From Vibrio echinoideorum (GTDB lineage: Bacteria > Pseudomonadota > Gammaproteobacteria > Enterobacterales > Vibrionaceae), in assembly GCF_024347455.1 (NCBI RefSeq), contig NZ_AP025483.1, positions 2,728,001 through 2,792,000 on the forward strand: DNA of 64,000 bases. The letters run 5' to 3'. The notes beneath the pieces were generated by a model. That model had not been told where the DNA came from, did no database searches, and worked only from the letters and a program-made list of their open reading frames with translations. Shown here piece by piece: positions 1-64,000 of the stretch. The position numbers were made by a program, and so were the translations under genes. Numbering within the stretch: position 1 is the first letter of the stretch; each line of letters begins with the position of its first letter.

Positions 1-1017
1 CCTGGTAAACACATCCTGATCATGAACGACAGTTTTGGTGCCCTATCCGCTTGGTTCTCTAAAGATCATGACGTGACTATGATGAGTGACTCTTTTATCT
101 CTCATCGCGGAACGCTAAAAAACTTGCAACGTAATCAAAGCAACCGTGTGAACTTTTTAAACACTATGGATGATATTCCACACGGTATCGACCTTGTGAT
201 CATGCAATTGCCAAAAACCAACCGCCACCTAGTATGGCAGTTGAGCCAGTTGCGCCAAGCACTGCCTGAAGGCAGCCAAGTGATTGGTGTGAATAAAGTA
301 AAAGAGATCCACACTTCAACACTTAACCTGTTTGAAAAATATCTGGGTGAAACCAAAACCTCTCTGGCTAAGAAAAAGCATCGCCTTGTGTTCTCTTCTC
401 CAAACTGCCAACCGATTCAAACAGTAGAGCCTAATGTTGAATGGGATGTTGATGGTGAAGATATTCGCTTGAAAAATTTACCAAATGTTTACTCAGGCGA
501 GGCACTCGATCAAGGCGCTCGTTATATGTTGGAACACATCCCACAAGATCCAGAATTGCGTCACATAATTGATTTAGGTTGTGGTAATGGTGTACTGAGT
601 GTGAAAGCAGGTCAGTTAAACCCACAAGCTCGTATTACCTGTGTAGACGAAAGCTTCATGGCTGTGGAATCTGCGCGCCAAAATGTAAAAGACAATCTTG
701 GCGAAGAAGGTAACTTCCAGTTCATCGCAAACAACTGTTTAGATGGCTTTAAGAAAAACAGCACTTACTTAGTCATGTGTAACCCTCCGTTCCACCAACA
801 GCAAGCGATTACAGATCACATTGCGTGGCAAATGTTCTGTGATGCAAAGCATGTTCTAAGCAATGGAGGCAAATTAATTGTTATTGGCAACCGCCACCTC
901 GGATACGATGTCAAACTAGCAAGATTATTTGGTGAAGCGAACGTCGAAACGCTTGAGTTGAACCAAAAATTTGAGATATTACAGGCAACAAGAGAACCTG
1001 CTAATTTTAATAAATAG
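1..1017 (+). CDS. rlmG: 23S rRNA (guanine-N2) methyltransferase RlmG, 5' end outside the window
   Basis: The frame is open from base 1, so the true start lies upstream; the first in-window ATG at 22 is internal (PGKHILIM precedes it without a break). About 338 residues are visible. The C-terminal half has a Rossmann-type SAM-binding motif (DLGCGNGVLS) and the NPPF motif of N-methyltransferases acting on exocyclic amino groups, in the RsmC/RlmG arrangement where a degenerate N-terminal methyltransferase domain precedes the catalytic one. RlmG methylates one guanine of 23S rRNA (G1835 in E. coli) in the cytoplasm. RsmC is the nearest alternative, but the N-terminal sequence fits RlmG better. 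Confidence 0.9.
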   Translation, partial: PGKHILIMNDSFGALSAWFSKDHDVTMMSDSFISHRGTLKNLQRNQSNRVNFLNTMDDIPHGIDLVIMQLPKTNRHLVWQLSQLRQALPEGSQVIGVNKVKEIHTSTLNLFEKYLGETKTSLAKKKHRLVFSSPNCQPIQTVEPNVEWDVDGEDIRLKNLPNVYSGEALDQGARYMLEHIPQDPELRHIIDLGCGNGVLSVKAGQLNPQARITCVDESFMAVESARQNVKDNLGEEGNFQFIANNCLDGFKKNSTYLVMCNPPFHQQQAITDHIAWQMFCDAKHVLSNGGKLIVIGNRHLGYDVKLARLFGEANVETLELNQKFEILQATREPANFNK

Positions 1018-1084
1018 GCAGTAGACTGCTTCATAAGAATTTAAAATACCGAGCTTCTGGTGTGAATTTAGAAAGGATAAAGGA

Positions 1085-1654
1085 ATGAAAAAACTGATTT
1101 TGGCTGCCTCTATTATGGCTTTAACAGCATGTTCAGCCCCTCAGCAAGAACAGATCAATGTAATGCCAGAAGCTTCGCTAAGCTCAAGCAACCTTGTACA
1201 AGGCAAAACATACACACTAACCAGTAAAGATGTTCGTGCAGCTCAGTACGTAGCATTGGTTGATAGTGGCCGTTCAAATATCCAGCCGATTCACGCTAAA
1301 CAGAACATGCGTATTTCTCTAGAGGACGCATTAGCAAAACAACTGGAATCCCAAGGTTTCCGCGCAAGCGTAAATAGTGAAAACTCAATTGTTTTAGAGA
1401 TTCAAGAAGCACTTGTTACCGTAGAACACACCATTATGGAAAACCAAATGGACGGTAAAGTCACACTTGAAGTTACCGCTGAGACACCTGAAGGTAAGCT
1501 TGTAAAAACATTCAACGGCACTGCAACTCGTACCGGTGCATTAAGCGCTTCAAACGACGACATTTCAATGGTTCTAAACGATGTGATCAACTTGGTTCTT
1601 ACTGAAATCGCGAACGACCCTGAACTACAAAACTACATGAAGGAACGTTTCTAA
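1085..1654 (+). CDS. YajG family lipoprotein
   Basis: The 189-residue product starts with a lipoprotein signal peptide whose lipobox ends at Cys16 (MALTAC). The rest matches the YajG family in size and in its alternating beta-strand pattern; function is unknown. The start at 1085 is supported by an AGGA box 5-8 bases upstream. The stop codon overlaps the ATG of the cyclophilin gene (TAATG), so the two are co-translated, and the set yajG, ppiA, ampG is a common neighbourhood in Vibrio. In enterobacteria yajG sits next to ampG, which suggests an envelope role connected with peptidoglycan recycling (inference). Confidence 0.85.
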   Translation: MKKLILAASIMALTACSAPQQEQINVMPEASLSSSNLVQGKTYTLTSKDVRAAQYVALVDSGRSNIQPIHAKQNMRISLEDALAKQLESQGFRASVNSENSIVLEIQEALVTVEHTIMENQMDGKVTLEVTAETPEGKLVKTFNGTATRTGALSASNDDISMVLNDVINLVLTEIANDPELQNYMKERF

Positions 1655-2202
1655 TGAGCCGCATTCTAACTTCTATCGCATTAATGCTGGTTAGCGTAAG
1701 CGTTTGGGCTGGCCCTAAAGTGAACGTAGAGACAACATTAGGCGACTTCACTATCGAGCTTAACCAAGAGCAAGCACCGGTTAGTGTTGATAACTTCCTT
1801 AAATACGTCGCAGACGGCAGCTACGAAGGCACTATCTTCCACCGAGTAATTCCTGGCTTCATGGCTCAAGGTGGTGGCTTTGATCAAGATATGAATCAAC
1901 AAGCGACTTATGCTCCTATCAAAAATGAAGGCAGTAACGGTCTCAAGAATGATACAGCAACGATAGCAATGGCTCGCACTAATGCGCCAGATTCTGCAAC
2001 TCGTCAGTTCTTCATTAACTTTGCTGACAACGATTTCTTAAATGCTAAAGGTGGTAACCCTGGTTACGCTGTATTTGGTACAGTGACTGAGGGCTTTGAT
2101 GTCGTTCAAAAGATGGCAACCATTCCGACCAAGCGAGTTGGTCGTATGTCTGATATCCCAACAGACCCTATCGTCATCACCAAAGTAACCCTTCTTAAGT
2201 AA
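1654..2202 (+). CDS. Periplasmic peptidyl-prolyl cis-trans isomerase, cyclophilin type (PpiA-like)
   Basis: A 182-residue cyclophilin with a Sec signal peptide (hydrophobic stretch ending in VSVWAG), so it acts in the periplasm on X-Pro bonds of folding envelope proteins. The cyclophilin core is visible: the FHRVIPGFMAQGG catalytic segment, a QFFIN strand and an NPGYAVFGTV segment. The size is normal for bacterial PpiA. The start overlaps the stop of the YajG gene by one base. A hairpin with a T-tract follows immediately. PpiA and the cytosolic PpiB are close relatives; the signal peptide favours PpiA. Confidence 0.88.
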   Translation: MSRILTSIALMLVSVSVWAGPKVNVETTLGDFTIELNQEQAPVSVDNFLKYVADGSYEGTIFHRVIPGFMAQGGGFDQDMNQQATYAPIKNEGSNGLKNDTATIAMARTNAPDSATRQFFINFADNDFLNAKGGNPGYAVFGTVTEGFDVVQKMATIPTKRVGRMSDIPTDPIVITKVTLLK

Positions 2203-2210
2203 TCTCATAC

Positions 2211-2241
2211 AACGCCCTTAACCTCTTAAGGGCGTTTTTCT
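2211..2241 (+). terminator. Rho-independent terminator after the cyclophilin gene
   Basis: The inverted repeat AACGCCCTTA / TAAGGGCGTT is followed by a T-run. It lies between the cyclophilin gene and ampG, whose start at 2257 is close, so some read-through into ampG is possible. Confidence 0.8.
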
Positions 2242-2256
2242 ATACAAGGACGCCCT

Positions 2257-3615
2257 ATGTCATCAGGCTCTCCCTCTCTTTCTTGGATGCAGACCTTCCG
2301 CAGCTATCTAGATAAACGTCTACTCTGGGTGTTTATGTTGGGTTGTTCGAGTGGCTTCCCTTGGGTTCTTATCGGCTCCAACATGTCTGGTTGGTTAAAA
2401 GATGCAGGCTTAACCCGTGCTGCTATTGGTTATTTCGGCAGTGTATTCGCTGTCTATGCCATTAACTTTCTATGGGCACCGTTGGTAGACAGAGTAAAAT
2501 TGCCAATCCTGCACGCCATTCTTGGCCAACGACGCAGTTGGATATTTTTGTGTCAAAGCTTTGTATTAGTGTGCACGCTCTTCATCGCTGGAGTAAATCC
2601 AGCCAATGATCTGATGTTCACCTCTATGCTTGCTCTCGGGATCGCAATTGCGTCTGCGACCCAAGATATAGCGATTGATGCCTTCCGTATTGATTCATTC
2701 CCTAAATCGGAATCTTCCAAATTACCACAAGCATCCGCAATGGCCGTGATGGGATGGTGGACTGGATACTCTCTTCCTGGTTATCTCGCATTTATCAATG
2801 CCGATACCATCGGTTGGAACGGCGTGTATTATGGCATGGCTGGCGTCGTCATCATTCTGATGCTATTCACCTTATTTGTCGGTGAGCCAACAACACAACG
2901 TGAAGCATTACAAAAAGAAGCACAACAGCGCCATAATAAAGTGGTGGGTTCTAAAGTTGTGGCCTGGCTAAGCGTTACAGTGCTGGAACCGTTCTACGAT
3001 TTCTTTAGACGAAATGGTGTTCAAGTTGCTATTACGCTTCTACTGTTCGTATTCCTGTTTAAGATAGGTGAAGCCTTCTTAGGCAGAATGTCGATTCCTT
3101 TCTATAAAGAAATCGGCTTTAGCAACGAACAAATTGGTCACTATTCCAAATTGATTGGTTGGGGCGCTACGATCTTTTTCACGCTGTTAGGCAGTATTTT
3201 TAACGTGAAATTCGGTATTGTACGTGGGCTAATGATTGGTGGCGTAGCAATGGCGGCCAGCAACCTAATGTTTGCATGGATTGCTCAAGTAGGGCCAAAT
3301 GAAAACTTATTCTTGGCAACGATTATTGTCGATAATTTCACGACTGCCTTTTCGACCGTCGCATTTGTCTCTTTCTTAACGCTATTAACTGGGCAAGCCT
3401 TCTCAGCAACACAATATGCCTTGCTCGCATCCTTGGGGAATTTCGGTCGAACGACGTTGGCCTCCTTCAGTGGCGAGTTGGTCGACTTCCTCAATGATTG
3501 GTCAACCTTCTTTATACTGACATCATTAATGGTAATTCCAAGCTTGATCATGCTCTATTCGTTACGCCACTTTTTCACTGATTTGTTAGAAAAAGCGAAA
3601 AACAACCACGAATAA
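2257..3615 (+). CDS. ampG: Muropeptide permease AmpG (MFS transporter)
   Basis: The 452-residue polytopic membrane protein has about 12-14 hydrophobic segments and an AmpG-like N-terminus (LDKRLLWVFMLGCSSGFPW, then SNMSGWLKDAGL). AmpG imports GlcNAc-anhydro-muropeptides from periplasm to cytoplasm for cell-wall recycling and supplies the signal for ampC induction in species that have it. The start at 2257 is preceded by an AAGGA box. The gene closes the rlmG/yajG/ppiA/ampG run, and mltA and mltF elsewhere in the window produce its substrates. Length is somewhat below the E. coli protein, as usual in Vibrio. Confidence 0.93.
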   Translation: MSSGSPSLSWMQTFRSYLDKRLLWVFMLGCSSGFPWVLIGSNMSGWLKDAGLTRAAIGYFGSVFAVYAINFLWAPLVDRVKLPILHAILGQRRSWIFLCQSFVLVCTLFIAGVNPANDLMFTSMLALGIAIASATQDIAIDAFRIDSFPKSESSKLPQASAMAVMGWWTGYSLPGYLAFINADTIGWNGVYYGMAGVVIILMLFTLFVGEPTTQREALQKEAQQRHNKVVGSKVVAWLSVTVLEPFYDFFRRNGVQVAITLLLFVFLFKIGEAFLGRMSIPFYKEIGFSNEQIGHYSKLIGWGATIFFTLLGSIFNVKFGIVRGLMIGGVAMAASNLMFAWIAQVGPNENLFLATIIVDNFTTAFSTVAFVSFLTLLTGQAFSATQYALLASLGNFGRTTLASFSGELVDFLNDWSTFFILTSLMVIPSLIMLYSLRHFFTDLLEKAKNNHE

Positions 3616-3632
3616 GAGTAAAAGAAAACAAA

Positions 3633-3666
3633 AGGAGAGGGTAGCACTGGGCTACCCTCTTTTACT
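3633..3666 (+). terminator. Rho-independent terminator after ampG
   Basis: A GC-rich inverted repeat, AGAGGGTAGC / GCTACCCTCT with a short loop, is followed by TTTACTTTC. A-rich sequence on the other side means it could also serve the opposing DUF4397 gene. Confidence 0.8.
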
Positions 3667-3689
3667 TTCTGCCAGCAGAGACTTAAACG

Positions 3690-4074
3690 CTAATCTGTTG
3701 TATCACTTACGACTAAGTTAAAACCGGTTCCCATCGAATCATCAATCGCCACGACTTGATAGACAACACCGTCAGCTAAAGTTGCCGGCGCAGAATCAAT
3801 CGCTATTGTAGATGGGTCACCTGCTACAGTAATCGTCACGTAGTAACTGCCCGCTGCCACATAAATACCATTCGCATAATCTTTGAACTTCACATCACTG
3901 AGTGCCGGAGTGCTACCAGATATACCCACGTTTTCGGTCAAGTAAATATCAACTGAAGCTGCAATCGGGTGATGCATGGACGGCTTGAAGTTGAGTCGTC
4001 GGTTCATCGTCGTCATCACACCCAACAATTAACAAGCCTGACATCGCTACAACGAGTATTGGTGAATATTTCAT
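3690..4074 (-). pseudogene. DUF4397-type lipoprotein gene broken by a one-base frameshift
   Basis: Reading down from ATG at 4074 gives a lipoprotein signal peptide ending GLLIVGC (Cys19), an acidic linker, then the DUF4397 opening LQAVHASPD, after which the frame hits a stop within five codons. The frame with one base fewer continues directly from the same point as AASVDIYLTENVG and runs to 3690. Deleting one T at about 3963-3964 restores a single protein of about 127 residues. The 112-codon frame with an internal start at 4028 is therefore only the 3' part. DUF4397 proteins are surface or periplasmic beta-rich proteins of unknown function, usually longer than this one. A sequencing error is as likely as a true mutation. 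Confidence 0.8.
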
Positions 4075-4500
4075 CGGTCTTCTCTCCAAAAAAGTTCGAC
4101 CAGTTCGTCACACAAAAGATAAGCTCTTTAACAAATCTTTAAACATCATCTCAAAATCTAGTGCAGTGAACCGTCTCAAGGTTCTCCGTGATTCAAAAAG
4201 CAACTAGGTTCAGAGACTTGGCCAATCATCACATGAGTTGTTCATCAATTGATTCCAACATCATTACGACGTTGGTCAAAAATAGATCAAAGACTAGATC
4301 AGGAGGTTGGTTGAATGAGTCATTTTTCGCGAGAAAACGCTTCGAAAGGAATACTGTTGATTTTGATATGCATGTCACTCGATTCAGTAGAATCGTTTGC
4401 TTAGGACGGTAATTCACCAATTTATCTACAAAATAATCAAGTTTCACAAAATCAATAGAAACAGAGGTGCATCAAGATGCATTGCCATCTTAAAGTTCCA
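4075..4500. other. Intergenic region without a convincing gene
   Basis: The stretch between the DUF4397 gene and the OmpK promoter holds only overlapping short frames on both strands (for example 4188-4412 plus and 4229-4447 minus). None has family resemblance, and each is the shadow of the other. A small palindrome around TTTTCGCGAGAAAA (about 4324-4337) is the only structure seen. Confidence 0.4.
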
Positions 4501-4516
4501 TCATTTAGATCGTTAG

Positions 4517-4532
4517 TGTGATCAACCTCACT
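4517..4532 (+). promoter_or_regulatory. CRP-like binding site upstream of ompK
   Basis: TGTGATCAACCTCACT matches the CRP consensus half-sites TGTGA and TCACA with six bases between and one mismatch. It lies about 130 bp upstream of the ompK start, ahead of an AT-rich segment with possible -10 sequences. Catabolite control of a nucleoside-channel family porin is plausible; Tsx in E. coli is CRP-controlled. The assignment rests on the motif only. Confidence 0.55.
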
Positions 4533-4660
4533 ATAATAATTATAGTTTTCACTCTGTCTCACTTTTATTTGAGAACAAAATCGCTATTATGCTCGGCATT
4601 CGGACATACAAACACGCACGGATTAGCGGGTTACTTATTTTAAACATAGAGAGTTCCATT

Positions 4661-5476
4661 ATGCGTAAATCACTTCTAGCTCTTGGCCTAATTGCAGCAA
4701 CATCTGCTCCAGTAATGGCGGCTGATTATTCTGACGGCGACATCCATAAAAACGACTACAAATGGATGCAGTTCAACATTATGGGTGCAATCAACGAGAA
4801 AGGTCCTTACGAATCTACTCATGATTACCTAGAGATGGAATTTGGCGGTCGCTCAGGAATCTTCGACCTTTACGGTTATGTTGATGTATTTAACCTAACA
4901 TCAGACTCAAGCAGCGATAAAGCAGACAAAGATGGCAAAATCTTTATGAAGTTTGCTCCTCGTATGTCTCTTGACGGCCTAACTGGCAAAGACCTATCTT
5001 TCGGTCCAGTTGAAGAACTCTACCTTTCAACTCTTTTCGAGTGGGATGGTAACAACGGTGGTGTTAACACTCAGAAAGTTGGTCTTGGTTCTGACGTAAT
5101 GGTTCCATGGTTCGGTAAAATGGGTCTAAACCTTTACGGTACATACGACTCGAACCAAAAAGATTGGAACGGTTTCCAAATCTCGACTAACTGGTTCAAA
5201 CCATTCTTCTTCTTCGAGAACGGTTCATTCATCTCTTACCAAGGTTACATCGATTACCAGTTTGGTATGAAAGATGAATACGCTCAAGTAAGCAACGGCG
5301 GCGCAATGTTCAACGGCATTTACTGGCACTCAGATCGCTTTGCAGTTGGTTACGGCTTGAAACTATACAGTGATGTATACGGTTTTGAAGACGGTGCTGA
5401 CCTTCCGTGGGATGCAACTTCACAAGCTGATTCTTCTGGCGTAGGTCACTACGTTGCAGTAACTTACAAGTTCTAA
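4661..5476 (+). CDS. ompK: Outer membrane protein OmpK (nucleoside-specific channel Tsx family)
   Basis: The 271-residue precursor begins MRKSLLALGL with signal peptidase cleavage expected after PVMA (about residue 20). The mature part is an outer-membrane beta barrel of the Tsx/OmpK family, with alternating aromatic strands and a C-terminal phenylalanine (VTYKF) typical of BAM substrates. In Vibrio OmpK is the receptor of the broad-range phage KVP40 and a known protective antigen. An in-frame extension to 4589 exists, but the signal peptide and the AGAGAG box just upstream fix the start at 4661. Transcription is probably CRP-influenced (site at 4517), and a strong terminator follows. Confidence 0.93.
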   Translation: MRKSLLALGLIAATSAPVMAADYSDGDIHKNDYKWMQFNIMGAINEKGPYESTHDYLEMEFGGRSGIFDLYGYVDVFNLTSDSSSDKADKDGKIFMKFAPRMSLDGLTGKDLSFGPVEELYLSTLFEWDGNNGGVNTQKVGLGSDVMVPWFGKMGLNLYGTYDSNQKDWNGFQISTNWFKPFFFFENGSFISYQGYIDYQFGMKDEYAQVSNGGAMFNGIYWHSDRFAVGYGLKLYSDVYGFEDGADLPWDATSQADSSGVGHYVAVTYKF

Positions 5477-5501
5477 TAGAACGAGTTAAGAAAACTTCCT
5501 A

Positions 5502-5530
5502 AATGGCACCCTCGGGTGCCATTTTTTATT
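5502..5530 (+). terminator. Rho-independent terminator after ompK
   Basis: The perfect stem GGCACC / GGTGCC with a CTCG loop, extended by AAAT/ATTT, is followed by a T-run. Confidence 0.88.
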
Positions 5531-5587
5531 GCTTTCATTTAATGTCTCGCTATCCTTTCAGCATCACTTTCTTATCTCGGTATTGCT

Positions 5588-6481
5588 GTGAACATCACGA
5601 TTGTTGGACCTGGGGCTATCGGCTCTTTGTGGGCGATAAAACTACTTCAAGCTGGTCATAATGTGTCTTTGTGGAGTCGTTCCACTGATAACTCAATAGA
5701 CTTATCACTTGATGGACAAGCTTCACTTTCCTTCAGTAACAACAATATCGAAAAGCTATCAGCGAGTGACTTGGTTATTTTCACGGTCAAAGCTTGGCAA
5801 GTAGAACAAGCCACTACTCCACTACTTCAATATCTCGACTCTGACACCATTCTTATGTTCATGCATAACGGAATGGGCGCGGTCGACAACATCGCCACTC
5901 AAATTGATGCTCATCCAATAGTATTGGCGACCACCACCCAAGCGGCATTCAAACCCAGTCACAACAATGTATCCCACACAGGAATCGGTCAAACACAATT
6001 GGGGGCTTTTAACCTCAAGGGTCAGCAGTGCACTTTTTTAGTTGATGTGTTGGAACATGCCTTGCCTGCCGTGAGTTGGAATCCTGAGATAAAAACAGCG
6101 CTATGGACTAAGCTCGCCATCAATTGTGCCATCAACCCACTGACTGGGCTGGAACAAATCAAAAACGGAGAGCTTGCTGACCAAAGATTTAGCGAAGTTT
6201 TGAGTTCTATAATTAAAGAACTCACGCAAGTGATGCAAGCTGAAAGCATTACTTGTTCATTCGACGAATTAGAGACAAGCGTCAAACAGGTTATCCAAGC
6301 CACGGCAAAGAACAATTCCTCAATGAAGCAAGATATGTTTTACCAACGAAAGACAGAGATAAACTTCATTACCGGACACCTTATAAAGACAGCACTTAAG
6401 CATCAGATAGAGGTTCCCGTTAACCAAAAGCTGTTTGCTCAAGTCAAAGAACGAGAAAATAGCTGGAATCATCAAGATTAG
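5588..6481 (+). CDS. panE: 2-dehydropantoate 2-reductase
   Basis: The 297-residue protein opens with an NADPH-binding Rossmann motif (GPGAIGSLWA, residues 7-16) and keeps the ApbA/PanE architecture: N-terminal nucleotide domain, then a helical C-terminal domain with the KLAINCAINPLTGL segment carrying the catalytic lysine region. It reduces ketopantoate to pantoate in pantothenate and CoA synthesis in the cytosol. The start is GTG at 5588; no better ATG gives a complete Rossmann fold. It is followed at about 90 bp by csdA on the same strand, with no clear terminator between. Confidence 0.9.
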   Translation: MNITIVGPGAIGSLWAIKLLQAGHNVSLWSRSTDNSIDLSLDGQASLSFSNNNIEKLSASDLVIFTVKAWQVEQATTPLLQYLDSDTILMFMHNGMGAVDNIATQIDAHPIVLATTTQAAFKPSHNNVSHTGIGQTQLGAFNLKGQQCTFLVDVLEHALPAVSWNPEIKTALWTKLAINCAINPLTGLEQIKNGELADQRFSEVLSSIIKELTQVMQAESITCSFDELETSVKQVIQATAKNNSSMKQDMFYQRKTEINFITGHLIKTALKHQIEVPVNQKLFAQVKERENSWNHQD

Positions 6482-6568
6482 TCAGCAACGGTTAACAAGT
6501 CGCGATAAAATAACGATACCGCTAAGCATAACGCTAGCACCAATTTCCAAGATTTTAGGTAAGAATAG

Positions 6569-7780
6569 ATGCTTGATATCAATCACATCCGAGAGCAGTT
6601 CCCTGCGTTATCACAAACCGTCAATCAACAACCGTTGGTTTACTTAGACAGCGCGGCAACGACACAAAAACCTCAGGTGGTTATTGATGCCATTAGCCAA
6701 TATTACTCCAAACAAAATGCCAATGTTCACCGTGGTAGTCATAGCTTAACAGCGAACGCGACCAGTCAGTTTGAAGCGGCAAGAGATAAGGTCGCTCAGT
6801 TTATTGGTGCAAGATCTTCAAAAGAGATCATTTGGACTCGCGGAGCCACCGAAGCACTCAACCTGATAGCTCAAACCTACGCAAGAAGTACCCTTCAGCC
6901 AGGCGATGAGATCTTGGTTAGCGAAATGGAACATCACGCCAACATTGTGCCTTGGCAAATTATGGCAGAGCAAACCGGGGCTAAAGTCGTTAAAGTGCCG
7001 ATGAGATCGGATTGCGAATTTGACCTAGTCGCGTTTGATACGCTTTTAAATGAACGAACCAAGATTGTTGCATTAGCTCAGATAACCAACGTGACGGGTT
7101 CTCGTCAGCCAATTGAAGCTGTCATAGAAAAAGCACACAAGATGAATGCGATTGTGGTTATTGATGGCGCACAAGGCATCGTACACGAGCCCGTTGATGT
7201 AGCTGCTTTAGGTGCGGATTTCTACGTATTTTCAGGACACAAGCTCTATGCCCCTGCGGGTATCGGTGTACTTTATGGCAAACTTGAATTGCTCGAAGCG
7301 ATGCCACCTTGGCACGGCGGTGGCAAAATGGTTGAGCGCGTCTCTTTTTCTGGCACTACTTTTTCTGAACTGCCTGGTAAGTTCGAAGCCGGAACACCAA
7401 ATGTAGCCGGCGCGATAGCATTAAGCACTGCAATAGAATGGTTGAGTGGTTTTGCACAGCAATATGTCGAAAATCATATCCACCAGCTTCAGCACGAAAC
7501 CTACCGTGCACTCAGTAAACTGGATGATATTCAGGTTTTGGGGTATCAGCCCAACGCAAGCGTGATTACTTTTGTGATGGATGGTGTTCACCATCAAGAC
7601 ATTGCGACACTGTTAGATCAACAAGGTATCGCGGTACGCGCAGGACATCATTGTGCTCATCCATTAATGGATGCGCTTAATGTGAAAGGAACGGTACGAA
7701 TTTCATTTGGGATTTACAACAACATGGATGATGTTGAAAAACTGATTGCTGCAGTAGAGAAAGCAGTAGATATGCTGTAA
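6569..7780 (+). CDS. csdA: Cysteine desulfurase CsdA
   Basis: A 403-residue class V aminotransferase-fold PLP enzyme of the SufS/CsdA group. The PLP-binding lysine sits in SGHKLYAP (Lys225), and the persulfide-forming cysteine is in GHHCAHP (Cys362). It removes sulfur from cysteine as a persulfide for Fe-S or thionucleoside synthesis. The gene converges on a SufE-type partner (CsdE) and the tcdA/csdL gene, the neighbourhood of the CSD system, so CsdA is preferred over SufS. The 3' end is unusual: four perfect copies of GTAACGA begin at the stop codon. Confidence 0.92.
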   Translation: MLDINHIREQFPALSQTVNQQPLVYLDSAATTQKPQVVIDAISQYYSKQNANVHRGSHSLTANATSQFEAARDKVAQFIGARSSKEIIWTRGATEALNLIAQTYARSTLQPGDEILVSEMEHHANIVPWQIMAEQTGAKVVKVPMRSDCEFDLVAFDTLLNERTKIVALAQITNVTGSRQPIEAVIEKAHKMNAIVVIDGAQGIVHEPVDVAALGADFYVFSGHKLYAPAGIGVLYGKLELLEAMPPWHGGGKMVERVSFSGTTFSELPGKFEAGTPNVAGAIALSTAIEWLSGFAQQYVENHIHQLQHETYRALSKLDDIQVLGYQPNASVITFVMDGVHHQDIATLLDQQGIAVRAGHHCAHPLMDALNVKGTVRISFGIYNNMDDVEKLIAAVEKAVDML

Positions 7781-7804
7781 CGAGTAACGAGTAACGAGTA
7801 ACGA
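7777..7804 (+). repeat. Four tandem copies of the heptamer GTAACGA
   Basis: Four exact 7-bp units occupy 7777-7783, 7784-7790, 7791-7797 and 7798-7804. The first overlaps the last sense base and the stop codon of csdA, and the array ends ten bases before the shared terminator. The unit length of seven rules out a coding role. It is likely to vary in copy number between strains (inference). Confidence 0.9.
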
Positions 7805-7812
7805 AATTATTT

Positions 7813-7842
7813 AGGGTTGGCGTTTAGCGTCAACCCTTTTTG
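7813..7842. terminator. Terminator between convergent csdA and csdE
   Basis: Stem AGGGTTGACG-type: GGGTTGGCG and CGTCAACCC pair around TTTAG and are followed by a T-run on the plus strand. The A-rich left flank makes it weaker for the opposing csdE transcript. Confidence 0.8.
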
Positions 7843-7863
7843 TTTCTGTGTATCTAAGAGATA

Positions 7864-8292
7864 TTAAGCACTTAGCTCTTGAATTTGAGCAACAATCGCT
7901 TTTAAACCATTACCGCGAGATGGGCTCAAGTGTGTGATTAGACCGATTTTTTCAAAGTAGCCGTCAATATCGAACGCTTGAATCTGCTCTGATGTTTTGC
8001 CGTCATACGCAGCCATCACTAATGCAATCAGACCGCGCACGATACGAGCATCAGAATCTGCACAAAAAGACCAAACCCCATCGACATTCTGAGAGACCAG
8101 CCACACTTGGCTTTCACAACCAGAAACTACAACCTGCTCACTCTTCAGCTCATCAGGCATGTTGGGCAGTTTCTTTCCCCATTGAATCACTTGGCGATAA
8201 CGGTCTTCCCAACCGCTGAATGTCTGCATTTTTGCGACAATATCATCACTGGTAATTTCAGTACCAAATGGAGAGCTTGGGAATGACATCAT
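7864..8292 (-). CDS. csdE: SufE-family sulfur acceptor CsdE
   Basis: About 142 residues with the SufE fold signature: a conserved SGCES motif carrying the sulfur-accepting cysteine and an ADSDARIVRGL segment near the middle. CsdE takes persulfide sulfur from CsdA and passes it on, in the CSD system probably to TcdA (CsdL). The longest frame starts with TTG at 8304, but ATG at 8292 has a GGA box seven bases upstream and is preferred; ATG at 8289 is also possible. It is convergent with csdA and lies downstream of tcdA on the same strand, which supports CsdE over SufE. Confidence 0.88.
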   Translation of the reverse strand: MMSFPSSPFGTEITSDDIVAKMQTFSGWEDRYRQVIQWGKKLPNMPDELKSEQVVVSGCESQVWLVSQNVDGVWSFCADSDARIVRGLIALVMAAYDGKTSEQIQAFDIDGYFEKIGLITHLSPSRGNGLKAIVAQIQELSA

Positions 8293-8365
8293 TTTAATAT
8301 CCAATAGATTATGACTAAATGTACAGGTGACAATGGTTTAGTGTTCTTAAGCAAATAATAGAGAA

Positions 8366-9175
8366 CTACTTAGAGTGCTTTTGAATGATCTTTTCTACGA
8401 TACGAGAAACAGCCACAAAGCCAAAAGTCGCGGTTACAACCGTTGCTGCACCGAAACCCGTCGCACAGTCCATGCGTTTTGGCCCTTCTGCAGTCGCTTT
8501 CGCAGCACATACGCTACCGTCAGCTTGAGGGTATTTAAGTTGCTCAGTAGAGAACACACAATCAATACCAAATTTACGATCTGGGTTCTTAGGAAAATTG
8601 TGGTGACGACGTAAAGTATCTTTAAGCTTCTTCGCTAGCGGATCTTGAATTGTCTTAGTCAGATCGGCGACTTTAATTTGAGTTGGGTCGACTTGCCCAC
8701 CCGCGCCACCCGTGGTGATCACTTTGATTTTGTTACTACGACAATACGCCAACAACGAAGCCTTGGCTTTCATGCTATCAATCGCATCTAACACAAAATC
8801 GAACTCTTTCGACAAGTACTCAGCCTGATTGTCAGGGCCAATGAAATCATCAATCAAGTTAACTTTACACTCAGGGTTAATCAGCTTAACGCGCTCAGCC
8901 ATCACTTCGATTTTGCTTTTGCCAACGGTGCCCGACATTGCATGGATCTGGCGATTGATGTTAGTCACACACACATCGTCCATATCGATCAAAGTCAGCT
9001 CACCCAAACCGGTACGAGCAAGCGCTTCAACAGCCCATGAACCTACGCCACCAATACCGATCACGCACACGTGCGCTGCTCTAAGTATGTCGACTTCACT
9101 ATTGCCATATAGGCGGCGAGTACCACCAAATCGTTGGTCATAGTTTTCTGAAGCTGGTGTGGTCAATTCACGCAT
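8366..9175 (-). CDS. tcdA: tRNA threonylcarbamoyladenosine dehydratase TcdA (CsdL)
   Basis: The 269-residue E1-like (ThiF/MoeB superfamily) protein has its ATP-binding loop GIGGVGS at residues 40-46 and an ADP-type DMDDVCVTNINRQ strand after it. TcdA dehydrates t6A37 of tRNA to the cyclic form ct6A using ATP, with electrons or sulfur transfer linked to CsdA/CsdE in E. coli. The frame extends upstream to a TTG at 9187, but the ATG at 9175 (MRELTTPASENY) matches the usual N-terminus. It is transcribed toward csdE with a 73-bp gap, consistent with a csdE/tcdA unit. Confidence 0.92.
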   Translation of the reverse strand: MRELTTPASENYDQRFGGTRRLYGNSEVDILRAAHVCVIGIGGVGSWAVEALARTGLGELTLIDMDDVCVTNINRQIHAMSGTVGKSKIEVMAERVKLINPECKVNLIDDFIGPDNQAEYLSKEFDFVLDAIDSMKAKASLLAYCRSNKIKVITTGGAGGQVDPTQIKVADLTKTIQDPLAKKLKDTLRRHHNFPKNPDRKFGIDCVFSTEQLKYPQADGSVCAAKATAEGPKRMDCATGFGAATVVTATFGFVAVSRIVEKIIQKHSK

Positions 9176-9199
9176 TATTGCCGCCAATTTATTTCTGAG

Positions 9200-9233
9200 A
9201 AAAAGAAAAGAGTGCGTTTTATACGCACTCTTG
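9200..9233 (-). terminator. Rho-independent terminator after mltA
   Basis: On the minus strand AAGAGTGCGT and ACGCACTCTT pair around a five-base loop, followed by TTCTTTTTC. It separates mltA from tcdA. Confidence 0.85.
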
Positions 9234-9288
9234 AATTAAAAGTCTAGGGGATTAGCGATTCGCTTTCAATGCCCTATTTTATTGTTGT

Positions 9289-10392
9289 TTACTCGACCTT
9301 TTCAGGAGGCAAAGCCCAAGGCGCTTCGGTTGCACTGCCATCTAAGCCAAGCTTCCATACACGACCAAAATGCTTGTAGTGACCCGCTTCAGTACCCGCT
9401 CTTGGGCCCATACCGTGGTAGAGATCTAAATGGTTCTGCTTAACTGCGCCACCGGTATCCAAAACCAGTAACAATCTTAGTTGGTGCGCGCCACTCCAAG
9501 TACCATCGGCATTCAGCAATGGAACCTCCGCAAGTATTGGTGTTCCCATAGGGAGAATAGAGCGATCACCTGCGACCGCAGCCATTGGTAACAATGGAAT
9601 ACCAGCACTTCCCATTACCGACAAATCTTCTCTAGAACTAAAGAAGACAAAAGAAGGGTTTTGCTCAAGCAACTCTTTTACCACTTCAGGCTCGTTCGCC
9701 AATACCCACTCTTTGATTGCCTTCAGTGACATTTTTTCGCGAGGAACTAAGCCTCGGTCGATCAATACACGACCAATACTCACGTAAGCTTTGTTGTTCT
9801 TACCTGCATAAGCAAAGTACTTGAGCGTATCGTCGTCACCAAAATGCACAAAACCACTGCCTTGCACTTCCATCATAAACGGATCGATACGGTTTGCTGC
9901 ATAGCCAAGTTCAAGGCCTTGCCCTTCTAATGCACCATTATAAATTTCTTCGCGAGTCGGACACTCTTTATCACAATCAGGAAGTCCATAAACAGGGAAA
10001 CGATATTCTTCACTCGCTTCATGACGCAATTCTATGACAGGAGAAAAATAGCCGGTAAACAAAACATTACCTTGCTTATCTCCACCACCCAATTGAGCGG
10101 TTTGAACGCCAAAGTTAGCTAATTCGCTAGGATCACCGCTCAGCATCGCCCACTCGTTGAGTTGTTGATACAGCGGTTCATAGATCTTAGCCATTGAAGG
10201 GGACTTAGAAACCACCATCTCAGCTTGTTCTGAAAACGCGGTGTAGTCTCTTGGTTTGTTGGATTCAACCTGATCGACCTTATTTAAGGTACGGGGAAAT
10301 TCATCATCAAGGTGTTGTTGAGCACGATCGGTAGGTTGAGCACAGCCAAATAAGAAAGAGGCGGCAACAAGGGGAAGCCATTTTTTAATCAC
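9289..10392 (-). CDS. mltA: Membrane-bound lytic murein transglycosylase A
   Basis: A lipoprotein of the MltA/3D-domain family that cleaves peptidoglycan glycan strands to 1,6-anhydromuropeptides, which AmpG imports. The C-terminal 3D domain shows LVLDTGGAV, containing the catalytic Asp, and the YFSPVIEL segment lies in the N-terminal half. Start choice: the frame runs up to a TTG at 10431 with ATGs at 10419 and 10401. A GTG at 10392 has AGGA eight bases upstream and gives a lipoprotein signal peptide of normal length (MIKKWLP...FLFGC, Cys17), so it is preferred. The ATG at 10401 adds only three residues and is the main alternative. Confidence 0.9.
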   Translation of the reverse strand: MIKKWLPLVAASFLFGCAQPTDRAQQHLDDEFPRTLNKVDQVESNKPRDYTAFSEQAEMVVSKSPSMAKIYEPLYQQLNEWAMLSGDPSELANFGVQTAQLGGGDKQGNVLFTGYFSPVIELRHEASEEYRFPVYGLPDCDKECPTREEIYNGALEGQGLELGYAANRIDPFMMEVQGSGFVHFGDDDTLKYFAYAGKNNKAYVSIGRVLIDRGLVPREKMSLKAIKEWVLANEPEVVKELLEQNPSFVFFSSREDLSVMGSAGIPLLPMAAVAGDRSILPMGTPILAEVPLLNADGTWSGAHQLRLLLVLDTGGAVKQNHLDLYHGMGPRAGTEAGHYKHFGRVWKLGLDGSATEAPWALPPEKVE

Positions 10393-10482
10393 AAGAGTCA
10401 TCCTAAAAATTCTATGCATCGAGGATGACAAAAACGGTCAGATAACACAATCTTAGATTGTAAGAGTTTACAGTAAGATAAC

Positions 10483-10971
10483 CTATCGAACTGAATTATC
10501 GATATATCCCTTAAGACGGAAGATAGGATTGTAGTGAGCACCTGAATCGAGCACCATTTCTGTATTGTCAGCATTAGTCATACGAAAGCGGTATTTTTTA
10601 TCACCTGTTTCATATTCAAAGTAGCTACCGTCAAAGTCAAAGTTAGTCGACACAACTGAGCCACGAACTGACACACCATTCGCATTGAGCACAAACTCAT
10701 CTGTCGCATAATGGGCAACATCCTGCTCTACCCAAGTACCGTATAGCAAGTGGTCAGGTGTTGCTGCATCTTGTACTCGAGAAAGCACATCGCTAAATAA
10801 AGAAACCACAGCAAATGAGCCCACCAAGGCTAATACCATCAAGCAACGTTCGATGATCTTACGCTTCAATTTAGATTGATTGCGTTGTTCTGCTTCACTG
10901 TAAAGGTTTTTCGTTATTTCATCGATCTTGTTCTTTCGTGCTGGCGCTTGTTGCATTCGGTTACTACTCAT
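10483..10971 (-). CDS. DUF2850 domain membrane protein
   Basis: A 162-residue protein with a charged cytoplasmic N-terminus (residues 1-40), one transmembrane helix (about 43-65, LMVLALVGSFAVVSLF) and a periplasmic C-terminal domain that fits DUF2850, a family largely confined to Vibrionaceae. No enzymatic motif is visible. The gene lies 91 bp upstream of mltA on the same strand, so the two could share a transcript. Its molecular function is not known to me. Confidence 0.8.
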   Translation of the reverse strand: MSSNRMQQAPARKNKIDEITKNLYSEAEQRNQSKLKRKIIERCLMVLALVGSFAVVSLFSDVLSRVQDAATPDHLLYGTWVEQDVAHYATDEFVLNANGVSVRGSVVSTNFDFDGSYFEYETGDKKYRFRMTNADNTEMVLDSGAHYNPIFRLKGYIDNSVR

Positions 10972-11065
10972 AAAGATGCTGTATACATTCTACACTGAGA
11001 CAGTTTGTATAATGAAGTCTCGATGAGAATAGTTTGCGCTTTATTCCAAAAACATGTTGTTTAGA

Positions 11066-11083
11066 TTTGAATTTAAATGCTAA
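11066..11083 (+). promoter_or_regulatory. Possible ARG box in front of argA
   Basis: TTTGAATTTAAATGCTAA resembles the ArgR operator: the left half TGAAT is perfect, the centre is AT-only, and the right half ATGCT differs at two positions from ATTCA. It is about 35-50 bp upstream of argA, where ArgR control of the first arginine step is expected. Confidence 0.4.
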
Positions 11084-11117
11084 ATTAACGAATAAATAAA
11101 CAAAATGGATTTGTTCT

Positions 11118-12455
11118 GTGAAATTAAGAAGTACAGCGCTAGTAAAAGGCTTCAGACAATCAACACCTTACGTGAATGCTCACCGTGGCAAAACCATGGT
11201 CATTATGCTGGGAGGCGAAGCCGTTGCCGATAAGAATTTCGGGAACATTATTAGTGATATAGCCCTCCTCCACAGCCTGGGAGTCAAGATTGTTCTCGTG
11301 CATGGAGCCAGACCACAGATCAACCAACTGTTAGCAAAGCAAGATTGCCATACGCCTTATCACAAGAACATTAGAGTCACCGACGAATATTCTTTAGGTG
11401 TGGCAATGCAAGCTGCGGGTCAATTACAGCTGGCTATTACGGCTCGCCTTTCAATGAGCCTAAACAACACGCCAATGGCTGGCACTCAACTTAATGTCAT
11501 GAGTGGTAACTTCATCACGGCTCAACCTCTGGGTGTGGATGATGGTACTGATTATTGCCACAGCGGGCGCATTCGTCGAATAGATATAGAAGGGATTAAT
11601 CGCACACTCGACCAAGGCTCTATTGTGCTGCTTGGGCCTATTGCCAGTTCCGTGACTGGCGAGAGCTTTAACCTGCTCTCTGAAGAGGTCGCGACTCAAG
11701 TTGCCATTCGTTTAAAGGCCGACAAACTCATCGGGTTTTGTTCAGAGCAAGGCGTAACAGACATAAACGGTGATGTACTCGCCGAACTATTCCCTAAAGA
11801 CGCCAAACAAATTCTTGAACGCTTAACTCAATCTCAAGACCCAGCTGAAGATATGAGTACAGGAACACTGCGATTCTTGAAAGGCGCAATCTCTGCTTGT
11901 CGTGCAGGAGTGCCTCGTTGTCACTTAATCAGCTACAAAGTGGATGGCGCATTAATCCAAGAGCTGTTCTCTTTCGACGGTATTGGAACCCAAGTGGTCA
12001 TGGCGAGTGCCGAGCAAGTCAGACAAGCTCAGATTGATGACATTGGTGGTATCTTTGACCTTATTCGCCCGCTTGAAGAACAAGGTATTCTCGTTCGTCG
12101 TTCAAGAGAGCAGTTAGAACAAGAAGTCCATCGTTTTACCATCATTGAAAAAGACGGTCTGATTATTGGCTGCGCTGCACTATATGCTTATCCAGAAGAT
12201 CACATGGCAGAAATGGCGTGTGTCGCTATCCACCCTGACTACCGCGATGGAAACCGTGGGCAATTACTGCTGGATTATATGCGTCATCAATCCAAGTCGC
12301 GTGATATCGACCAGATCTTTGTTCTTACCACACATAGCCTTCACTGGTTCCGAGAACAGGGTTTTTACGAGATAGGTGTTGATGAATTACCGATGGAAAA
12401 ACAGGGGTTATACAACTATCAGAGAAACTCAAAAATCTTAGCGCTAAACGTATAA
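11118..12455 (+). CDS. argA: Amino-acid N-acetyltransferase (N-acetylglutamate synthase) ArgA
   Basis: The 445-residue protein joins an N-terminal amino-acid-kinase-like domain (about residues 20-290, with VIMLGGEAV and a [10 protein letters not shown] strand) to a C-terminal GNAT acetyltransferase domain (about 300-440, with [18 protein letters not shown]). It makes N-acetylglutamate from glutamate and acetyl-CoA, the first step of arginine synthesis, and is normally feedback-inhibited by arginine through the kinase-like domain. The start is GTG at 11118. The gene is monocistronic, with divergent DUF2850 upstream. Confidence 0.95.
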
Positions 12456-12611
12456 ACAAAGTTTTGGATCAAAATCTCACTTTGATTTCAAATTAATTGC
12501 AAATGTAATCGTTTACTATATGAGTTTTATTAACTATGCACTTTAACTTACACCAATAATTGTATAGAATTTGCACGTTTTATGAATATCAACAAACGTT
12601 TTTATTGGAAT

Positions 12612-12705
12612 ACCCCCCAATGTTTAACCTATAACATTGAGGTGGTCACTGCACGGATTGCTATACCCGTTAACGGTCAACACGCTAGAAGCCGTTCTGA
12701 CCGTT
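12612..12705 (+). ncRNA. Structured leader or small RNA with two stem-loops
   Basis: Two inverted repeats lie in tandem in the argA-recD intergenic region. The first pairs CAATGTT (12618-12624) with AACATTG (12633-12639) and is extended by C-rich and G-rich flanks. The second pairs AACGGTCA (12672-12679) with TGACCGTT (12698-12705). They precede a 63-codon frame at 12736. They could be its regulated 5' leader or part of a small RNA ending at the terminator at 12936. No known RNA family was recognised. Confidence 0.4.
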
Positions 12706-12735
12706 GATATAAACAGCAAAAAGAGCAACATTGAT

Positions 12736-12927
12736 ATGAGAACCATTGTTTGTAACTCGCTGCAAAGTTTTTGGGATATGGCTGATAACCAATTCTTAGA
12801 AGGGCTAGACGTACACTGCGTGTTCCCTGTGAGCGAAAATCTAAAAGAGTTTATCTTGAATTGCCAAGCAAAATACAAGATAAACCATATATCATTTACT
12901 CGAGCGTTTTTAGGCAAAGAGTCTTAA
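12736..12927 (+). CDS. Small hypothetical protein, 63 residues
   Basis: The frame starting at ATG 12736 encodes MRTIVCNSLQSFWDMADNQF... and ends with FTRAFLGKES. It is mildly acidic, with two internal cysteines and no membrane segment. A weak purine box (AAAAGAGC) lies ten bases upstream. It is preceded by two stem-loops and followed directly by a perfect terminator, so it looks like an independent small transcription unit between argA and recD. The frame continues upstream to 12637, but that part overlaps the hairpins and is unlikely to be translated. I do not recognise the family. Confidence 0.5.
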   Translation: MRTIVCNSLQSFWDMADNQFLEGLDVHCVFPVSENLKEFILNCQAKYKINHISFTRAFLGKES

Positions 12928-12933
12928 TGACGT

Positions 12934-12965
12934 TCAAAGCAACCAGGGATGGTTGCTTTGTGTTT
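12934..12965 (+). terminator. Strong terminator, probably shared with recD
   Basis: CAAAGCAACC and GGTTGCTTTG form a perfect ten-bp stem with a six-base loop. T-rich sequence follows on the plus strand. RecD transcription ends close by at 13009 on the other strand and could also use this stem. Confidence 0.8.
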
Positions 12966-13008
12966 ATCTAGCTCTAAGTTCAAGCCCTTTTCTAGCTGCT
13001 ATTAACGA

Positions 13009-15225
13009 CTAATTCGTTAAGCGACTGCCTAAACCACTCACTCGCTCTGTTTTCACCTTAATCCCACGCTTCAATACATTTGTATCGCTGAACATCATCA
13101 GTCGTTTCTTAGCACGCGTAATCCCTGTATAGATAAGCTCGCGCGTTAAAATAGGGCTGAAGTCTGGCGGTAAGATCATCAAGGTCAGATCAAACTCACT
13201 GCCTTGAGATTTGTGTATCGTCATCGCATAAGCGGTCTCATGATCGGGTACTCGGCTTGGAAGCACTGCTTTCACACTGCCATCTGGCAATTCAAAATAC
13301 ACCTTCAATCTAGGTGTGGAATTCGCACTATTTGACTCTAAAGTCGTTGCATCAGCCTCAAGCATACAGATACCAATATCACCATTATACAAACCCAAAC
13401 CATGATCATTACGCGTTACCATCACAGGTCGCCCGTGATACCACAATTCATCGTTATGTGGATTCACCAAACGTCTTGCGGCAAGTGCCCTTTCGATTCT
13501 GTGGTTGAGGCCTTTAACACCAAAATCCCCTTCACGAATAGAGCACAGTAATCGACACTGGCTAAACAGATCGAGAACCGATTTTGCGCGTGATTCTTGA
13601 GTTTCTAGCTCTTCTAGCGGTACATTCATTCTATTGAGATACCCACCATATTCATTGACCAAAGTTCGCAGCATCAAGTTATAGCTATCACTCGACAGCG
13701 GGTGATTTTCAATGTCTCCAAATCCTTTAGCAAAAACTTGGTCAACTTGACTGGCAGACCCGTTATTGATCGCTTTTGCCAATTGCCCGATACCTGAACG
13801 CGCATCGAAGCGGTAACTCTTCTGCAGCATACACAAGCTATCCGCAATCGCAGGAGGAGTAACCGCTCCAGCTTTGATTTGTCTTGGTTTGGCTATCGCG
13901 TCAAAACCTGTCATCTCTGCAATCAAGTTGCCTTGAGCTGAACTATATCCGACAGAGTTGAATGAACATATATCACCTAACACGGCACCAGCCTCTACTG
14001 AAGCGAGCTGATCTTTATCCCCAAGCAGAATCAACCTTGCGTGTTCAGGGAGTGCATCCACCAGCTTATACATCATGGATAAGTCGACCATCGAAGCCTC
14101 ATCCACCACCAATATATCAAGGTGAAGTGGATTGCGTCGGTTGTGTCTAAATTCAGCGCGATTCGGAATCGCACCAAGCAGTCTGTGCAAGGTACTCGAT
14201 TCCGTCGGTATGTTGGCCTTCACTTCAGGTGCTAATGGCAGCTGCTCAATCGCTTTACCAATCGACTCAGTTAAACGTGCCGCCGCTTTACCTGTCGGTG
14301 CCACGAGCTTGATCGTCGGTGTTTTACCTTGGCTTAACGATTGCTCAACCATCGCCGATAGTAATTTGGTTACCGTAGTGGTTTTACCCGTGCCCGGCCC
14401 ACCAGAAATCACCGCGAAACGACGACTTAACGCCACTGCTGCCGCGACCTTTTGCCAGTTCAAACAGACAGATAACGGCACTAGACTATCCAGTACATCT
14501 AAATCGGTCACTTGTTTGGCTTGAACAATCGCTTGATCGATAGAACCCCAATCCAAAGCCTGTTCATCGACGATATCTAGATGGTCACACACTAACTGCT
14601 GGCGCAACACTTGAGAGGTTTGTTGGTTTGCTTCAGCCTTTGCTAAGGCATTGAACAGAAAATGGTAACTGCGTGCGAATAGTTGATTGAGCGTTTCAGT
14701 CAGCGCTTTTTTCTGCTCAATATTGAACTCTACTGGCTTACTTAAACGGTTTAAGGTCTCAGCCAACACAACTTCGTAGTTCCAATAACGTTGCAAGTAG
14801 ACACGCTGCCCATCAAACATCAGCGGCTTAACGCAATCATTGGTTGTACCTACTAGGTTTGACGATTGAAGTACCGCCACCCAATCCATACCTAATAACT
14901 TTTGATTCAATTGCAGGGCAGTTTCACCGTACAACCCAAGTAACTGAGCAAGATCCGCCGTTTGTTCAGGGCCTACCGTATACTGCTGTATAAGCTGAGT
15001 ACAGATATGCCCCTTGCCCAACTCATGGCTTACAACCCCAGCAAGAAAGCCGATCTCTTGAGAATAACTCGTTGCTTGCTGCGCAATAAAACGAGCAAAC
15101 TGATAATCCAGTTGACGAATCGAGCCCTTATCCGCAAGGAACTTCAATACATCCATGAGCTGATCAGGGATAAGTGAAACTGGCTTTACAGGGTTTGTCG
15201 TATCAATCGTGGTCGTTGTTGTCAT
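13009..15225 (-). CDS. recD: Exodeoxyribonuclease V alpha subunit RecD
   Basis: The 738-residue SF1B helicase subunit of RecBCD moves 5'-3' on DNA during double-strand-break processing. Walker A is GGPGTGKT (residues 275-282) and Walker B is VVDEAS (373-378); the late helicase motif TIHKSQGSEFD is near the C-terminus. The ATG at 15225 overlaps the recB stop by one base (TAATG), showing translational coupling. It is last in the recC, recB, recD operon. The length is larger than E. coli RecD (608 residues), as expected for Vibrio versions. Confidence 0.95.
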   Translation of the reverse strand: MTTTTTIDTTNPVKPVSLIPDQLMDVLKFLADKGSIRQLDYQFARFIAQQATSYSQEIGFLAGVVSHELGKGHICTQLIQQYTVGPEQTADLAQLLGLYGETALQLNQKLLGMDWVAVLQSSNLVGTTNDCVKPLMFDGQRVYLQRYWNYEVVLAETLNRLSKPVEFNIEQKKALTETLNQLFARSYHFLFNALAKAEANQQTSQVLRQQLVCDHLDIVDEQALDWGSIDQAIVQAKQVTDLDVLDSLVPLSVCLNWQKVAAAVALSRRFAVISGGPGTGKTTTVTKLLSAMVEQSLSQGKTPTIKLVAPTGKAAARLTESIGKAIEQLPLAPEVKANIPTESSTLHRLLGAIPNRAEFRHNRRNPLHLDILVVDEASMVDLSMMYKLVDALPEHARLILLGDKDQLASVEAGAVLGDICSFNSVGYSSAQGNLIAEMTGFDAIAKPRQIKAGAVTPPAIADSLCMLQKSYRFDARSGIGQLAKAINNGSASQVDQVFAKGFGDIENHPLSSDSYNLMLRTLVNEYGGYLNRMNVPLEELETQESRAKSVLDLFSQCRLLCSIREGDFGVKGLNHRIERALAARRLVNPHNDELWYHGRPVMVTRNDHGLGLYNGDIGICMLEADATTLESNSANSTPRLKVYFELPDGSVKAVLPSRVPDHETAYAMTIHKSQGSEFDLTLMILPPDFSPILTRELIYTGITRAKKRLMMFSDTNVLKRGIKVKTERVSGLGSRLTN

Positions 15226-18200
15226 TATAGAAGCCCCATCTGTCCAGTTTCATTGTCATTCAATTGTGCTGAACGTCTGTCTATTACTTTACCGTCAATC
15301 AATTGATCCATTTCATCGAGCAAAGCCAGTGTTGGTTTAGCCGAGAAAATACCTTGTTGAGATTGACCATCCATCCCTCTTAGGAACAAGTAATAAACCC
15401 CACCGAAATGTTGTTCATAGCTGTAATCCGCAACGCGGCTACGTAAGAAACGGTGCAACGCCAAAGCATAAATTTGATATTGCAGATCATAACGGTGGTC
15501 GGCCATCGCCGATTTCAATGCCTCACCATGGTAGACAGAAACATCATCACCTAAGTGGTTCGATTTCCAGTCGAGTACATAGTATTTGCCTTTATGTTCA
15601 AATACTAAATCGATGAAACCTTTCAACATGCCTCGCACCGTTTGAAAGCCTAAATCACCCGCTTTTGCCGACAATGGATCGTGATACTGGATGGTTTGAT
15701 TAAGTTCAGAGGATGCTAATACTTCGATCGGCAACAAGAATTCCATCTCAACCAGTCGTTGAGTTGAGTCTTTCTCACTCAGCTTTAAGTTCTTTCCATC
15801 TAAAGCCGTGTTTAGCACCGTATCAACAAGCTGTTGAAGCACCGGTAACCATTCGATTTCGTATTGCTCTGACTCTAACAAGTGAGTGATTACTTGCGTG
15901 TTATGGTCACTGGTTGCTGGCTCGGTAAATTCAACATCCTCAAACAAGGTATGTAAGAAGGTACCAGGGCGAGCACCGCGAGGGAACGTGAATATAGAAC
16001 GTTCCGGTTCAATCAGTTCCGACTCATCTTGCTCATCGGCTGAATCAATATCGAAGCCAGACACCTCAATCGTAGCGTCATGGCTTGCTCCGTGACTGCC
16101 TTGTTTTACAAGCCCCGAGTAACTGGTGATACGCCAAGCTCGGTCAATTGAAGCCTTCAGTTCGCTAGCCTGTAGGTCGTCACTCACTTGTTCTGCCTGA
16201 ACAAACACTTGCTCGTGAGCGGTTGGTGTTTCAGACAGCAATACGCTTGAATTCTTACCCTCAATCGCTGACAGAGCTTGATGTAACTCGGCGATGCCTT
16301 GCTCTTGTCCGTTTTGAACCAAGTAGCCCATAGCACTCAAGTGAACGCCTGTTGGCTCTTTGGTTGAACGCCCTTTACGTAGCGGTGCCATGCCAATGAA
16401 ACATCCATAAACAGCACGAGTAAGCGCCACGTAAATTAAACGTAAGTCTTCCGCCAATCGTTCTTTATCAGCTTGTGCTAAGGCACTATCGCTACCGGTA
16501 ATATCAAGCACTGTGGTATCTGACTCGTGATCGTAGAACTTGCCTTCACTCGCTTCACGGTAACTCGCGACAAACGGCAAAAATACGAGGTCATATTCCA
16601 AGCCTTTCGACTTATGAATGGTAACGATTTGAACCAAGTTTCTTTCTGATTCAAGGCGTTGAATGTCGTCATCGCTGCCGCCTAAACCATTTTGTGCATC
16701 TGATATCGCTTCTGCCAACCAACGCAACAAGCCATAGTCACTGTCGAGCTCTTGTCTTGCTTGTTGCAACAATTCGCCAATGTGCATCAAATCAGTGAGT
16801 GAGCGCTCACCATTTTCTTCTTCCAGTAAACGTTCCGCGAGATGTCGTTTACTGATCACGCTGCGAAGCATTGGTAGCACGCCGCGCTGTAGCCATAACT
16901 TACGGTATTCTCGAAATTCGTTAACGACGTTTTCCCACACCACTTCATCGTTGTTGAGTTCATCCAATGAGGCGGCATCCAAAGCAAACAACTCCGACGC
17001 TAAACTCGCGCGCAATGCACGGTCATTTTCTGGCGTCAGCACCGCTTGCAGTAAGCGTTGAATATCTTGTGCGACCAAGCTGGTGAAAACGCTATCTCGG
17101 TTAGACAAATACACGCTTGCAATGCCTTGCTCAGACAGCGCGTTCTTAATCAGGCGACCTTCACTACCGGTTCGAACCAAGACAGCAATATCACCCGCAT
17201 TCACGGCATGTTGTTTTTTGCCGTTATCAAAATAGGCTTGTTCGTTTTGAGAAGCCGTCAGAATGGTTTGAACTTGACTCGCCGTCGCCTCGGCCATGGC
17301 TTTGTGATATTCGCCTTTTGGTAAGGGCTTATCTTCAGCATCTTGCAGCCAAAAGGTAAGTGCGTGCTGAGTTTCTCCGTTCATTACCCATTGGCGTTTA
17401 TCAGCCGATGGGCTGGCTGCGACGGGCAAAAATGGAATATCTTGGTCGTAGATAAACGGGCTATCCGAATTCATAAACACTTGGTTTACCGCACTGACCA
17501 TATCAGCACTCGAACGCCAGTTAGTCCCCAATGTATAGTGAGCACTAACTTGGTTTCTCGCCTTGATATAGGTAAAGATATCTGCGCCACGGAAGCCGTA
17601 AATTGCCTGCTTCGGGTCACCGATCATAAACAGACCACACTGCGGGTTATCGAGATAAATTCGGCTGAAAATACTGTACTGCAGCGGATCGGTATCTTGG
17701 AATTCATCGATCATCGCCACTGGGTATAAGGTTCGAATTCGCTCCACCAACAATGACTGCTCATCCACATCAATGGACGCGGATAACTGAGTCAGCAAAT
17801 CATCAAACGATAACCACTGCTTTTGCTGTTTAGCCTTAGCTAGCATAGTTCGACAGTGAGTAATCGCATGTGCCAGCAATGGAGCTTTTAGATCTGCTGG
17901 AGAGTTTAAGAAGTTCTCAATCGCTTCAAACACCGCGTGCTGAGGTGCAGTGCCTTTCGGTGTTTTTTCAATCAGAGTAGCTTGAGAGAACTTCTCTAAT
18001 TTATCTGGGAACTGGTAATCTTGGGTGTCGCTCTGCGCCCATGCTGTCACCACTTCTAACCAAGTCGGCAAAGACTTCTTGGTGTAGCTGCGCTTGTTCA
18101 CATCTGAACCTGAAATCAAAGCCAAAAAGTCCACTTCAGATTCACACCACAGCGCTTTAAGTTGCTTCACTTTGTCTAGGTTTTGATTGTGCAGAGTTTG

Positions 18201-18899
18201 CAGGTCACCCGACATCGCATCTACCGTCAACTTCAGCGGAGACCCTGTCAGGTAGCGATTTACGTCAGCTAATAATGAAGCGGGAGAGCCCCAAATATTT
18301 CGCACTTCCCCCGCGAGTTGAATTGGCAGTGGGTAGAACTGTTTACGCCAATAGTCGGCGACCACTTGTGCTTTTAGGTGGCTTTCATCGGTCACAAATT
18401 CATTATCAAAACGGCTTCCAGACTCAAAGGCATTTTGGGTCAGCATACGCTGACAGAAGCCATGAATGGTATATACAGCGGCTTCATCCATTTGCCTTTC
18501 AGCATTGAGCAGAGTTTTCGCAGCGCCAGCATGATCATCGATGGCTTGTAACAGAGGAGCAATCACTGGGTCGTCACTTTGCCCGCGAGCAAACGCAATA
18601 CGTGCATCATGGATTCGAGCACGGATACGATCGCGTAGCTCTGCCGTTGCGGCTTCAGTAAAGGTCACCACCAAGATTTGGTCCACGGTTAGTGGCTCAT
18701 GGTGTCGAGTAACTTCAGTCAGATCACCTTGCGGCGCAGCGGTACCGTGCCCAAGCAGTAGGCGCAAATACAAGCCAGCGATGGTAAATGTTTTACCCGT
18801 ACCCGCTGATGCTTCAATTAAACGCGCGCCATGAAGTGGAAACGTCATGGTATCAAGTGTTTGTGGAACGATTACCTGAGCACTGCTTGTGGTCGTCAT
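15225..18899 (-). CDS. recB: Exodeoxyribonuclease V beta subunit RecB
   Basis: The 1224-residue protein couples an N-terminal SF1A helicase (Walker A ASAGTGKT at residues 30-37, DEFQDTDPLQ motif around residue 400) to a C-terminal nuclease domain with the catalytic LDWK motif (residues 1109-1112) and a preceding GFIDL segment. It unwinds 3'-5', degrades DNA and loads RecA at Chi. The ATG at 18899 is preceded by a TAAGG box. A 240-bp gap plus a small frame separates it from recC. Downstream it overlaps recD. Confidence 0.95.
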   Translation of the reverse strand: MTTTSSAQVIVPQTLDTMTFPLHGARLIEASAGTGKTFTIAGLYLRLLLGHGTAAPQGDLTEVTRHHEPLTVDQILVVTFTEAATAELRDRIRARIHDARIAFARGQSDDPVIAPLLQAIDDHAGAAKTLLNAERQMDEAAVYTIHGFCQRMLTQNAFESGSRFDNEFVTDESHLKAQVVADYWRKQFYPLPIQLAGEVRNIWGSPASLLADVNRYLTGSPLKLTVDAMSGDLQTLHNQNLDKVKQLKALWCESEVDFLALISGSDVNKRSYTKKSLPTWLEVVTAWAQSDTQDYQFPDKLEKFSQATLIEKTPKGTAPQHAVFEAIENFLNSPADLKAPLLAHAITHCRTMLAKAKQQKQWLSFDDLLTQLSASIDVDEQSLLVERIRTLYPVAMIDEFQDTDPLQYSIFSRIYLDNPQCGLFMIGDPKQAIYGFRGADIFTYIKARNQVSAHYTLGTNWRSSADMVSAVNQVFMNSDSPFIYDQDIPFLPVAASPSADKRQWVMNGETQHALTFWLQDAEDKPLPKGEYHKAMAEATASQVQTILTASQNEQAYFDNGKKQHAVNAGDIAVLVRTGSEGRLIKNALSEQGIASVYLSNRDSVFTSLVAQDIQRLLQAVLTPENDRALRASLASELFALDAASLDELNNDEVVWENVVNEFREYRKLWLQRGVLPMLRSVISKRHLAERLLEEENGERSLTDLMHIGELLQQARQELDSDYGLLRWLAEAISDAQNGLGGSDDDIQRLESERNLVQIVTIHKSKGLEYDLVFLPFVASYREASEGKFYDHESDTTVLDITGSDSALAQADKERLAEDLRLIYVALTRAVYGCFIGMAPLRKGRSTKEPTGVHLSAMGYLVQNGQEQGIAELHQALSAIEGKNSSVLLSETPTAHEQVFVQAEQVSDDLQASELKASIDRAWRITSYSGLVKQGSHGASHDATIEVSGFDIDSADEQDESELIEPERSIFTFPRGARPGTFLHTLFEDVEFTEPATSDHNTQVITHLLESEQYEIEWLPVLQQLVDTVLNTALDGKNLKLSEKDSTQRLVEMEFLLPIEVLASSELNQTIQYHDPLSAKAGDLGFQTVRGMLKGFIDLVFEHKGKYYVLDWKSNHLGDDVSVYHGEALKSAMADHRYDLQYQIYALALHRFLRSRVADYSYEQHFGGVYYLFLRGMDGQSQQGIFSAKPTLALLDEMDQLIDGKVIDRRSAQLNDNETGQMGLL

Positions 18900-19138
18900 G
18901 CCTTACTGCCTTCTGATAAATGTGTTGTTACAAATGTGACCTAGCGTAGAAAACGTCATTCAATTTACGTCCTACGCCAATTTGTTAATAGTTAGTGCGA
19001 TCTCTCTCACGGATCAATTCAGATCGCCTCGCTACTATGCGCCCACGAGTTCAGGAGCGCCTACGAGTTTTATACTCATGCGTTACTTTGAACCACAGAA
19101 TAATGGTCCCTCTGACCTGTGGCCGTACAGCGAACGCC

Positions 19139-19315
19139 CTACACTAATAATGATTTACTGGCGGCCACTTTATTCCCTGTACCTTGCTTCTCTTCATCTT
19201 GATTCCCTTCACCTTGATTTCTTTCACCAGGAAAGTAAGCATCCCAAATGCTTAGCAGCGACTCTCTTTCGTCTTTCATTAATTCAGCGCACCCGTTATC
19301 GATCTTGCTGATCAC
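19139..19315 (-). CDS. Probable small protein between recC and recB, 58 residues
   Basis: Immediately after the recC stop, the frame starting with GTG at 19315 has a perfect AGGAG box nine bases upstream (within the recC end). It encodes MISKIDNGCAEL..., a helical-looking N-terminus with a WDAYFPGER segment and then a low-complexity tail rich in Gly, Asn, Gln and Glu. Another GTG at 19321 is in the same frame. The ribosome site and its place inside the recCBD operon support translation; function is unknown. The tail reflects imperfect repeats in DNA (CTTGATT units near 19198-19222), so chance open frame remains possible. Confidence 0.45.
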   Translation of the reverse strand: MISKIDNGCAELMKDERESLLSIWDAYFPGERNQGEGNQDEEKQGTGNKVAASKSLLV

Positions 19316-19321
19316 AGCCAC

Positions 19322-22300
19322 TTACTCCTGATCTTCCAGATCGGCAGAAGCCAACCTTGCCGCCTGCAGCACAAGTGTCGAATACATTCTCGACTGAGCA
19401 GCCAATTCATCGTCCCATTTAGGCCAGATTCGAGAGATGTAAGTATCTCTGCCCTCGCCCGTAAAGGCGAAGCTGTCATTAAAAGTATCGGCCATTTTCT
19501 TAAGGGACTTTTCTTCGTCATCGACCCACTTACCACGGCTAAAGCCAGCCTCAACGCCAGCCAATGCGGTTTTCGGGAAGTAAGGCAGTGGTGCTGTCAT
19601 GCCTTGATAAAACAGTCGTACTAACTCAGCCAGCAAACTCTTCGCCTGAAGCGCATCGCCGATAGGTTGTAGCGTTTGGTGAACCACGCCTTCTTTTCTG
19701 TCGTAGCCAATAATATGTGTCGTTTTTCCGTGCCCCATCACTGCACAAGATAGATGATCAATCCACGCTGCCAAATAATCTTGAGAGCGTATTTTACCGC
19801 TACGGAAACGAACTAGACCCGATTGATAGTTTTGAGTTAACCAACCCATCAAACGAACAGGTTTGCCTTCGCCTAACACATCAAATTCGATATTCACTTC
19901 GAGATCTTGCTGCGGTGATCCGCTCACAAATCGAATCTCTTTAGCTAAGTCTTCCGCTTGAACACGATTGGTTTCAAATTCGATATCACCAAAGGCGCCG
20001 ACCGGTAATCGGCCCTGTGCTTTTTGCTCAGAGACAAACAATCGAACCGCTTCGTCTGCGCCTTCAGGGTGGTCCAGTAACACTTGCAGCAAAGCATCCT
20101 TAAGTTGGAAACTCTCTAAACCATTAAGTACAAATGGCTCATCGTCTTCCATCACAGGAAGTGGCGGCTCAAACACCACTTTTAGACGGCGATTAAAGAA
20201 GTACTGCACTGGCAAACGCCAAAAACGCTGTAACTCAACCAAATCGAGTTCTAACGGGTACGTCGCACCCAACAAATAGTCATCTAAGGCGCGATTAAAT
20301 TCACCACTGCGTTCACCTGAACGGTTAGCCGCAGGAAGCCATTCTTTGGCGTAACTCAGCACATGGCTCGCATCACCTTGAGTAAACGCAGCAGGGCTGA
20401 ACGGTGTCATGGTGTGTTCAAAGCTGATCGCTTGAGTCAGGTTGATGCCTGAATCATCACTTGGTAAGGCTTGGTCGTCACTCAAACAGTAGTTCTGTTG
20501 GCAGTATTCAATCAACTCTGAAACCAATACCGACGGCACTCGCTCAGTATTATCTTGAATCGAACGGCCGACATAACTGATGTATAAACACTCTTGCGCC
20601 GACAACATTGCCTCTAAGAATAGGTAGCGGTCATCATCACGACGAGAACGGTCACCCGGACGAGTGCGCCCGTTCATCAAGTCAAAACCTTCTGGCGGCA
20701 TTGAGCGAGGGTAAACACCATCATTCATACCTAACAAACAGACGGTTTTGAACGGAATAGAACGCATCGGCATCAAGGTACAAAAGTTAACTTGGCCAGC
20801 TAAGAATCGCTGGCTAATACGCGCGCCAGATAACTTATTATTGAGGTACTGGTAGATAATGCTTGGCGACAACTCTTGTTCATACAAGGCATCATCAAGC
20901 TGTTCATTCAGTTGCGAAAGTGCATCGCGAATCGATTTGAGCACCACCTCGCCTTCCAGTTCAACCGCAAAGAAATCATCAATCATTTGCAGCAAGGTTT
21001 CACGCCACATATCGATAGATTGTGTTTCAGTTAAACGTTGGCGGTAATGGGCAATACGATCAATAAAGTGCGCTAACTTACCAGCAAGTTCGGCGTTAAT
21101 ACCTTGAACTTCGTTATAAGCGGCAATCGGAGAGTGTTCAGTTTCAAATAAACCCGCAGAATCTGACATCGCATAGCCTAAAAGCATACGTTGAATACCA
21201 AATAGCCAAGTATTTTGCTCGGTCGCAGGCAAGTCAAATTCGGTTGCGGTAGAAGAGTCCACGCCCCAACGGATACCCGCCTCTTCAACCCATTGCTTGG
21301 CTTGCTCAAATTGAAACTCGTCAATACCAAAGCGTGCCATCATCGCAGGAATTTCTAATAGCTCTAGTAACTCAGAGGCCAAGCAACGCGTATTCGGTAG
21401 CGCGACCAACTGCATGAAGGCGGTCAGAATTGGGCTTTCTTGGTCAGCCGTTCTATCAGAGATCGAGTAAGGGATATAACGCTCACCCGGAGCATTACCA
21501 AATACCGCCTGAATCGCTGGGCTATAAGCATTAATGTCAGACACCATCACGATGATATCGCGTGGTTTTAATGTCGGATTGGCATCAAACATCGCCAACA
21601 GCTGATCATGAAGGACTTCAACCTCACGCATTGGGCTGTGACACGCATGTACGGTCAGAGATCGGTCGCCCAGTTCAACCACCTGTTTATGGTTACTGGA
21701 ATCTAAGATGTGGTCGTCTTGATGCTCTTCTAACTGGAGAATATCGGCTTGCAGTTGATGCAGCAGGTTATCCCTCTCAACATCAATAAAGAACTCGTGC
21801 TCTTCGCTATCTGACTGAGACAGTAAGAGCAGGTTATCTCGGCCTAATTTTCCCATAGACGCAAGCAGGCTGTTACCTACGGCTTGGCTGATATGCAGTT
21901 CATCTTCAACATTGGCTTCAATGCCATCTTTCAATGGTGAAGCTTCGCCCTCTAATTGAGGTAAGCCATCGACCAGAGCAAACTGCTTACGGCGCTGGGC
22001 CTCGACTCTCGCCAAATATTTACGGTCACGAATATCACCCCAGTAATGCTGACAAGGGTTGGTAAACATTAAGTGCACATCTATCTGCTCACCGAGTGCT
22101 TTCAACGCATCCATGTAACGAGGTGGCAGCGACGAAATACCAAATACAAATAAGCGTTTCGGCAGATGCTGCAGTTGACCTTGTTGGTTGGCTAGCGCTT
22201 CAATGAAGTCATGGTACAAGTTACCACGGTGATATTTCGATTGACCTTGAGACAGGGTTTGATCATAGAGTGCTTGCCACAAAATTGGCTGCCAAGGGTG

Positions 22301-22798
22301 ATCTTGTTGTCCTTCATCATCGACCAATTCAGCAACGGGTTCTCCTGCTTCCCACATCGCCATCCATTCAGGTCGATACACCAAGTATCCATCGAAGATA
22401 TCGGCAATTTTCTCTGCCAATTGATACAGCTTCGAATCATCTTCGTCGTTTTCAAGATAGCGTTGCAGGGGTAAGAAATCAGGGTGGTCAAGCTTAGCAG
22501 GTAGCAAACTCATCAACTTCCACGTCATCGCTTCTTTGTTAAAAGCACTGCGTTTAGGTACATCAGGAAGCACTTGGGTAAACATATCCCAAATGAAGGT
22601 TGCAGGAAGGGGAAAGTCTATATTTGCTGCTACACCAAACTCTTTGGCGAGTTCCATCTTAAGCCATTGAGACATACCTGGGCTCTGAACCAAGATCTGC
22701 TCTTTTTCGAAAGGATTGGCTAAAGGATCACTTTTGATTAAGTGAACGAGAAGGATTTTTAAAGTATCGACTTTATTGGAATGGTAAACAGTAAACAA
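19322..22798 (-). CDS. recC: Exodeoxyribonuclease V gamma subunit RecC
   Basis: The 1158-residue subunit recognises Chi and splits the DNA strands in RecBCD; it has a helicase-like fold without functional Walker motifs. The N-terminus MFTVYHSNKVD matches the E. coli MLRVYHSN start, which fixes initiation at a TTG codon (22798). No upstream ATG fits and the ribosome site is weak, consistent with the low cellular level of RecBCD (inference). It is the first gene of the recC, small gene, recB, recD operon. Length is close to the 1122 residues of E. coli. Confidence 0.95.
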   Translation of the reverse strand: MFTVYHSNKVDTLKILLVHLIKSDPLANPFEKEQILVQSPGMSQWLKMELAKEFGVAANIDFPLPATFIWDMFTQVLPDVPKRSAFNKEAMTWKLMSLLPAKLDHPDFLPLQRYLENDEDDSKLYQLAEKIADIFDGYLVYRPEWMAMWEAGEPVAELVDDEGQQDHPWQPILWQALYDQTLSQGQSKYHRGNLYHDFIEALANQQGQLQHLPKRLFVFGISSLPPRYMDALKALGEQIDVHLMFTNPCQHYWGDIRDRKYLARVEAQRRKQFALVDGLPQLEGEASPLKDGIEANVEDELHISQAVGNSLLASMGKLGRDNLLLLSQSDSEEHEFFIDVERDNLLHQLQADILQLEEHQDDHILDSSNHKQVVELGDRSLTVHACHSPMREVEVLHDQLLAMFDANPTLKPRDIIVMVSDINAYSPAIQAVFGNAPGERYIPYSISDRTADQESPILTAFMQLVALPNTRCLASELLELLEIPAMMARFGIDEFQFEQAKQWVEEAGIRWGVDSSTATEFDLPATEQNTWLFGIQRMLLGYAMSDSAGLFETEHSPIAAYNEVQGINAELAGKLAHFIDRIAHYRQRLTETQSIDMWRETLLQMIDDFFAVELEGEVVLKSIRDALSQLNEQLDDALYEQELSPSIIYQYLNNKLSGARISQRFLAGQVNFCTLMPMRSIPFKTVCLLGMNDGVYPRSMPPEGFDLMNGRTRPGDRSRRDDDRYLFLEAMLSAQECLYISYVGRSIQDNTERVPSVLVSELIEYCQQNYCLSDDQALPSDDSGINLTQAISFEHTMTPFSPAAFTQGDASHVLSYAKEWLPAANRSGERSGEFNRALDDYLLGATYPLELDLVELQRFWRLPVQYFFNRRLKVVFEPPLPVMEDDEPFVLNGLESFQLKDALLQVLLDHPEGADEAVRLFVSEQKAQGRLPVGAFGDIEFETNRVQAEDLAKEIRFVSGSPQQDLEVNIEFDVLGEGKPVRLMGWLTQNYQSGLVRFRSGKIRSQDYLAAWIDHLSCAVMGHGKTTHIIGYDRKEGVVHQTLQPIGDALQAKSLLAELVRLFYQGMTAPLPYFPKTALAGVEAGFSRGKWVDDEEKSLKKMADTFNDSFAFTGEGRDTYISRIWPKWDDELAAQSRMYSTLVLQAARLASADLEDQE

Positions 22799-22925
22799 AG
22801 TGCACTCACGCTAATCTTGCCACAATATAAAGCCAGATTAGCATAAGTGCCGAGTTTGGATTAGGAATATAAGCTTATGAAATACTGAAAACTTAAGGTC
22901 CGTTTATCTTTTGAACTATTGCTTC

Positions 22926-23921
22926 TTACAATCTACTGCCTACCGCGCTTAGTACACGATGAGGTTTGTAATTCATGTAATAACGAACCGCAACATAACC
23001 CACTACAAACGTTGCCACAATCAATTCTAGATACGCTAGGTTGAAGACTTGATCCACATAGTGAGTTTCCACACCAACAGTTTGCATCCAAGCCGCCAAT
23101 TTGAATAACGCCGTTGCACCAATCACGATTGGGAAGGTAAACGCCGCATAACCTGGGCTAAATGGCAGACGAAGTAGTTTGAAAAACGCAATGTAGATAA
23201 TAAACGTCATTAACACTGCAATGCCAAAGAGTAACCCAATGATCACTGGCGAAGGATTTGCCGTCACCGTTAGGTAGCCTGCTAAAGATAAACTGGCTGG
23301 TGCCGCCATAATCGCAATCGTTGGTTTTGCTGCGTCAGGTACTTCATGAGAGAAGATCAAACGGTAGATCATGAGAGGTAGCATTACGGCATAAACCAAT
23401 AAGCCAAAGACTAAAGTCGCATGAGCAACGGGTTCTAAGATCGGATTACCTGAAAAAGAAACGTCTGCCACGATAATACCGATTGGTGGTACAAACCAAC
23501 TTGGCACCATGTGGTGAATCTCAAAGTTTTTAGCTCTGTGGTATAAGAAGCTCACCAAGAACACGACATGTAACGCTACCGAAGCCAACCACATTGCTTC
23601 TTGAAGAAACGGAGAGATTGGCGCCAACGAAGCAGACACCACCATACAACCCATCGCGAATGTGGGTACAACACTGCCGACAACAGGGTGAGCAAGGTCT
23701 TCACGTAATAAGTGACCGTGAATCAAAAATTTCACAGCTAAAACAAGAAGTAATACCGCCGCAATACCCGCACTGATCCACTGCACCAAACCCGGAGTGT
23801 GTAAAGTACCTTGTGCGACTAAAACACCATCCCAACACCAGCCTAAGCTTGCAATTGCGAGTGCTAACCCTGCCATGGGTGTTGGAGCTCCTGTTAATCT
23901 ATATTTAATACGTTGAATCAT
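22926..23921 (-). CDS. TDT-family (TehA/SLAC1-like) transporter
   Basis: The 331-residue protein has about ten evenly spaced hydrophobic helices, begins RLTGAPTPMAGLALA and carries a late FPIVIGATALFKL helix, all typical of the tellurite-resistance/dicarboxylate transporter family that includes TehA and the plant SLAC1 anion channels. A role in moving a small anion across the inner membrane is likely; the substrate cannot be told from sequence. The ATG at 23921 has a GAGAGG box upstream. It is divergent from a LysR regulator, which probably controls it. Confidence 0.82.
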   Translation of the reverse strand: MIQRIKYRLTGAPTPMAGLALAIASLGWCWDGVLVAQGTLHTPGLVQWISAGIAAVLLLVLAVKFLIHGHLLREDLAHPVVGSVVPTFAMGCMVVSASLAPISPFLQEAMWLASVALHVVFLVSFLYHRAKNFEIHHMVPSWFVPPIGIIVADVSFSGNPILEPVAHATLVFGLLVYAVMLPLMIYRLIFSHEVPDAAKPTIAIMAAPASLSLAGYLTVTANPSPVIIGLLFGIAVLMTFIIYIAFFKLLRLPFSPGYAAFTFPIVIGATALFKLAAWMQTVGVETHYVDQVFNLAYLELIVATFVVGYVAVRYYMNYKPHRVLSAVGSRL

Positions 23922-24028
23922 GTCAGCCTCTCTTAAACTTAATTCACTAAACTTGTGAACTCATCAGCTTGTTGAAGCCATAATACGCTTGCGCTTCGTT
24001 AAACAATATCCAATTATATATAACAAGT

Positions 24029-24045
24029 GTTCATTAATTCTGAAC
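24029..24045. promoter_or_regulatory. Candidate LysR-type operator between divergent genes
   Basis: GTTCA-N7-TGAAC is a perfect interrupted palindrome containing the T-N11-A pattern bound by LysR regulators. It lies 38 bp upstream of the LysR gene start and 108 bp upstream of the TDT transporter start, where an autoregulatory and divergent operator would be expected. Confidence 0.45.
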
Positions 24046-24083
24046 GATATTCATTCCACCAGCAGTGCAAAACTAGGAATCTG

Positions 24084-24980
24084 ATGGCTAATATTTCAAT
24101 TAAACAACTCAAAGTGTTTGTCACCATTACCCAACATTCGACACTTACCGCCGCATCGGAAGCTCTGTTTTTATCAAAGGCAGCCGTCAGTATGGCACTG
24201 GGTGAAATGGAGAAACAGTTGGGTCACTCTCTATTTGACCGGGTCAACAACCGATTAATTCTCAATCAAGAAGGACAAAAGCTTCTTCCCTTAGCCGACG
24301 AGATTCTTCATCGGGCTGCTGGTATAGATGTTCTATTCCGCGATGACCAACCATTAAGTGGTAATTTAAAGGTCGGCGCGAGTGACACGATTGGTAATCA
24401 GGTGGCACCTTTTATTTTGTCAGGCTTTAGAGAGCGTACTCAGCATCAAGATCAGAGCTTGTTTATTTCAAACAGTGCGCTGATCTGCCAAAAGTTGGTG
24501 GATTATGAACTGGATATCGCGTTAATTGAAGGAAAAACACTCCATCCGGAGTTGATCTCTAGCCAGTTCAGTAGCGATGAAATGTGTATTATCGTTAGCA
24601 ATCAACACCCTTTAGTGGCAAAAGACAAAGTAAATTTAAGAGATCTAGAAGGCAGCCATTGGATACTGAGAGAATCAGGTTCAGGCACTCGCGAGTTCTT
24701 CCTGCGTGCCGTCGCTCCTCGTATCGAACACTGGTATGAGTCATTTGAGCTCAATACCACCGAGGCGATCATCAATTCGGTTTCCGCCAATCTTGGTTTC
24801 GCGTGTTTATCCCGATTAGCAGCACAACGCGCGATTGATTCAGGCCGAGTGAAAGCACTCGATGTACCGCTCGACATGAAACGACGATTCTGGATGTTGG
24901 TGCACAAAGACAAATATCAAAGCCCGCTGTTAAAATCTTTCATGAGTTATTGTGAAGACTGGGCTACACATCAAGATTGA
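24084..24980 (+). CDS. LysR-family transcriptional regulator
   Basis: The 298-residue protein has an N-terminal winged helix-turn-helix (residues 2-62, ISIKQLKVFVTITQHSTLTA followed by the recognition helix region AVSMALGEMEKQLG) and a periplasmic-binding-protein-like effector domain (about 90-295) with a WILRESGSGTREFF segment typical of the YeiE/CysB-like branch. An AGGAAT box six bases upstream fixes the start at 24084 rather than the frame limit at 24027. It is divergent from the TDT transporter and is the likely regulator of that gene. Its effector is unknown. Confidence 0.88.
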   Translation: MANISIKQLKVFVTITQHSTLTAASEALFLSKAAVSMALGEMEKQLGHSLFDRVNNRLILNQEGQKLLPLADEILHRAAGIDVLFRDDQPLSGNLKVGASDTIGNQVAPFILSGFRERTQHQDQSLFISNSALICQKLVDYELDIALIEGKTLHPELISSQFSSDEMCIIVSNQHPLVAKDKVNLRDLEGSHWILRESGSGTREFFLRAVAPRIEHWYESFELNTTEAIINSVSANLGFACLSRLAAQRAIDSGRVKALDVPLDMKRRFWMLVHKDKYQSPLLKSFMSYCEDWATHQD

Positions 24981-25023
24981 GGCCGCATAGTTCCGCCCTC
25001 AACTGGACTTTTCGCATCAGAAA

Positions 25024-25039
25024 CTGTATAAAAAGCCAG
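25024..25039 (+). promoter_or_regulatory. LexA-type SOS box upstream of yebG
   Basis: CTGTATAAAAAGCCAG fits the CTG-N10-CAG core of the gammaproteobacterial LexA operator (CTGTATATATATACAG), with mismatches in the right centre. It is 29 bp upstream of yebG, an SOS gene in E. coli, so the context raises confidence. Confidence 0.7.
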
Positions 25040-25068
25040 TAAAATTTATCAAACTTAGAGGATTAACC

Positions 25069-25362
25069 ATGGCTGTTATCGTCAAGTACGTGGTGGAACG
25101 CAACGGAGAAGAGAAAATGACTTTTACCTCTAAAGCCGAAGCTGACGCATACGACAAAATGCTGGATATGGCTGATGAGCTTTTTGAACTGTTAAGCAAA
25201 AGCGATTTAGTTGAAGATGAAGGCAAGCAAGAAGAACTTGCAATGTACCTAGCGAAGAATAAAGAAGAAGTTCTTTACGCATTAGGCGCTAAGCGTAAAC
25301 CAGCTCCGAAAAAAGAAAAGAAACTTGAAGCTGTTGAAAACACAGAAGAAGATGCAGCGTAA
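25069..25362 (+). CDS. yebG: YebG family DNA-damage-inducible protein
   Basis: The 97-residue protein starts MAVIVKYVVERNG and keeps the YebG core (FTSKAEADAYDKMLDMAD), followed by a lysine-rich then acidic C-terminal tail. YebG is a LexA-controlled protein of unclear molecular function induced by DNA damage. An AGAGGA box lies upstream. The SOS-like site at 25024 agrees with that regulation. A hairpin and T-run follow the gene. Confidence 0.92.
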   Translation: MAVIVKYVVERNGEEKMTFTSKAEADAYDKMLDMADELFELLSKSDLVEDEGKQEELAMYLAKNKEEVLYALGAKRKPAPKKEKKLEAVENTEEDAA

Positions 25363-25380
25363 CTAGCTGACACCTTTCTA

Positions 25381-25432
25381 AAAAACGTCAATAACACCTC
25401 TAACCAGAGCCTATTATTGGCGTTTTTTTATA
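25381..25432 (+). terminator. Terminator after yebG
   Basis: AACGTCAATAA and TTATTGGCGTT can pair with one G-U pair around a loop of about 21 bases, followed by a seven-base T-run. Confidence 0.7.
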
Positions 25433-25486
25433 CTTATCGAAATATAATGAAGCCGGTTTATAGTCGAAATCGCTCTAAACATTAGC

Positions 25487-25516
25487 TTGCACGAAAGTGT
25501 GATAAAGATCTAATAT
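25487..25516 (+). promoter_or_regulatory. Candidate promoter for the NifU-like/GGGtGRT operon
   Basis: TTGCAC (25487-25492) and TAATAT (25511-25516) are 18 bp apart. A start near 25523 would place the first transcribed bases directly before the aptamer-like fold at 25526. Confidence 0.5.
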
Positions 25517-25525
25517 ATAGACATC

Positions 25526-25596
25526 AGGTGATGGGGTTCCACCTAAGCTTTTGCTTCAACCGCCCGTTCTTTTCGAACAGTGCTAATGACTCCTAC
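25526..25596 (+). promoter_or_regulatory. Fluoride riboswitch-like aptamer (crcB motif)
   Basis: The arrangement follows the crcB/fluoride aptamer. Stem 1 is AGGTG (25526-25530) with CACCT (25540-25544) around the loop ATGGGGTTC. A small AAGC/GCTT hairpin follows, then CAACCGCCC, then stem 2 formed by GTTC and GAAC, then GCTAATGACTCCTAC (25582-25596). The loop GGGGTT can form the family's pseudoknot with GACTCC (25588-25593). GATGG, AACCGCC and CTAATGACTCCTAC are the conserved elements I recall from Bacillus and Pseudomonas examples. The extra hairpin between stems is unusual. What it senses here is inferred from resemblance only. Confidence 0.72.
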
Positions 25597-25605
25597 AGAA
25601 TCGAA

Positions 25606-25716
25606 AACAGGTAATACTGTTGGACGTATCGCTATTCCTCCATTTTGAAATGGACTTAGTCTACTAAGACCAAGGTTCATGACACCTTTGGATTATCGAT
25701 ACTCAAGATCTGTAGT
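25606..25716 (+). ncRNA. Multi-hairpin junction in the operon leader
   Basis: After the aptamer, AACAG/CTGTT forms a hairpin (25606-25621). GTATCG (25626-25631) pairs with CGATAC (25697-25702), enclosing three hairpins: CCATTT/AAATGG (25640-25653), CTTAG/CTAAG (25655-25668) and CCAAGGT/ACCTTTGG (25670-25691). CTACAGA at the aptamer's 3' end (25593-25599) is complementary to TCTGTAG (25709-25715), so this domain could compete with the aptamer fold. No known RNA family is recognised. Confidence 0.5.
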
Positions 25717-25746
25717 GAATTAGCCACACCTCTTCCAACACGTCCT

Positions 25747-25793
25747 GTTTTCTCAACGCCCTAGGTCTTAAATGACTCTAATAGTGAGAAAAC
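25747..25793 (+). promoter_or_regulatory. Hairpin covering the ribosome binding site of the NifU-like gene
   Basis: GTTTTCTCA (25747-25755) is perfectly complementary over nine bases to TGAGAAAAC (25785-25793), three bases before the ATG at 25797. The GAG ribosome-binding core sits inside the 3' arm, so this stem would block translation unless disrupted. Confidence 0.55.
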
Positions 25794-25796
25794 ATT

Positions 25797-26489
25797 ATGC
25801 ACTACTCTTCAGAAATTCAATCAATGTGCCCTATTCAAAGGGGTGATCTTCACACTTCAGCGCCAATTCCCGTTGAAGGCGCAATGGTTAGCCCAAAAGA
25901 TGTCATCGCTATTTCTGGCTTAAGCCATGGCGTAGGCACTTGTGCACCACAACAAGGTGCAGCAAAATTAACGCTTAACGTAAAAAACGGCATCATCGAA
26001 GAAGCGCTAATCGAAACGATTGGCTGTTCAGGCATGACTCAATCAGCCGCGATGGCAGCCGAAATCCTCACCGGAAGAACCATTCTTGAAGCCCTGAATA
26101 CTGACTTAGTATGTGACGCGATTAACGTAGCGATGCGCGAAATCTTTCTGCAGTTTGTTTACGGCCGTACTCAATCAGCTTTCTCTGAAGGTGGCCTAGA
26201 AATCGGCGCGGCATTAGAAGACCTCGGTCAAACACAACGCAGCCAAGTGGGTACTAGCTACTCAACCTCAGCGAAAGGCGTTCGTTACCTAGAGCTTGCT
26301 GAAGGCTACGTGACCAAACTTGCTCTTGATGATAACCGTGAGGTTATTGGCTACGAGTACCTCAACCTCGGCAAAATGATGACAGCGATTAATCAAGGTG
26401 TCACTGCCAATGAAGCAGCCGATCTTGCTATGGGTACCTATGGTCGCTTCGACGAAGCCGTTACCACTATTAACCCACGCCAACAGTAA
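25797..26489 (+). CDS. NifU/IscU-like iron-sulfur scaffold protein
   Basis: The 230-residue protein resembles the NifU N-terminal (IscU) fold: GTCAPQQGAAKLTLNV around Cys49 and ETIGCSGMTQSAAM around Cys77 line up with the first two cluster-ligand cysteines of IscU. The third ligand cysteine is not in its usual place (Cys106 is in NTDLVCDAI), and a C-terminal part of about 100 residues differs from IscU. It is thus a divergent scaffold, or an Fe-S or metal-binding protein derived from one. It is co-directional with the GGGtGRT gene 24 bp downstream and sits behind a long structured leader. Confidence 0.8.
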   Translation: MHYSSEIQSMCPIQRGDLHTSAPIPVEGAMVSPKDVIAISGLSHGVGTCAPQQGAAKLTLNVKNGIIEEALIETIGCSGMTQSAAMAAEILTGRTILEALNTDLVCDAINVAMREIFLQFVYGRTQSAFSEGGLEIGAALEDLGQTQRSQVGTSYSTSAKGVRYLELAEGYVTKLALDDNREVIGYEYLNLGKMMTAINQGVTANEAADLAMGTYGRFDEAVTTINPRQQ

Positions 26490-26513
26490 TTTTTGCCAAT
26501 TTAGAGGAAAGAT

Positions 26514-27503
26514 ATGATGAACACTCAATTTAATGAATCTGTAAGTCGCGTATTGGCAGAAATGAACTTCGACTCTTTAGAGCAAGCGAACCAATACTGT
26601 CTATCACACAATGTAGACCCGAAAGCGTTAGTAATGGATACCCAGCCTATCGCGTTTGAAAGCGCTGCTGATGCGTACACCCTTGGTGCTGCACTAGCTC
26701 TGTTTCGTAAAGCGAGCAACGCTGAACAAGCCGCGAATATCATTGGCGAAGGCCTTCAAGCATTCACCAAACCCGGCAGTGTTGCCGAACAACGTAAAGT
26801 GGGCATTGGCCATGGCGCGCTCGCAGCTCGCCTTCTAAATGAAGGGAGCCACTGCTTTGCTTTTCTTGCTGGTCATGAATCTTTCGCCGCTGCAGAAGGT
26901 GCGATTAAAATTGCACTTAACGTCAACAAATCGCGTCAAACACCACTGAAAGTAATCTTAAATGGCTTGGGTAAAGATGCGGCTTACTTAATCTCTCGTA
27001 TCAATGGTTTTACCTATGTACGCACTCAATACGATTACCAAACGGGTGAGCTTGTTGAAACAGAACGTCGCCGCTTCTCACAAGGCCCTCGCGGAGAGAT
27101 CTTATGCTACGGTGCTGACGACGTACGCGAAGGCGTAGCCATCATGCACAGAGAAGAAGTAGACGTAAGTATTACAGGTAACTCGACTAACCCTACTCGT
27201 TTTCAGCACCCAGTTGCGGGTATCTACAAAGCGGAACGTACTCGTCAAAGTCTACCTTACTTCTCAGTGGCTTCAGGCGGCGGTACTGGCCGAACATTGC
27301 ATCCAGATAACGTGGCAGCAGGCCCTGCGTCTTACGGCATGACTGATACCATGGGCAGAATGCACGCTGACGCTCAGTTCGCAGGTAGCTCTTCCGTTCC
27401 AGCACACGTCGCAATGATGGGCTTTATAGGTATGGGTAACAACCCAATGGTCGGTGCGACTGTGGCACTAGCGGTTGCCGTTAGCGAATCTCAAAACGCC
27501 TAA
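26514..27503 (+). CDS. GGGtGRT-family protein
   Basis: The 329-residue protein carries SGGGTGRTLHPDN (GGGTGRT at residues 255-261), the signature after which I recall this family being named. Other striking segments are GIGHGALAARLL near residue 97, ILNGLGKDAAYLISRINGF near 148-166, and a small-residue-rich C-terminus (MMGFIGMGNNPMVGATVALAVAVS). The family is paired with NifU-like scaffolds and has no biochemical role that I know. An AGGAAAGAT box precedes ATGATG at 26514. It forms an operon with the gene before it. Confidence 0.8.
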   Translation: MMNTQFNESVSRVLAEMNFDSLEQANQYCLSHNVDPKALVMDTQPIAFESAADAYTLGAALALFRKASNAEQAANIIGEGLQAFTKPGSVAEQRKVGIGHGALAARLLNEGSHCFAFLAGHESFAAAEGAIKIALNVNKSRQTPLKVILNGLGKDAAYLISRINGFTYVRTQYDYQTGELVETERRRFSQGPRGEILCYGADDVREGVAIMHREEVDVSITGNSTNPTRFQHPVAGIYKAERTRQSLPYFSVASGGGTGRTLHPDNVAAGPASYGMTDTMGRMHADAQFAGSSSVPAHVAMMGFIGMGNNPMVGATVALAVAVSESQNA

Positions 27504-27605
27504 CAGCAGAGCGGCGTGAGTCGAACTTGAGGAACCAAAAGAAATCCGTTAATTAAGAAACCGACAATAACGTACGAATAAATCTTTACACCTACTACTA
27601 AAACT

Positions 27606-27638
27606 AAACAGCCAGTATTAACCTGGCTGTTTTTCATC
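27606..27638 (+). terminator. Terminator after the GGGtGRT gene
   Basis: AACAGCCAG and CTGGCTGTT pair around TATTAAC and are followed by a T-run. It ends the leader/NifU-like/GGGtGRT unit. Confidence 0.85.
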
Positions 27639-27735
27639 CATATTTGCTCTACTATCTATTCCTAATAGTTATTTATCTATAAGATTAAATACACCAGTCG
27701 CTAAGTATTTAACCCTATATTTTTAAAGGAATAAT

Positions 27736-28377
27736 ATGAAAGAGTTGATCATTCATACCATCACCGTGTTCATGGGCTTTTTTGCCATAATGAATCCCAT
27801 CGCCAATACGCCGATCTTTTTAGGTTTAACGGCTGATAGCAATAGAGAGATGGTGAAGTCGATCGCTTTTCGCTCAGTGCTCATCGCCTTTATCATCGTG
27901 AGTACCTTTGCTATTTCCGGCAAGCTCATCTTTGATCTGTTTGGCATCACACTTTACGCACTGCGCATAACCGGCGGTATTCTTGTATTTCTTATTGGTT
28001 TTCACATGCTGCAAGGTGACTCGACACACGCCAAAGCAAAAGAGAAGGTCAATTCAGACGCGCAGCAAGATGCAGCATTGAGTATCGCGGTATCACCTTT
28101 AGCCATGCCTATACTGGCGGGCCCCGGCACCATTGCAACTGCGATGAACTTTGCCAGCACAGAGGGAATCTACGAGACCATTATTACCATTGTGGCATTT
28201 GGCCTCCTCTGCACCCTAACCTACATACTGTTTGTATTCGGTGAACGCTTCGTTAAAGCTGTCGGACCAAGTGCATTGAACGTGATAACCCGAATGATGG
28301 GTTTGATACTCGCAGTGATCGGTATGCAGATGTTGATTGAAGGGATTGAACAGGCTTATAAGGCGCTGTTTATCTAG
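27736..28377 (+). CDS. MarC family membrane protein (YhgN-like)
   Basis: The 213-residue protein has six hydrophobic helices and the MarC hallmarks FFAIMNPIANTPIFLGL near the N-terminus and PLAMPILAGPGTIATAM in the fourth segment. MarC proteins are inner-membrane proteins once linked to multiple antibiotic resistance, a link later disputed; their substrate is unknown. AAGGAATA precedes the ATG. It stands alone between two terminators. Confidence 0.88.
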   Translation: MKELIIHTITVFMGFFAIMNPIANTPIFLGLTADSNREMVKSIAFRSVLIAFIIVSTFAISGKLIFDLFGITLYALRITGGILVFLIGFHMLQGDSTHAKAKEKVNSDAQQDAALSIAVSPLAMPILAGPGTIATAMNFASTEGIYETIITIVAFGLLCTLTYILFVFGERFVKAVGPSALNVITRMMGLILAVIGMQMLIEGIEQAYKALFI

Positions 28378-28401
28378 TTAATACCTCGAAATTCCAATAC
28401 A

Positions 28402-28436
28402 AAAATAGCCAGCTATTTGCTGGCTATTTTTTTAAG
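28402..28436. terminator. Bidirectional terminator between marC-like and nucleotidase genes
   Basis: AAAAATAGCCAGC and GCTGGCTATTTTT form a long AT-flanked stem with T-runs on both strands, fitting the convergent genes. Confidence 0.88.
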
Positions 28437-28449
28437 GCTTGTTTGTGAA

Positions 28450-30150
28450 TTAGTTCGCTGGGCAGCCTTTCACTTCTAAACCATTACTCATATAGATTAG
28501 ATCACCATCTGCTGGTGCGTACTGCGCGGCAGTGACATCAGGGTTATTAACAAAGAACTCGCGCAGCACAGCGGCATCCGTCAACTGCGTCGACTCAACA
28601 TCAATTACTGGGTAGTCATCACCGCCAGCGGCACTAAAGCTGATCACGGAGAACGTGTAAGTGTCCGCTAAGTCAAAGCCTTTGCCATTGATATCTCTAA
28701 TGGTCACATCACTCAAATCACAGTCGACGGTTAAGCTAATATTGTCGAGTTGGGCATAAGCGCCAGATCCTGCAGTCATCGTCGCAACAACGTCTAAATA
28801 TGCTTTAACCTCAGCCCCTGTCATCGTTGCTTTAGTCACGAAGTTTCCGAAAGGTTGAACTGTAAGTACATCACGATAAGCGATATCACCCGCCGCAATT
28901 GAGTCACGAACACCACCAGAGTTCATCACACCAAAATCAGCATTAACTAATTTATAAGTGCGATAAGCTTCCCCTAACAAATGACCAAGGTTAGTTTGCT
29001 CAGATCGAACCACATTACGGTCACCTTCAAGCTTCGCATCGGTTTTAGAGATAATGACATCTAACAACTCTTGTCCCTGCTGCTGATACGCGGAAAGAGT
29101 AGCAATTACTGTTGAATTAGGTTCAATTTCAGATTGGATAAATTGGTAATCACCATTTTCATCCTTCTCTTTTAAGTTCACAGGTATCAGGTCGTACTTC
29201 GCTAAATGCAGCTTTCCATCGTAAAACTCAAAATCAGCTCTACCTACATATTTACCCCATTCGTGAGCTTGCATGATGTAGGTACCATTTTGCTGATCCG
29301 GCTTGCAGTCATCTCCCGGATTGAAATCAGCATATTCATTGCCTTCCATACAAACAGGATTTTGAGAGTGCCCGCCAATAATGGCATCTAACTGACCTTC
29401 TTCTAGAGAGCGAGCAAGCAACACATCGCCAGGCGCTTCACTACCATGCTGACCATCTGCGTAGTGCCCCATATGAGTCGTAGCAAAAATCAAATCAACC
29501 GTTTCATTGGCCTCAATTTCTTTTATGGCTTTTTTGATTTCGACTTGCGGGTCGGCAAAGTGAATCGTCGCGACGTTGTCAGGGTTAACTAATTTCGCCG
29601 TATCTTTAGTTGTCAGGCCAATAACCGCAACCTTTAAGCCATTGATGGTGAATACTTTATATGGAGAGAAAAGGCGTTCATCAGTAACTGTGTCTCCATC
29701 TTTGATATAAATATTAGCCGCTAGCATCGGGAAGTCGGCCAATTCCGCCTGCATATCTAACACATCCAAGCTATTGTCGAACTCGTGATTACCTAATGCC
29801 ATCGCGTCGTAACCAAGAAGATTCATACCTACAAAATCTGGTACCGCGTCCTGCATATCAGACTCTGGCACACCAGTATTAATGTCGCCACCGGACAGTA
29901 GTATCGTCTCACCACCATTTTGAGTCACTTCTGCACGAATACTATCAATCAGCGTCTTACGAGCCGCCATCCCATACTCACCCTTACTGTTCTCCCAGAA
30001 GCGGCCATGGTTATCGTTAGTATGCAAAACAGTAAATTTGGTACAAGAGTCCGCGGTGTCACACGTCACCGTGATGTCGTCATTGTCCGAACCACAGCCA
30101 ACCATTGCTACACCGATAGAGAGCACCAGTAAAGACTTAGTAAAATTCAT
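28450..30150 (-). CDS. UshA/NutA-like 5'-nucleotidase lipoprotein
   Basis: A 566-residue lipoprotein (lipobox AMVGC, Cys19) with an N-terminal calcineurin-like metallophosphatase domain (HTNDNHG at 43-49, LLSGGDINTG, GNHEFD) and a C-terminal 5'-nucleotidase domain (MNSGGVRDS and VQPFGNFV). UshA/NutA enzymes hydrolyse nucleotides and UDP-sugars outside the inner membrane so that nucleosides can be taken up. It resembles Vibrio NutA closely, but the short acidic N-terminal insert suggests a paralogue, so no symbol is given. An AGGATC box precedes the ATG. OmpK-type channels elsewhere in the window may carry its products (inference). Confidence 0.88.
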   Translation of the reverse strand: MNFTKSLLVLSIGVAMVGCGSDNDDITVTCDTADSCTKFTVLHTNDNHGRFWENSKGEYGMAARKTLIDSIRAEVTQNGGETILLSGGDINTGVPESDMQDAVPDFVGMNLLGYDAMALGNHEFDNSLDVLDMQAELADFPMLAANIYIKDGDTVTDERLFSPYKVFTINGLKVAVIGLTTKDTAKLVNPDNVATIHFADPQVEIKKAIKEIEANETVDLIFATTHMGHYADGQHGSEAPGDVLLARSLEEGQLDAIIGGHSQNPVCMEGNEYADFNPGDDCKPDQQNGTYIMQAHEWGKYVGRADFEFYDGKLHLAKYDLIPVNLKEKDENGDYQFIQSEIEPNSTVIATLSAYQQQGQELLDVIISKTDAKLEGDRNVVRSEQTNLGHLLGEAYRTYKLVNADFGVMNSGGVRDSIAAGDIAYRDVLTVQPFGNFVTKATMTGAEVKAYLDVVATMTAGSGAYAQLDNISLTVDCDLSDVTIRDINGKGFDLADTYTFSVISFSAAGGDDYPVIDVESTQLTDAAVLREFFVNNPDVTAAQYAPADGDLIYMSNGLEVKGCPAN

Positions 30151-30652
30151 AGAAGATCCTTTATTAATCGTTTTAATGTCGTTATGGCTGGAAATATACT
30201 TATATATTGAAGGTTTTTAGTGATCCTTCTCTTAATTACACTGCTGATAATTTGAGTATTTACCCTAACTTTAAGCACAAGCGATTAATCAACATAATTC
30301 GATTAATTCTTATAATAAACATGAATTTATAAAGAAAATGTGACTAGCTCTATTGATACTGCGAACAAAATAGATAGCTCTAAAGAGTGTCGAAAATGAA
30401 AACGAAGTTGTACTAAGTGGCTAATGTAAGCACAGTGACATGATGCCCACGGAGTAATATCCGGAAAATAAAAACTATCGCTAAAAAGACAAGCAATATC
30501 ATTTTACAGACTTTATCCCGATACGCCCTTTCATATCGAGGGCGCTCTCTTTATGATGAACGCAATTAAATTAACTTTGCTAACGGCAGCACTCATTATT
30601 CGAGTCACTGCTATGAATGGCAAAATCAAGACTCAACACATGGAGATTCAAC
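30151..30652. other. Long intergenic region between nucleotidase and dapD
   Basis: No gene is visible. An AT-rich stretch at 30230-30400 probably holds the nucleotidase promoter. One inverted repeat, CGCCCT (30524-30529) and AGGGCG (30539-30544), is followed by CTCTCTTT and may be a weak terminator or attenuator in the dapD leader. A frame running into dapD from 30617 is an artefact of the open leader. Confidence 0.35.
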
Positions 30653-31684
30653 ATGGCTTACTTTTCACTAGCCTTCGGTACGGCAACCAAAAACCGCGAC
30701 AATAAAATCATTGAAGCGTTCTTCCCTAACCCACGTCTAAACCCAAGCGACGCTCTTGTAGCGGCTGTGGCTAAAGTGTCAGGTTACTCTGAAGGCAACC
30801 AAGCTATCGAAATCTCTGCTGCACAAAGCGCAGAACTAGCGAAAGCATTCGCAGCAAACGATGATGCAGCAAACGCATCTTTCGCAGAAAAAGCAGCAGC
30901 GTCTGAACAGCCACTTGTTCTTGTTGTTCTTGCTACTGACGAGAAGCCAGCATCTGTTGCTGAAGGCTTCCTAAAGTTACAACTTATCTCTAACCGCCTA
31001 GTACAACCACACGGTACAGTACTAGACGGTATCTTCGGTCTGCTGCACAACATCGCATGGACAAACGAAGGTCCTATCGACCTTCCTGAACTAGCTGAGC
31101 GTCAAATCGAAGCTCGCCTTGCGGGTCGCGCTCTGTCTGTAGATTGCGTAGACAAATTCCCTAAAATGGTAGATTACGTGGTACCAACAGGTATTCGTAT
31201 TGCTGATACTTCTCGTGTTCGTCTTGGCGCACACGTAGGTGAAGGCACAACAGTAATGCACGAAGGTTTCATCAACTTCAATGCAGGTACTACTGGCGTA
31301 AGCATGGTTGAAGGTCGAATCTCTGCGGGTGTTGTTGTGGGTAACGGTTCTGATATCGGCGGCGGCGCTTCTATCATGGGCACTCTGTCTGGTGGCGGTA
31401 CTATGGTTATCTCTATCGGCGAAAACTGCCTACTAGGCGCAAACGCGGGTCTTGGCTTCCCAATGGGCGACCGTTGCACGGTTGAGTCTGGTCTTTACGT
31501 GACTGCGGGTACTAAAGTTCGCATGCTAGATAAAGAAGGCAACGAAGTAGAAATCATTAAAGCCCGTGACCTTGCTGGCGTTTCTGACCTTCTATTCCGT
31601 CGTAACTCGATTACTGGCCAAATTGAATGTCTTGCGAACAAGTCTGCTGTTGAACTGAACAGTGAGCTACACAGCAACAACTAA
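30653..31684 (+). CDS. dapD: 2,3,4,5-tetrahydropyridine-2,6-dicarboxylate N-succinyltransferase
   Basis: The 343-residue enzyme of lysine and diaminopimelate synthesis transfers succinyl from succinyl-CoA to tetrahydrodipicolinate. The C-terminal half is a left-handed beta helix of hexapeptide repeats (VVVGNGSDIGGGASIMGTLS and neighbours). It is the longer DapD type found in Vibrio and Pseudomonas, not the 274-residue E. coli type. The start is ATG 30653 with a GGAG box at normal spacing; the ATG at 30617 adds 12 residues with no support. A 7-bp tandem array follows the stop codon. Confidence 0.93.
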   Translation: MAYFSLAFGTATKNRDNKIIEAFFPNPRLNPSDALVAAVAKVSGYSEGNQAIEISAAQSAELAKAFAANDDAANASFAEKAAASEQPLVLVVLATDEKPASVAEGFLKLQLISNRLVQPHGTVLDGIFGLLHNIAWTNEGPIDLPELAERQIEARLAGRALSVDCVDKFPKMVDYVVPTGIRIADTSRVRLGAHVGEGTTVMHEGFINFNAGTTGVSMVEGRISAGVVVGNGSDIGGGASIMGTLSGGGTMVISIGENCLLGANAGLGFPMGDRCTVESGLYVTAGTKVRMLDKEGNEVEIIKARDLAGVSDLLFRRNSITGQIECLANKSAVELNSELHSNN

Positions 31685-31692
31685 TCTATGCT

Positions 31693-31732
31693 CTAGATGC
31701 TAGATGCTAGATGCTAGATGCTAGATGCTAGA
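31693..31732 (+). repeat. Five tandem copies of the heptamer CTAGATG plus a partial copy
   Basis: Exact units start at 31693, 31700, 31707, 31714 and 31721, with CTAGA following at 31728. The array starts nine bases after the dapD stop codon and ends ten bases before the terminator. It repeats the placement of the csdA array but with a different heptamer. Confidence 0.92.
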
Positions 31733-31740
31733 AAATACGA

Positions 31741-31775
31741 AGCCGCTGGGGTTAAATCCAGCGGCTTTTCTTTTA
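31741..31775 (+). terminator. Terminator after dapD
   Basis: GCCGCTGG and CCAGCGGC form a perfect eight-bp stem, followed by TTTTCTTTT. The opposite strand is A-rich enough for partial use by the DUF3332 gene. Confidence 0.9.
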
Positions 31776-31795
31776 TCTATATCAAACTGAAAGCG

Positions 31796-32329
31796 TTACG
31801 CTTTCTCGGCTGCTAACTGCTCAAGAGCTTGAATCGAAGTCTCTGAAACCAATGTTCCATCCATGTAGTAACTGACCTTGTCACCATCACGAACCCCCGT
31901 CAGAACAGCCTTCTCGCCATCGTTATAGGTGATGTCCATTTGAATGGTGTTCTCATCGATCTGTTGCATCTCACCCCATTCAATATGGCGATTATTGAAC
32001 CCAAGTGGTGCATCTTTCAGTGAATCGTCAAGGCTATCGTTCACATCAATCATAGTATCGACTTTACTATCGAAGATATGAGGCGCGCCAGTCAGTGGGT
32101 TTTTCCCTGCCCAGAATTCGATCGAGTTAAATACGATGTAATCGGCTGCGAATGTTAAAGCGTAAACTGGAGCAAGCAAGAAGTTGACCCCTGCACGAGC
32201 GTAACGGTTATCTACAACCTCGACGTTGAACTTCATTAATTTCCCAGTAACGGCGTTACTACCGACACACCCAGCTAACGACATGACAATCGCTGCCACT
32301 GCAACTGCTTTTGTAATTGTTGTTTTCAT
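31796..32329 (-). CDS. DUF3332 family lipoprotein
   Basis: A 177-residue lipoprotein with lipobox SLAGC (Cys21). The middle contains two hydrophobic stretches (VNFLLAPVYALTFAADYIVF) and a segment beginning NSIEFWAGKNPLTG, fitting DUF3332, whose function is unknown. GAGGGAT precedes the ATG. It is convergent with dapD and lies downstream of the purL terminator on the same strand, so it is probably transcribed alone. Confidence 0.8.
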   Translation of the reverse strand: MKTTITKAVAVAAIVMSLAGCVGSNAVTGKLMKFNVEVVDNRYARAGVNFLLAPVYALTFAADYIVFNSIEFWAGKNPLTGAPHIFDSKVDTMIDVNDSLDDSLKDAPLGFNNRHIEWGEMQQIDENTIQMDITYNDGEKAVLTGVRDGDKVSYYMDGTLVSETSIQALEQLAAEKA

Positions 32330-32513
32330 AGATCCCTCTTATGCCACGATGATTGATTCAGTTTTTGAACGGCCAAATTGAATTGTTCTTGTATGAATAC
32401 AAGAAATGATGGCCTAACAAATTGATTCCATAACATTTAGCGTAGTGGAGATTTTTAGAACAGCAAACTGCAAACCTAATTTGTTTCGCTCTGGTTCCTG
32501 AAGAGTTGCCAAT

Positions 32514-32553
32514 AAAAAAGCGCAGACCTTTCGATCTGCGCTTTTCGTTTTTG
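32514..32553 (-). terminator. Terminator after purL
   Basis: On the minus strand AAAAGCGCAGA and TCTGCGCTTTTTT pair around TCGAAAGG, with a T-run after the stem. Confidence 0.87.
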
Positions 32554-32593
32554 CTTAACCTAGCCTAGATTAATGCGGCCTGTAAGAAAGTGA

Positions 32594-35500
32594 TTAACCC
32601 ACATTCTTACGAGCGTTTTGGAACATACGCATCCAAGCACCATTCTCGCCCCAACCTTCTGGAGACCAAGAGTTTGCAACCGTGCGGAATACACGCTCTG
32701 GGTGAGGCATCATGATAGTCACGCGGCCATCCGTGGTCGTTAGACCTGTGATAGCGTTTGGCGAACCATTCGGGTTGTTCGGGTATTGCTGCGTTTGGTT
32801 ACCGTTGTTATCAACGTAACGTAGTGCAACCGTTCCTGAGTTTTCAATCGCGTTTAGGTGGTCATTGTCACGTACTTCTACGCGGCCTTCTCCGTGAGAA
32901 ACAGCGATTGGCATACGAGAACCTTCCATACCATTGAAGAACACAGAGTCAGACTTCTGAACTTCAACTAGGCTGAAACGAGCTTCAAAACGCTCTGATT
33001 CGTTACGAACGAAACGTGGCCAGTACTCTGCACCCGGGATGAGCTCACGCAGGTTAGACAACATCTGACAACCGTTACACACACCTAGAGAGAAAGTATC
33101 TTCACGCTTGAAGAAGTTTTCAAATTGGTCACGAGTAGAGTCGTTAAACAGAACCGATTTAGCCCAACCTTCACCAGCGCCAAGTACATCACCGTAAGAG
33201 AAGCCACCACAAGCCACAAGGCCGTTGTACTCTTCTAGTACCGCTTGACCCGTTAGGATGTCGCTCATGTGAATATCAGTTGCTTCAAAGCCTGCACGGT
33301 CGAATGCTGCCGCCATTTCAACGTGAGAGTTAACACCTTGCTCACGTAGAATCGCCATCTTAGGCTTAGCGCCTGTGTTTATCATAGGAGCATTGATATA
33401 AGGCGCTGCAATGTCTTCGTTTACATCAAAGCTTAGGCTAACGTTCAGACCTGGGTCTGAGTTATCTTTCTTCGCTTCGTGCTCTTGGTCTGCACAGATT
33501 GGGTTATCACGTAGACCTTGCATCTTATGCGTAGTTTCAGCCCAGATAGTACGTAGTTCAGTACGGTTACGCTGGATTACAACGTCTGCGCCTGACTTAA
33601 TCACTACTTCATCTGATGCTTCCCCTTCACCAACAACAGAGCCAATCACATGTGAACACGCTTCTAGGCCGTTCGCTGCAAGAGTAGAAAGTACTGCATC
33701 TAAGTCGTCGTTGCGTACTTGGATTACTGCACCTAGCTCTTCGTTGAAGAGTGCTGCTAGTGTGTCTTCACTATTCTCTGATGCAGATAAAAGCGCTGCA
33801 ATATCAGCGTTAACACCACAGTGACCTGCGAACGCCATTTCAGCTAGCGTTACGAATAGACCACCGTCACCTTTATCGTGGTAAGCGACAACTTGGTCGT
33901 TTGCTACAAGCGTTTGAACGCCTTCGTAGAAGCCTTTTAGTTGCGCTGCGTTGTCTACATCTGCTGGCTTATCACCAAGCTGCTTGTAAACCTGTGCAAG
34001 TGCTGTTGCACCCATGCGGTTTTTGCCGTTACCTAAGTCGATAAGAACCAGTGACGTGTTGCCTAGTCCTTCAAGGTTATCAGGGGTGCGTAATTGAGGA
34101 GTAATCGTCTTACGAACATCTTCAACACGTGCAAACGCAGTGATAACAAGAGATAGCGGAGACGTGACTTCTTTCTGCTCGCCGTTCTCTTCCCACTTAG
34201 TCTTCATCGACATTGAGTCTTTACCCACTGGGATAGTTAGACCCAGTGCCGGACATAGCTCTTCACCCACCGCTTTAACCGCTTCGTAAAGACCTGCGTC
34301 TTCACCAGGGTGACCCGCTGGAGACATCCAGTTAGCCGACAGTTTAATATGTTTGATATCACCGATGTTAGTCGCTGCAATGTTAGTAATGGCTTCACCA
34401 ACCGCTAGACGAGCAGATGCTCCGAAGTCTAGAAGTGCAACCGGAGTGCGCTCACCAAGAGACATCGCTTCCCCGTGGTAAGTGTCGTAGCTTGCTGCAG
34501 TTACCGCGCAGTTCGCTACTGGTACTTGCCAAGGGCCGACCATTTGGTCACGAGCCACAAGGCCTGTTACCGAGCGGTCACCGATAGTAATAAGGAATGT
34601 TTTCTCTGCAACCGTTGGTAGGCGTAGAACACGATCAACCGCTTCGTTTAGTTCGATACCAGAACGGTCAATCGCAGGATTGTTTGCTTTTAACGTTTTC
34701 GCGTCACGGTGCATCTTAGGTGTTTTGCCTAATAAGATGTCCATTGGCATGTCGATCGGCGTATTGTCGAAGTGTGAATCTTCTAATTTAAGGTCACGTT
34801 CTTCTGTTGCTTTACCAACAATCGCGAATGGAGCGCGTTCACGCTTACAAATCGCTTCGAACGTTGCTAAGTCTTTATCTGCAACCGCCATTACATAACG
34901 TTCTTGAGATTCGTTACACCAGATTTCAAGCGGGCTCATGCCTGGTTCATCGTTTGGTACATCACGTAGGTTGAAGATACCGCCACGTTCGCCGTCATCG
35001 ACTAGCTCAGGAAGTGCATTCGAGATGCCGCCCGCGCCCACATCGTGGATAAATGCGATTGGGTTCGCATCACCAAGCTGCCAACAACGGTCGATAACTT
35101 CCTGACAACGACGTTCCATCTCTGGGTTTTCACGTTGTACAGAAGCAAAATCTAAGTCTTCAGAAGAAGAACCAGAATCCATTGAAGATGCCGCACCGCC
35201 ACCAAGGCCGATGTTCATTGCAGGGCCACCCAATACGATTAGGCTCGCACCTACTGGGATCTCTTTCTTCTGAACATGATCATCACGGATGTTACCAAGG
35301 CCACCGGCCAGCATGATTGGCTTGTGGTAACCACGTACTTCTTCACCGTTATGAGAGTTAACTTTTTCTTCGTAAGTACGGAAGTAACCTAATAGGTTTG
35401 GACGACCAAATTCGTTGTTGAATGCTGCGCCACCTAATGGGCCTTCTAACATGATATCCAACGCAGTTACGATACGGCTTGGCTTACCAAAATCAGTTTC

Positions 35501-36550
35501 CCAAGGTTGTACGAAGTTAGGAATTTTTAAGTTAGATACAGAGAAAGCAACCAAACCAGCTTTTGGCTTACCACCAATACCAGTTGCGCCTTCATCACGG
35601 ATTTCGCCGCCTGAACCTGTTGATGCGCCCGGCCACGGAGAGATTGCCGTTGGGTGGTTATGCGTTTCAACTTTCATCAAGATGTGTGTTTTCTCTTGGT
35701 GGTAGTTGTATTGGCGAGTTTCTGGATCTGGGAAGAAACGACCGACTTCAGAACCTGTCATTACCGCTGCGTTATCTTTATAAGCAGACAGAACGTGTTC
35801 TGGTGTCGTTTCAAAGGTGTTCTTAATCATCTTGAACAATGATTTTTCTTGCTTAACGCCATCGATAGTCCAATCAGCGTTAAAGATCTTGTGACGGCAG
35901 TGCTCTGAGTTTGCTTGTGCAAACATCATTAGCTCGATGTCAGTCGGATTGCGGCCAAGCTTCTCAGTGAAACTTTCAAGAAGGTAATCAATCTCATCTT
36001 CTGCAAGCGCAAGACCTAGGATAACGTTTGCTTCTTCAAGCGCTTTACGCCCGCCAGTAAGAAGGTCAACTTCCGCATAAGGAATAGGCTCAGCAACTGT
36101 GAATAATGCCGCCGCTGATTCAAAGTCAGTGAAAACAACTTCCATCATACGGTCGTGCAGAATCGCTTTCAGCTCAACAAGTTGAAGCTCAGAAAGTTCA
36201 GAAGAGGTTTCAATGTAGAAAGCAGTACCGCGCTCTAGACGTGACACTTTAGCCAGTCCACAGTTGTGTGCGATATCAGTTGATTTTGAAGACCAAGGCG
36301 AGATAGTGCCTGGGCGTGGCGTTGCAAGCAGCAATAAACCTTCAGGCTCATGCTCTTCAATCGTTGGACCGTAAGTCAGTAGCTTTTCTAGCTTCTCAAC
36401 TTCAGACTCATCTAGCTCTGCCGTTAAATCAGCAAAGTGGGCAAACTCAGCGTAAATACCTGTTACAGGTAAGCTTAATTCACGACAAAGCTCTAAAAGC
36501 TTGTTAACACGAAACTCAGATAGAGCTGGGGAGCCACGCAAAATTCTCAT
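32594..36550 (-). CDS. purL: Phosphoribosylformylglycinamidine synthase
   Basis: The 1318-residue large-type PurL performs the fourth step of purine synthesis, converting FGAR to FGAM with ATP and glutamine. It has an N-terminal PurS-like part (about 1-150), two AIRS-like halves with the [17 protein letters not shown] nucleotide-binding segment, and a C-terminal class I glutamine amidotransferase domain with GVCNGCQM holding the catalytic cysteine. [13 protein letters not shown] matches the known N-terminus. A PurR-like box lies about 180 bp upstream. Length is slightly above E. coli's 1295. Confidence 0.97.
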
Positions 36551-36726
36551 GTGCTTAGGTCTCTTATGCAGTTGATTAAGGTAGTATTGGAATAAATTCA
36601 GTGGGTTATAGGAACAACCTAACTGTTTTCTTCGAAGCTATTCCCGAAGGTTGCCAAACCTATGCCGATTCCACCTCTTCAATGCGAGCGCATTATAAAG
36701 CATTTCTTTTTGTGACGTAACACCAA

Positions 36727-36742
36727 AAGCAACCGTTTGCGT
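36727..36742 (-). promoter_or_regulatory. PurR-type operator upstream of purL
   Basis: On the minus strand ACGCAAACGGTTGCTT closely matches the PurR consensus ACGCAAACGTTTGCGT. Its place in front of purL, a classic PurR target, makes it convincing. Confidence 0.8.
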
Positions 36743-36879
36743 TATTTTTTTTATCTTTCTGTGTAAATGTTAGTTTTGCTGCATTAATCACCACTTTTAC
36801 AACTGTTTAATTAAACCTGCTTTGCCAGCCATGCGGGGTTTGGTATAAAGGGGCTTCCACTTTTTGAGATTTCATTTTG

Positions 36880-38448
36880 ATGCCTAAATTTACGCTCATC
36901 TTTTCGTCTAAATTTCTTCTGCTCGCTATCGCTCTGTTTGGGCTAACTGGGTGCCAGATTGAATCTGAACCTAAAAGTGTTCTTGAGCAGATACGAGATC
37001 GCGGCGTTCTTCGTGTCGGTACCTTGAATAACCAACTCTCTTATTATATTGGTCCTGATGGCCCTGCTGGTTTGGATTACGAGTTAGCTCGTGAGTTTGC
37101 AGAAGAGCTTGGTGTAAAGCTTGAGATCAAACCAGCTTACCGCTTATCCGGCCTATTCCCTGCGTTAAAGAAAGGCGAGATCGATCTGATCGCGACTGGA
37201 TTAACGCAAAACAGCAACCTAACACGAGCTTATCGCGCGGCGCCTGCTTATTACTATGTAAGCCAGCAAGTGGTGTATAAAAAGGGACAATGGCGTCCAA
37301 GAAATCTAGAACAGCTGATCGCGTTTGAGAATGAACGTCAGGAAGAGTTTGTGAAAGCTCAAACTGAATCAAAAGAGTCTCCATCAAGTGAAACGTTGAC
37401 GCCGTCTTTGGTTGTAGTGAAGGACTCACATTTTGAGCCAACACTCAAACAACTACAGAGCACTCACAATGACTTTATCTACGATGCGGTAGGTAATGCC
37501 GACATCAATGATCTGCTAAAAGAAGTATCCACGGGAGAACGGCTGTTTACCGTTGCAGACTCAATTGAGCTTTCTTTGGCACAACGTTTATACCCTGATG
37601 TCGCACTTGCTTTCGAACTAACAGAAGACCAACCTATCTCTTGGTACTTAGAGAGATCAGAGGATGAAAGCCTTTATGCGTTACTGATCGAATTTTTCGG
37701 TAACCTGAAACAGTCTGGTGAGCTAGCATCGTTAGAAGAGAAATACATCGGCCACATTGGCACTTTTGATTATGTCGATACTCGTGCATTCATCCGTGCA
37801 CTAGATAGCAAACTACCAAAATGGTCCCCGCTATTTCAACAATACTCGCAAGAGTTTGATTGGCGCTTAATCGCTGCTTTGGCTTACCAAGAATCCCACT
37901 GGAACCCCGTTGCTCGCTCACCAACCGGTGTTCGAGGCATGATGATGTTGACGCTGCCAACCGCAAAGAGTGTTGGTGTGACCAATCGTCTCGACCCGAA
38001 ACAGTCGGTACAAGGTGGCGTGGAATATTTACGTCGTATCGTGAATCGAGTTCCTGACTCAATTACCCAACATGAAAAGATCTGGTTTGCTCTCGCTTCA
38101 TATAACGTAGGTTATGGCCACATGATGGACGCACGTCGCTTAACTAAAGCACAAGGTGGTGATCCTGACGCTTGGGGTGATGTGAAAGATCGACTTCCTC
38201 TCCTAAAGCAGAAGAAATACTACAGTAAAACTCGTTACGGGTATGCGCGTGGTGATGAAGCAAGGAATTACGTTGAGAACATTCGCCGCTATTACCAGAG
38301 TATTATTGGTCATGTTAATAAGCGTGATAAAGAGGAAGAAGCCAACCTTGAAGGTTTAGTGGTTATCCCACCTTTAGAGATCTCAGGCGCAGAATCAACA
38401 ATCAGTGCGGCCGAATCCGCTGTGAATGACTCTGAGTCCTCCAAATAA
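36880..38448 (+). CDS. mltF: Membrane-bound lytic murein transglycosylase F
   Basis: The 522-residue lipoprotein (lipobox GLTGC, Cys25) combines an N-terminal amino-acid-binding-type domain (about 35-285, VLRVGTLNNQ onward) with a C-terminal Slt goose-lysozyme-like domain holding the catalytic glutamate in ALAYQESHWNP and the GVRGMMMLT and NVGYGHMMDAR motifs. It cleaves glycan strands to anhydromuropeptides at the outer membrane. The ATG at 36880 is used rather than the TTG one codon earlier. It is followed by an acidic, serine-rich tail and a strong terminator. In E. coli it also neighbours purL divergently. Confidence 0.94.
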   Translation: MPKFTLIFSSKFLLLAIALFGLTGCQIESEPKSVLEQIRDRGVLRVGTLNNQLSYYIGPDGPAGLDYELAREFAEELGVKLEIKPAYRLSGLFPALKKGEIDLIATGLTQNSNLTRAYRAAPAYYYVSQQVVYKKGQWRPRNLEQLIAFENERQEEFVKAQTESKESPSSETLTPSLVVVKDSHFEPTLKQLQSTHNDFIYDAVGNADINDLLKEVSTGERLFTVADSIELSLAQRLYPDVALAFELTEDQPISWYLERSEDESLYALLIEFFGNLKQSGELASLEEKYIGHIGTFDYVDTRAFIRALDSKLPKWSPLFQQYSQEFDWRLIAALAYQESHWNPVARSPTGVRGMMMLTLPTAKSVGVTNRLDPKQSVQGGVEYLRRIVNRVPDSITQHEKIWFALASYNVGYGHMMDARRLTKAQGGDPDAWGDVKDRLPLLKQKKYYSKTRYGYARGDEARNYVENIRRYYQSIIGHVNKRDKEEEANLEGLVVIPPLEISGAESTISAAESAVNDSESSK

Positions 38449-38454
38449 ATGAAA

Positions 38455-38490
38455 AAGAGCAATGCCACATAGCATTGCTCTTTTTTTTTG
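38455..38490 (+). terminator. Terminator after mltF
   Basis: AGAGCAATGC and GCATTGCTCT form a perfect ten-bp stem followed by nine T residues. Confidence 0.92.
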
Positions 38491-38800
38491 CTAAGAGGTT
38501 CGTGGCTAGATTCAGCAATTAAGTTGATAACGTGACCGTTAAACTTCAAGTGTCATATTGCAGTAACAATCGAACTTTATAACGACACACCACAGATACA
38601 TTATGCTTTGTTGTATTCAACTACTGGTCTTGGGGCGGCGTTTCTTACTTACGATGTTGGCTATTATCATGATGACTGCGAAAAACAATATGACAGCAAA
38701 CGGAACGCCAGGTTCGCGACAAAGCTCATAAACAAATAACCACTATAATTAAAACTGAAGTCATAATTACATAGCCAGACGACAAATAGGAAATCGTTGA
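38491..38800. other. Intergenic region before the small basic protein
   Basis: No complete gene is visible. On the minus strand a frame at about 38745-38622 encodes a hydrophobic stretch (PFAVILFFAVIMIIANIV) followed by basic residues, like a tiny membrane protein, but it has no start codon before the hydrophobic part. The promoter for the small gene at 38802 probably lies in 38740-38790. Confidence 0.3.
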
Positions 38801-38801
38801 A

Positions 38802-38936
38802 ATGATGAATAAAAAACTGAAATCGAAGCGCCTTGATAAGACCGTTGCTGCAAACCGTCGTAAGCGCATGCTTTCAAACAATAAGAAAAAGATCATTTGG
38901 CGCAACCGTGCTTTCATGCAAATGCTTACTGAGTAA
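38802..38936 (+). CDS. Small very basic protein, 44 residues
   Basis: ATGATG at 38802 opens a 44-codon frame: MMNKKLKSKRLDKTVAANRR..., ending WRNRAFMQMLTE. About one third of the residues are Lys or Arg, with one Trp and no acidic patch, which suggests nucleic-acid or ribosome binding (inference). An AGGAAA box ten bases upstream supports translation. A hairpin-like CGGTACTC / GAGGGTGCCG follows at about 38958-38986. It lies alone between mltF and the convergent tadA. I do not recognise the family. Confidence 0.6.
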   Translation: MMNKKLKSKRLDKTVAANRRKRMLSNNKKKIIWRNRAFMQMLTE

Positions 38937-39017
38937 ATATAATGACCAAGTAAGTTTTTCCGCGGTACTCTTGTTATTGAGGGTGCCGAAAGCTTCTTGT
39001 CTCATTTAAGTTTAGGT

Positions 39018-39569
39018 TTACTTCCGCTTTCCAGCCTGTTGCTCTTCTTCTAAAAGCTGTTCTTGTTGCAAACGTTCAAGCTTTCGCTTTTCTTTTATCT
39101 CTTTTCTACGACGTTTAAAAAATGCCTGTAACTGTTCGCGACATTCCTGCTCCAATAAGCCACGTTCAACGTCGGCATAATGGTAAGAGGCTTGGCTTTC
39201 AAATAAGTTAAGTACAGTACCCGCTGCGCCCGCTTTTAAGTCAGGTGCTCCAAACACAATGCGCTTTACTCGGCTGTGCAACAACGCACCAGCACACATA
39301 GGGCATGGTTCTAAAGTGACGTACAACGTCGTATCCAGTAAACGATAATTTTCCAAAGCTTGGCCAGCTTTACGCAAGGTTTCTATTTCCGCATGCGCTG
39401 TGGCATCGTGGCTGCCAATTGAACGGTTCCAACCTTCAGAAATAATCTCCCCCTCTTTCACCAACACGGCACCAACGGGAACCTCTCCCTCTTTCTCTGC
39501 TTGCTTAGCAACCTCGATGGCGCGTCGCATGAAGATTTCATCTTGAGGGCTAAATTGATGGTCTGACAA
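39018..39569 (-). CDS. tadA: tRNA-specific adenosine(34) deaminase
   Basis: The 183-residue zinc deaminase has HAE at residues 59-61 and PCPMC at 88-92, the zinc ligands and the proton-shuttling glutamate. It converts A34 to inosine in the anticodon of tRNA-Arg(ACG) and is essential in E. coli. A C-terminal tail of about 30 residues is rich in Lys, Glu and Gln (predicted coiled coil). GGAG precedes the ATG. It is downstream of a CorC/HlyC-type gene on the same strand. Confidence 0.95.
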   Translation of the reverse strand: MSDHQFSPQDEIFMRRAIEVAKQAEKEGEVPVGAVLVKEGEIISEGWNRSIGSHDATAHAEIETLRKAGQALENYRLLDTTLYVTLEPCPMCAGALLHSRVKRIVFGAPDLKAGAAGTVLNLFESQASYHYADVERGLLEQECREQLQAFFKRRRKEIKEKRKLERLQQEQLLEEEQQAGKRK

Positions 39570-39708
39570 AGGAGGACTCCGAAAAAAGTAAAAGGTAAAA
39601 ACAAAAAATAGGTATGCGACGAAGCATACCTAATCTTGGTGATTATGAACAATAAAGAGATAACGAACAACAAGCGCGGGCTTGTTCGTTAAATATCTAG
39701 CGGCTTAT

Positions 39709-40998
39709 CTAACTAACAGCATCGCCTAGCTCATTGACTATTTTTGTCGCTTTAACACTCACAATTCGATTATTTTCTACAGAGATAATTTCGAACTGCC
39801 ATTGTTGATATTGAACGACTTCGCCAATATCAGGTAAGCGACCAATCAACCATGTAACTAAACCGGTCAAAGTTTGGAAACCTTCCTTCTCACCTCCTAA
39901 ATCTGATAGCTCTAAACGATTCTTCAGTTCGCTGATAGGGATTAACCCATCCACTAGCAAGCCATCTTCAACTTCCTCTGTCCACAAATCTTGAGGGTTA
40001 TTGGATAGCTCCCCTGCAATCGCTTCCAGAATGTCATAGTGCGTTACAAGACCTTGCACATCCCCATATTCATCAACAATGAATGCCATCTCCGTACCTG
40101 ACTCTTTAAAGTAGCTCAGTAAGCGCAATGCCTTCATCGATTCAGGAACATAGATCGGCGACTTAGACAGCCCCATGATGACTTGAATACTTAAATTGCC
40201 CGCCTGATTCAGCAAGGCTTTGGACGACACCGTACCGACCACTTTATTGAGGTGATCTTGGCACAATGGAAACACACTGTGCTTTGATGAACGCAATTTC
40301 TTTAGCAGCTGCTCAACCGGTTGGTCGATATCGAGAAAATCGACATCTCGGCGAGGGGTCATCAAAGAACTCACCAGGCGATCATCAAGCTGCAAGATAT
40401 TACGAATCATCTCTTGCTCGCCGCGCTCAATCACTCCAGACTCTGAGCCCTCTTTTACAAGTGCATGGATATCGTCTTCAGTAACACTATCCTCTTCGCC
40501 ACTGCGCCCCATCAACTTTAAGATGCCTTCAGTTGACGCAGACAACGCAAATACAAACGGCGTCGCAATTCTAGATAACCAAAAAATAGGCAGGGCCACC
40601 AACACAGCAATGTTCTCCGCTTGAGACTGAGCGAAACGTTTTGGCACCAACTCGCCTACAACAATGGCGAAGTAAGTAATACCCACAACCACAACGGCGG
40701 TAGACAGGATATTCGCTTGTGTTGGATCGAATCCCCACAGTTCAAGTTGAACCGCGAGTGGAGCTGATAACGTAGCCTCACCGACAATACCGCTGAGTAG
40801 GCCGATTACTGTGATACCGATTTGAATGGTTGAAAGGAAGCGGGTTGGATTTTCTTTGAGCTCAAGAGCAATCTGAGCGGAGCGATGCTTTTCGGCTAAG
40901 CGTTTCAGCCGACTATTTTTTGCTGCTACCAATGCAATCTCTGACATGGCAAACAGACCATTTAAAACAATTAACCCTACTAAAAGCAGAATCTTCAT
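39709..40998 (-). CDS. CorC/HlyC (CNNM-type) membrane protein with CBS domains
   Basis: About 429 residues: an N-terminal DUF21 transmembrane domain (residues 1-190, four helices, GLFAMSEIALVAAK), a CBS pair (about 205-330, with SLMTPRRDVDFLD and VDEYGDVQGLVTHYDIL) and a C-terminal CorC_HlyC domain (about 345-425). Such proteins are usually annotated as hemolysins but are related to CNNM magnesium transporters. An AGGA box twelve bases upstream and the start of DUF21 choose ATG 40998; the frame reaches back to 41163 only because it runs through the 16-bp repeats. Confidence 0.87.
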   Translation of the reverse strand: MKILLLVGLIVLNGLFAMSEIALVAAKNSRLKRLAEKHRSAQIALELKENPTRFLSTIQIGITVIGLLSGIVGEATLSAPLAVQLELWGFDPTQANILSTAVVVVGITYFAIVVGELVPKRFAQSQAENIAVLVALPIFWLSRIATPFVFALSASTEGILKLMGRSGEEDSVTEDDIHALVKEGSESGVIERGEQEMIRNILQLDDRLVSSLMTPRRDVDFLDIDQPVEQLLKKLRSSKHSVFPLCQDHLNKVVGTVSSKALLNQAGNLSIQVIMGLSKSPIYVPESMKALRLLSYFKESGTEMAFIVDEYGDVQGLVTHYDILEAIAGELSNNPQDLWTEEVEDGLLVDGLIPISELKNRLELSDLGGEKEGFQTLTGLVTWLIGRLPDIGEVVQYQQWQFEIISVENNRIVSVKATKIVNELGDAVS

Positions 40999-41068
40999 GT
41001 GGTTTGGATTTCCTAATTTTACCGGCCAACAATTAGCCGTGATCCGGAGTATAAGCTGAGTGCCTTTA

Positions 41069-41132
41069 TTTTGAATATAAAAAGTTTTGGATATAGAAAG
41101 TTTTGAATATAAAAAGTCTTGGATATAAAAAG
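41069..41132. repeat. Four imperfect 16-bp direct repeats upstream of the CorC/HlyC-type gene
   Basis: Units of the form TTTTGAATATAAAAAG occupy 41069-41084, 41085-41100, 41101-41116 and 41117-41132; the first and third are identical and the other two differ at two positions each. They end 71 bp upstream of the gene's ATG. Each unit contains TATA-like sequence and could act as repeated promoter or regulator elements. The variation suggests an old duplication. Confidence 0.9.
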
Positions 41133-41152
41133 TAGGAAAAAGATAGCGAAAA

Positions 41153-41180
41153 AAAGCCCGCACATTTCGGTGCGGGCTTC
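41153..41180 (-). terminator. Terminator after the AbgT gene
   Basis: On the minus strand GCCCGCAC and GTGCGGGC form a perfect stem with a six-base loop, followed by a T-run. Confidence 0.92.
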
Positions 41181-41230
41181 GATGATTTTGTCTTACTGAC
41201 TTTTGCTTTTCTTACTTAGCTTTACTTATC

Positions 41231-42793
41231 TTACATTGTGTAAGTGTAAGGAGCTTGGATACCTAGTGGGATACCAAGAGCCCAGTAAGCTAGCAAGAAG
41301 ATAGACCAACCGATTAGCATAGCAATCGAGAATGGCATCATTAGAGAAGCTAGAGTACCGATACCTGTCGACTTAACGTAGCGTTGACAGTAAACAACAA
41401 CCAGTGGGAAGAACACCATTAATGGAGAGATGATGTTAGACACAGAATCGCCTACACGGTAAGCCGCTTGAGATAGCTCAGGAGAGATACCTACAACCAT
41501 TAACATTGGAACTAGGATAGGGCCAATCAGTGCCCATTTTGCAGAAGCTGAGCCGACAAGAAGGTTAACTGATGCCGTTAGTAGAATCATACCTACAACG
41601 GTAGCTTCACCCGGAAGATCCATTGCTTTCAGGCCTTCAGCACCGTAAAGCGCTAGCATTGTGCCAATATTCGATTGAGCGAATGCAGATAGGAATTGAG
41701 CACAGAAGAACGACATTACAATGTATGCGCCCATCGTTGCCATCGTCTCTGACATTGCTTTGATAACATCATTGCTGTTCTTAAAAGTACCCGCTACACG
41801 GCCGTAGACGATGCCTGGAATAATGAACAGAATGAAGATCAGAGGAACGATAGACTTCATTACTGGTGCTGAGAACGCCGTTAGCTCACCTTCAGGCGAA
41901 CGAAGTGCTGAGTTTTCAGGAACCAAAGCTGCGATAAGCAAACCAATACCTGCCACCATTGCCCAACCCGCGAATTTGAATGCTTTAGATTCAATCGCTG
42001 TGAACGTACCTAGATCCGGTGCTTGTTCAGCATCTTCATCTACTGGTGTTTTTGCAAGACGAGGTTCAATGATCTTCTCTGTCACGTACCAACCGATACC
42101 AACAATGAGAACTGAAGACAAGCCAGTAAAGAAAATGTTTGCTAGAGGGTTAACCACGTATGCAGGGTCAAGAACGTTTGCCGCTGTTTGAGTGAAGCCT
42201 GCTAGTAGCGGGTCAATACCTGAAGGAATGAAGTTCGCTGAGAAACCACCTGATACACCAGCAAACGCTGCTGCAATACCCGCTAGAGGGTGACGACCCG
42301 CTGCGTGGAAGATGATACCGCCAAGAGGGATTACTAGAACGTAACCTGCATCTGCCGCTGTGTGAGACACGATAGCAACAAGGATCAGCATTGGCGTTAA
42401 TAGCTTAGCTGGCGTGAAGTTAAGCATCTTCTTAAGGCCAGTCGTAATGAAGCCTGAAGAATCTGCAACGCCAACACCTAGCATAGCAACAAGTACGATG
42501 CCTAGAGGTGCGAAGCCTGTGAATGTGGTAACCATATTCGCTAGGAAGCTAGCAAGTGCTTCACCAGTTAGTAGGTTGTTAACTTCTAGAGCAGCACCCG
42601 TTTGAGGGTTGATTAGGTCGAATGAAAGATTCGACAAAAGTGCAGATGCTACCCATACAATAACTAGAGCCCAGAAGAACAGAATTGCTGGATCTGGAAT
42701 TTTGTTGCCGGCGCGTTCAATGAAGTTTAGAAAGCGATCCATTCCACTGATTTTCTCAGTCGACGGTGCTTTTTTTACGGCTTGGTTACTCAT
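41231..42793 (-). CDS. AbgT family transporter
   Basis: The 520-residue membrane protein starts with a cytoplasmic segment ending FLNFIERAGNKIPDP and has about 10-12 hydrophobic helices, with the AbgT signature ADAGYVLVIPLGGIIFHAAGRHP and a helix with SASAKWALIGPILVPM. AbgT proteins import p-aminobenzoyl-glutamate or export sulfonamides as in Neisseria MtrF; the substrate cannot be decided here. GGAGTTACC precedes the ATG. It is transcribed alone, ending in a strong terminator. Confidence 0.9.
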   Translation of the reverse strand: MSNQAVKKAPSTEKISGMDRFLNFIERAGNKIPDPAILFFWALVIVWVASALLSNLSFDLINPQTGAALEVNNLLTGEALASFLANMVTTFTGFAPLGIVLVAMLGVGVADSSGFITTGLKKMLNFTPAKLLTPMLILVAIVSHTAADAGYVLVIPLGGIIFHAAGRHPLAGIAAAFAGVSGGFSANFIPSGIDPLLAGFTQTAANVLDPAYVVNPLANIFFTGLSSVLIVGIGWYVTEKIIEPRLAKTPVDEDAEQAPDLGTFTAIESKAFKFAGWAMVAGIGLLIAALVPENSALRSPEGELTAFSAPVMKSIVPLIFILFIIPGIVYGRVAGTFKNSNDVIKAMSETMATMGAYIVMSFFCAQFLSAFAQSNIGTMLALYGAEGLKAMDLPGEATVVGMILLTASVNLLVGSASAKWALIGPILVPMLMVVGISPELSQAAYRVGDSVSNIISPLMVFFPLVVVYCQRYVKSTGIGTLASLMMPFSIAMLIGWSIFLLAYWALGIPLGIQAPYTYTM

Positions 42794-43091
42794 GGTAACT
42801 CCATATGTGATGTTGTTTGTTTAAGCCTAATATAAGTTTTGACCATGGCCTATTGGTACAGCACATATTCTATTAAAGTCCCTATCAAAAAGCACAAGAT
42901 TCCACCGTCTTTTCCAAAAATGGAGACATATTTTGCAAAAATACCATACAACAGCAACAATATAAAAACACAAAACACACCATTCCATATACAGGATTTT
43001 AACTAGCACGTAAACAATGTCCGAGAAGTGAAAAATGTCAGTAAAAGGAGTGACGTAGGCCTTGGCATGTAACAAACGTTTGCTTGATAGA

Positions 43092-43541
43092 TCAATCAAA
43101 TTCACTGTATTTGGAGAGCATAGTCTCGAGGTAAATGCTTTGCGAACGGTTCATACGATCTTGCCATGCAACGGAAACAGTAATGCTTTTTAACGCACTA
43201 GACAAAGCACCATCAGCATTTGTCACTTCACATTTCATCGTATAGGCAGAGCTTGGTAAACCGGACAGTGGATCCGAACTTGCAGCATTGAGACAGTAAC
43301 TCGCTTGATTGAGATCTGCAAAAGGGATTAATCCAACCGCCCCACTCACCTCCGAGACACGAGTCCGATAATATTCCATCTGCCTCTCAGCAAAATGCAG
43401 AGCCTCAACACTATGAAGAGCAAAGTCCGATTTTTGTTCCGCGTAGACCTGCAGCTTAACCAACCCTAACGAAGCAACACCGATGAGTAAGAAAGAGATA
43501 AGAACCTCGATCAAACTGAAACCTTGTTGTTTAGAAGTCAT
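43092..43541 (-). CDS. pilV: Type IV pilus minor pilin PilV-like
   Basis: The 149-residue prepilin has a short leader cleaved at QQG/FSLIEVLISFLLIG by PilD, with Glu5 of the mature protein present. It belongs to the minor pilins that prime type IV pilus assembly (the MSHA or PilA system in Vibrio). The start at 43541 overlaps the end of the PilX-like gene by eleven bases; the frame reaches 43601 but that extension adds a non-pilin peptide. It is the last gene of fimT-pilW-pilX-pilV. Confidence 0.85.
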   Translation of the reverse strand: MTSKQQGFSLIEVLISFLLIGVASLGLVKLQVYAEQKSDFALHSVEALHFAERQMEYYRTRVSEVSGAVGLIPFADLNQASYCLNAASSDPLSGLPSSAYTMKCEVTNADGALSSALKSITVSVAWQDRMNRSQSIYLETMLSKYSEFD

Positions 43542-44871
43542 TCCATGATCCTCGCTTCCATTGATAGAACGAAGGCAGGTCATTCGGATTAGATTCTGCA
43601 CGAAAATCTAAATCCATATCACCAACAATGGTCGTTACACCGAGAGGTGAATCGAAGATAAGCCCACCTGAAGGTAAACCAGAAGCAAATTGAATCCCCA
43701 CACTCTTCTTTTCAACACTGATGTTGTTGATATCTTTTATAAACGGAGCAAAAACATTCGGTGTAGCAAGATCTTTCCAAAAATCATCGACGCGATCTTT
43801 AACATAGCTCTTTTGATAGTCGACTAAATGATAAATCACCCCGTTGTAAGTCATGGCGCCATTCAAAGCAAGCACACCATCTTGCACTACCAGAAGCTGT
43901 GATTGATTGTTTGCGGCAGCAACAGCAGCATTGATATGACAATTACCTTCAATCCACAATCCTTTTGTCTGCCCTGACGTAAAGTGGCTCATTATTTCAG
44001 AGCCACACTCTGTCGCATCCAACAGTTGTATATGCTTAAACATCTCTGCGTCTTGTGATAGCTCGACAATACTCTGGTCCGTTTTAGCGATACCAAAAAA
44101 GGTGTAGAACGGGTTCATATTAGGATCAGGATTAAAATCTTTTTTGAAAGGAAGCGGATTCGTTCCTTGATAATAATCGGGAGCATAGATTGAATAACTA
44201 CTTCCCGAACTGGCTTTAGGGATCTGCGTTTTATAATCACTATGGCAAACACCATCGAAACCAGAAAATGGACCACTAGCACTAGGGTCGAGTACCTCTA
44301 AGCCTAAAGCTTGCCCTGAGTCACCATGTGTAGCGTCATATTGATAAGTGAACAGATCAGCAAAAGACACACTGACACACTCATACTCGTTATCACTAAT
44401 AGGGTCTTCTTTTACTGTCGGTTTTAGGCTCAGCGTACCAATGATTTCAATGGGGCCGGTAGATTGAATCGCTCCACGGCCTAGCAGAGAGCTTTCTTTT
44501 ATTGTCTTATAGAGTGACTGTGAATTCACTGATGACGCCACAATATAGGCACTAGAAACCGCACTATTGGATATATCGATTTGTGGTTGAGTTGCGTAAG
44601 GAGAACACCAATCAGAAAAATCTGCAGGTCGAGTACTCGTATCCTTTATATCCGCAATAGTTTTATCTAACTCAAGCAGATACGAGTAAGTACATTCTAA
44701 GCCACCTTCCGAACGCCAATGATTTTGCCTTCCTTGCACTTCATTTTGCGCGACTTTAATTTGATGAAACACACTGCGATACGTGCCTAACGTCACCACT
44801 AAAGCACCAACTAAAAGCACCGATGTGACCAACAAGGTCACCACACCGCGTTGCTTTCTAGACACCATCAT
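43531..44871 (-). CDS. PilX-like minor pilin, 446 residues
   Basis: An N-terminal SRKQRG/VVTLLVTSVLLV resembles a prepilin site, but the mature protein lacks the Glu5 of classical pilins, as in PilX-type minor pilins. After the hydrophobic helix, about 400 residues form a large extracellular domain with seven visible cysteines and no recognised fold. It lies in the minor-pilin operon, its start overlapping the pilW stop by four bases. The size is far above Pseudomonas PilX (about 195 residues), so it may be a tip or adhesion protein (inference). Confidence 0.75.
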   Translation of the reverse strand: MMVSRKQRGVVTLLVTSVLLVGALVVTLGTYRSVFHQIKVAQNEVQGRQNHWRSEGGLECTYSYLLELDKTIADIKDTSTRPADFSDWCSPYATQPQIDISNSAVSSAYIVASSVNSQSLYKTIKESSLLGRGAIQSTGPIEIIGTLSLKPTVKEDPISDNEYECVSVSFADLFTYQYDATHGDSGQALGLEVLDPSASGPFSGFDGVCHSDYKTQIPKASSGSSYSIYAPDYYQGTNPLPFKKDFNPDPNMNPFYTFFGIAKTDQSIVELSQDAEMFKHIQLLDATECGSEIMSHFTSGQTKGLWIEGNCHINAAVAAANNQSQLLVVQDGVLALNGAMTYNGVIYHLVDYQKSYVKDRVDDFWKDLATPNVFAPFIKDINNISVEKKSVGIQFASGLPSGGLIFDSPLGVTTIVGDMDLDFRAESNPNDLPSFYQWKRGSWNDF

Positions 44872-45500
44872 TGCCAGTTCCTTTGTTTAACGGAAACCGA
44901 AACCGATTTGGTAACACCTGCGGTTGGAATTGAAGCCGTAATGCTGATATCGGTAAGCGTGGTTTTAATCGAGTTCTGCTCTAATAACTGAGCATCAACA
45001 CTGAATGCATCTACCTCGATCAGGCTGTCATCGAAAAGTGAGTAACATCCAGTAACCTGATTAAAAGTAGGAATCGCCTCAGATATAGTGGTGCCCTTCT
45101 CACATATTTTCAGCTTGGTTCCATCTTTCTGATAAACGATATTTCGAATATCTTTGTTTCCGTTTGAGCCCTCTCTGAAGTAGACAAACCCAACGGCAAC
45201 ACCGCCACTCACTTGGATGGTATTGCTCGCTCCAGATAACTTGATTGAGTAACCATTAGAGCCATCGTAGCCCGCTCGTTGGATATCTTCTTTCATGACC
45301 TGCATCGTACTGGTTAGATTTTGCAGCAGTAATAACTCAATGCCTTTATCTTTAGCAATTCTCTGCCCCGTAATGAAGACGCTGCCGATAATCGAAATAG
45401 CGAACACGCCAATCACAGAGGCCACCATTAATTCAATCAGTGATGTGCCTTGTTGCTTCCAAAGAGCTGTCAATCTTGGTTTAACAGGCATCATAGCCAT
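44868..45500 (-). CDS. pilW: Minor pilin PilW-like
   Basis: About 210 residues with a prepilin cleavage site QQG/TSLIELMVASVIGVF and a Glu5-containing hydrophobic helix. PilW acts with PilV, PilX and FimT in starting pilus assembly. The ATG at 45500 (followed by two more at 45494 and 45491) lies inside the end of fimT, with a GAG box upstream; the frame limit at 45509 is a GTG. The 3' end overlaps the PilX-like gene. Confidence 0.83.
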   Translation of the reverse strand: MAMMPVKPRLTALWKQQGTSLIELMVASVIGVFAISIIGSVFITGQRIAKDKGIELLLLQNLTSTMQVMKEDIQRAGYDGSNGYSIKLSGASNTIQVSGGVAVGFVYFREGSNGNKDIRNIVYQKDGTKLKICEKGTTISEAIPTFNQVTGCYSLFDDSLIEVDAFSVDAQLLEQNSIKTTLTDISITASIPTAGVTKSVSVSVKQRNWQ

Positions 45501-45987
45501 ACTGTGCACTCAACTCACCACACACCTTAATTCGCCCCGGCGGGCTGGATAATTTGATCAGAACCCGATCGGTTGAATCCACATTAGGAGCCAGATAGAG
45601 AGTCCCGCGAGAAGGCCTTCCACGAACGCTCTCAAAAGTGATTCTGTCTCCGGTGTAGTTATGAGAAAAAGAAAGGTCGCGAAAGGGTTCGCCCGACAAC
45701 TGCAGTAAGGTTTCTCCTGACAAGTCTTCGGTAGGTTTTAACCAAACAGTCCAATCTCCTGTTGATTGCACTGCATTCTTTTCCATCGAGAAATGAACCC
45801 AAAGATCTTGATTCCTTTTTACTGACTCTGACTTAGCCTGAATTAGAAAACCGTTCAACTCCCCTGCCAACCGTTGCATCTTGACGGTTTGACTGACAGA
45901 ACTAAAACTCGGAGCAGCCGTCGCTATCAGTATCGACAACACCGATACCGTGATTAACAGCTCTAATAAAGTAAACCCTCGAGTCAT
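45481..45987 (-). CDS. fimT: FimT/GspH family minor pilin
   Basis: The 168-residue prepilin starts MTRG/FTLLELLITVSVLSI, a very short leader with a canonical cleavage site and Glu5. The globular part fits GspH/FimT, ending with a Cys pair (VCGELSAQYGYDAC). In some species FimT binds DNA for uptake; whether it does here is unknown. It is the first gene of the minor-pilin operon and is divergent from a PilE-like gene across about 100 bp. Confidence 0.86.
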   Translation of the reverse strand: MTRGFTLLELLITVSVLSILIATAAPSFSSVSQTVKMQRLAGELNGFLIQAKSESVKRNQDLWVHFSMEKNAVQSTGDWTVWLKPTEDLSGETLLQLSGEPFRDLSFSHNYTGDRITFESVRGRPSRGTLYLAPNVDSTDRVLIKLSSPPGRIKVCGELSAQYGYDAC

Positions 45988-46089
45988 TTCCCAAATTCCT
46001 ATGTAATCTGATGCGTAACCGTATTTAATCTTGCGCCGATGCTACCACCGGAGAAAAATAGGCAGAGATATGAAAGGAAACTACTCGCG

Positions 46090-46521
46090 ATGATTCGAAG
46101 AAATATATGCAACAGCAACAACTTAAGTATGAAAGGGATGACATTGATCGAATTATTGCTCGCAGTTGCCATTGTGGGAATACTCGGCGCAATTGCCTAC
46201 CCAAGTTATACAAGCCATTTAATTAAAGCGCATCGAGTCACAGCGATGGCCGACATGACCAAGATTCAACTGGAGATGGAAACACTATACACGGGAAGTT
46301 ACGTGTCGGCAGCGGAGACTATTATTTCAGCAGGGACATGTTTATTTTGCGATACCGACACCAACCGATACACGTTAGCGATTTCAGCCAGTAGCACCAC
46401 CTATTCAATTCAAGCTGAACCGCTTTCTCAACAAGTGAATGATGAGTGCTTAGATTCAACTACCGATAAGTTGGAATTGCACCACTCAGGTGTTTCGGAG
46501 CCAGAAACATGTTGGAAGTAA
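46090..46521 (+). CDS. PilE-like type IV pilin
   Basis: The 143-residue prepilin has leader MIRRNICNSNNLSMKG cleaved before MTLIELLLAVAIVGILGA, with Glu5 present and a C-terminal cysteine pair for the pilin D-loop. Start choice: ATG 46090 has AAGGAAA nine bases upstream; ATG 46129 would leave a three-residue leader and has no clear box. The frame reaches 46039. It lies beside the minor-pilin operon, opposite in direction, as in V. cholerae next to dnaJ. Confidence 0.85.
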   Translation: MIRRNICNSNNLSMKGMTLIELLLAVAIVGILGAIAYPSYTSHLIKAHRVTAMADMTKIQLEMETLYTGSYVSAAETIISAGTCLFCDTDTNRYTLAISASSTTYSIQAEPLSQQVNDECLDSTTDKLELHHSGVSEPETCWK

Positions 46522-46608
46522 CAAGAACAACCACCAAAGGGCTCTAGAATTTATCTGAGAAATATCGATTCTTTCTTATCTGAGCTTCTTTTCTCTGATC
46601 TACAGGTA

Positions 46609-46641
46609 CAAAAAAGCCTGCACTCTGGCAGGCTTTAAAAT
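46609..46641 (-). terminator. Terminator after dnaJ
   Basis: On the minus strand AAAGCCTGCCAG and a matching TGCAGGCTTT arm form a stem followed by six T residues. Confidence 0.88.
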
Positions 46642-46659
46642 TTTCAAATCACTATCTAA

Positions 46660-47808
46660 TTACTTAGTTAGGTCATCGAAGAAGTTTTTAACGCCGCTGA
46701 AGAAACCTTCAGATTTTGGCTTATGTTTGCTCGCCGCTTCGCCACAACATGTTTCTTCGAAATCACGAAGAAGTTGTTTTTGACGGGAGCTTAGCTTAAC
46801 AGGTGTTTCAACCACTAGCTTGACGATTAAATCACCAACACCGCCGCCACGAACGCCTTTCACGCCTTTGCCACGCATACGGAACATACGGCCCGTTTGT
46901 GTCTCTTCTGGCACTTTAAGGTTTACACGGCCATCCAATGTAGGAACTTCAACTTCACCGCCTAATGCAGCCATTGTGAAGCTTACTGGCACTTCACAGT
47001 AAAGGTTGTTGCCGTCACGCTCAAAGATGTTGTGCTCTTTTACATGAACTTGTACGTACAAGTCGCCAGCTGGTGCGCCATGCTCTCCCGCTTCGCCTTC
47101 GCCAGATAGACGAATACGATCGCCAGTATCAACACCAGCAGGGATCTTAACGTTAAGTGTTTTAGTTTTCTGTTTGCGACCTTGACCATGACATGAGTTA
47201 CATGGGTCTTTGATGATCTTGCCTTTACCATTACAAGTAGGACAAGTCTGTTGAACCGCAAAGAAGCCTTGACGCATTTGAACTTGGCCGTGGCCATGAC
47301 AAGTGCCACATGTTTGTGCAGAAGAACCCGCTTTAGCACCGCTGCCGTCACACGTATCACATTCAACAAGTGTTGGTACTTCGATCTCTTTAGAAACACC
47401 ACGAACGGCTTCTTCTAAAGAAAGCTCCATGTTGTAACGTAAATCAGAACCACGCTGTGCACGCGCTTGACCGCCACCACGACGACCACCGCCGAAAATG
47501 TCGCCAAATACATCGCCGAAGATATCGCCGAAATCACCTTGACCACCGCCGCCGAAACCGCCGCCGCCACCCATTCCGCCTTGTTCAAAAGCTGCGTGGC
47601 CGTATTGGTCGTAAGCTGCTTTCTTTTGAGAATCGGTCAGGATCTCATACGCTACTTTTACTTCTTTAAACTTATCTGCTGCGGTGTCGTCACCCTGATT
47701 ACGGTCCGGGTGGAATTTCATCGCTAAGCGTTTGTACGCTTTTTTAATATCGCGCTCTGATGCATCGCGGCTTACGCCTAATACTTCGTAAAAATCACGT
47801 TTTGACAT
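46660..47808 (-). CDS. dnaJ: Chaperone protein DnaJ
   Basis: The 382-residue type I Hsp40 has a J domain with HPD at residues 33-35, a Gly/Phe-rich linker (about 76-118), a zinc-binding region with four CxxCxGxG motifs (about 145-205) and a C-terminal substrate domain. It stimulates DnaK ATPase and delivers clients. It lies 285 bp downstream of dnaK on the same strand, with an ERIC-like palindrome and a small hairpin (GGGCGT / ACGCCC at 47944-47970) between, which may tune dnaJ expression relative to dnaK. Confidence 0.97.
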
Positions 47809-48020
47809 GTTCTAGGTCACCAAAATAATTGCTACTACCGAATGATCACTTCAGCAGTCTGTGTATCAATCTAGATAAAAGTTCTGCCGGCTGAAACGCC
47901 GAATAAAGCTATTATCTAGATCGACAAGTCTAAATACAAATTTACGGGCGTGAGAGTTACCTCTGACGCCCGCAATAATAAGTCTTTGAGACAAATTCCT
48001 AAGCAAATAGCTTGAGTTCT

Positions 48021-48095
48021 AGGAGGAAGCGCGGAGCCTACGTTAGTAGGTGAGCGCTTCCGACAACGAAATCAGGCTACTCTGCAACGAAATTA
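48021..48095. repeat. ERIC-like palindromic intergenic element
   Basis: GGAAGCGC (48025-48032) and GCGCTTCC (48054-48061) enclose a second stem CCTAC / GTAGG. The core GGAGCCTACGTTAGTAGGTGA closely follows the core of enterobacterial ERIC sequences, with different outer arms. It lies between dnaK and dnaJ and abuts the dnaK stop. I recall similar sequence after many Vibrio genes; no second copy was seen in this window. Confidence 0.65.
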
Positions 48096-50006
48096 TTTTT
48101 TGTCTTCTTTAACTTCTTCAAACTCAGCATCAACAACATCGTCGTCTTGCTTAGGTTGTTCACCAGCGTCAGCACCAGCTTGTTCAGCTTGAGCTTTCTG
48201 TTGAGCAATTTCCATTAGCTTTTGAGCTGCTTGCATAAGTTCTTGAACTTTAGCGTCGATAGCTTCTTTGTCGTCACCAGACTTAACTGATTCTAGAGCT
48301 TCGATAGCTGCTTCGATTTTCGCTTTATCTTCTGCAGGTAGAGCTTCACCAGCTTCTTCTACTTGCTTCTTAGTGCCGTGAATCATTTGGTCAGCTTGGT
48401 TACGTGCAGTTACTAGCTCTTCGAACTTTTTGTCCGCTTCTTTGTTAGCTTCTGCTTCTTGTACCATTGCTTCGATCTCATCCTCAGACAAACCGCCTGA
48501 TGCTTGGATTGTGATCTTCTGCTCTTTACCCGTTGCTTTATCTTTAGCAGATACGTTCAGGATACCATCAGCATCTAGGTCGAATGTTACTTCAACTTGT
48601 GGCATGCCACGTGGTGCTGGTTGGATACCTTCTAGGTTGAACTGACCAAGAGACTTGTTGTAAGTCGCTTGCTTACGTTCACCTTGAAGAACGTGGATAG
48701 TTACTGCGCTTTGGTTGTCTTCAGCTGTAGAGAACACTTGATCCGCTTTAGTAGGAATAGTTGTGTTTTTCTCGATAAGCTTAGTCATTACGCCGCCCAT
48801 CGTTTCGATACCGAAAGATAGAGGAGTAACGTCTAGAAGAAGAACGTCTTTAACTTCACCAGCTAGTACACCACCTTGAACAGCAGCACCCATTGCAACA
48901 GCTTCGTCAGGGTTCACGTCTTTACGTGGCTCTTTACCGAAGAATTCAGTTACTTTAGCTTGAACCATAGGCATACGAGTTTGACCACCAACTAGGATAA
49001 CGTCAGTGATTTCGCCTACAGATAGGTCAGCATCTGCTAGAGCAACTTTTAGTGGCTCAAGAGAACGTTGAACTAGGTCTTCAACTAGAGACTCAAGCTT
49101 CGCACGAGTCACTTTGATGTTCATGTGCTTAGGACCAGTCGCATCAGCAGTAACGTAAGGTAGGTTTACGTCAGTTTGAGTAGTAGAAGAAAGCTCGATT
49201 TTCGCTTTTTCTGCTGCTTCTTTAACACGCTGCATTGCTAGTGGATCAGATTTAAGGTTGATACCTTGCTCTTTCTTGAACTCATCTACTAGGTAGTTGA
49301 TCATGCGGTTATCGAAATCTTCACCACCAAGGTGAGTGTCACCGTTAGTTGAAAGAACTTCGAAAGTCTTCTCGCCTTCTACTTCATCGATCTCGATGAT
49401 AGAGATATCGAATGTACCACCACCAAGGTCGTATACAGCGATAGTGCGATCACCACCTTGCTTGTCTAGGCCGTAAGCCAGAGCAGCAGCAGTTGGTTCG
49501 TTGATGATACGTTTAACATCTAGACCAGCGATACGGCCAGCATCTTTCGTTGCTTGACGTTGAGCATCGTTGAAGTAAGCAGGAACAGTAACAACTGCGC
49601 CAGTTACTTCTTCGCCTAGGAAGTCTTCAGCTGTTTTCTTCATTTTCTTAAGAACTTCAGCAGATACTTGAGGAGCAGCCATTTTTTGGCCTTGCGCTTC
49701 AACCCATGCATCACCGTTATCAGCTTTAACAATGTTAAAAGGCATGATTTCGATATCGCGCTGAACTTCTTCATCTTCAAAACGACGACCGATTAAACGC
49801 TTAATTGCGTACAGCGTGTTTTGAGGGTTAGTCACCGCTTGACGTTTCGCAGGTTGTCCAACTAGCGTCTCGCCTTCAGTGTATGCGATTACCGATGCTG
49901 TTGTGCGTTCGCCTTCAGCATTTTCTAGTACGCGTGGTTTGTCACCGTCAAGAACAGCAACACAAGAGTTAGTAGTACCTAAATCAATACCAATGATTCG
50001 ACCCAT
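48093..50006 (-). CDS. dnaK: Chaperone protein DnaK
   Basis: The 637-residue Hsp70 has the N-terminal ATPase signature [12 protein letters not shown], the phosphate-binding [12 protein letters not shown] and VGGQTRMP segments, the conserved linker [11 protein letters not shown], and an acidic EEVKEDKK end. It folds and protects proteins with DnaJ and GrpE. A sigma-32-like promoter lies just upstream. It is unusual that grpE does not adjoin it: an alginate lyase and a symporter lie between. Confidence 0.98.
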
Positions 50007-50053
50007 CAGGCTTTCTCCGAATAAATTCTATTTAGTTTTTTGCTATACCCACT

Positions 50054-50082
50054 ATGTGGGGGGTGGTAATCAGGGATTCAAC
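50054..50082 (-). promoter_or_regulatory. Heat-shock (sigma-32-like) promoter of dnaK
   Basis: On the minus strand a GTTGAA box is followed after 14 bases by CCCCCACAT, close to the sigma-32 consensus CTTGAA-N13/14-CCCCATNT, and lies about 50-75 bp upstream of dnaK. Confidence 0.7.
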
Positions 50083-50307
50083 CCTAATACACAAAATTAA
50101 AGTGCAAATGTATTTTGCTTTCGTATGCACCATAGATAAGGGCTGCAAACTGGTTTTCAAGGGAAATAGGTAAAATAAATCTAATTTTCCTTCTATCTTT
50201 CTACTTAATGATAAAAAGTGGCTTACCCCTTATCATTTAAGGTCGAAAGTTGGCACATTCACGAGCTCAACTTCACAAATGAAATCTCTGCCATATTCCA
50301 TTTAACG
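50083..50307. other. Intergenic region between dnaK promoter and alginate lyase terminator
   Basis: AT-rich sequence with no gene and no convincing structure. It may contain vegetative promoters of dnaK on the minus strand. Confidence 0.3.
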
Positions 50308-50340
50308 AAAAAAAGACCTTCGCATGGAAGGTCTTTTTCA
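50308..50340 (-). terminator. Terminator after the alginate lyase gene
   Basis: AAAAGACCTTC and GAAGGTCTTTTT pair around a six-base loop, with T-runs on both strands. Confidence 0.88.
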
Positions 50341-50392
50341 AATAGAGATTAGTAAAAAGCTAATGATTCAGTACTATTATTGGTTCGCAATA

Positions 50393-51430
50393 TTATTGAT
50401 TGAGAATTAACTGATAGAAGCTTACTTGTGTGTAGTCACCCGCTTCCATACCACGCCATTCACATGCCGAGCTCGACTTCTTAGTGTTGCATTGGTTGTA
50501 TGCACCCGCTTTGAAGTACATCCAATCTTGACCATAGCCAAGATCAACGTCGTGCCCCTGATATTTACCTTTCGCCAAATCAACATCATAGGTCTTCACA
50601 ACGGGATCCGCTGAGTTTGGATTCTTAGTAAACGTTAAGTGCATGATGTTATCTTTAATATTTACATCATATGAAAACACTTCACCCAATTTAATGCCAT
50701 CACTAGGATCAGAACTGCCCTTTTTCAAATTGTATTGACCAAATACGTCATGGCGGATGTCTTTACGAAGTTTCTTACCGTTTTCGTCTTTCGCATTTTT
50801 CAGTTCTTTAGGCGGATTAAGTTCATAGTTCCACGTTAACGATCCATGTTCGTGCTCTGGTAATTTACGGTAAACAATTTTCAGAGGTTCATTGTCTGAG
50901 CCATGGATTTGACCAATAACGACTGAGAATGCGCCTGTCTTTTTATAGTTACCACTGGTGCTCACCTGATCAACAGAAAGCGTTGCTGTCATTTGCCCGC
51001 CGATAGAACCAAACTCTTCAGCATTTTTATGGCTTGAAATAGCAAAGTTATTACTCGGTGCAGAGTAGCTGTCAGATAGCATCGCTCTTAGCTCACTACG
51101 CGTGTTTTTGCTGTTCGGCGTTGTTGGTGCTGTATTAGGAGCCACGAAGACCATCGCTCCAGATTCTTTATCTGTATAGAACCATTCAGGGTGAACGTAA
51201 GGGGTGTCTACATTCGACAATTCCTTCTTACCTATCTCTAGCGTTTTACCTTTTCTAGACCCTTCAGTAGTCAACTCAGGCAAGTTAATTTTCCACTTAG
51301 ATAAGTCGAAGTTTTGCGCAGGGGCTTTTGCCGGGTCAAGATTAAACTGTTGGCCGATATCGAGATTTGAAGCGAGAGTTGGAGTAGCGAAAAGAGCAGC
51401 CGTCAGTAAGCTAAGGTAAGACAACTTCAT
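50393..51430 (-). CDS. Alginate lyase, polysaccharide lyase family 7
   Basis: The 345-residue secreted enzyme has a signal peptide cleaved near TLA/S (residue 20). The PL7 catalytic motifs are in order: RSELR (111-115), QIH (174-176) and YFKAGAYNQ (305-313). It cleaves alginate by beta-elimination; the QIH form is usually linked with polyguluronate or mixed specificity (family knowledge). Two cysteines near the C-terminus flank residue 318 and may form a disulfide. AAGGAAA precedes the ATG. It has its own terminator and lies between dnaK and a DAACS transporter, away from any alginate-use cluster seen here. Confidence 0.92.
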   Translation of the reverse strand: MKLSYLSLLTAALFATPTLASNLDIGQQFNLDPAKAPAQNFDLSKWKINLPELTTEGSRKGKTLEIGKKELSNVDTPYVHPEWFYTDKESGAMVFVAPNTAPTTPNSKNTRSELRAMLSDSYSAPSNNFAISSHKNAEEFGSIGGQMTATLSVDQVSTSGNYKKTGAFSVVIGQIHGSDNEPLKIVYRKLPEHEHGSLTWNYELNPPKELKNAKDENGKKLRKDIRHDVFGQYNLKKGSSDPSDGIKLGEVFSYDVNIKDNIMHLTFTKNPNSADPVVKTYDVDLAKGKYQGHDVDLGYGQDWMYFKAGAYNQCNTKKSSSACEWRGMEAGDYTQVSFYQLILNQ

Positions 51431-51479
51431 TATTTGGTTTCCTTTATATTGTCAGAATGTAGGTTCCCAAAAAGAATAA

Positions 51480-51496
51480 AATAATATTGTATTATT
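51480..51496. promoter_or_regulatory. Palindrome upstream of the alginate lyase gene
   Basis: AATAATA-TTG-TATTATT is a perfect inverted repeat 50 bp upstream of the start codon. It may be an operator for a repressor of alginate genes, or only part of an AT-rich promoter. A weak CRP-like TGTGATCGAAGTTAAA follows at about 51500-51515. Confidence 0.4.
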
Positions 51497-51631
51497 ATTT
51501 GTGATCGAAGTTAAATATTGAAAACTGATGGTCGTTCCGGTTCAAATAAAGATAAACAATGAGACTTAACACCAACTCCCTCCTCTTTTGAACAACTCAC
51601 CCAATAACACCAAAGTACAGACCAACAGACA

Positions 51632-51663
51632 CAAAAAAGCCCCGCTCTAATTGAGCGAGGCTT
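51632..51663 (-). terminator. Terminator after the DAACS symporter gene
   Basis: On the minus strand GCCTCGCTC and GAGCGGGGC pair with one mismatch around AATTA and are followed by six T residues. Confidence 0.85.
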
Positions 51664-51688
51664 CTAATTATCGAATCTTAATTAAGAA

Positions 51689-52963
51689 CTATGCTTCTGC
51701 TTTCTTTAGTTCAGCTTCTTCGCTAGCTTCAACGCCGATTTCGTTTTCAGATTTCGCTACGATAGTGTTAACCGCAGTATCACCAACAACGTTAGAAGAA
51801 GTACAGAACATGTCACAGATACGGTCAACAGCAGCAACAATCGCTAGACCTTCTGGTGGCAAACCTAGTTGGTGTAATAGAACACCGACCATAACAACAC
51901 CGCCACCAGGAACACCACCAGCACCGATAGACAGTAGCAAGATAGTTAGACCTAGAGTAAAGATGTCAGCAGTATTGATTGGCTGACCAAATGCGTTTGC
52001 GACGAACATAGTTGCTAGTGCGATGTAGATAGATACACCAGACATGTTCATTGTTGCACCTAGTGGTACACCGAAACCTGCCACTGACTTAGATACGTTC
52101 AGTTTGTCAGTTAAAGTACGCATTGTTACTGGAATTGTAGCGTTCGAACTTGCAGTCGATAGTGAGAAAAGGATTTGCTCACGAGTTGCACGTAGGAACT
52201 GCTTTGGAGAAATACCAGTGAATGAACCAACCATCATTGGGTAGAAGAAGAAAATCCAGAACACAAGCATTGCCACAACAAGCGCTACATAGCCAGCAAC
52301 TGACATTAGCGTGTTTGCATCAAGTGTTGCACCTAGTTGAATCATCAGAGCAAATACACCGTATGGCGCAAGGCTCATTACTAGGCCGATAAGCTTCATC
52401 ATGATTTCGTTAGCCATCTTGAATGTCTTGATAGCCGGGCCACCACGAGAATCAAGAGCTTGGATAGCAAGACCAGTCAGAATAGCCATGAAGATGATTT
52501 GTAGCATGTCGCCACTTGCAAATGCTTCTACAGGGTTGCTAGGAACGATGTTAACAACAAGAGAGAAGATATCTGGCGTTTCAGTTGTTGTAAGCGCAAT
52601 TGTCTCAGAAACTGTACCCGCTAGATTCGCACCAGCACCCGGTTGGAAAATAAGACCAATCGTTAGAGCAGCAGAAATCGCGATGATGGTGTTAATAATG
52701 TAAAGACCAAAGGTTTTACCACCAAGACGACCAAATGAACGAATATCTTTTAGCTCAACGATACCGCAAACAATAGATACGTATACAAGAGGTACTACAA
52801 GCAACTTGATAAGTGATACGAACATACCACCAGCACCTTCAGCAGCGCCGAGTAGATACGTATCAAAAATAGCAATGCCACTGAATAGGTACTGAATAGC
52901 AGTACCAATAATAAGGCCGGCAAACAAGCCTACAAAAATCTTACTTGAGAGCGATTTATCCAT
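51689..52963 (-). CDS. Dicarboxylate/amino acid:cation symporter (DAACS family)
   Basis: The 424-residue membrane protein has the GltP/DctA topology: about eight helices with the serine-rich SLSTASSNATIPVTMRTL hairpin, the VPLGATMNMSGVSIY segment and the GAGGVPGGG hairpin near the C-terminus. It co-transports glutamate, aspartate or C4-dicarboxylates with sodium or protons. GGAGAA six bases upstream fixes the start at 52963 (MDKSLSSKI); the frame reaches 53074 without support. The C-terminal tail is rich in Glu and Ala. It stands between alginate lyase and grpE. Confidence 0.9.
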   Translation of the reverse strand: MDKSLSSKIFVGLFAGLIIGTAIQYLFSGIAIFDTYLLGAAEGAGGMFVSLIKLLVVPLVYVSIVCGIVELKDIRSFGRLGGKTFGLYIINTIIAISAALTIGLIFQPGAGANLAGTVSETIALTTTETPDIFSLVVNIVPSNPVEAFASGDMLQIIFMAILTGLAIQALDSRGGPAIKTFKMANEIMMKLIGLVMSLAPYGVFALMIQLGATLDANTLMSVAGYVALVVAMLVFWIFFFYPMMVGSFTGISPKQFLRATREQILFSLSTASSNATIPVTMRTLTDKLNVSKSVAGFGVPLGATMNMSGVSIYIALATMFVANAFGQPINTADIFTLGLTILLLSIGAGGVPGGGVVMVGVLLHQLGLPPEGLAIVAAVDRICDMFCTSSNVVGDTAVNTIVAKSENEIGVEASEEAELKKAEA

Positions 52964-53235
52964 CGTTCTTCTCCAGTTTGTTGTGTTTAAAAATTGTACT
53001 TTTATAGTTATATATGCGACTAAAATCGCCATATCGCAGTGGATTTTACATACAAAGATAACAATTAAAAGCATTTATTTACAAAAACATTACAAGTGTG
53101 ACATCAAAACATTTCTTAATTAACAACCAGTTTCATAATATAAAACTCTAAATCGTTGATCTGGATAAAATAAAAAGAACGACATTCTTAATGCGATTTT
53201 GATGACTATTTACGTGGACTCTCAAGTTACAGGCA
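52964..53235. other. Intergenic promoter region of the DAACS gene
   Basis: Very AT-rich sequence between the symporter and the terminator downstream of grpE; it must contain the symporter promoter. No gene, repeat or clear operator was seen. Confidence 0.3.
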
Positions 53236-53268
53236 TAAAAAAAGAGAGGCATATGCCTCTCTTTTCAT
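53236..53268 (-). terminator. Terminator after grpE
   Basis: AAAAGAGAGGCATATGCCTC-type symmetric stem: AAGAGAGGC and GCCTCTCTT pair around ATAT, with T-runs on both strands. Confidence 0.87.
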
Positions 53269-53355
53269 TTCACGTTAACCAGTGAATTATTTTGCCGCCG
53301 CTATTTTCTTACTTCACAATTGCAATAATCAACTGCTCAGCAAACGGCAACTCAA

Positions 53356-53937
53356 TTACTTAGCAACCATTACCATTGCAGGGCGAATAACACGGCCGTT
53401 AAGCTCGTAGCCTTTCTGCATAACAAACATCACCGTGTTTGACTCGTGGTCTGGGCTTTCTTGGATAGACATGGCTTGGTGGTATTCAGGATTGAATACT
53501 TCACCTTCAGGGTTGATCTCTGTAAGACCAAATTTAGCCACTGTGTCTACGAAAGTTTTGTGAGTTAGCTCAACACCTTCAAGAATCGGCTTAACCGCTT
53601 CGTTCTCAGCATCCGCAGCTTGTACTGCACGCTCTAGGTTATCGATAACAGGTAGTAGGCCTTCAGCGAATTTGTTTAGCGCGTATTTACGTGCTTTATC
53701 CACTTCTTGTTCAGTACGACGACGCATATTCTCAACTTCAGCCTTTGCGCGAAGAACAGAATCTTGCTGCTCTTTCACTTTAGACTCGCTAGAAAGCAGT
53801 GCAGCTTCTAGTTGAGCAATTTTTGATTCCTGCTCATCAGCCGCGTCTTCATTCAGTTCAGCTTCTTCAACTTTCTCAGCTTCAGCAATGATCTGATCTA
53901 GCTCTTCTTCGGTTACTTTGTTTTCTTCGTTGCTCAT
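53356..53937 (-). CDS. grpE: Nucleotide exchange factor GrpE
   Basis: About 194 residues with an acidic N-terminus, a long coiled coil (about 40-90) and a C-terminal beta domain ending [14 protein letters not shown]. GrpE releases ADP from DnaK. GGAGATATC precedes the ATG at 53937, and the N-terminal [13 protein letters not shown] is typical; the frame limit at 54021 has no support. A near-perfect sigma-32 promoter lies about 100 bp upstream. The gene is divergent from nadK. Confidence 0.96.
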
Positions 53938-54030
53938 GATATCTCCAGAATTCGTTTTCAATGCAAGTGACTGGCGTATTTGCGCCTCAAATTGATATAA
54001 AACACTCGCATAGACGTTCAACTTGCCTTT

Positions 54031-54059
54031 ATTATGGGGATGAAGAATTTTGATTCAAG
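54031..54059 (-). promoter_or_regulatory. Heat-shock (sigma-32) promoter of grpE
   Basis: On the minus strand CTTGAA is followed after 14 bases by CCCCATAAT, a very close match to the sigma-32 consensus, about 95-120 bp upstream of grpE. Confidence 0.82.
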
Positions 54060-54080
54060 CCTAATTCGTTTGGAAACCGT

Positions 54081-54965
54081 ATGAAAAAGCCATTTGAAGT
54101 CATCGCCATTATTGGTAAACCTCGAGATCAGCAAGCAATTCAGACTCATAGAGAGATCTATCAGTGGTTAAGTACTGAGGGTTATCAAGTGTTTGTTGAT
54201 GACAGACTCGCCACTATTTTAGACGATATCCCACAAGAACATTTTTCTAGCCTGATTGAATTGGGTAAACGTGCCGATCTCGCGATTGTAGTGGGTGGTG
54301 ACGGAAATATGCTCGGTGCCGCTAGAATCTTGTCACGTTTCGATATTTCAGTCATTGGTGTTAACCGAGGTAACCTTGGCTTTCTTACCGATCTCAACCC
54401 TGAAAACTTCCAGAGCGCGCTTACTGATGTGCTAAAGGGAGAGTTCATGGAAGAAGAGCGATTCTTACTTGAAACTGAAATTCACCGTCATGGCCAAATA
54501 AAAAGCCACAATGCGGCACTTAACGAAGCCGTACTTCACCCCGGCCAAGTCGCACGCATGATCGAGTTTGAAGTGTATATCGATGACAGCTTTGCCTTCT
54601 CACAACGTTCTGATGGTTTGATCGTTTCAACCCCGACAGGTTCAACCGCCTATTCACTTTCTGGTGGTGGCCCTATTTTGTCATCAAGCCTCAATGCAAT
54701 ATCATTAGTGCCAATGTTTCCGCATACCCTTTCAAGCCGCCCACTAGTGGTTGATGGAAAGCGTCGCATCAAGCTGATCGTATCACCGGATAATCGCGGA
54801 ACTCAGGAAGTGAGCTGTGATGGCCAAATCTCATTGCCCGTTTCCCCTGGCGATGAGATCCATATTTATCAAAGCCCGAATGTGCTCAAGCTTATCCACC
54901 CTAAAGACTACAACTACTATCATGTCTTACGTAACAAGTTAGGCTGGTCGAGTAAGCTGTTCTAA
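54081..54965 (+). CDS. nadK: NAD kinase
   Basis: The 294-residue enzyme phosphorylates NAD to NADP with ATP. The GGDGN motif is at residues 72-76, and the conserved [17 protein letters not shown] segment is around residues 180-196. It is divergent from grpE over 143 bp, the same order as in other Vibrio and enterobacteria, and is followed by recN. A terminator separates it from recN. Confidence 0.96.
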
Positions 54966-55020
54966 CGAATAAACAGTTCTAAGAAAATAGTCTGTTCAAA
55001 GCCAACAACAAACCATTTTG

Positions 55021-55051
55021 AAAGGTTGACGACGTTCGTCAGCCTTTTTTA
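55021..55051 (+). terminator. Terminator after nadK
   Basis: AAGG-TTGACGA and TCGTCAGCCTT pair with one G-U or mismatch around a short loop, followed by six T residues. Confidence 0.78.
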
Positions 55052-55214
55052 TTGCCCGTAGAAACCTCGTCGGCCCTTATATTCCGGATACACTCCGTAC
55101 CGTCACTCTCAAGAGGGAGGAGCGACTGAGTTGGGAATCTATAGTAGTTTCAGAGCCCTACGAACAGCATCAATTCTGAGAGCTGTCACAAAAAATTTTC
55201 ACCTGTCGACTTTA

Positions 55215-55252
55215 CTGTATAAAGAAACAGTATATACTGAACTTATATACAG
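55215..55252 (+). promoter_or_regulatory. Two LexA-type SOS boxes upstream of recN
   Basis: CTGTATAAAGAAACAG (55215-55230) and CTGAACTTATATACAG (55237-55252) both fit CTG-N10-CAG and are spaced 22 bp apart, start to start, 28-65 bp upstream of recN. Multiple LexA boxes at recN are known in E. coli. Confidence 0.88.
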
Positions 55253-55279
55253 TGTTGTTCAGTTATACAGGTAAATGAA

Positions 55280-56944
55280 ATGCTGGCTCATTTAAGTGTT
55301 AATAATTTCGCTATTGTTAAGTCTTTACAGCTAGAACTCTCTAAAGGCATGACAACAATCACCGGTGAAACTGGTGCAGGTAAATCTATCGCTATCGATG
55401 CTTTAGGCTTATGTCTTGGAGGAAGATCCGATGCAGGAATGGTAAGACAAGGTGAAGATAAAACCGAAGTCAGTGCGGCTTTTTTACTTGAGAACAATCT
55501 GCATGCAACCCGCTGGTTAGAAGACAATGAACTGCTTGATGGCGGTGAATGCATCCTACGTAGAACTATCTCTAAAGAAGGTCGCTCTCGTGCATTCATC
55601 AACGGTAGCCCCGTTCCTCTTTCACAATTGAAATCGCTAGGTCAGTTGTTGATCAACATTCATGGTCAACACGCGCACCATCAGTTAATGAAAAGCGACT
55701 ATCAAATGGTGATGCTTGATCAATACGCTGGTCATTTGAACCTTTTGAAATCAACACGTAATGCTTACCAAGCATGGCGACAAGCAGATAATCACTTAAA
55801 AGAGTTACGTGAAAATAGCCAGCAAAACCAGGCTCAAAAACAACTCCTTGAATATCAAATCAAAGAGTTAAATGAGCTGTCTATTGGAGAGGAAGAATAT
55901 GAAGACCTCGAACAAGAGCATAAGCGCCTCTCCAATAGCGGAGAATTGGCCTCAACCTGCCAGCAGGCTATCGAGCTTATTTTTGAAGGCGAAGAAGTTA
56001 ATGCGCTTAGTATTCTGCAATCGGCCAATCACTCCCTAATTCAATTAGCAGAGCTTGATGAACGGTTAGTTGATCTGCCGAACCTACTCTCTGAAGCCAT
56101 CATTCAGATTGAAGAGACCAACAATGAACTAAGAACCTATCTAGACAGCATTGATGTCGATCCAGGCCGCATGGTTTACGTTGAAGAACGCTTCTCAAAA
56201 GTGATGTCGATGTCTCGTAAACATCACGTGTTGCCAGAAGATCTGTATAAACACCACCAAGATTTATTACAGCAAGTCGAAGCGCTTGATTGCTCCGATG
56301 AAAAATTGGATGAGTTAGAAAACGACGTCGAGAATCAATATCAGTCGTTCGTGACTAAGTCAGATAAACTTCATAAGTCACGAACTCGTTACGCGAAAGA
56401 GCTCAATAAGCTGATTACTCAGAGCATGCACGAACTCAGTATGGAAAAAGCGCAGTTTGCCATTGAAGTAAACAACACCAACACGCACCCATCGCCATTG
56501 GGTATGGATAACGTGACCTTCATTGTTTCAACTAACCCGGGCCAACCGATGCAGCCAATTGCTAAAGTAGCCTCCGGTGGTGAACTTTCACGTATTTCAT
56601 TAGCGATTCAGGTGATCACTGCGCAAAAAGTAGATACACCAAGCCTAATTTTCGATGAAGTCGATGTAGGTATCAGTGGGCCAACCGCTGCCGTGGTCGG
56701 AAAAATGCTGCGTACGCTGGGAGAATCTACCCAAGTGATGTGTGTGACTCACTTACCTCAAGTTGCCGGTTGCGGTCACCAACAGCTGTTTGTTGCGAAG
56801 AACACGAAATCAGGTAAAACAGAAACGCAAATGCACACGCTTGATGAACAACAACGCGTTTCAGAGCTTGCTCGCCTACTCGGTGGTAGCCAGATTACAG
56901 AGTCGACATTAGCCAACGCAAAAGAATTATTAATCGCAGCTTAA
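55280..56944 (+). CDS. recN: DNA repair protein RecN
   Basis: The 554-residue SMC-like protein has Walker A GETGAGKS at residues 29-36, a long coiled-coil middle (about 150-370) and the C-terminal signature [12 protein letters not shown] followed by Walker [13 protein letters not shown]. RecN holds or aligns DNA during double-strand-break repair. Two LexA boxes upstream indicate strong SOS induction. The C-terminus ends AKELLIAA; such alanine-rich ends make RecN a Clp substrate in E. coli, which fits the nearby trans-translation theme only loosely. Confidence 0.96.
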
Positions 56945-57111
56945 GTTAAACATTCAGCAAATTTCTGATAAATTACCGAAAATTCTTGGCAATTTTGCAA
57001 CTTAATTCAAAATTGCCAGTCATAACAAGCTCAAAGCGCAAGGAGCTTTTTACTTCTTGCTGGAGCTTGTTTATTATCAGGCAGTATTTTAGCGAAGAAA
57101 GATCTCAGACT

Positions 57112-57471
57112 ATGCGAATTAAAAAGTGGTTAGTTGCAGTTCCACTTGCACTAACAATGTTGACCGGTTGCTCTCTACTAGAGAAGTTGGTTTATCGAAT
57201 TGACATCAATCAGGGTAACTATGTTGAACAAGAAGCTGTCGACCAGCTGAAGTTTGGCATGACAAAAACACAAGTTCGTTACGTTATGGGCTCACCTATG
57301 CTTATCGAAAATGGCTACCCAGATACGTGGTACTACATTTACCTCCACACAAAAGGCCATGAAGACTCGATTCAAAAAAATCTTGTTGTTAACTTTGATG
57401 CGACTGGCACCTTAGTAACGATCAATGGTGACTTTGAAGCCAGTGATGAGTTCTTCGAAAGCCTTCGCTAG
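57112..57471 (+). CDS. bamE: Outer membrane assembly lipoprotein BamE (SmpA)
   Basis: The 119-residue lipoprotein (lipobox MLTGC, Cys20) has the BamE fold motif [16 protein letters not shown] and a WYYIYL strand. It is part of the BAM complex inserting beta-barrel proteins such as OmpK. The ATG at 57112 gives a normal lipoprotein signal; the frame limit at 56986 would add 42 non-signal residues. It follows recN, as in E. coli. Three short imperfect repeats lie between its stop and terminator. Confidence 0.95.
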
Positions 57472-57483
57472 CTTTCAACCAAC

Positions 57484-57531
57484 AAAGCTATCAGCCGATA
57501 AAGTTATCAGTCGACGAAACTATCAGTCGAC
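57484..57531 (+). repeat. Three imperfect 15-17 bp direct repeats after bamE
   Basis: AAAGCTATCAGCCGAT (57484-57499), AAAGTTATCAGTCGACG (57500-57516) and AAACTATCAGTCGAC (57517-57531) share the core TATCAGYCGA. They fill the space between the bamE stop codon and its terminator. Confidence 0.85.
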
Positions 57532-57544
57532 AAAACAAGAATCG

Positions 57545-57577
57545 CAAAAGCCGGCTCACATGAGCAGGCTTTTTCAT
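57545..57577 (+). terminator. Terminator after bamE
   Basis: AAAGCCGGCTCA and TGAGCAGGCTTT pair with one mismatch, followed by a T-run. Confidence 0.82.
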
Positions 57578-57617
57578 ATCCGTTAACAAATTAATTTTCA
57601 TCGAACTAACCTGCAGG

Positions 57618-57647
57618 TACAAAAAAGCTCGCCAATGCGAGCTTCTT
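57618..57647 (-). terminator. Terminator after rnfH
   Basis: On the minus strand AAGCTCGC and GCGAGCTT form a perfect stem with an ATTG loop, followed by T residues. Confidence 0.87.
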
Positions 57648-57669
57648 TATCATTCAAATTTGTTTGGTA

Positions 57670-57981
57670 TTACGATTTAGCAGCCGCCGCTTTTGCTTGC
57701 TCTGCACGCTTACGTCGAATCTCTTTTGGATCGGCCAGCAGCGCTCGATAGATTTCGATACGATCTTTATCTCGAACGGTTGCATCCAACTTAACGTTGC
57801 GGCTGAATACACCCACTTTATTTTTCGCTAAGTCGATCTCTGGATACAATTCTAAAACACCAGACTGTGCAATAATCTCTTCAACGGTCGCGTTCTTATT
57901 CACCACCAAGGTAAATACACGCTGCTCATGTGGAAGCGCAAACACAACTTCTACGTGGATCATATCGGATTCAATAGTCAT
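57670..57981 (-). CDS. rnfH: RnfH family ubiquitin-like protein
   Basis: The 103-residue protein has the beta-grasp pattern of RnfH ([18 protein letters not shown], then [26 protein letters not shown]) and a basic, alanine-rich tail. The family sits beside ratA in most gammaproteobacteria and its role is unsettled. The start at 57981 lies three bases after the ratA stop, so the two form one unit; an internal ATG at 57963 is an alternative start. Confidence 0.9.
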
Positions 57982-57984
57982 GGC

Positions 57985-58413
57985 TTAGTAAACCTGTTTA
58001 GCTCGTTGAGTAAAAGCACTGACCATATTGCTCGTCAGCTCATTGAAAATCTTACCAAATGCCATTTCTATCATTCGACTAGAAAATTCAAACTCTAACT
58101 TAAGCTCGACCTTACAAGCTTGGTCGTCTAGTGGAGTGAAATACCAACCGCCCTGCAGCTTTTTGAACGGGCCGTCCACCAGCTCCATTAAGATCTCAGC
58201 ACCATCTGCCATTCGATTTGACGTAGTAAATGTTTTGCTGATACCAGCTTTAGAGACATCAACCGAAGCCACCATCGCAGAATCTGAAGATTCGATCACA
58301 CGAGAACCAGAACATCCTGGCAAAAACTCAGGATAACGAGCAACATCATTGACCAAGCTGAACATCTGGTCGGCACTAAAAGACACTAATGCTGAACGAG
58401 TAACCTTTGGCAT
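57985..58413 (-). CDS. ratA: RatA-type START/SRPBCC protein
   Basis: The 142-residue protein has the coenzyme Q-binding Coq10/RatA fold, with MFSLVNDVARYPEFLPGC near the N-terminus and a long C-terminal helix (MVSAFTQRAKQVY). RatA was described as a toxin blocking 70S assembly in E. coli, but the fold suggests a ubiquinone-related role as well. AGGAG precedes the ATG. It is divergent from smpB, the usual arrangement. Confidence 0.92.
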   Translation of the reverse strand: MPKVTRSALVSFSADQMFSLVNDVARYPEFLPGCSGSRVIESSDSAMVASVDVSKAGISKTFTTSNRMADGAEILMELVDGPFKKLQGGWYFTPLDDQACKVELKLEFEFSSRMIEMAFGKIFNELTSNMVSAFTQRAKQVY

Positions 58414-58532
58414 ATAGACTCCTGTTAAAGACAGCGTTACATTAACACAAACTGCAATTTTAATTGTATTGGGCCAGAGCGCAAATAAAAAGGATTCCCC
58501 ATCTAGGGCGCATTCCGTATAATGAGGCCATT

Positions 58533-59018
58533 ATGGCAAAGAATAAATCAAAATCAAAAGCCGGTAGTAATACCATTGCGCTTAATAAGAAAGCTCGCCA
58601 CGAATATTTCATCGATGATGAGATAGAAGCGGGGCTTGAGCTACAAGGCTGGGAAGTAAAATCCCTACGTGAAGGCAAAACCAATATCGCAGAAAGCTAC
58701 GTATACATCAGAGATGGCGAAGCATTCATCAGTGGTATGACGATTACTCCGCTAACTCAAGCGAGTACTCATATCGTGGCGAACCCAACACGTATCCGTA
58801 AACTATTAATGTCGAGAAAAGAGCTCGATAACCTTATCGGTCGTATTAACCGTGAAGGCATGACACTTGTCGCAACCGCGCTTTACTGGTCTCGCTCTTG
58901 GGCGAAAGTAAAAGTAGGCGTAGCGAAAGGTAAAAAGCTGCACGATAAACGTACTGATATGAAAGAAAAAGATTGGGCGAGAGATAAAGCACGAATTATG
59001 AAGAGTAATTTGCGTTAA
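58533..59018 (+). CDS. smpB: SsrA-binding protein SmpB
   Basis: The 161-residue OB-fold protein binds tmRNA and brings it to stalled ribosomes. [26 protein letters not shown] is split over the first half, and the basic tail ends [16 protein letters not shown]. The ATG at 58533 follows a GAGG-like box; the frame limit at 58464 is a TTG in the promoter region. It is followed at 66 bp by the tmRNA gene, its partner. Confidence 0.96.
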
Positions 59019-59084
59019 TTTTAAGCACTTAAACGCACAGTGCTAGACAGGCTAAGCTTTTCTGGTACTATGCAAATAACACTT

Positions 59085-59451
59085 GGGGCTGATTTAGGAT
59101 TCGACAGGAATTTTGAAGTCTGAGGTGCATGCCGTGGGGCGGTTGGCCACGTTAAAAGCCGCAAAAAAATAGTCGCAAACGACGAAAACTACGCACTAGC
59201 AGCTTAATAACCTGCTCAGAGCTCTCTTACCCTAGCTTCCGCTCGTAAGACGGGGACCAATAAGAGATCAAACCCAAACTAGCTAGCGCGGATTCTCCCA
59301 CCTGAGAGGAAAAGCGCGAATAACAATTCAGGTTAGCCTTTAACTAGCGTGTCGGTTCGCAGGTTGCTGGTGAAATTAAAGATCGACTAAGCATGTAGTA
59401 CCAATGATGAATGATTTTTGGACGCGGGTTCAACTCCCGCCAGCTCCACCA
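59085..59451 (+). ncRNA. ssrA: Transfer-messenger RNA (tmRNA)
   Basis: GGGGCTGATTTAGGATTCGAC at the 5' end and GCTCCACCA at the 3' end form the tRNA-Ala-like acceptor, with GGTTCAACTCCCGCC as T arm. The tag frame begins at 59175 and encodes ANDENYALAA followed by tandem stop codons at 59205-59207 and nearby. The intervening pseudoknots are consistent with length. It frees stalled ribosomes with SmpB. The 3' end is a common integration site, but no integrase or duplicated end is seen here. Confidence 0.97.
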
Positions 59452-59460
59452 AACGTTTGG

Positions 59461-59497
59461 AAAGGGCCAACTCGAAAGAGTTGGCCCTTTTTTTTGC
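59461..59497 (+). terminator. Terminator after ssrA
   Basis: AAAGGGCCAACTC and GAGTTGGCCCTTT form a perfect long stem followed by a T-run. Confidence 0.93.
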
Positions 59498-59564
59498 CTA
59501 AACATTAGGTACTTAAAATCATAAATCGACCCAATCCATTTATATTAAAACAAATATAGAATTA

Positions 59565-59603
59565 ATAAAAAACCACACACTCCAACGTAGAAGTATGTGG
59601 TCA
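59565..59603 (-). terminator. Terminator after the retropepsin-like gene
   Basis: On the minus strand ACCACATACT and AGTGTGTGGT pair around the TCTACGTTGG loop region and are followed by six T residues. Confidence 0.75.
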
Positions 59604-59648
59604 TTTAAAATAGTTCTATTGCAAACCTAAACGAGATCGATTTAGAGG

Positions 59649-61529
59649 TTAATCCATATCACCCAACAAGTAATCTTCATCGCTGCTCACTACTGCGCCG
59701 TGCTTTAAGAAGTTCTTACCTAGGATCATGCTGTATTCAAAGCGAGAGCGATCTTGAAGGTTTACCCTTACCTCTTTCTCTAAGTCACCTAACTTAACCT
59801 TCATTTCGACGACAGGGCGAATGTTCACCTTCTCGCCTTTCTTGGCTTTAATGCGCATGACATCAATCACTGGCTTGGTGAACTCTTGCTTATCGCCTTG
59901 GTTGTTTTGGTAGGTAAAACTCACCATGTCTTGGCCATCTTTCTTAAATCGCTTGATATTGACTGCATTCATTGAGCTCACATCTGCACCTGTATCCAAT
60001 TTCGCAGGGAATGTCATGCCACTCACTTCAACCACTTCAATGTGCCCAACTTTAAACAAAGGCTCCGATTTCAAAAGATAGTCAGAACGAGTATTCACAT
60101 ATACCCCATCTTTCGCCATCTTCTTACCTAAGACGAAGTAAGCCTCTTTTTCATTAGTGTTCAACACGTCGATAGCAAACTCTTGTTGGCGAACTTTACC
60201 AGCGCCTAAAAACTCACCACTAACAACTGGGCGAACATCATCACCGACTCGAAGCTTTTTAATTACTTTCTTAATGACTTTCTGTTGTTCACCATTCGCA
60301 TCAATAAGGAAAAATTCAACGGACGTATCTTTGCCCTTACCTGTCATTTCAAAACTATCAACCTTTAGCAAAGGCGTATTTACGGTGAATGAAGCAACAG
60401 CCTTCATAGGGAAACCATCTAAGGTGATACCTTCCTCCGGTGAGATAATCAACGGCTCACTCTTTTTTGCAACCTCGCTGAAACTCTCAGAACCTTTAGA
60501 GAGAATATTTTCAGCGTTGGTATCAATCATGAAAAGTTCGCTAGCGGTGCTCGTTCCAAATCTCAACTGTGACTCACTGCTAGAACGGTCACGTAAGTAA
60601 ACTAGAACATCTCGTGTTGTGTTTTCATCGAGTTGGACGGGCACATACACTAAAGGTCTCTTCTTACCGCCCACACTCAACATACGAACTAATGGCAGCG
60701 TCATTTCTTTTTGCTTGCCGTCGTTGTCGACCATATCAAACGTGACTTCGCTGTTTTTCTTGTCTACATCGATATTTTTTGAATGCAAAATGCTGTAACG
60801 ATTCTTTAAAGAGAAGGTCGCATTCATCGCCATTCCCGAGATAGACACTACCTCTTTTCGACCTACTACTGTCGCGTTTTCCTGCTCTTGCAAGTAGTCA
60901 TAGCCCGCAAACACTAAAGCGTTATCAGCAAGAAAAGTTTTGCCAATCAGCACTGGTGCTGAAAAATGGCTTCTGTCGGTAAGGTTAACGTCTGTTTTTA
61001 ATTCTTGATCCGCAATGGTGAGTGACATTTTTACGGTAGGACGAAGTAAAGGCGTGCTGCTGGTGCGGCTACGTATCATGCTGACACGCTCTAAAGGCGC
61101 TTCGATTAATACCATATCTCCCGTGCGCGGGTTTTGAACTTTAAAAGACACCACAGCTTCATATTTCGCAAAGGTACTGCCATTCCAATCATCGTAATCA
61201 ACATCGGAATTATTCAACAGGTCTTCGGTTAACGCCGCCATCAACTCTTTGTCTTTAAGATTCTTGTAATCAGCATTCGTGCTCTTCACATGAATATCTT
61301 CAGCATGCATAGAAGTGGTTTCTGCACCAGTATCGATTTTACCAATGAAAGGAACGTCTTTTAACCCTTGAACGCTAGATAGGTACACGTTCTCAGTACG
61401 GCCTAATACCGCCTTACCATCGAGTTCGTAAGTAGGATTTTGCGTGGTAGGTGAAGTATCAGTAGCCAAAGCATATTGTAAAAAAAGTAGCGTACTTAGA
61501 AGAGTTAGAGCCAAAGGTATCTTTTTCAT
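59649..61529 (-). CDS. Exported protein with four retropepsin-like (RimB/Zn-protease type) repeats
   Basis: A 626-residue protein with a signal peptide (residues 1-22). Two repeats keep the aspartic-protease motif: GKIDTGAETTSM (DTGA at 66-69) and AKLDTGADVSSM (DTGA at 512-515), each ending in DRS...LIGKTFL or DRS...ILGKNFL. Two middle repeats (about 220-340 and 360-485) share the strand pattern and end segments but lack DTGA. The fold resembles the ATP-dependent zinc protease/retropepsin family found next to RimK-type ligases. No ligase gene is nearby. The start is ATG 61529; the frame limit is 61607. The natural substrate is unknown. Confidence 0.82.
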   Translation of the reverse strand: MKKIPLALTLLSTLLFLQYALATDTSPTTQNPTYELDGKAVLGRTENVYLSSVQGLKDVPFIGKIDTGAETTSMHAEDIHVKSTNADYKNLKDKELMAALTEDLLNNSDVDYDDWNGSTFAKYEAVVSFKVQNPRTGDMVLIEAPLERVSMIRSRTSSTPLLRPTVKMSLTIADQELKTDVNLTDRSHFSAPVLIGKTFLADNALVFAGYDYLQEQENATVVGRKEVVSISGMAMNATFSLKNRYSILHSKNIDVDKKNSEVTFDMVDNDGKQKEMTLPLVRMLSVGGKKRPLVYVPVQLDENTTRDVLVYLRDRSSSESQLRFGTSTASELFMIDTNAENILSKGSESFSEVAKKSEPLIISPEEGITLDGFPMKAVASFTVNTPLLKVDSFEMTGKGKDTSVEFFLIDANGEQQKVIKKVIKKLRVGDDVRPVVSGEFLGAGKVRQQEFAIDVLNTNEKEAYFVLGKKMAKDGVYVNTRSDYLLKSEPLFKVGHIEVVEVSGMTFPAKLDTGADVSSMNAVNIKRFKKDGQDMVSFTYQNNQGDKQEFTKPVIDVMRIKAKKGEKVNIRPVVEMKVKLGDLEKEVRVNLQDRSRFEYSMILGKNFLKHGAVVSSDEDYLLGDMD

Positions 61530-61736
61530 TAGTTGGTCCGTTGTGATCAGTTCACTAATAATACTGGCGTTTCGGCGAAGAGTTCCCCTACCAGTACAGG
61601 TTCTCACATAACGTTAACGCTATGAGTTTTTCAATAACAAACCGATGACTTTGCAAAGCATTACCTTGTCGATTATTGACTAATGGATACCCAATAACCT
61701 TTTCAATGCTTGATGTTACATTGGAGAAATGAATAT

Positions 61737-61767
61737 AAAAAAGGCCAACGACATACGTTGACCTTAG
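61737..61767 (-). terminator. Terminator after the M15-type peptidase gene
   Basis: On the minus strand AAGGTCAACG and CGTTGGCCTT form a stem with two G-U or mismatched positions, followed by six T residues. Confidence 0.8.
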
Positions 61768-61834
61768 CTATTCGAAACACACCTTAAGCAGGCTTAACTT
61801 GCTAAAACACAAACGGTTCTAGATAAACATAGCA

Positions 61835-62663
61835 CTAAAAAGTCCCGACTGTTTTCTTTGCACAGATAGCTCGAGCTTTTTCTGCGTTCTCACCTTTATT
61901 TTTTGAATAACTTTTATTCTTATTAAAACATTGGCGATAAGATTCGATGTAACGCTCAAATAGCACTTTAGCTTCAGATTGCGGTTTAGAAAGCAGTTGG
62001 TTAACGAATTTTTTTGAGCCAACCTCAAAATGCTGAGTATCGATTGGGCTGTTCCAATCCCCTCCCCAGATCATAAACCCGTGATGGGCGAAAAGCTCAA
62101 CCACATCTTCTGCCATGCCTCGGCGTTCAATTTCGTCACGAGCACGAAAGCGAGTACGGTTCACATAGCGGGTTGCAGATTGTGATGGCTTTACCGTGAT
62201 TTGTCCGTGGCTATCGAACTCTAAGAAAGGATTTTGAACTGGGTTGATGTCTATCGCCACACCATAGGCATGTTTCGACCACCCCCCCTCCGCCAGTAAT
62301 AGGACGAGCGTTAAACGCACTGCTGTTGTTCGCGTCCATTGAGGCGTTATCGTCACCTCTGAATTCACGCATTAAGCGAGCAGAATGAAGAGGGAAACTG
62401 CGCTGTTTAAGCTCTGAAAAGATTTGTTCAACAGCAGGCGCAATAACATCAAGCACGATCATATTGCCCTGTTGCATTTCCCCTTTGAAATTAATGAAAT
62501 CGAAATCCACTTTGGATAGTCGCTCACAACCAACAGGCGCACCATTACTCAAAACATTGTTCTTTTTCATCATGTCGCATTGCCATTGAGATATAGGGGC
62601 AACTTGAGCATAACTCACTGCACTGAGCAAAGTGGCCAGACAGCCGACAATAAAACGTTTCAT
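61835..62663 (-). pseudogene. M15-type (VanY/DacY-like) peptidase gene with a frameshift at a G7 tract
   Basis: Two overlapping frames together make one protein. The first (from ATG 62663) has a signal peptide (cleavage after SYA, residue 19) and runs to NARPITGGGG, then shifts at a run of seven C on the plus strand (62282-62288). Removing one base joins it to WSKHAYGVAIDIN and the rest. The joined product of about 275 residues has the LAS metallopeptidase motifs SKHAYGVAID (zinc-binding His and Asp) and DTQHFEV. It would cut peptidoglycan peptides in the periplasm. The disruption may be phase variation, recent inactivation or a sequencing error. Confidence 0.85.
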
Positions 62664-62745
62664 ATCAAAGACTCAAAAATAGTAAGAGTGAAAAGTAGCA
62701 GAAGTTGGAAAGTAACATATTAAGCCAAGTTGAGCGCACGCTTTG

Positions 62746-63474
62746 TTAGCGCGTTTTGTTCCAATAAACAATCTCTCGAACTCGTCCGTTCTGGTCGACA
62801 TCCGCTTCTCCACCAACATCAGAAGGCTCAGGTAAGGTCGATAATTGCGGAGCGTAATAGGCAACCAACATAAGTACGAACGCATCGTAAATATCGTCTA
62901 TCGCGACGTCTTTACGCTTGGTATTTGAAATGGCCAACGACAAGCCGTCACACCATTGAGGGGCGAGTTGCTGAATAATAGAAAGCCGTTCCTCTTTGCC
63001 TTCTAGTGTTCGTTTGGAAAACGTCAGCGGTTCACCTTTCAAAGCTGCGAACACCACTTCAGGGTGAGACTCTCTGATCAATAAGTTGGGGTGATCATCG
63101 ATAAGTTTATCCAACTCTCGGATTTTAGGAACAATCCCCCAAGTCTGTTTCGAGAACTTCTTGCTAAGCTGTTCCACATTCACATTACACGCTGCAATAT
63201 AATCAGTTTGGTAAACCGCCTCACGACACGGCACCGGAAACACTGAAGACCCACGCTTGCTGGTTAGAAAACGCCTTGCCGCTTTATCGCATAACCTATC
63301 CGGAGTCTGTGAATCACTAAAGCCGATAGGCATATCAATTAACGTCGTTGCTTCCGTAAGATCATCAACCAACTCATCGAGCGTGTTTACCACTTTATAC
63401 GCTGGCACCGCGTTATCAGAGACAATCCAAGCGATCCAACCCGCCTTGCAGCCATCAATTCCGATGTATTTCAT
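62746..63474 (-). CDS. DUF429 domain protein (RNase H-like fold)
   Basis: The 242-residue protein starts with a nucleotide-type strand YIGIDGCKAGWIAW carrying the first conserved Asp, then LIDMPIGFS, and a late DDIYDAFVLML segment with further acidic residues. This fits DUF429, predicted to be an RNase H-like nuclease of unknown substrate. GAGAAC precedes the ATG. It lies upstream of the M15-type gene on the same strand with an 82-bp gap. No signal peptide, so cytosolic. Confidence 0.85.
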   Translation of the reverse strand: MKYIGIDGCKAGWIAWIVSDNAVPAYKVVNTLDELVDDLTEATTLIDMPIGFSDSQTPDRLCDKAARRFLTSKRGSSVFPVPCREAVYQTDYIAACNVNVEQLSKKFSKQTWGIVPKIRELDKLIDDHPNLLIRESHPEVVFAALKGEPLTFSKRTLEGKEERLSIIQQLAPQWCDGLSLAISNTKRKDVAIDDIYDAFVLMLVAYYAPQLSTLPEPSDVGGEADVDQNGRVREIVYWNKTR

Positions 63475-63520
63475 TGTGTTCTCAAATTACGTGCTCATGT
63501 TATTTACGTACTGTCTCTAA

Positions 63521-64000
63521 CTATCGGCTTTGAATCAACTTAACTCCGGTGTATATGCCCACAATGATACTCAACACAGAAAAAACACCCGCCAACGACA
63601 GTACAGGCATCGCCACTAACAGCTGAGTATCGTTCCCGCCACCAGCCATTACTGCTCCAAATCCCATAAGTACACCAGCAACCAAATGTTTGCCCAATCG
63701 ACGTATAGAGCTCAACCTCAATGAAAACGACCCAGTAAATAACGCGGCGCTAACCATTCCAACTAACAGAGAGATCATCAATATAAAGCGCTCACTGCTT
63801 GGCCAATCTTCGGCTTTGCCGTGCCAAAGAGAAGTCCCCATAGATTTCAACAACCCACTTGGCGTCCAATGCGGTTCATACAAGAAAACAAAGCCCGCCA
63901 TTAACCCAATCCCTAACATTGAGAACCATAACTTGCGATTTATCGCATTCATGAAGTAGCAACTCACCACAATAATGAACGAAATGATCCCAAGGAATGC
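63521..64000 (-). CDS. YeeE/YedE family transporter, N-terminal part outside the window
   Basis: The frame is still open at the right edge of the window (AFLGIISFIIVVSCYFMN before the first internal ATG), so only the C-terminal ~159 residues are visible. They contain four to five hydrophobic helices with LLVGMVSAALFTGSF and GVLMGFGAVMAGGGNDTQLL, characteristic of the YeeE/YedE sulfur-related (thiosulfate) transporter fold. The TonB-independent inner-membrane location and substrate are from the family; thiosulfate is only a possibility. The apparent GTG start at 63970 is internal. Confidence 0.8.
   Translation of the reverse strand, partial: AFLGIISFIIVVSCYFMNAINRKLWFSMLGIGLMAGFVFLYEPHWTPSGLLKSMGTSLWHGKAEDWPSSERFILMISLLVGMVSAALFTGSFSLRLSSIRRLGKHLVAGVLMGFGAVMAGGGNDTQLLVAMPVLSLAGVFSVLSIIVGIYTGVKLIQSR

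Follow-up and report, generated by a model that had tools for sequence, protein, structure and literature searches.

The leader of a NifU-like gene in Vibrio echinoideorum raises two questions: why a fluoride riboswitch should stand before a poorly understood pair of genes, and how its aptamer could control a ribosome site that lies ~180 bases away. Fluoride riboswitches are described mainly as acting on termination in the available parts of three papers, where the genes linked to them comprise exporters, antiporters, MutS/DNA repair, enolase and pyrophosphatase as well as haloacid-dehalogenase-type proteins and formate hydrogen lyase, and where the NifU-like/GGGtGRT pair does not appear among these genes (PMC2864571; PMC7266159; PMC11139923). 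Among the papers searched, none joined a fluoride riboswitch with NifU or GGGtGRT with fluoride. Our analysis covers a stretch of 64,000 nucleotides, referred to as the window, whose positions are used as coordinates throughout, together with related genomes of the same genus, the same family and more distant bacteria.

Results

A fluoride aptamer in front of a NifU-like/GGGtGRT gene pair

A covariance model search placed a fluoride riboswitch aptamer (RF01734) at 25518-25602 of the forward strand, where it scored 48.8 bits, above the gathering score of 34, with the full length of the model aligned (positions 1-64 of 64). This agrees with a first-pass annotation made from the letters of the window, which had read a crcB-like aptamer at this place and had proposed the covariance model as a check. 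The 5' leader carries a known aptamer class and, judged from this match, is predicted to bind fluoride. The aptamer is the single RF01734 match in the whole 5.7-Mb genome. The CrcB gene lies ~2.7 Mb from the aptamer on the same contig and the one ClC-family match is located on another contig; since one fluoride riboswitch was found in the genome, neither its CrcB nor its ClC gene is under one. The window also contains a tmRNA (59085-59451; 256.7 bits), which is ordinary.

Upstream of the aptamer the forward strand displays a promoter-like pair, TTGCAC (25487-25492) and TAATAT (25511-25516), separated by an 18-base spacer, whose putative function is read from its letters. The earlier claim of a promoter at this position held in that the pair is present and falls in a conserved block, but the pair is absent from the list produced by a promoter consensus scan. 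The block (25494-25512, forward strand) is operator-like in the window promoter (AAAGTGTGATAAAGATCTA) and recurs in related leaders. Of 97 same-genus leaders, 68 contain the dyad-like AAAGTGTGATnnAGATCTA with no more than three mismatches; it begins 22 to 25 bases ahead of the Rfam start, so that its spacing from the aptamer hardly varies. Among the remaining 29 leaders, 8 have a reverse-oriented half-site, GATCACACTTT, with at most two mismatches, in this position. A dyad-like block is likewise seen at this place in one locus (L177) and its relatives. The nearly fixed position of the conserved block relative to the aptamer makes it plausible that transcription starts directly at the aptamer. 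The block resembles a CRP site, placed where the promoter would be blocked.

The leader is followed on the same strand by genes for a NifU/IscU-like protein of 230 aa (25797-26489; PF01592) and a GGGtGRT protein of 329 aa (26514-27503; PF14057). The NifU-like protein reaches PF01592 (NifU_N) marginally, with 22.1 bits against a cut-off of 22, is weakly similar to NifU/IscU chains of known structure (E 0.00024 for the best of them, with residues 34-109 aligning with one solved NifU), and misses the NCBIfam IscU/NifU equivalog cut-offs by far (22.6 of 192.4 and 27.9 of 187.9). Three of its cysteines, C49, C77 and C106, do not vary among 39 sequences and are candidates for the three cluster-binding cysteines of IscU/NifU scaffolds; the spacing of the third, C106, differs from that in IscU. 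The nearest named relative among the matches listed, from Vibrio splendidus, is 98% identical. The GGGtGRT protein matches PF14057 with 555.4 bits against a cut-off of 27 over residues 8-325; a sequence search up to E 10 matched no PDB chain, and its structure model has a Rossmann-like second half and no telling structural match. The NifU-like gene is followed by GGGtGRT in 79 of 80 loci, and the remaining locus is cut off by the end of its contig.

RF01734 scored over the cut-off in 114 of 227 same-genus genomes, and a match to the NifU-like protein was found in 100 of the 227, including copies counted as present though in pieces (G026, G082, G086, G191 and G215). A comparison of coordinates showed that in 99 of these 100 genomes the aptamer immediately precedes the gene on its own strand, the exception being G215, in which a broken gene relic lies beside a sub-threshold RF01734 match (23.6 bits). 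Similarly, the aptamer is upstream in 39 of the 40 genomes of other same-family genera that have the NifU-like protein, and it is present at all 15 gamma-proteobacterial loci (4 Shewanella and 1 Motilimonas among them) within the named loci, which are the best 80 among the matches listed. The linkage of riboswitch and gene pair is not chance. Rfam was scanned at 57 of the 65 distant loci (those left out being L098, L100, L101, L103, L105, L106, L110 and L111; L089 has no DNA upstream of the gene), and the aptamer stood directly upstream in two of the 57, one in a Clostridiales bin (L070), the other in Anaerotignum neopropionicum (L091). With the unscanned distant loci and L089 counted as without riboswitch, a tree of 81 NifU-like proteins requires three changes of the riboswitch label, at least two of them forced by well-supported branches, and the link between fluoride riboswitch and gene pair thus probably arose more than once. 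The Clostridiales bin carries two successive fluoride riboswitches (3806-3864 and 5937-6008 of that locus), one before NifU-like/GGGtGRT and the other before a frame that is MutS-like by eye.

Competing helices and their covariation

For the pairing tests 142 leaders were collected, namely that of the window, 96 of the same genus, 40 of the same family and 5 drawn from the 15 named gamma-proteobacterial loci; G082, G086 and G215 match the NifU-like protein and are outside this set. The aptamer was found by pattern in 132 of the 142, and the ten others, nine of which carry RF01734 and one of which (L266) does not, stand outside the pairing tests. The 132 leaders were thinned to 62, and a separate set of 45 was thinned from 106 leaders with a near-consensus aptamer. 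Covariation was assessed on a structure-blind alignment of these 45 non-redundant leaders against 500 shuffles, which ignore relatedness.

The anti-aptamer strand GATCTGTAG (25707-25715) pairs with the 3' strand of the aptamer (25593-25602). The complementarity CTACAGA/TCTGTAG that had been noticed before (25593-25599/25709-25715) is present, and with two further pairs it constitutes a helix in which 93.8% of 401 cells are paired, with 38 compensatory cells compared to 12.0 in shuffles, none of the 500 shuffles reaching either that share or this number. The ribosome-site strand TGAGAAAACA (25785-25794), which includes a Shine-Dalgarno-like GAG (25786-25788), pairs with 25746-25755 in a stem that had been described with nine base pairs; the stem is present and co-varies (92.9% of 450 cells paired and 25 compensatory cells, compared to 11.5 in shuffles, with none of the 500 shuffles reaching either value), but it is one pair longer. 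Directly after the aptamer lies a further strand, S1 (GAAAACAGG, 25603-25611), which is complementary to CCTGTTTTC (25744-25752), within the strand that buries the ribosome site. This blocking, or anti-ribosome-site, strand (CCTGTTTTCTCA, 25744-25755) is therefore common to two competing helices, pairing either with S1 or with 25785-25794. In the S1 helix 97.3% of 405 cells are paired, with 6 compensatory cells against 1.1 and again no shuffle of the 500 reaching them. The number of pair types is a weaker sign: out of 500 shuffles, 1 equalled it for the anti-aptamer helix, 11 for the S1 helix and 119 for the ribosome-site helix. When the partner was shifted by 1 to 3 bases, pairing fell to 30-64%.

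These results agree with the first-pass annotation in the aptamer, anti-aptamer pairing and ribosome-site stem layered before the NifU-like/GGGtGRT genes, and in the expected covariation of stems across orthologous leaders, since compensatory cells exceed the shuffles for the anti-aptamer, the ribosome-site and the junction stem described below. The connector at 25603-25611, however, had been missed, and the layers remained unconnected because freeing the anti-aptamer would leave the ribosome-site stem unaffected.

In 46 of the 62 leaders S1 paired downstream at least as well as the top 5% of 200 dinucleotide shuffles, and in 49 the anti-aptamer did so. By a stated pattern, 18 of the 62 have another S1 sequence type, and in this group the mark is reached by S1 in 14 leaders and by the anti-aptamer in 10. 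Pairing is kept with other letters in GCAACAG/CTGTTGC, in CAACAGTA/TACTGTTG and, with one mismatch, in GCAATGAATGG/CCATTCTTTGC, and in another genus the usual S1 core is extended by new letters into a 15-pair run around CAGTTGCGTGC/GCACGCAACTG. When partners were swapped among 17 leaders, the cognate partner was the best in 9 and within the best two in 12; had the partners been alike, ~1 best cognate would be expected.

Three further elements of the forward strand accompany these helices. A small local hairpin, AACAG/CTGTT (25606-25621), is predicted to fold up S1 in the OFF state; 84.9% of its 219 cells are paired in the 45 leaders, with zero compensatory changes. An inner strand, TGTTGGA (25618-25624), is predicted to pair over a long range with 25734-25740 in the ON fold; this helix is lineage-specific, pairing amounting to 98.6% of 279 cells in 40 close leaders but to 56.6% of 302 cells across the wide set, where 78 of 500 shuffles reach it. 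Finally, the region 25626-25702 is closed by GTATCG/CGATAC (25626-25631/25697-25702), a junction stem that had been claimed earlier and is indeed present: in the 40 close leaders 99.2% of 240 cells are paired, without covariation, and across the wide set the paired share is 56.2% of 219 cells, with 55 compensatory cells against 29.2. In place of the three internal hairpins that had been drawn inside this junction, the predicted fold has one long imperfect hairpin, which looks like a spacer of free length.

Among the 115 over-cut-off RF01734 loci in the genus, 16 are not located before a NifU-like gene, and all 16 were inspected along with four weaker matches. A ClC-type gene, called by Pfam for two loci and by the visibly same protein start for the others, follows in 13 of the 16 (L279-L283 and L287-L294), and the 13 genomes concerned all belong to the 19 that lack a CrcB match. 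The S1 measure is passed by 5 of the 13 ClC-type leaders, and some of them show the same three-strand logic in other letters, e.g., GGATAGAT/ATCTATCC/AGGTAGAT. The remaining three loci are each of their own kind. The second riboswitch of G084 (L286) has a NifU-type leader followed by a 96-residue frame resembling the NifU-like N-terminus and then by crcB, the only crcB noticed behind a fluoride riboswitch among the loci inspected in the genus. In G030 a well-preserved NifU-type fluoride leader (L285) stands in a genome in which the protein was not found, as a fossil leader, and in G102 the gene downstream of a 38.8-bit fluoride riboswitch match (L284) was assigned to no class.

Predicted folding with and without the aptamer

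The 293-base leader folds at z = -3.53 relative to its own shuffles, and the whole window leader is predicted to adopt the OFF fold (-76.5 kcal/mol), in which the anti-aptamer and ribosome-site stems are both formed. As a stand-in for a fluoride-locked aptamer, the aptamer was removed before folding, and the leader without it, taken to 25820, was predicted to have S1 paired with the blocking strand, leaving the ribosome site open. The finished leader is nearly balanced in this model (-51.8 for the S1 helix and -51.6 for the ribosome-site helix), and the ribosome-site helix wins when the bound-model transcript stops exactly at 25796, which implies that timing must decide. In bound-model transcripts ending at 25755, 25770 and 25784, all short of the ribosome site, the S1 helix alone forms. 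When the free-state model of the window leader was stopped at 25770 or 25784, the S1 helix was favoured over the anti-aptamer, so that the OFF state would also depend on folding order.

Across the 62 leaders, transcripts ending before the ribosome site gave a probability above 0.5 for the pairing of S1 with the blocking strand in 49 cases with the aptamer out, 22 with the aptamer in and 10 with S1 shuffled. The window leader presents a weak contrast in the same test (0.69, 0.53 and 0.58, respectively), and of the 18 leaders with another S1 type, 8 pass the 0.5 mark with the aptamer out and 2 with it in. At equilibrium, the opening of the ribosome site in 61 leaders (L249 being left out of this computation) gained more than 0.1 in 19 and fell by more than 0.1 in 4, with a mean of +0.104 compared to +0.002 when S1 was shuffled (Wilcoxon p = 4e-5). 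Within these models the effect of the aptamer on equilibrium opening appears real but modest, and in the window leader the opening changes by just 0.05. Since equilibrium opening is seen in only 19 of the 61 leaders, a model of control by S1 needs co-transcriptional trapping.

Discussion

Taken together, we consider it likely that the leader is a fluoride riboswitch which controls translation by an exchange between three strands. Without fluoride, the aptamer 3' strand (25593-25602) would pair with the anti-aptamer strand (25707-25715), and S1 (25603-25611) would be locked inside the anti-aptamer stem, partly in its own small hairpin, so that the blocking strand (25744-25755) would be free to bury the ribosome site (25785-25794) and keep the leader OFF. 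With fluoride, the folded aptamer would retain its 3' strand and exclude the anti-aptamer stem, S1 would take the blocking strand during the synthesis of the latter, before a ribosome site exists, and the site would then emerge unpaired, turning translation of the NifU-like scaffold and the GGGtGRT protein ON.

This exchange has to be weighed against a simpler, two-stem riboswitch, in which the anti-aptamer and ribosome-site stems act and S1 owes its complementarity to its resemblance to the ribosome-site strand. Against such a reading stand the covariation of the S1 pairing beyond shuffles and the success of S1 in 14 of the 18 leaders that have other S1 sequences; moreover, without S1 the aptamer and the ribosome site have no connection. 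We therefore regard two stems as an unlikely explanation, although in most leaders the finished ribosome site remains largely closed at equilibrium, the core GAAAACA is common to S1 and the ribosome-site strand in the main group, and shuffling of S1 barely reduces the computed pairing in the window leader. A second input besides fluoride, acting through the variable hairpin (25626-25702) or an upstream operator, might be read from the conserved place of a hairpin whose sequence varies and from the conserved CRP-like operator in the promoter. The length and sequence of the hairpin, however, differ much between species, as expected of a spacer and not of a second aptamer, and no second Rfam match over the cut-off was found at the hairpin, making this alternative quite unlikely.

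Control of transcription, in which the anti-aptamer hairpin or the loading of Rho on the untranslated leader would halt transcription in the absence of fluoride, appears very improbable to us. Although the leader is long and untranslated, and predicted terminators often overlap crcB motifs according to the available part of one source (PMC2864571), the element conserved here is a ribosome-site hairpin, and a search restricted to loops of 3-8 bases, which would miss long-loop terminators, listed no terminator-like site at 25300-26000 on either strand. Rho could still add to translational control at this leader. The three-strand exchange that we prefer could explain, by its covarying design, the control of an aptamer over a distant ribosome site, and it predicts which changes would lock the leader on or off.

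Genes under a riboswitch have repeatedly proved to serve the biology of its ligand. A poorly understood and widespread gene pair thus gains a strong functional clue from its place behind a fluoride riboswitch in 99 genomes of the genus, while the genome's own CrcB fluoride channel, unlike the pair, is not behind one. In the accessible part of an iron-dependent stimulon table for Bacteroides thetaiotaomicron, the GGGtGRT and NifU genes have values from -12.8 to -11 (PMC10434189), and the GGGtGRT protein of Clostridium pasteurianum is listed in the available part of an iron comparison (PMC5395762), both of which fit an iron-linked role for the pair. We infer that the pair most likely serves a function which depends on iron or iron-sulphur and is required under fluoride stress. 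It is possible that the pair is a dedicated fluoride-stress system and that, at the same time, the three-strand exchange is general to fluoride riboswitches of Vibrionaceae and Shewanella, with letters re-invented lineage by lineage, and partly shared with the leaders of ClC-type exporters; we advance this combined reading tentatively and lean slightly against it. If the pair is such a dedicated system, it might rebuild or supply an iron-dependent centre poisoned by fluoride, the supply or repair of such a centre being our guess at the connection between iron and fluoride.

Compared with known systems, the NifU-like protein is longer than the IscU/NifU Fe-S scaffolds, and the GGGtGRT protein shows no difference from the PF14057 family. 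The RF01734 members treated in the available parts of earlier papers act on terminators or precede crcB, eriC or other genes (PMC2864571; PMC7266159; PMC11139923). In Pseudomonas syringae and Burkholderia pseudomallei, fluoride riboswitches are named as translational controls and represent, like the leader predicted here, a fluoride aptamer without termination, but the available text of that source, unlike our model with S1, makes no mention of a third strand (PMC13273304). The present leader is distinguished from the RF01734 members above by a predicted translational three-strand platform before NifU-like/GGGtGRT. Its aptamer class is known, and so is the third-strand principle, from the thiM TPP riboswitch of E. 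coli, in which a third (anti-anti-Shine-Dalgarno) strand within the aptamer region can take the anti-ribosome-site strand and the ligand switches translation off. In the fluoride leader, by comparison, S1 is located just after the aptamer, and the ligand is predicted to switch translation on.
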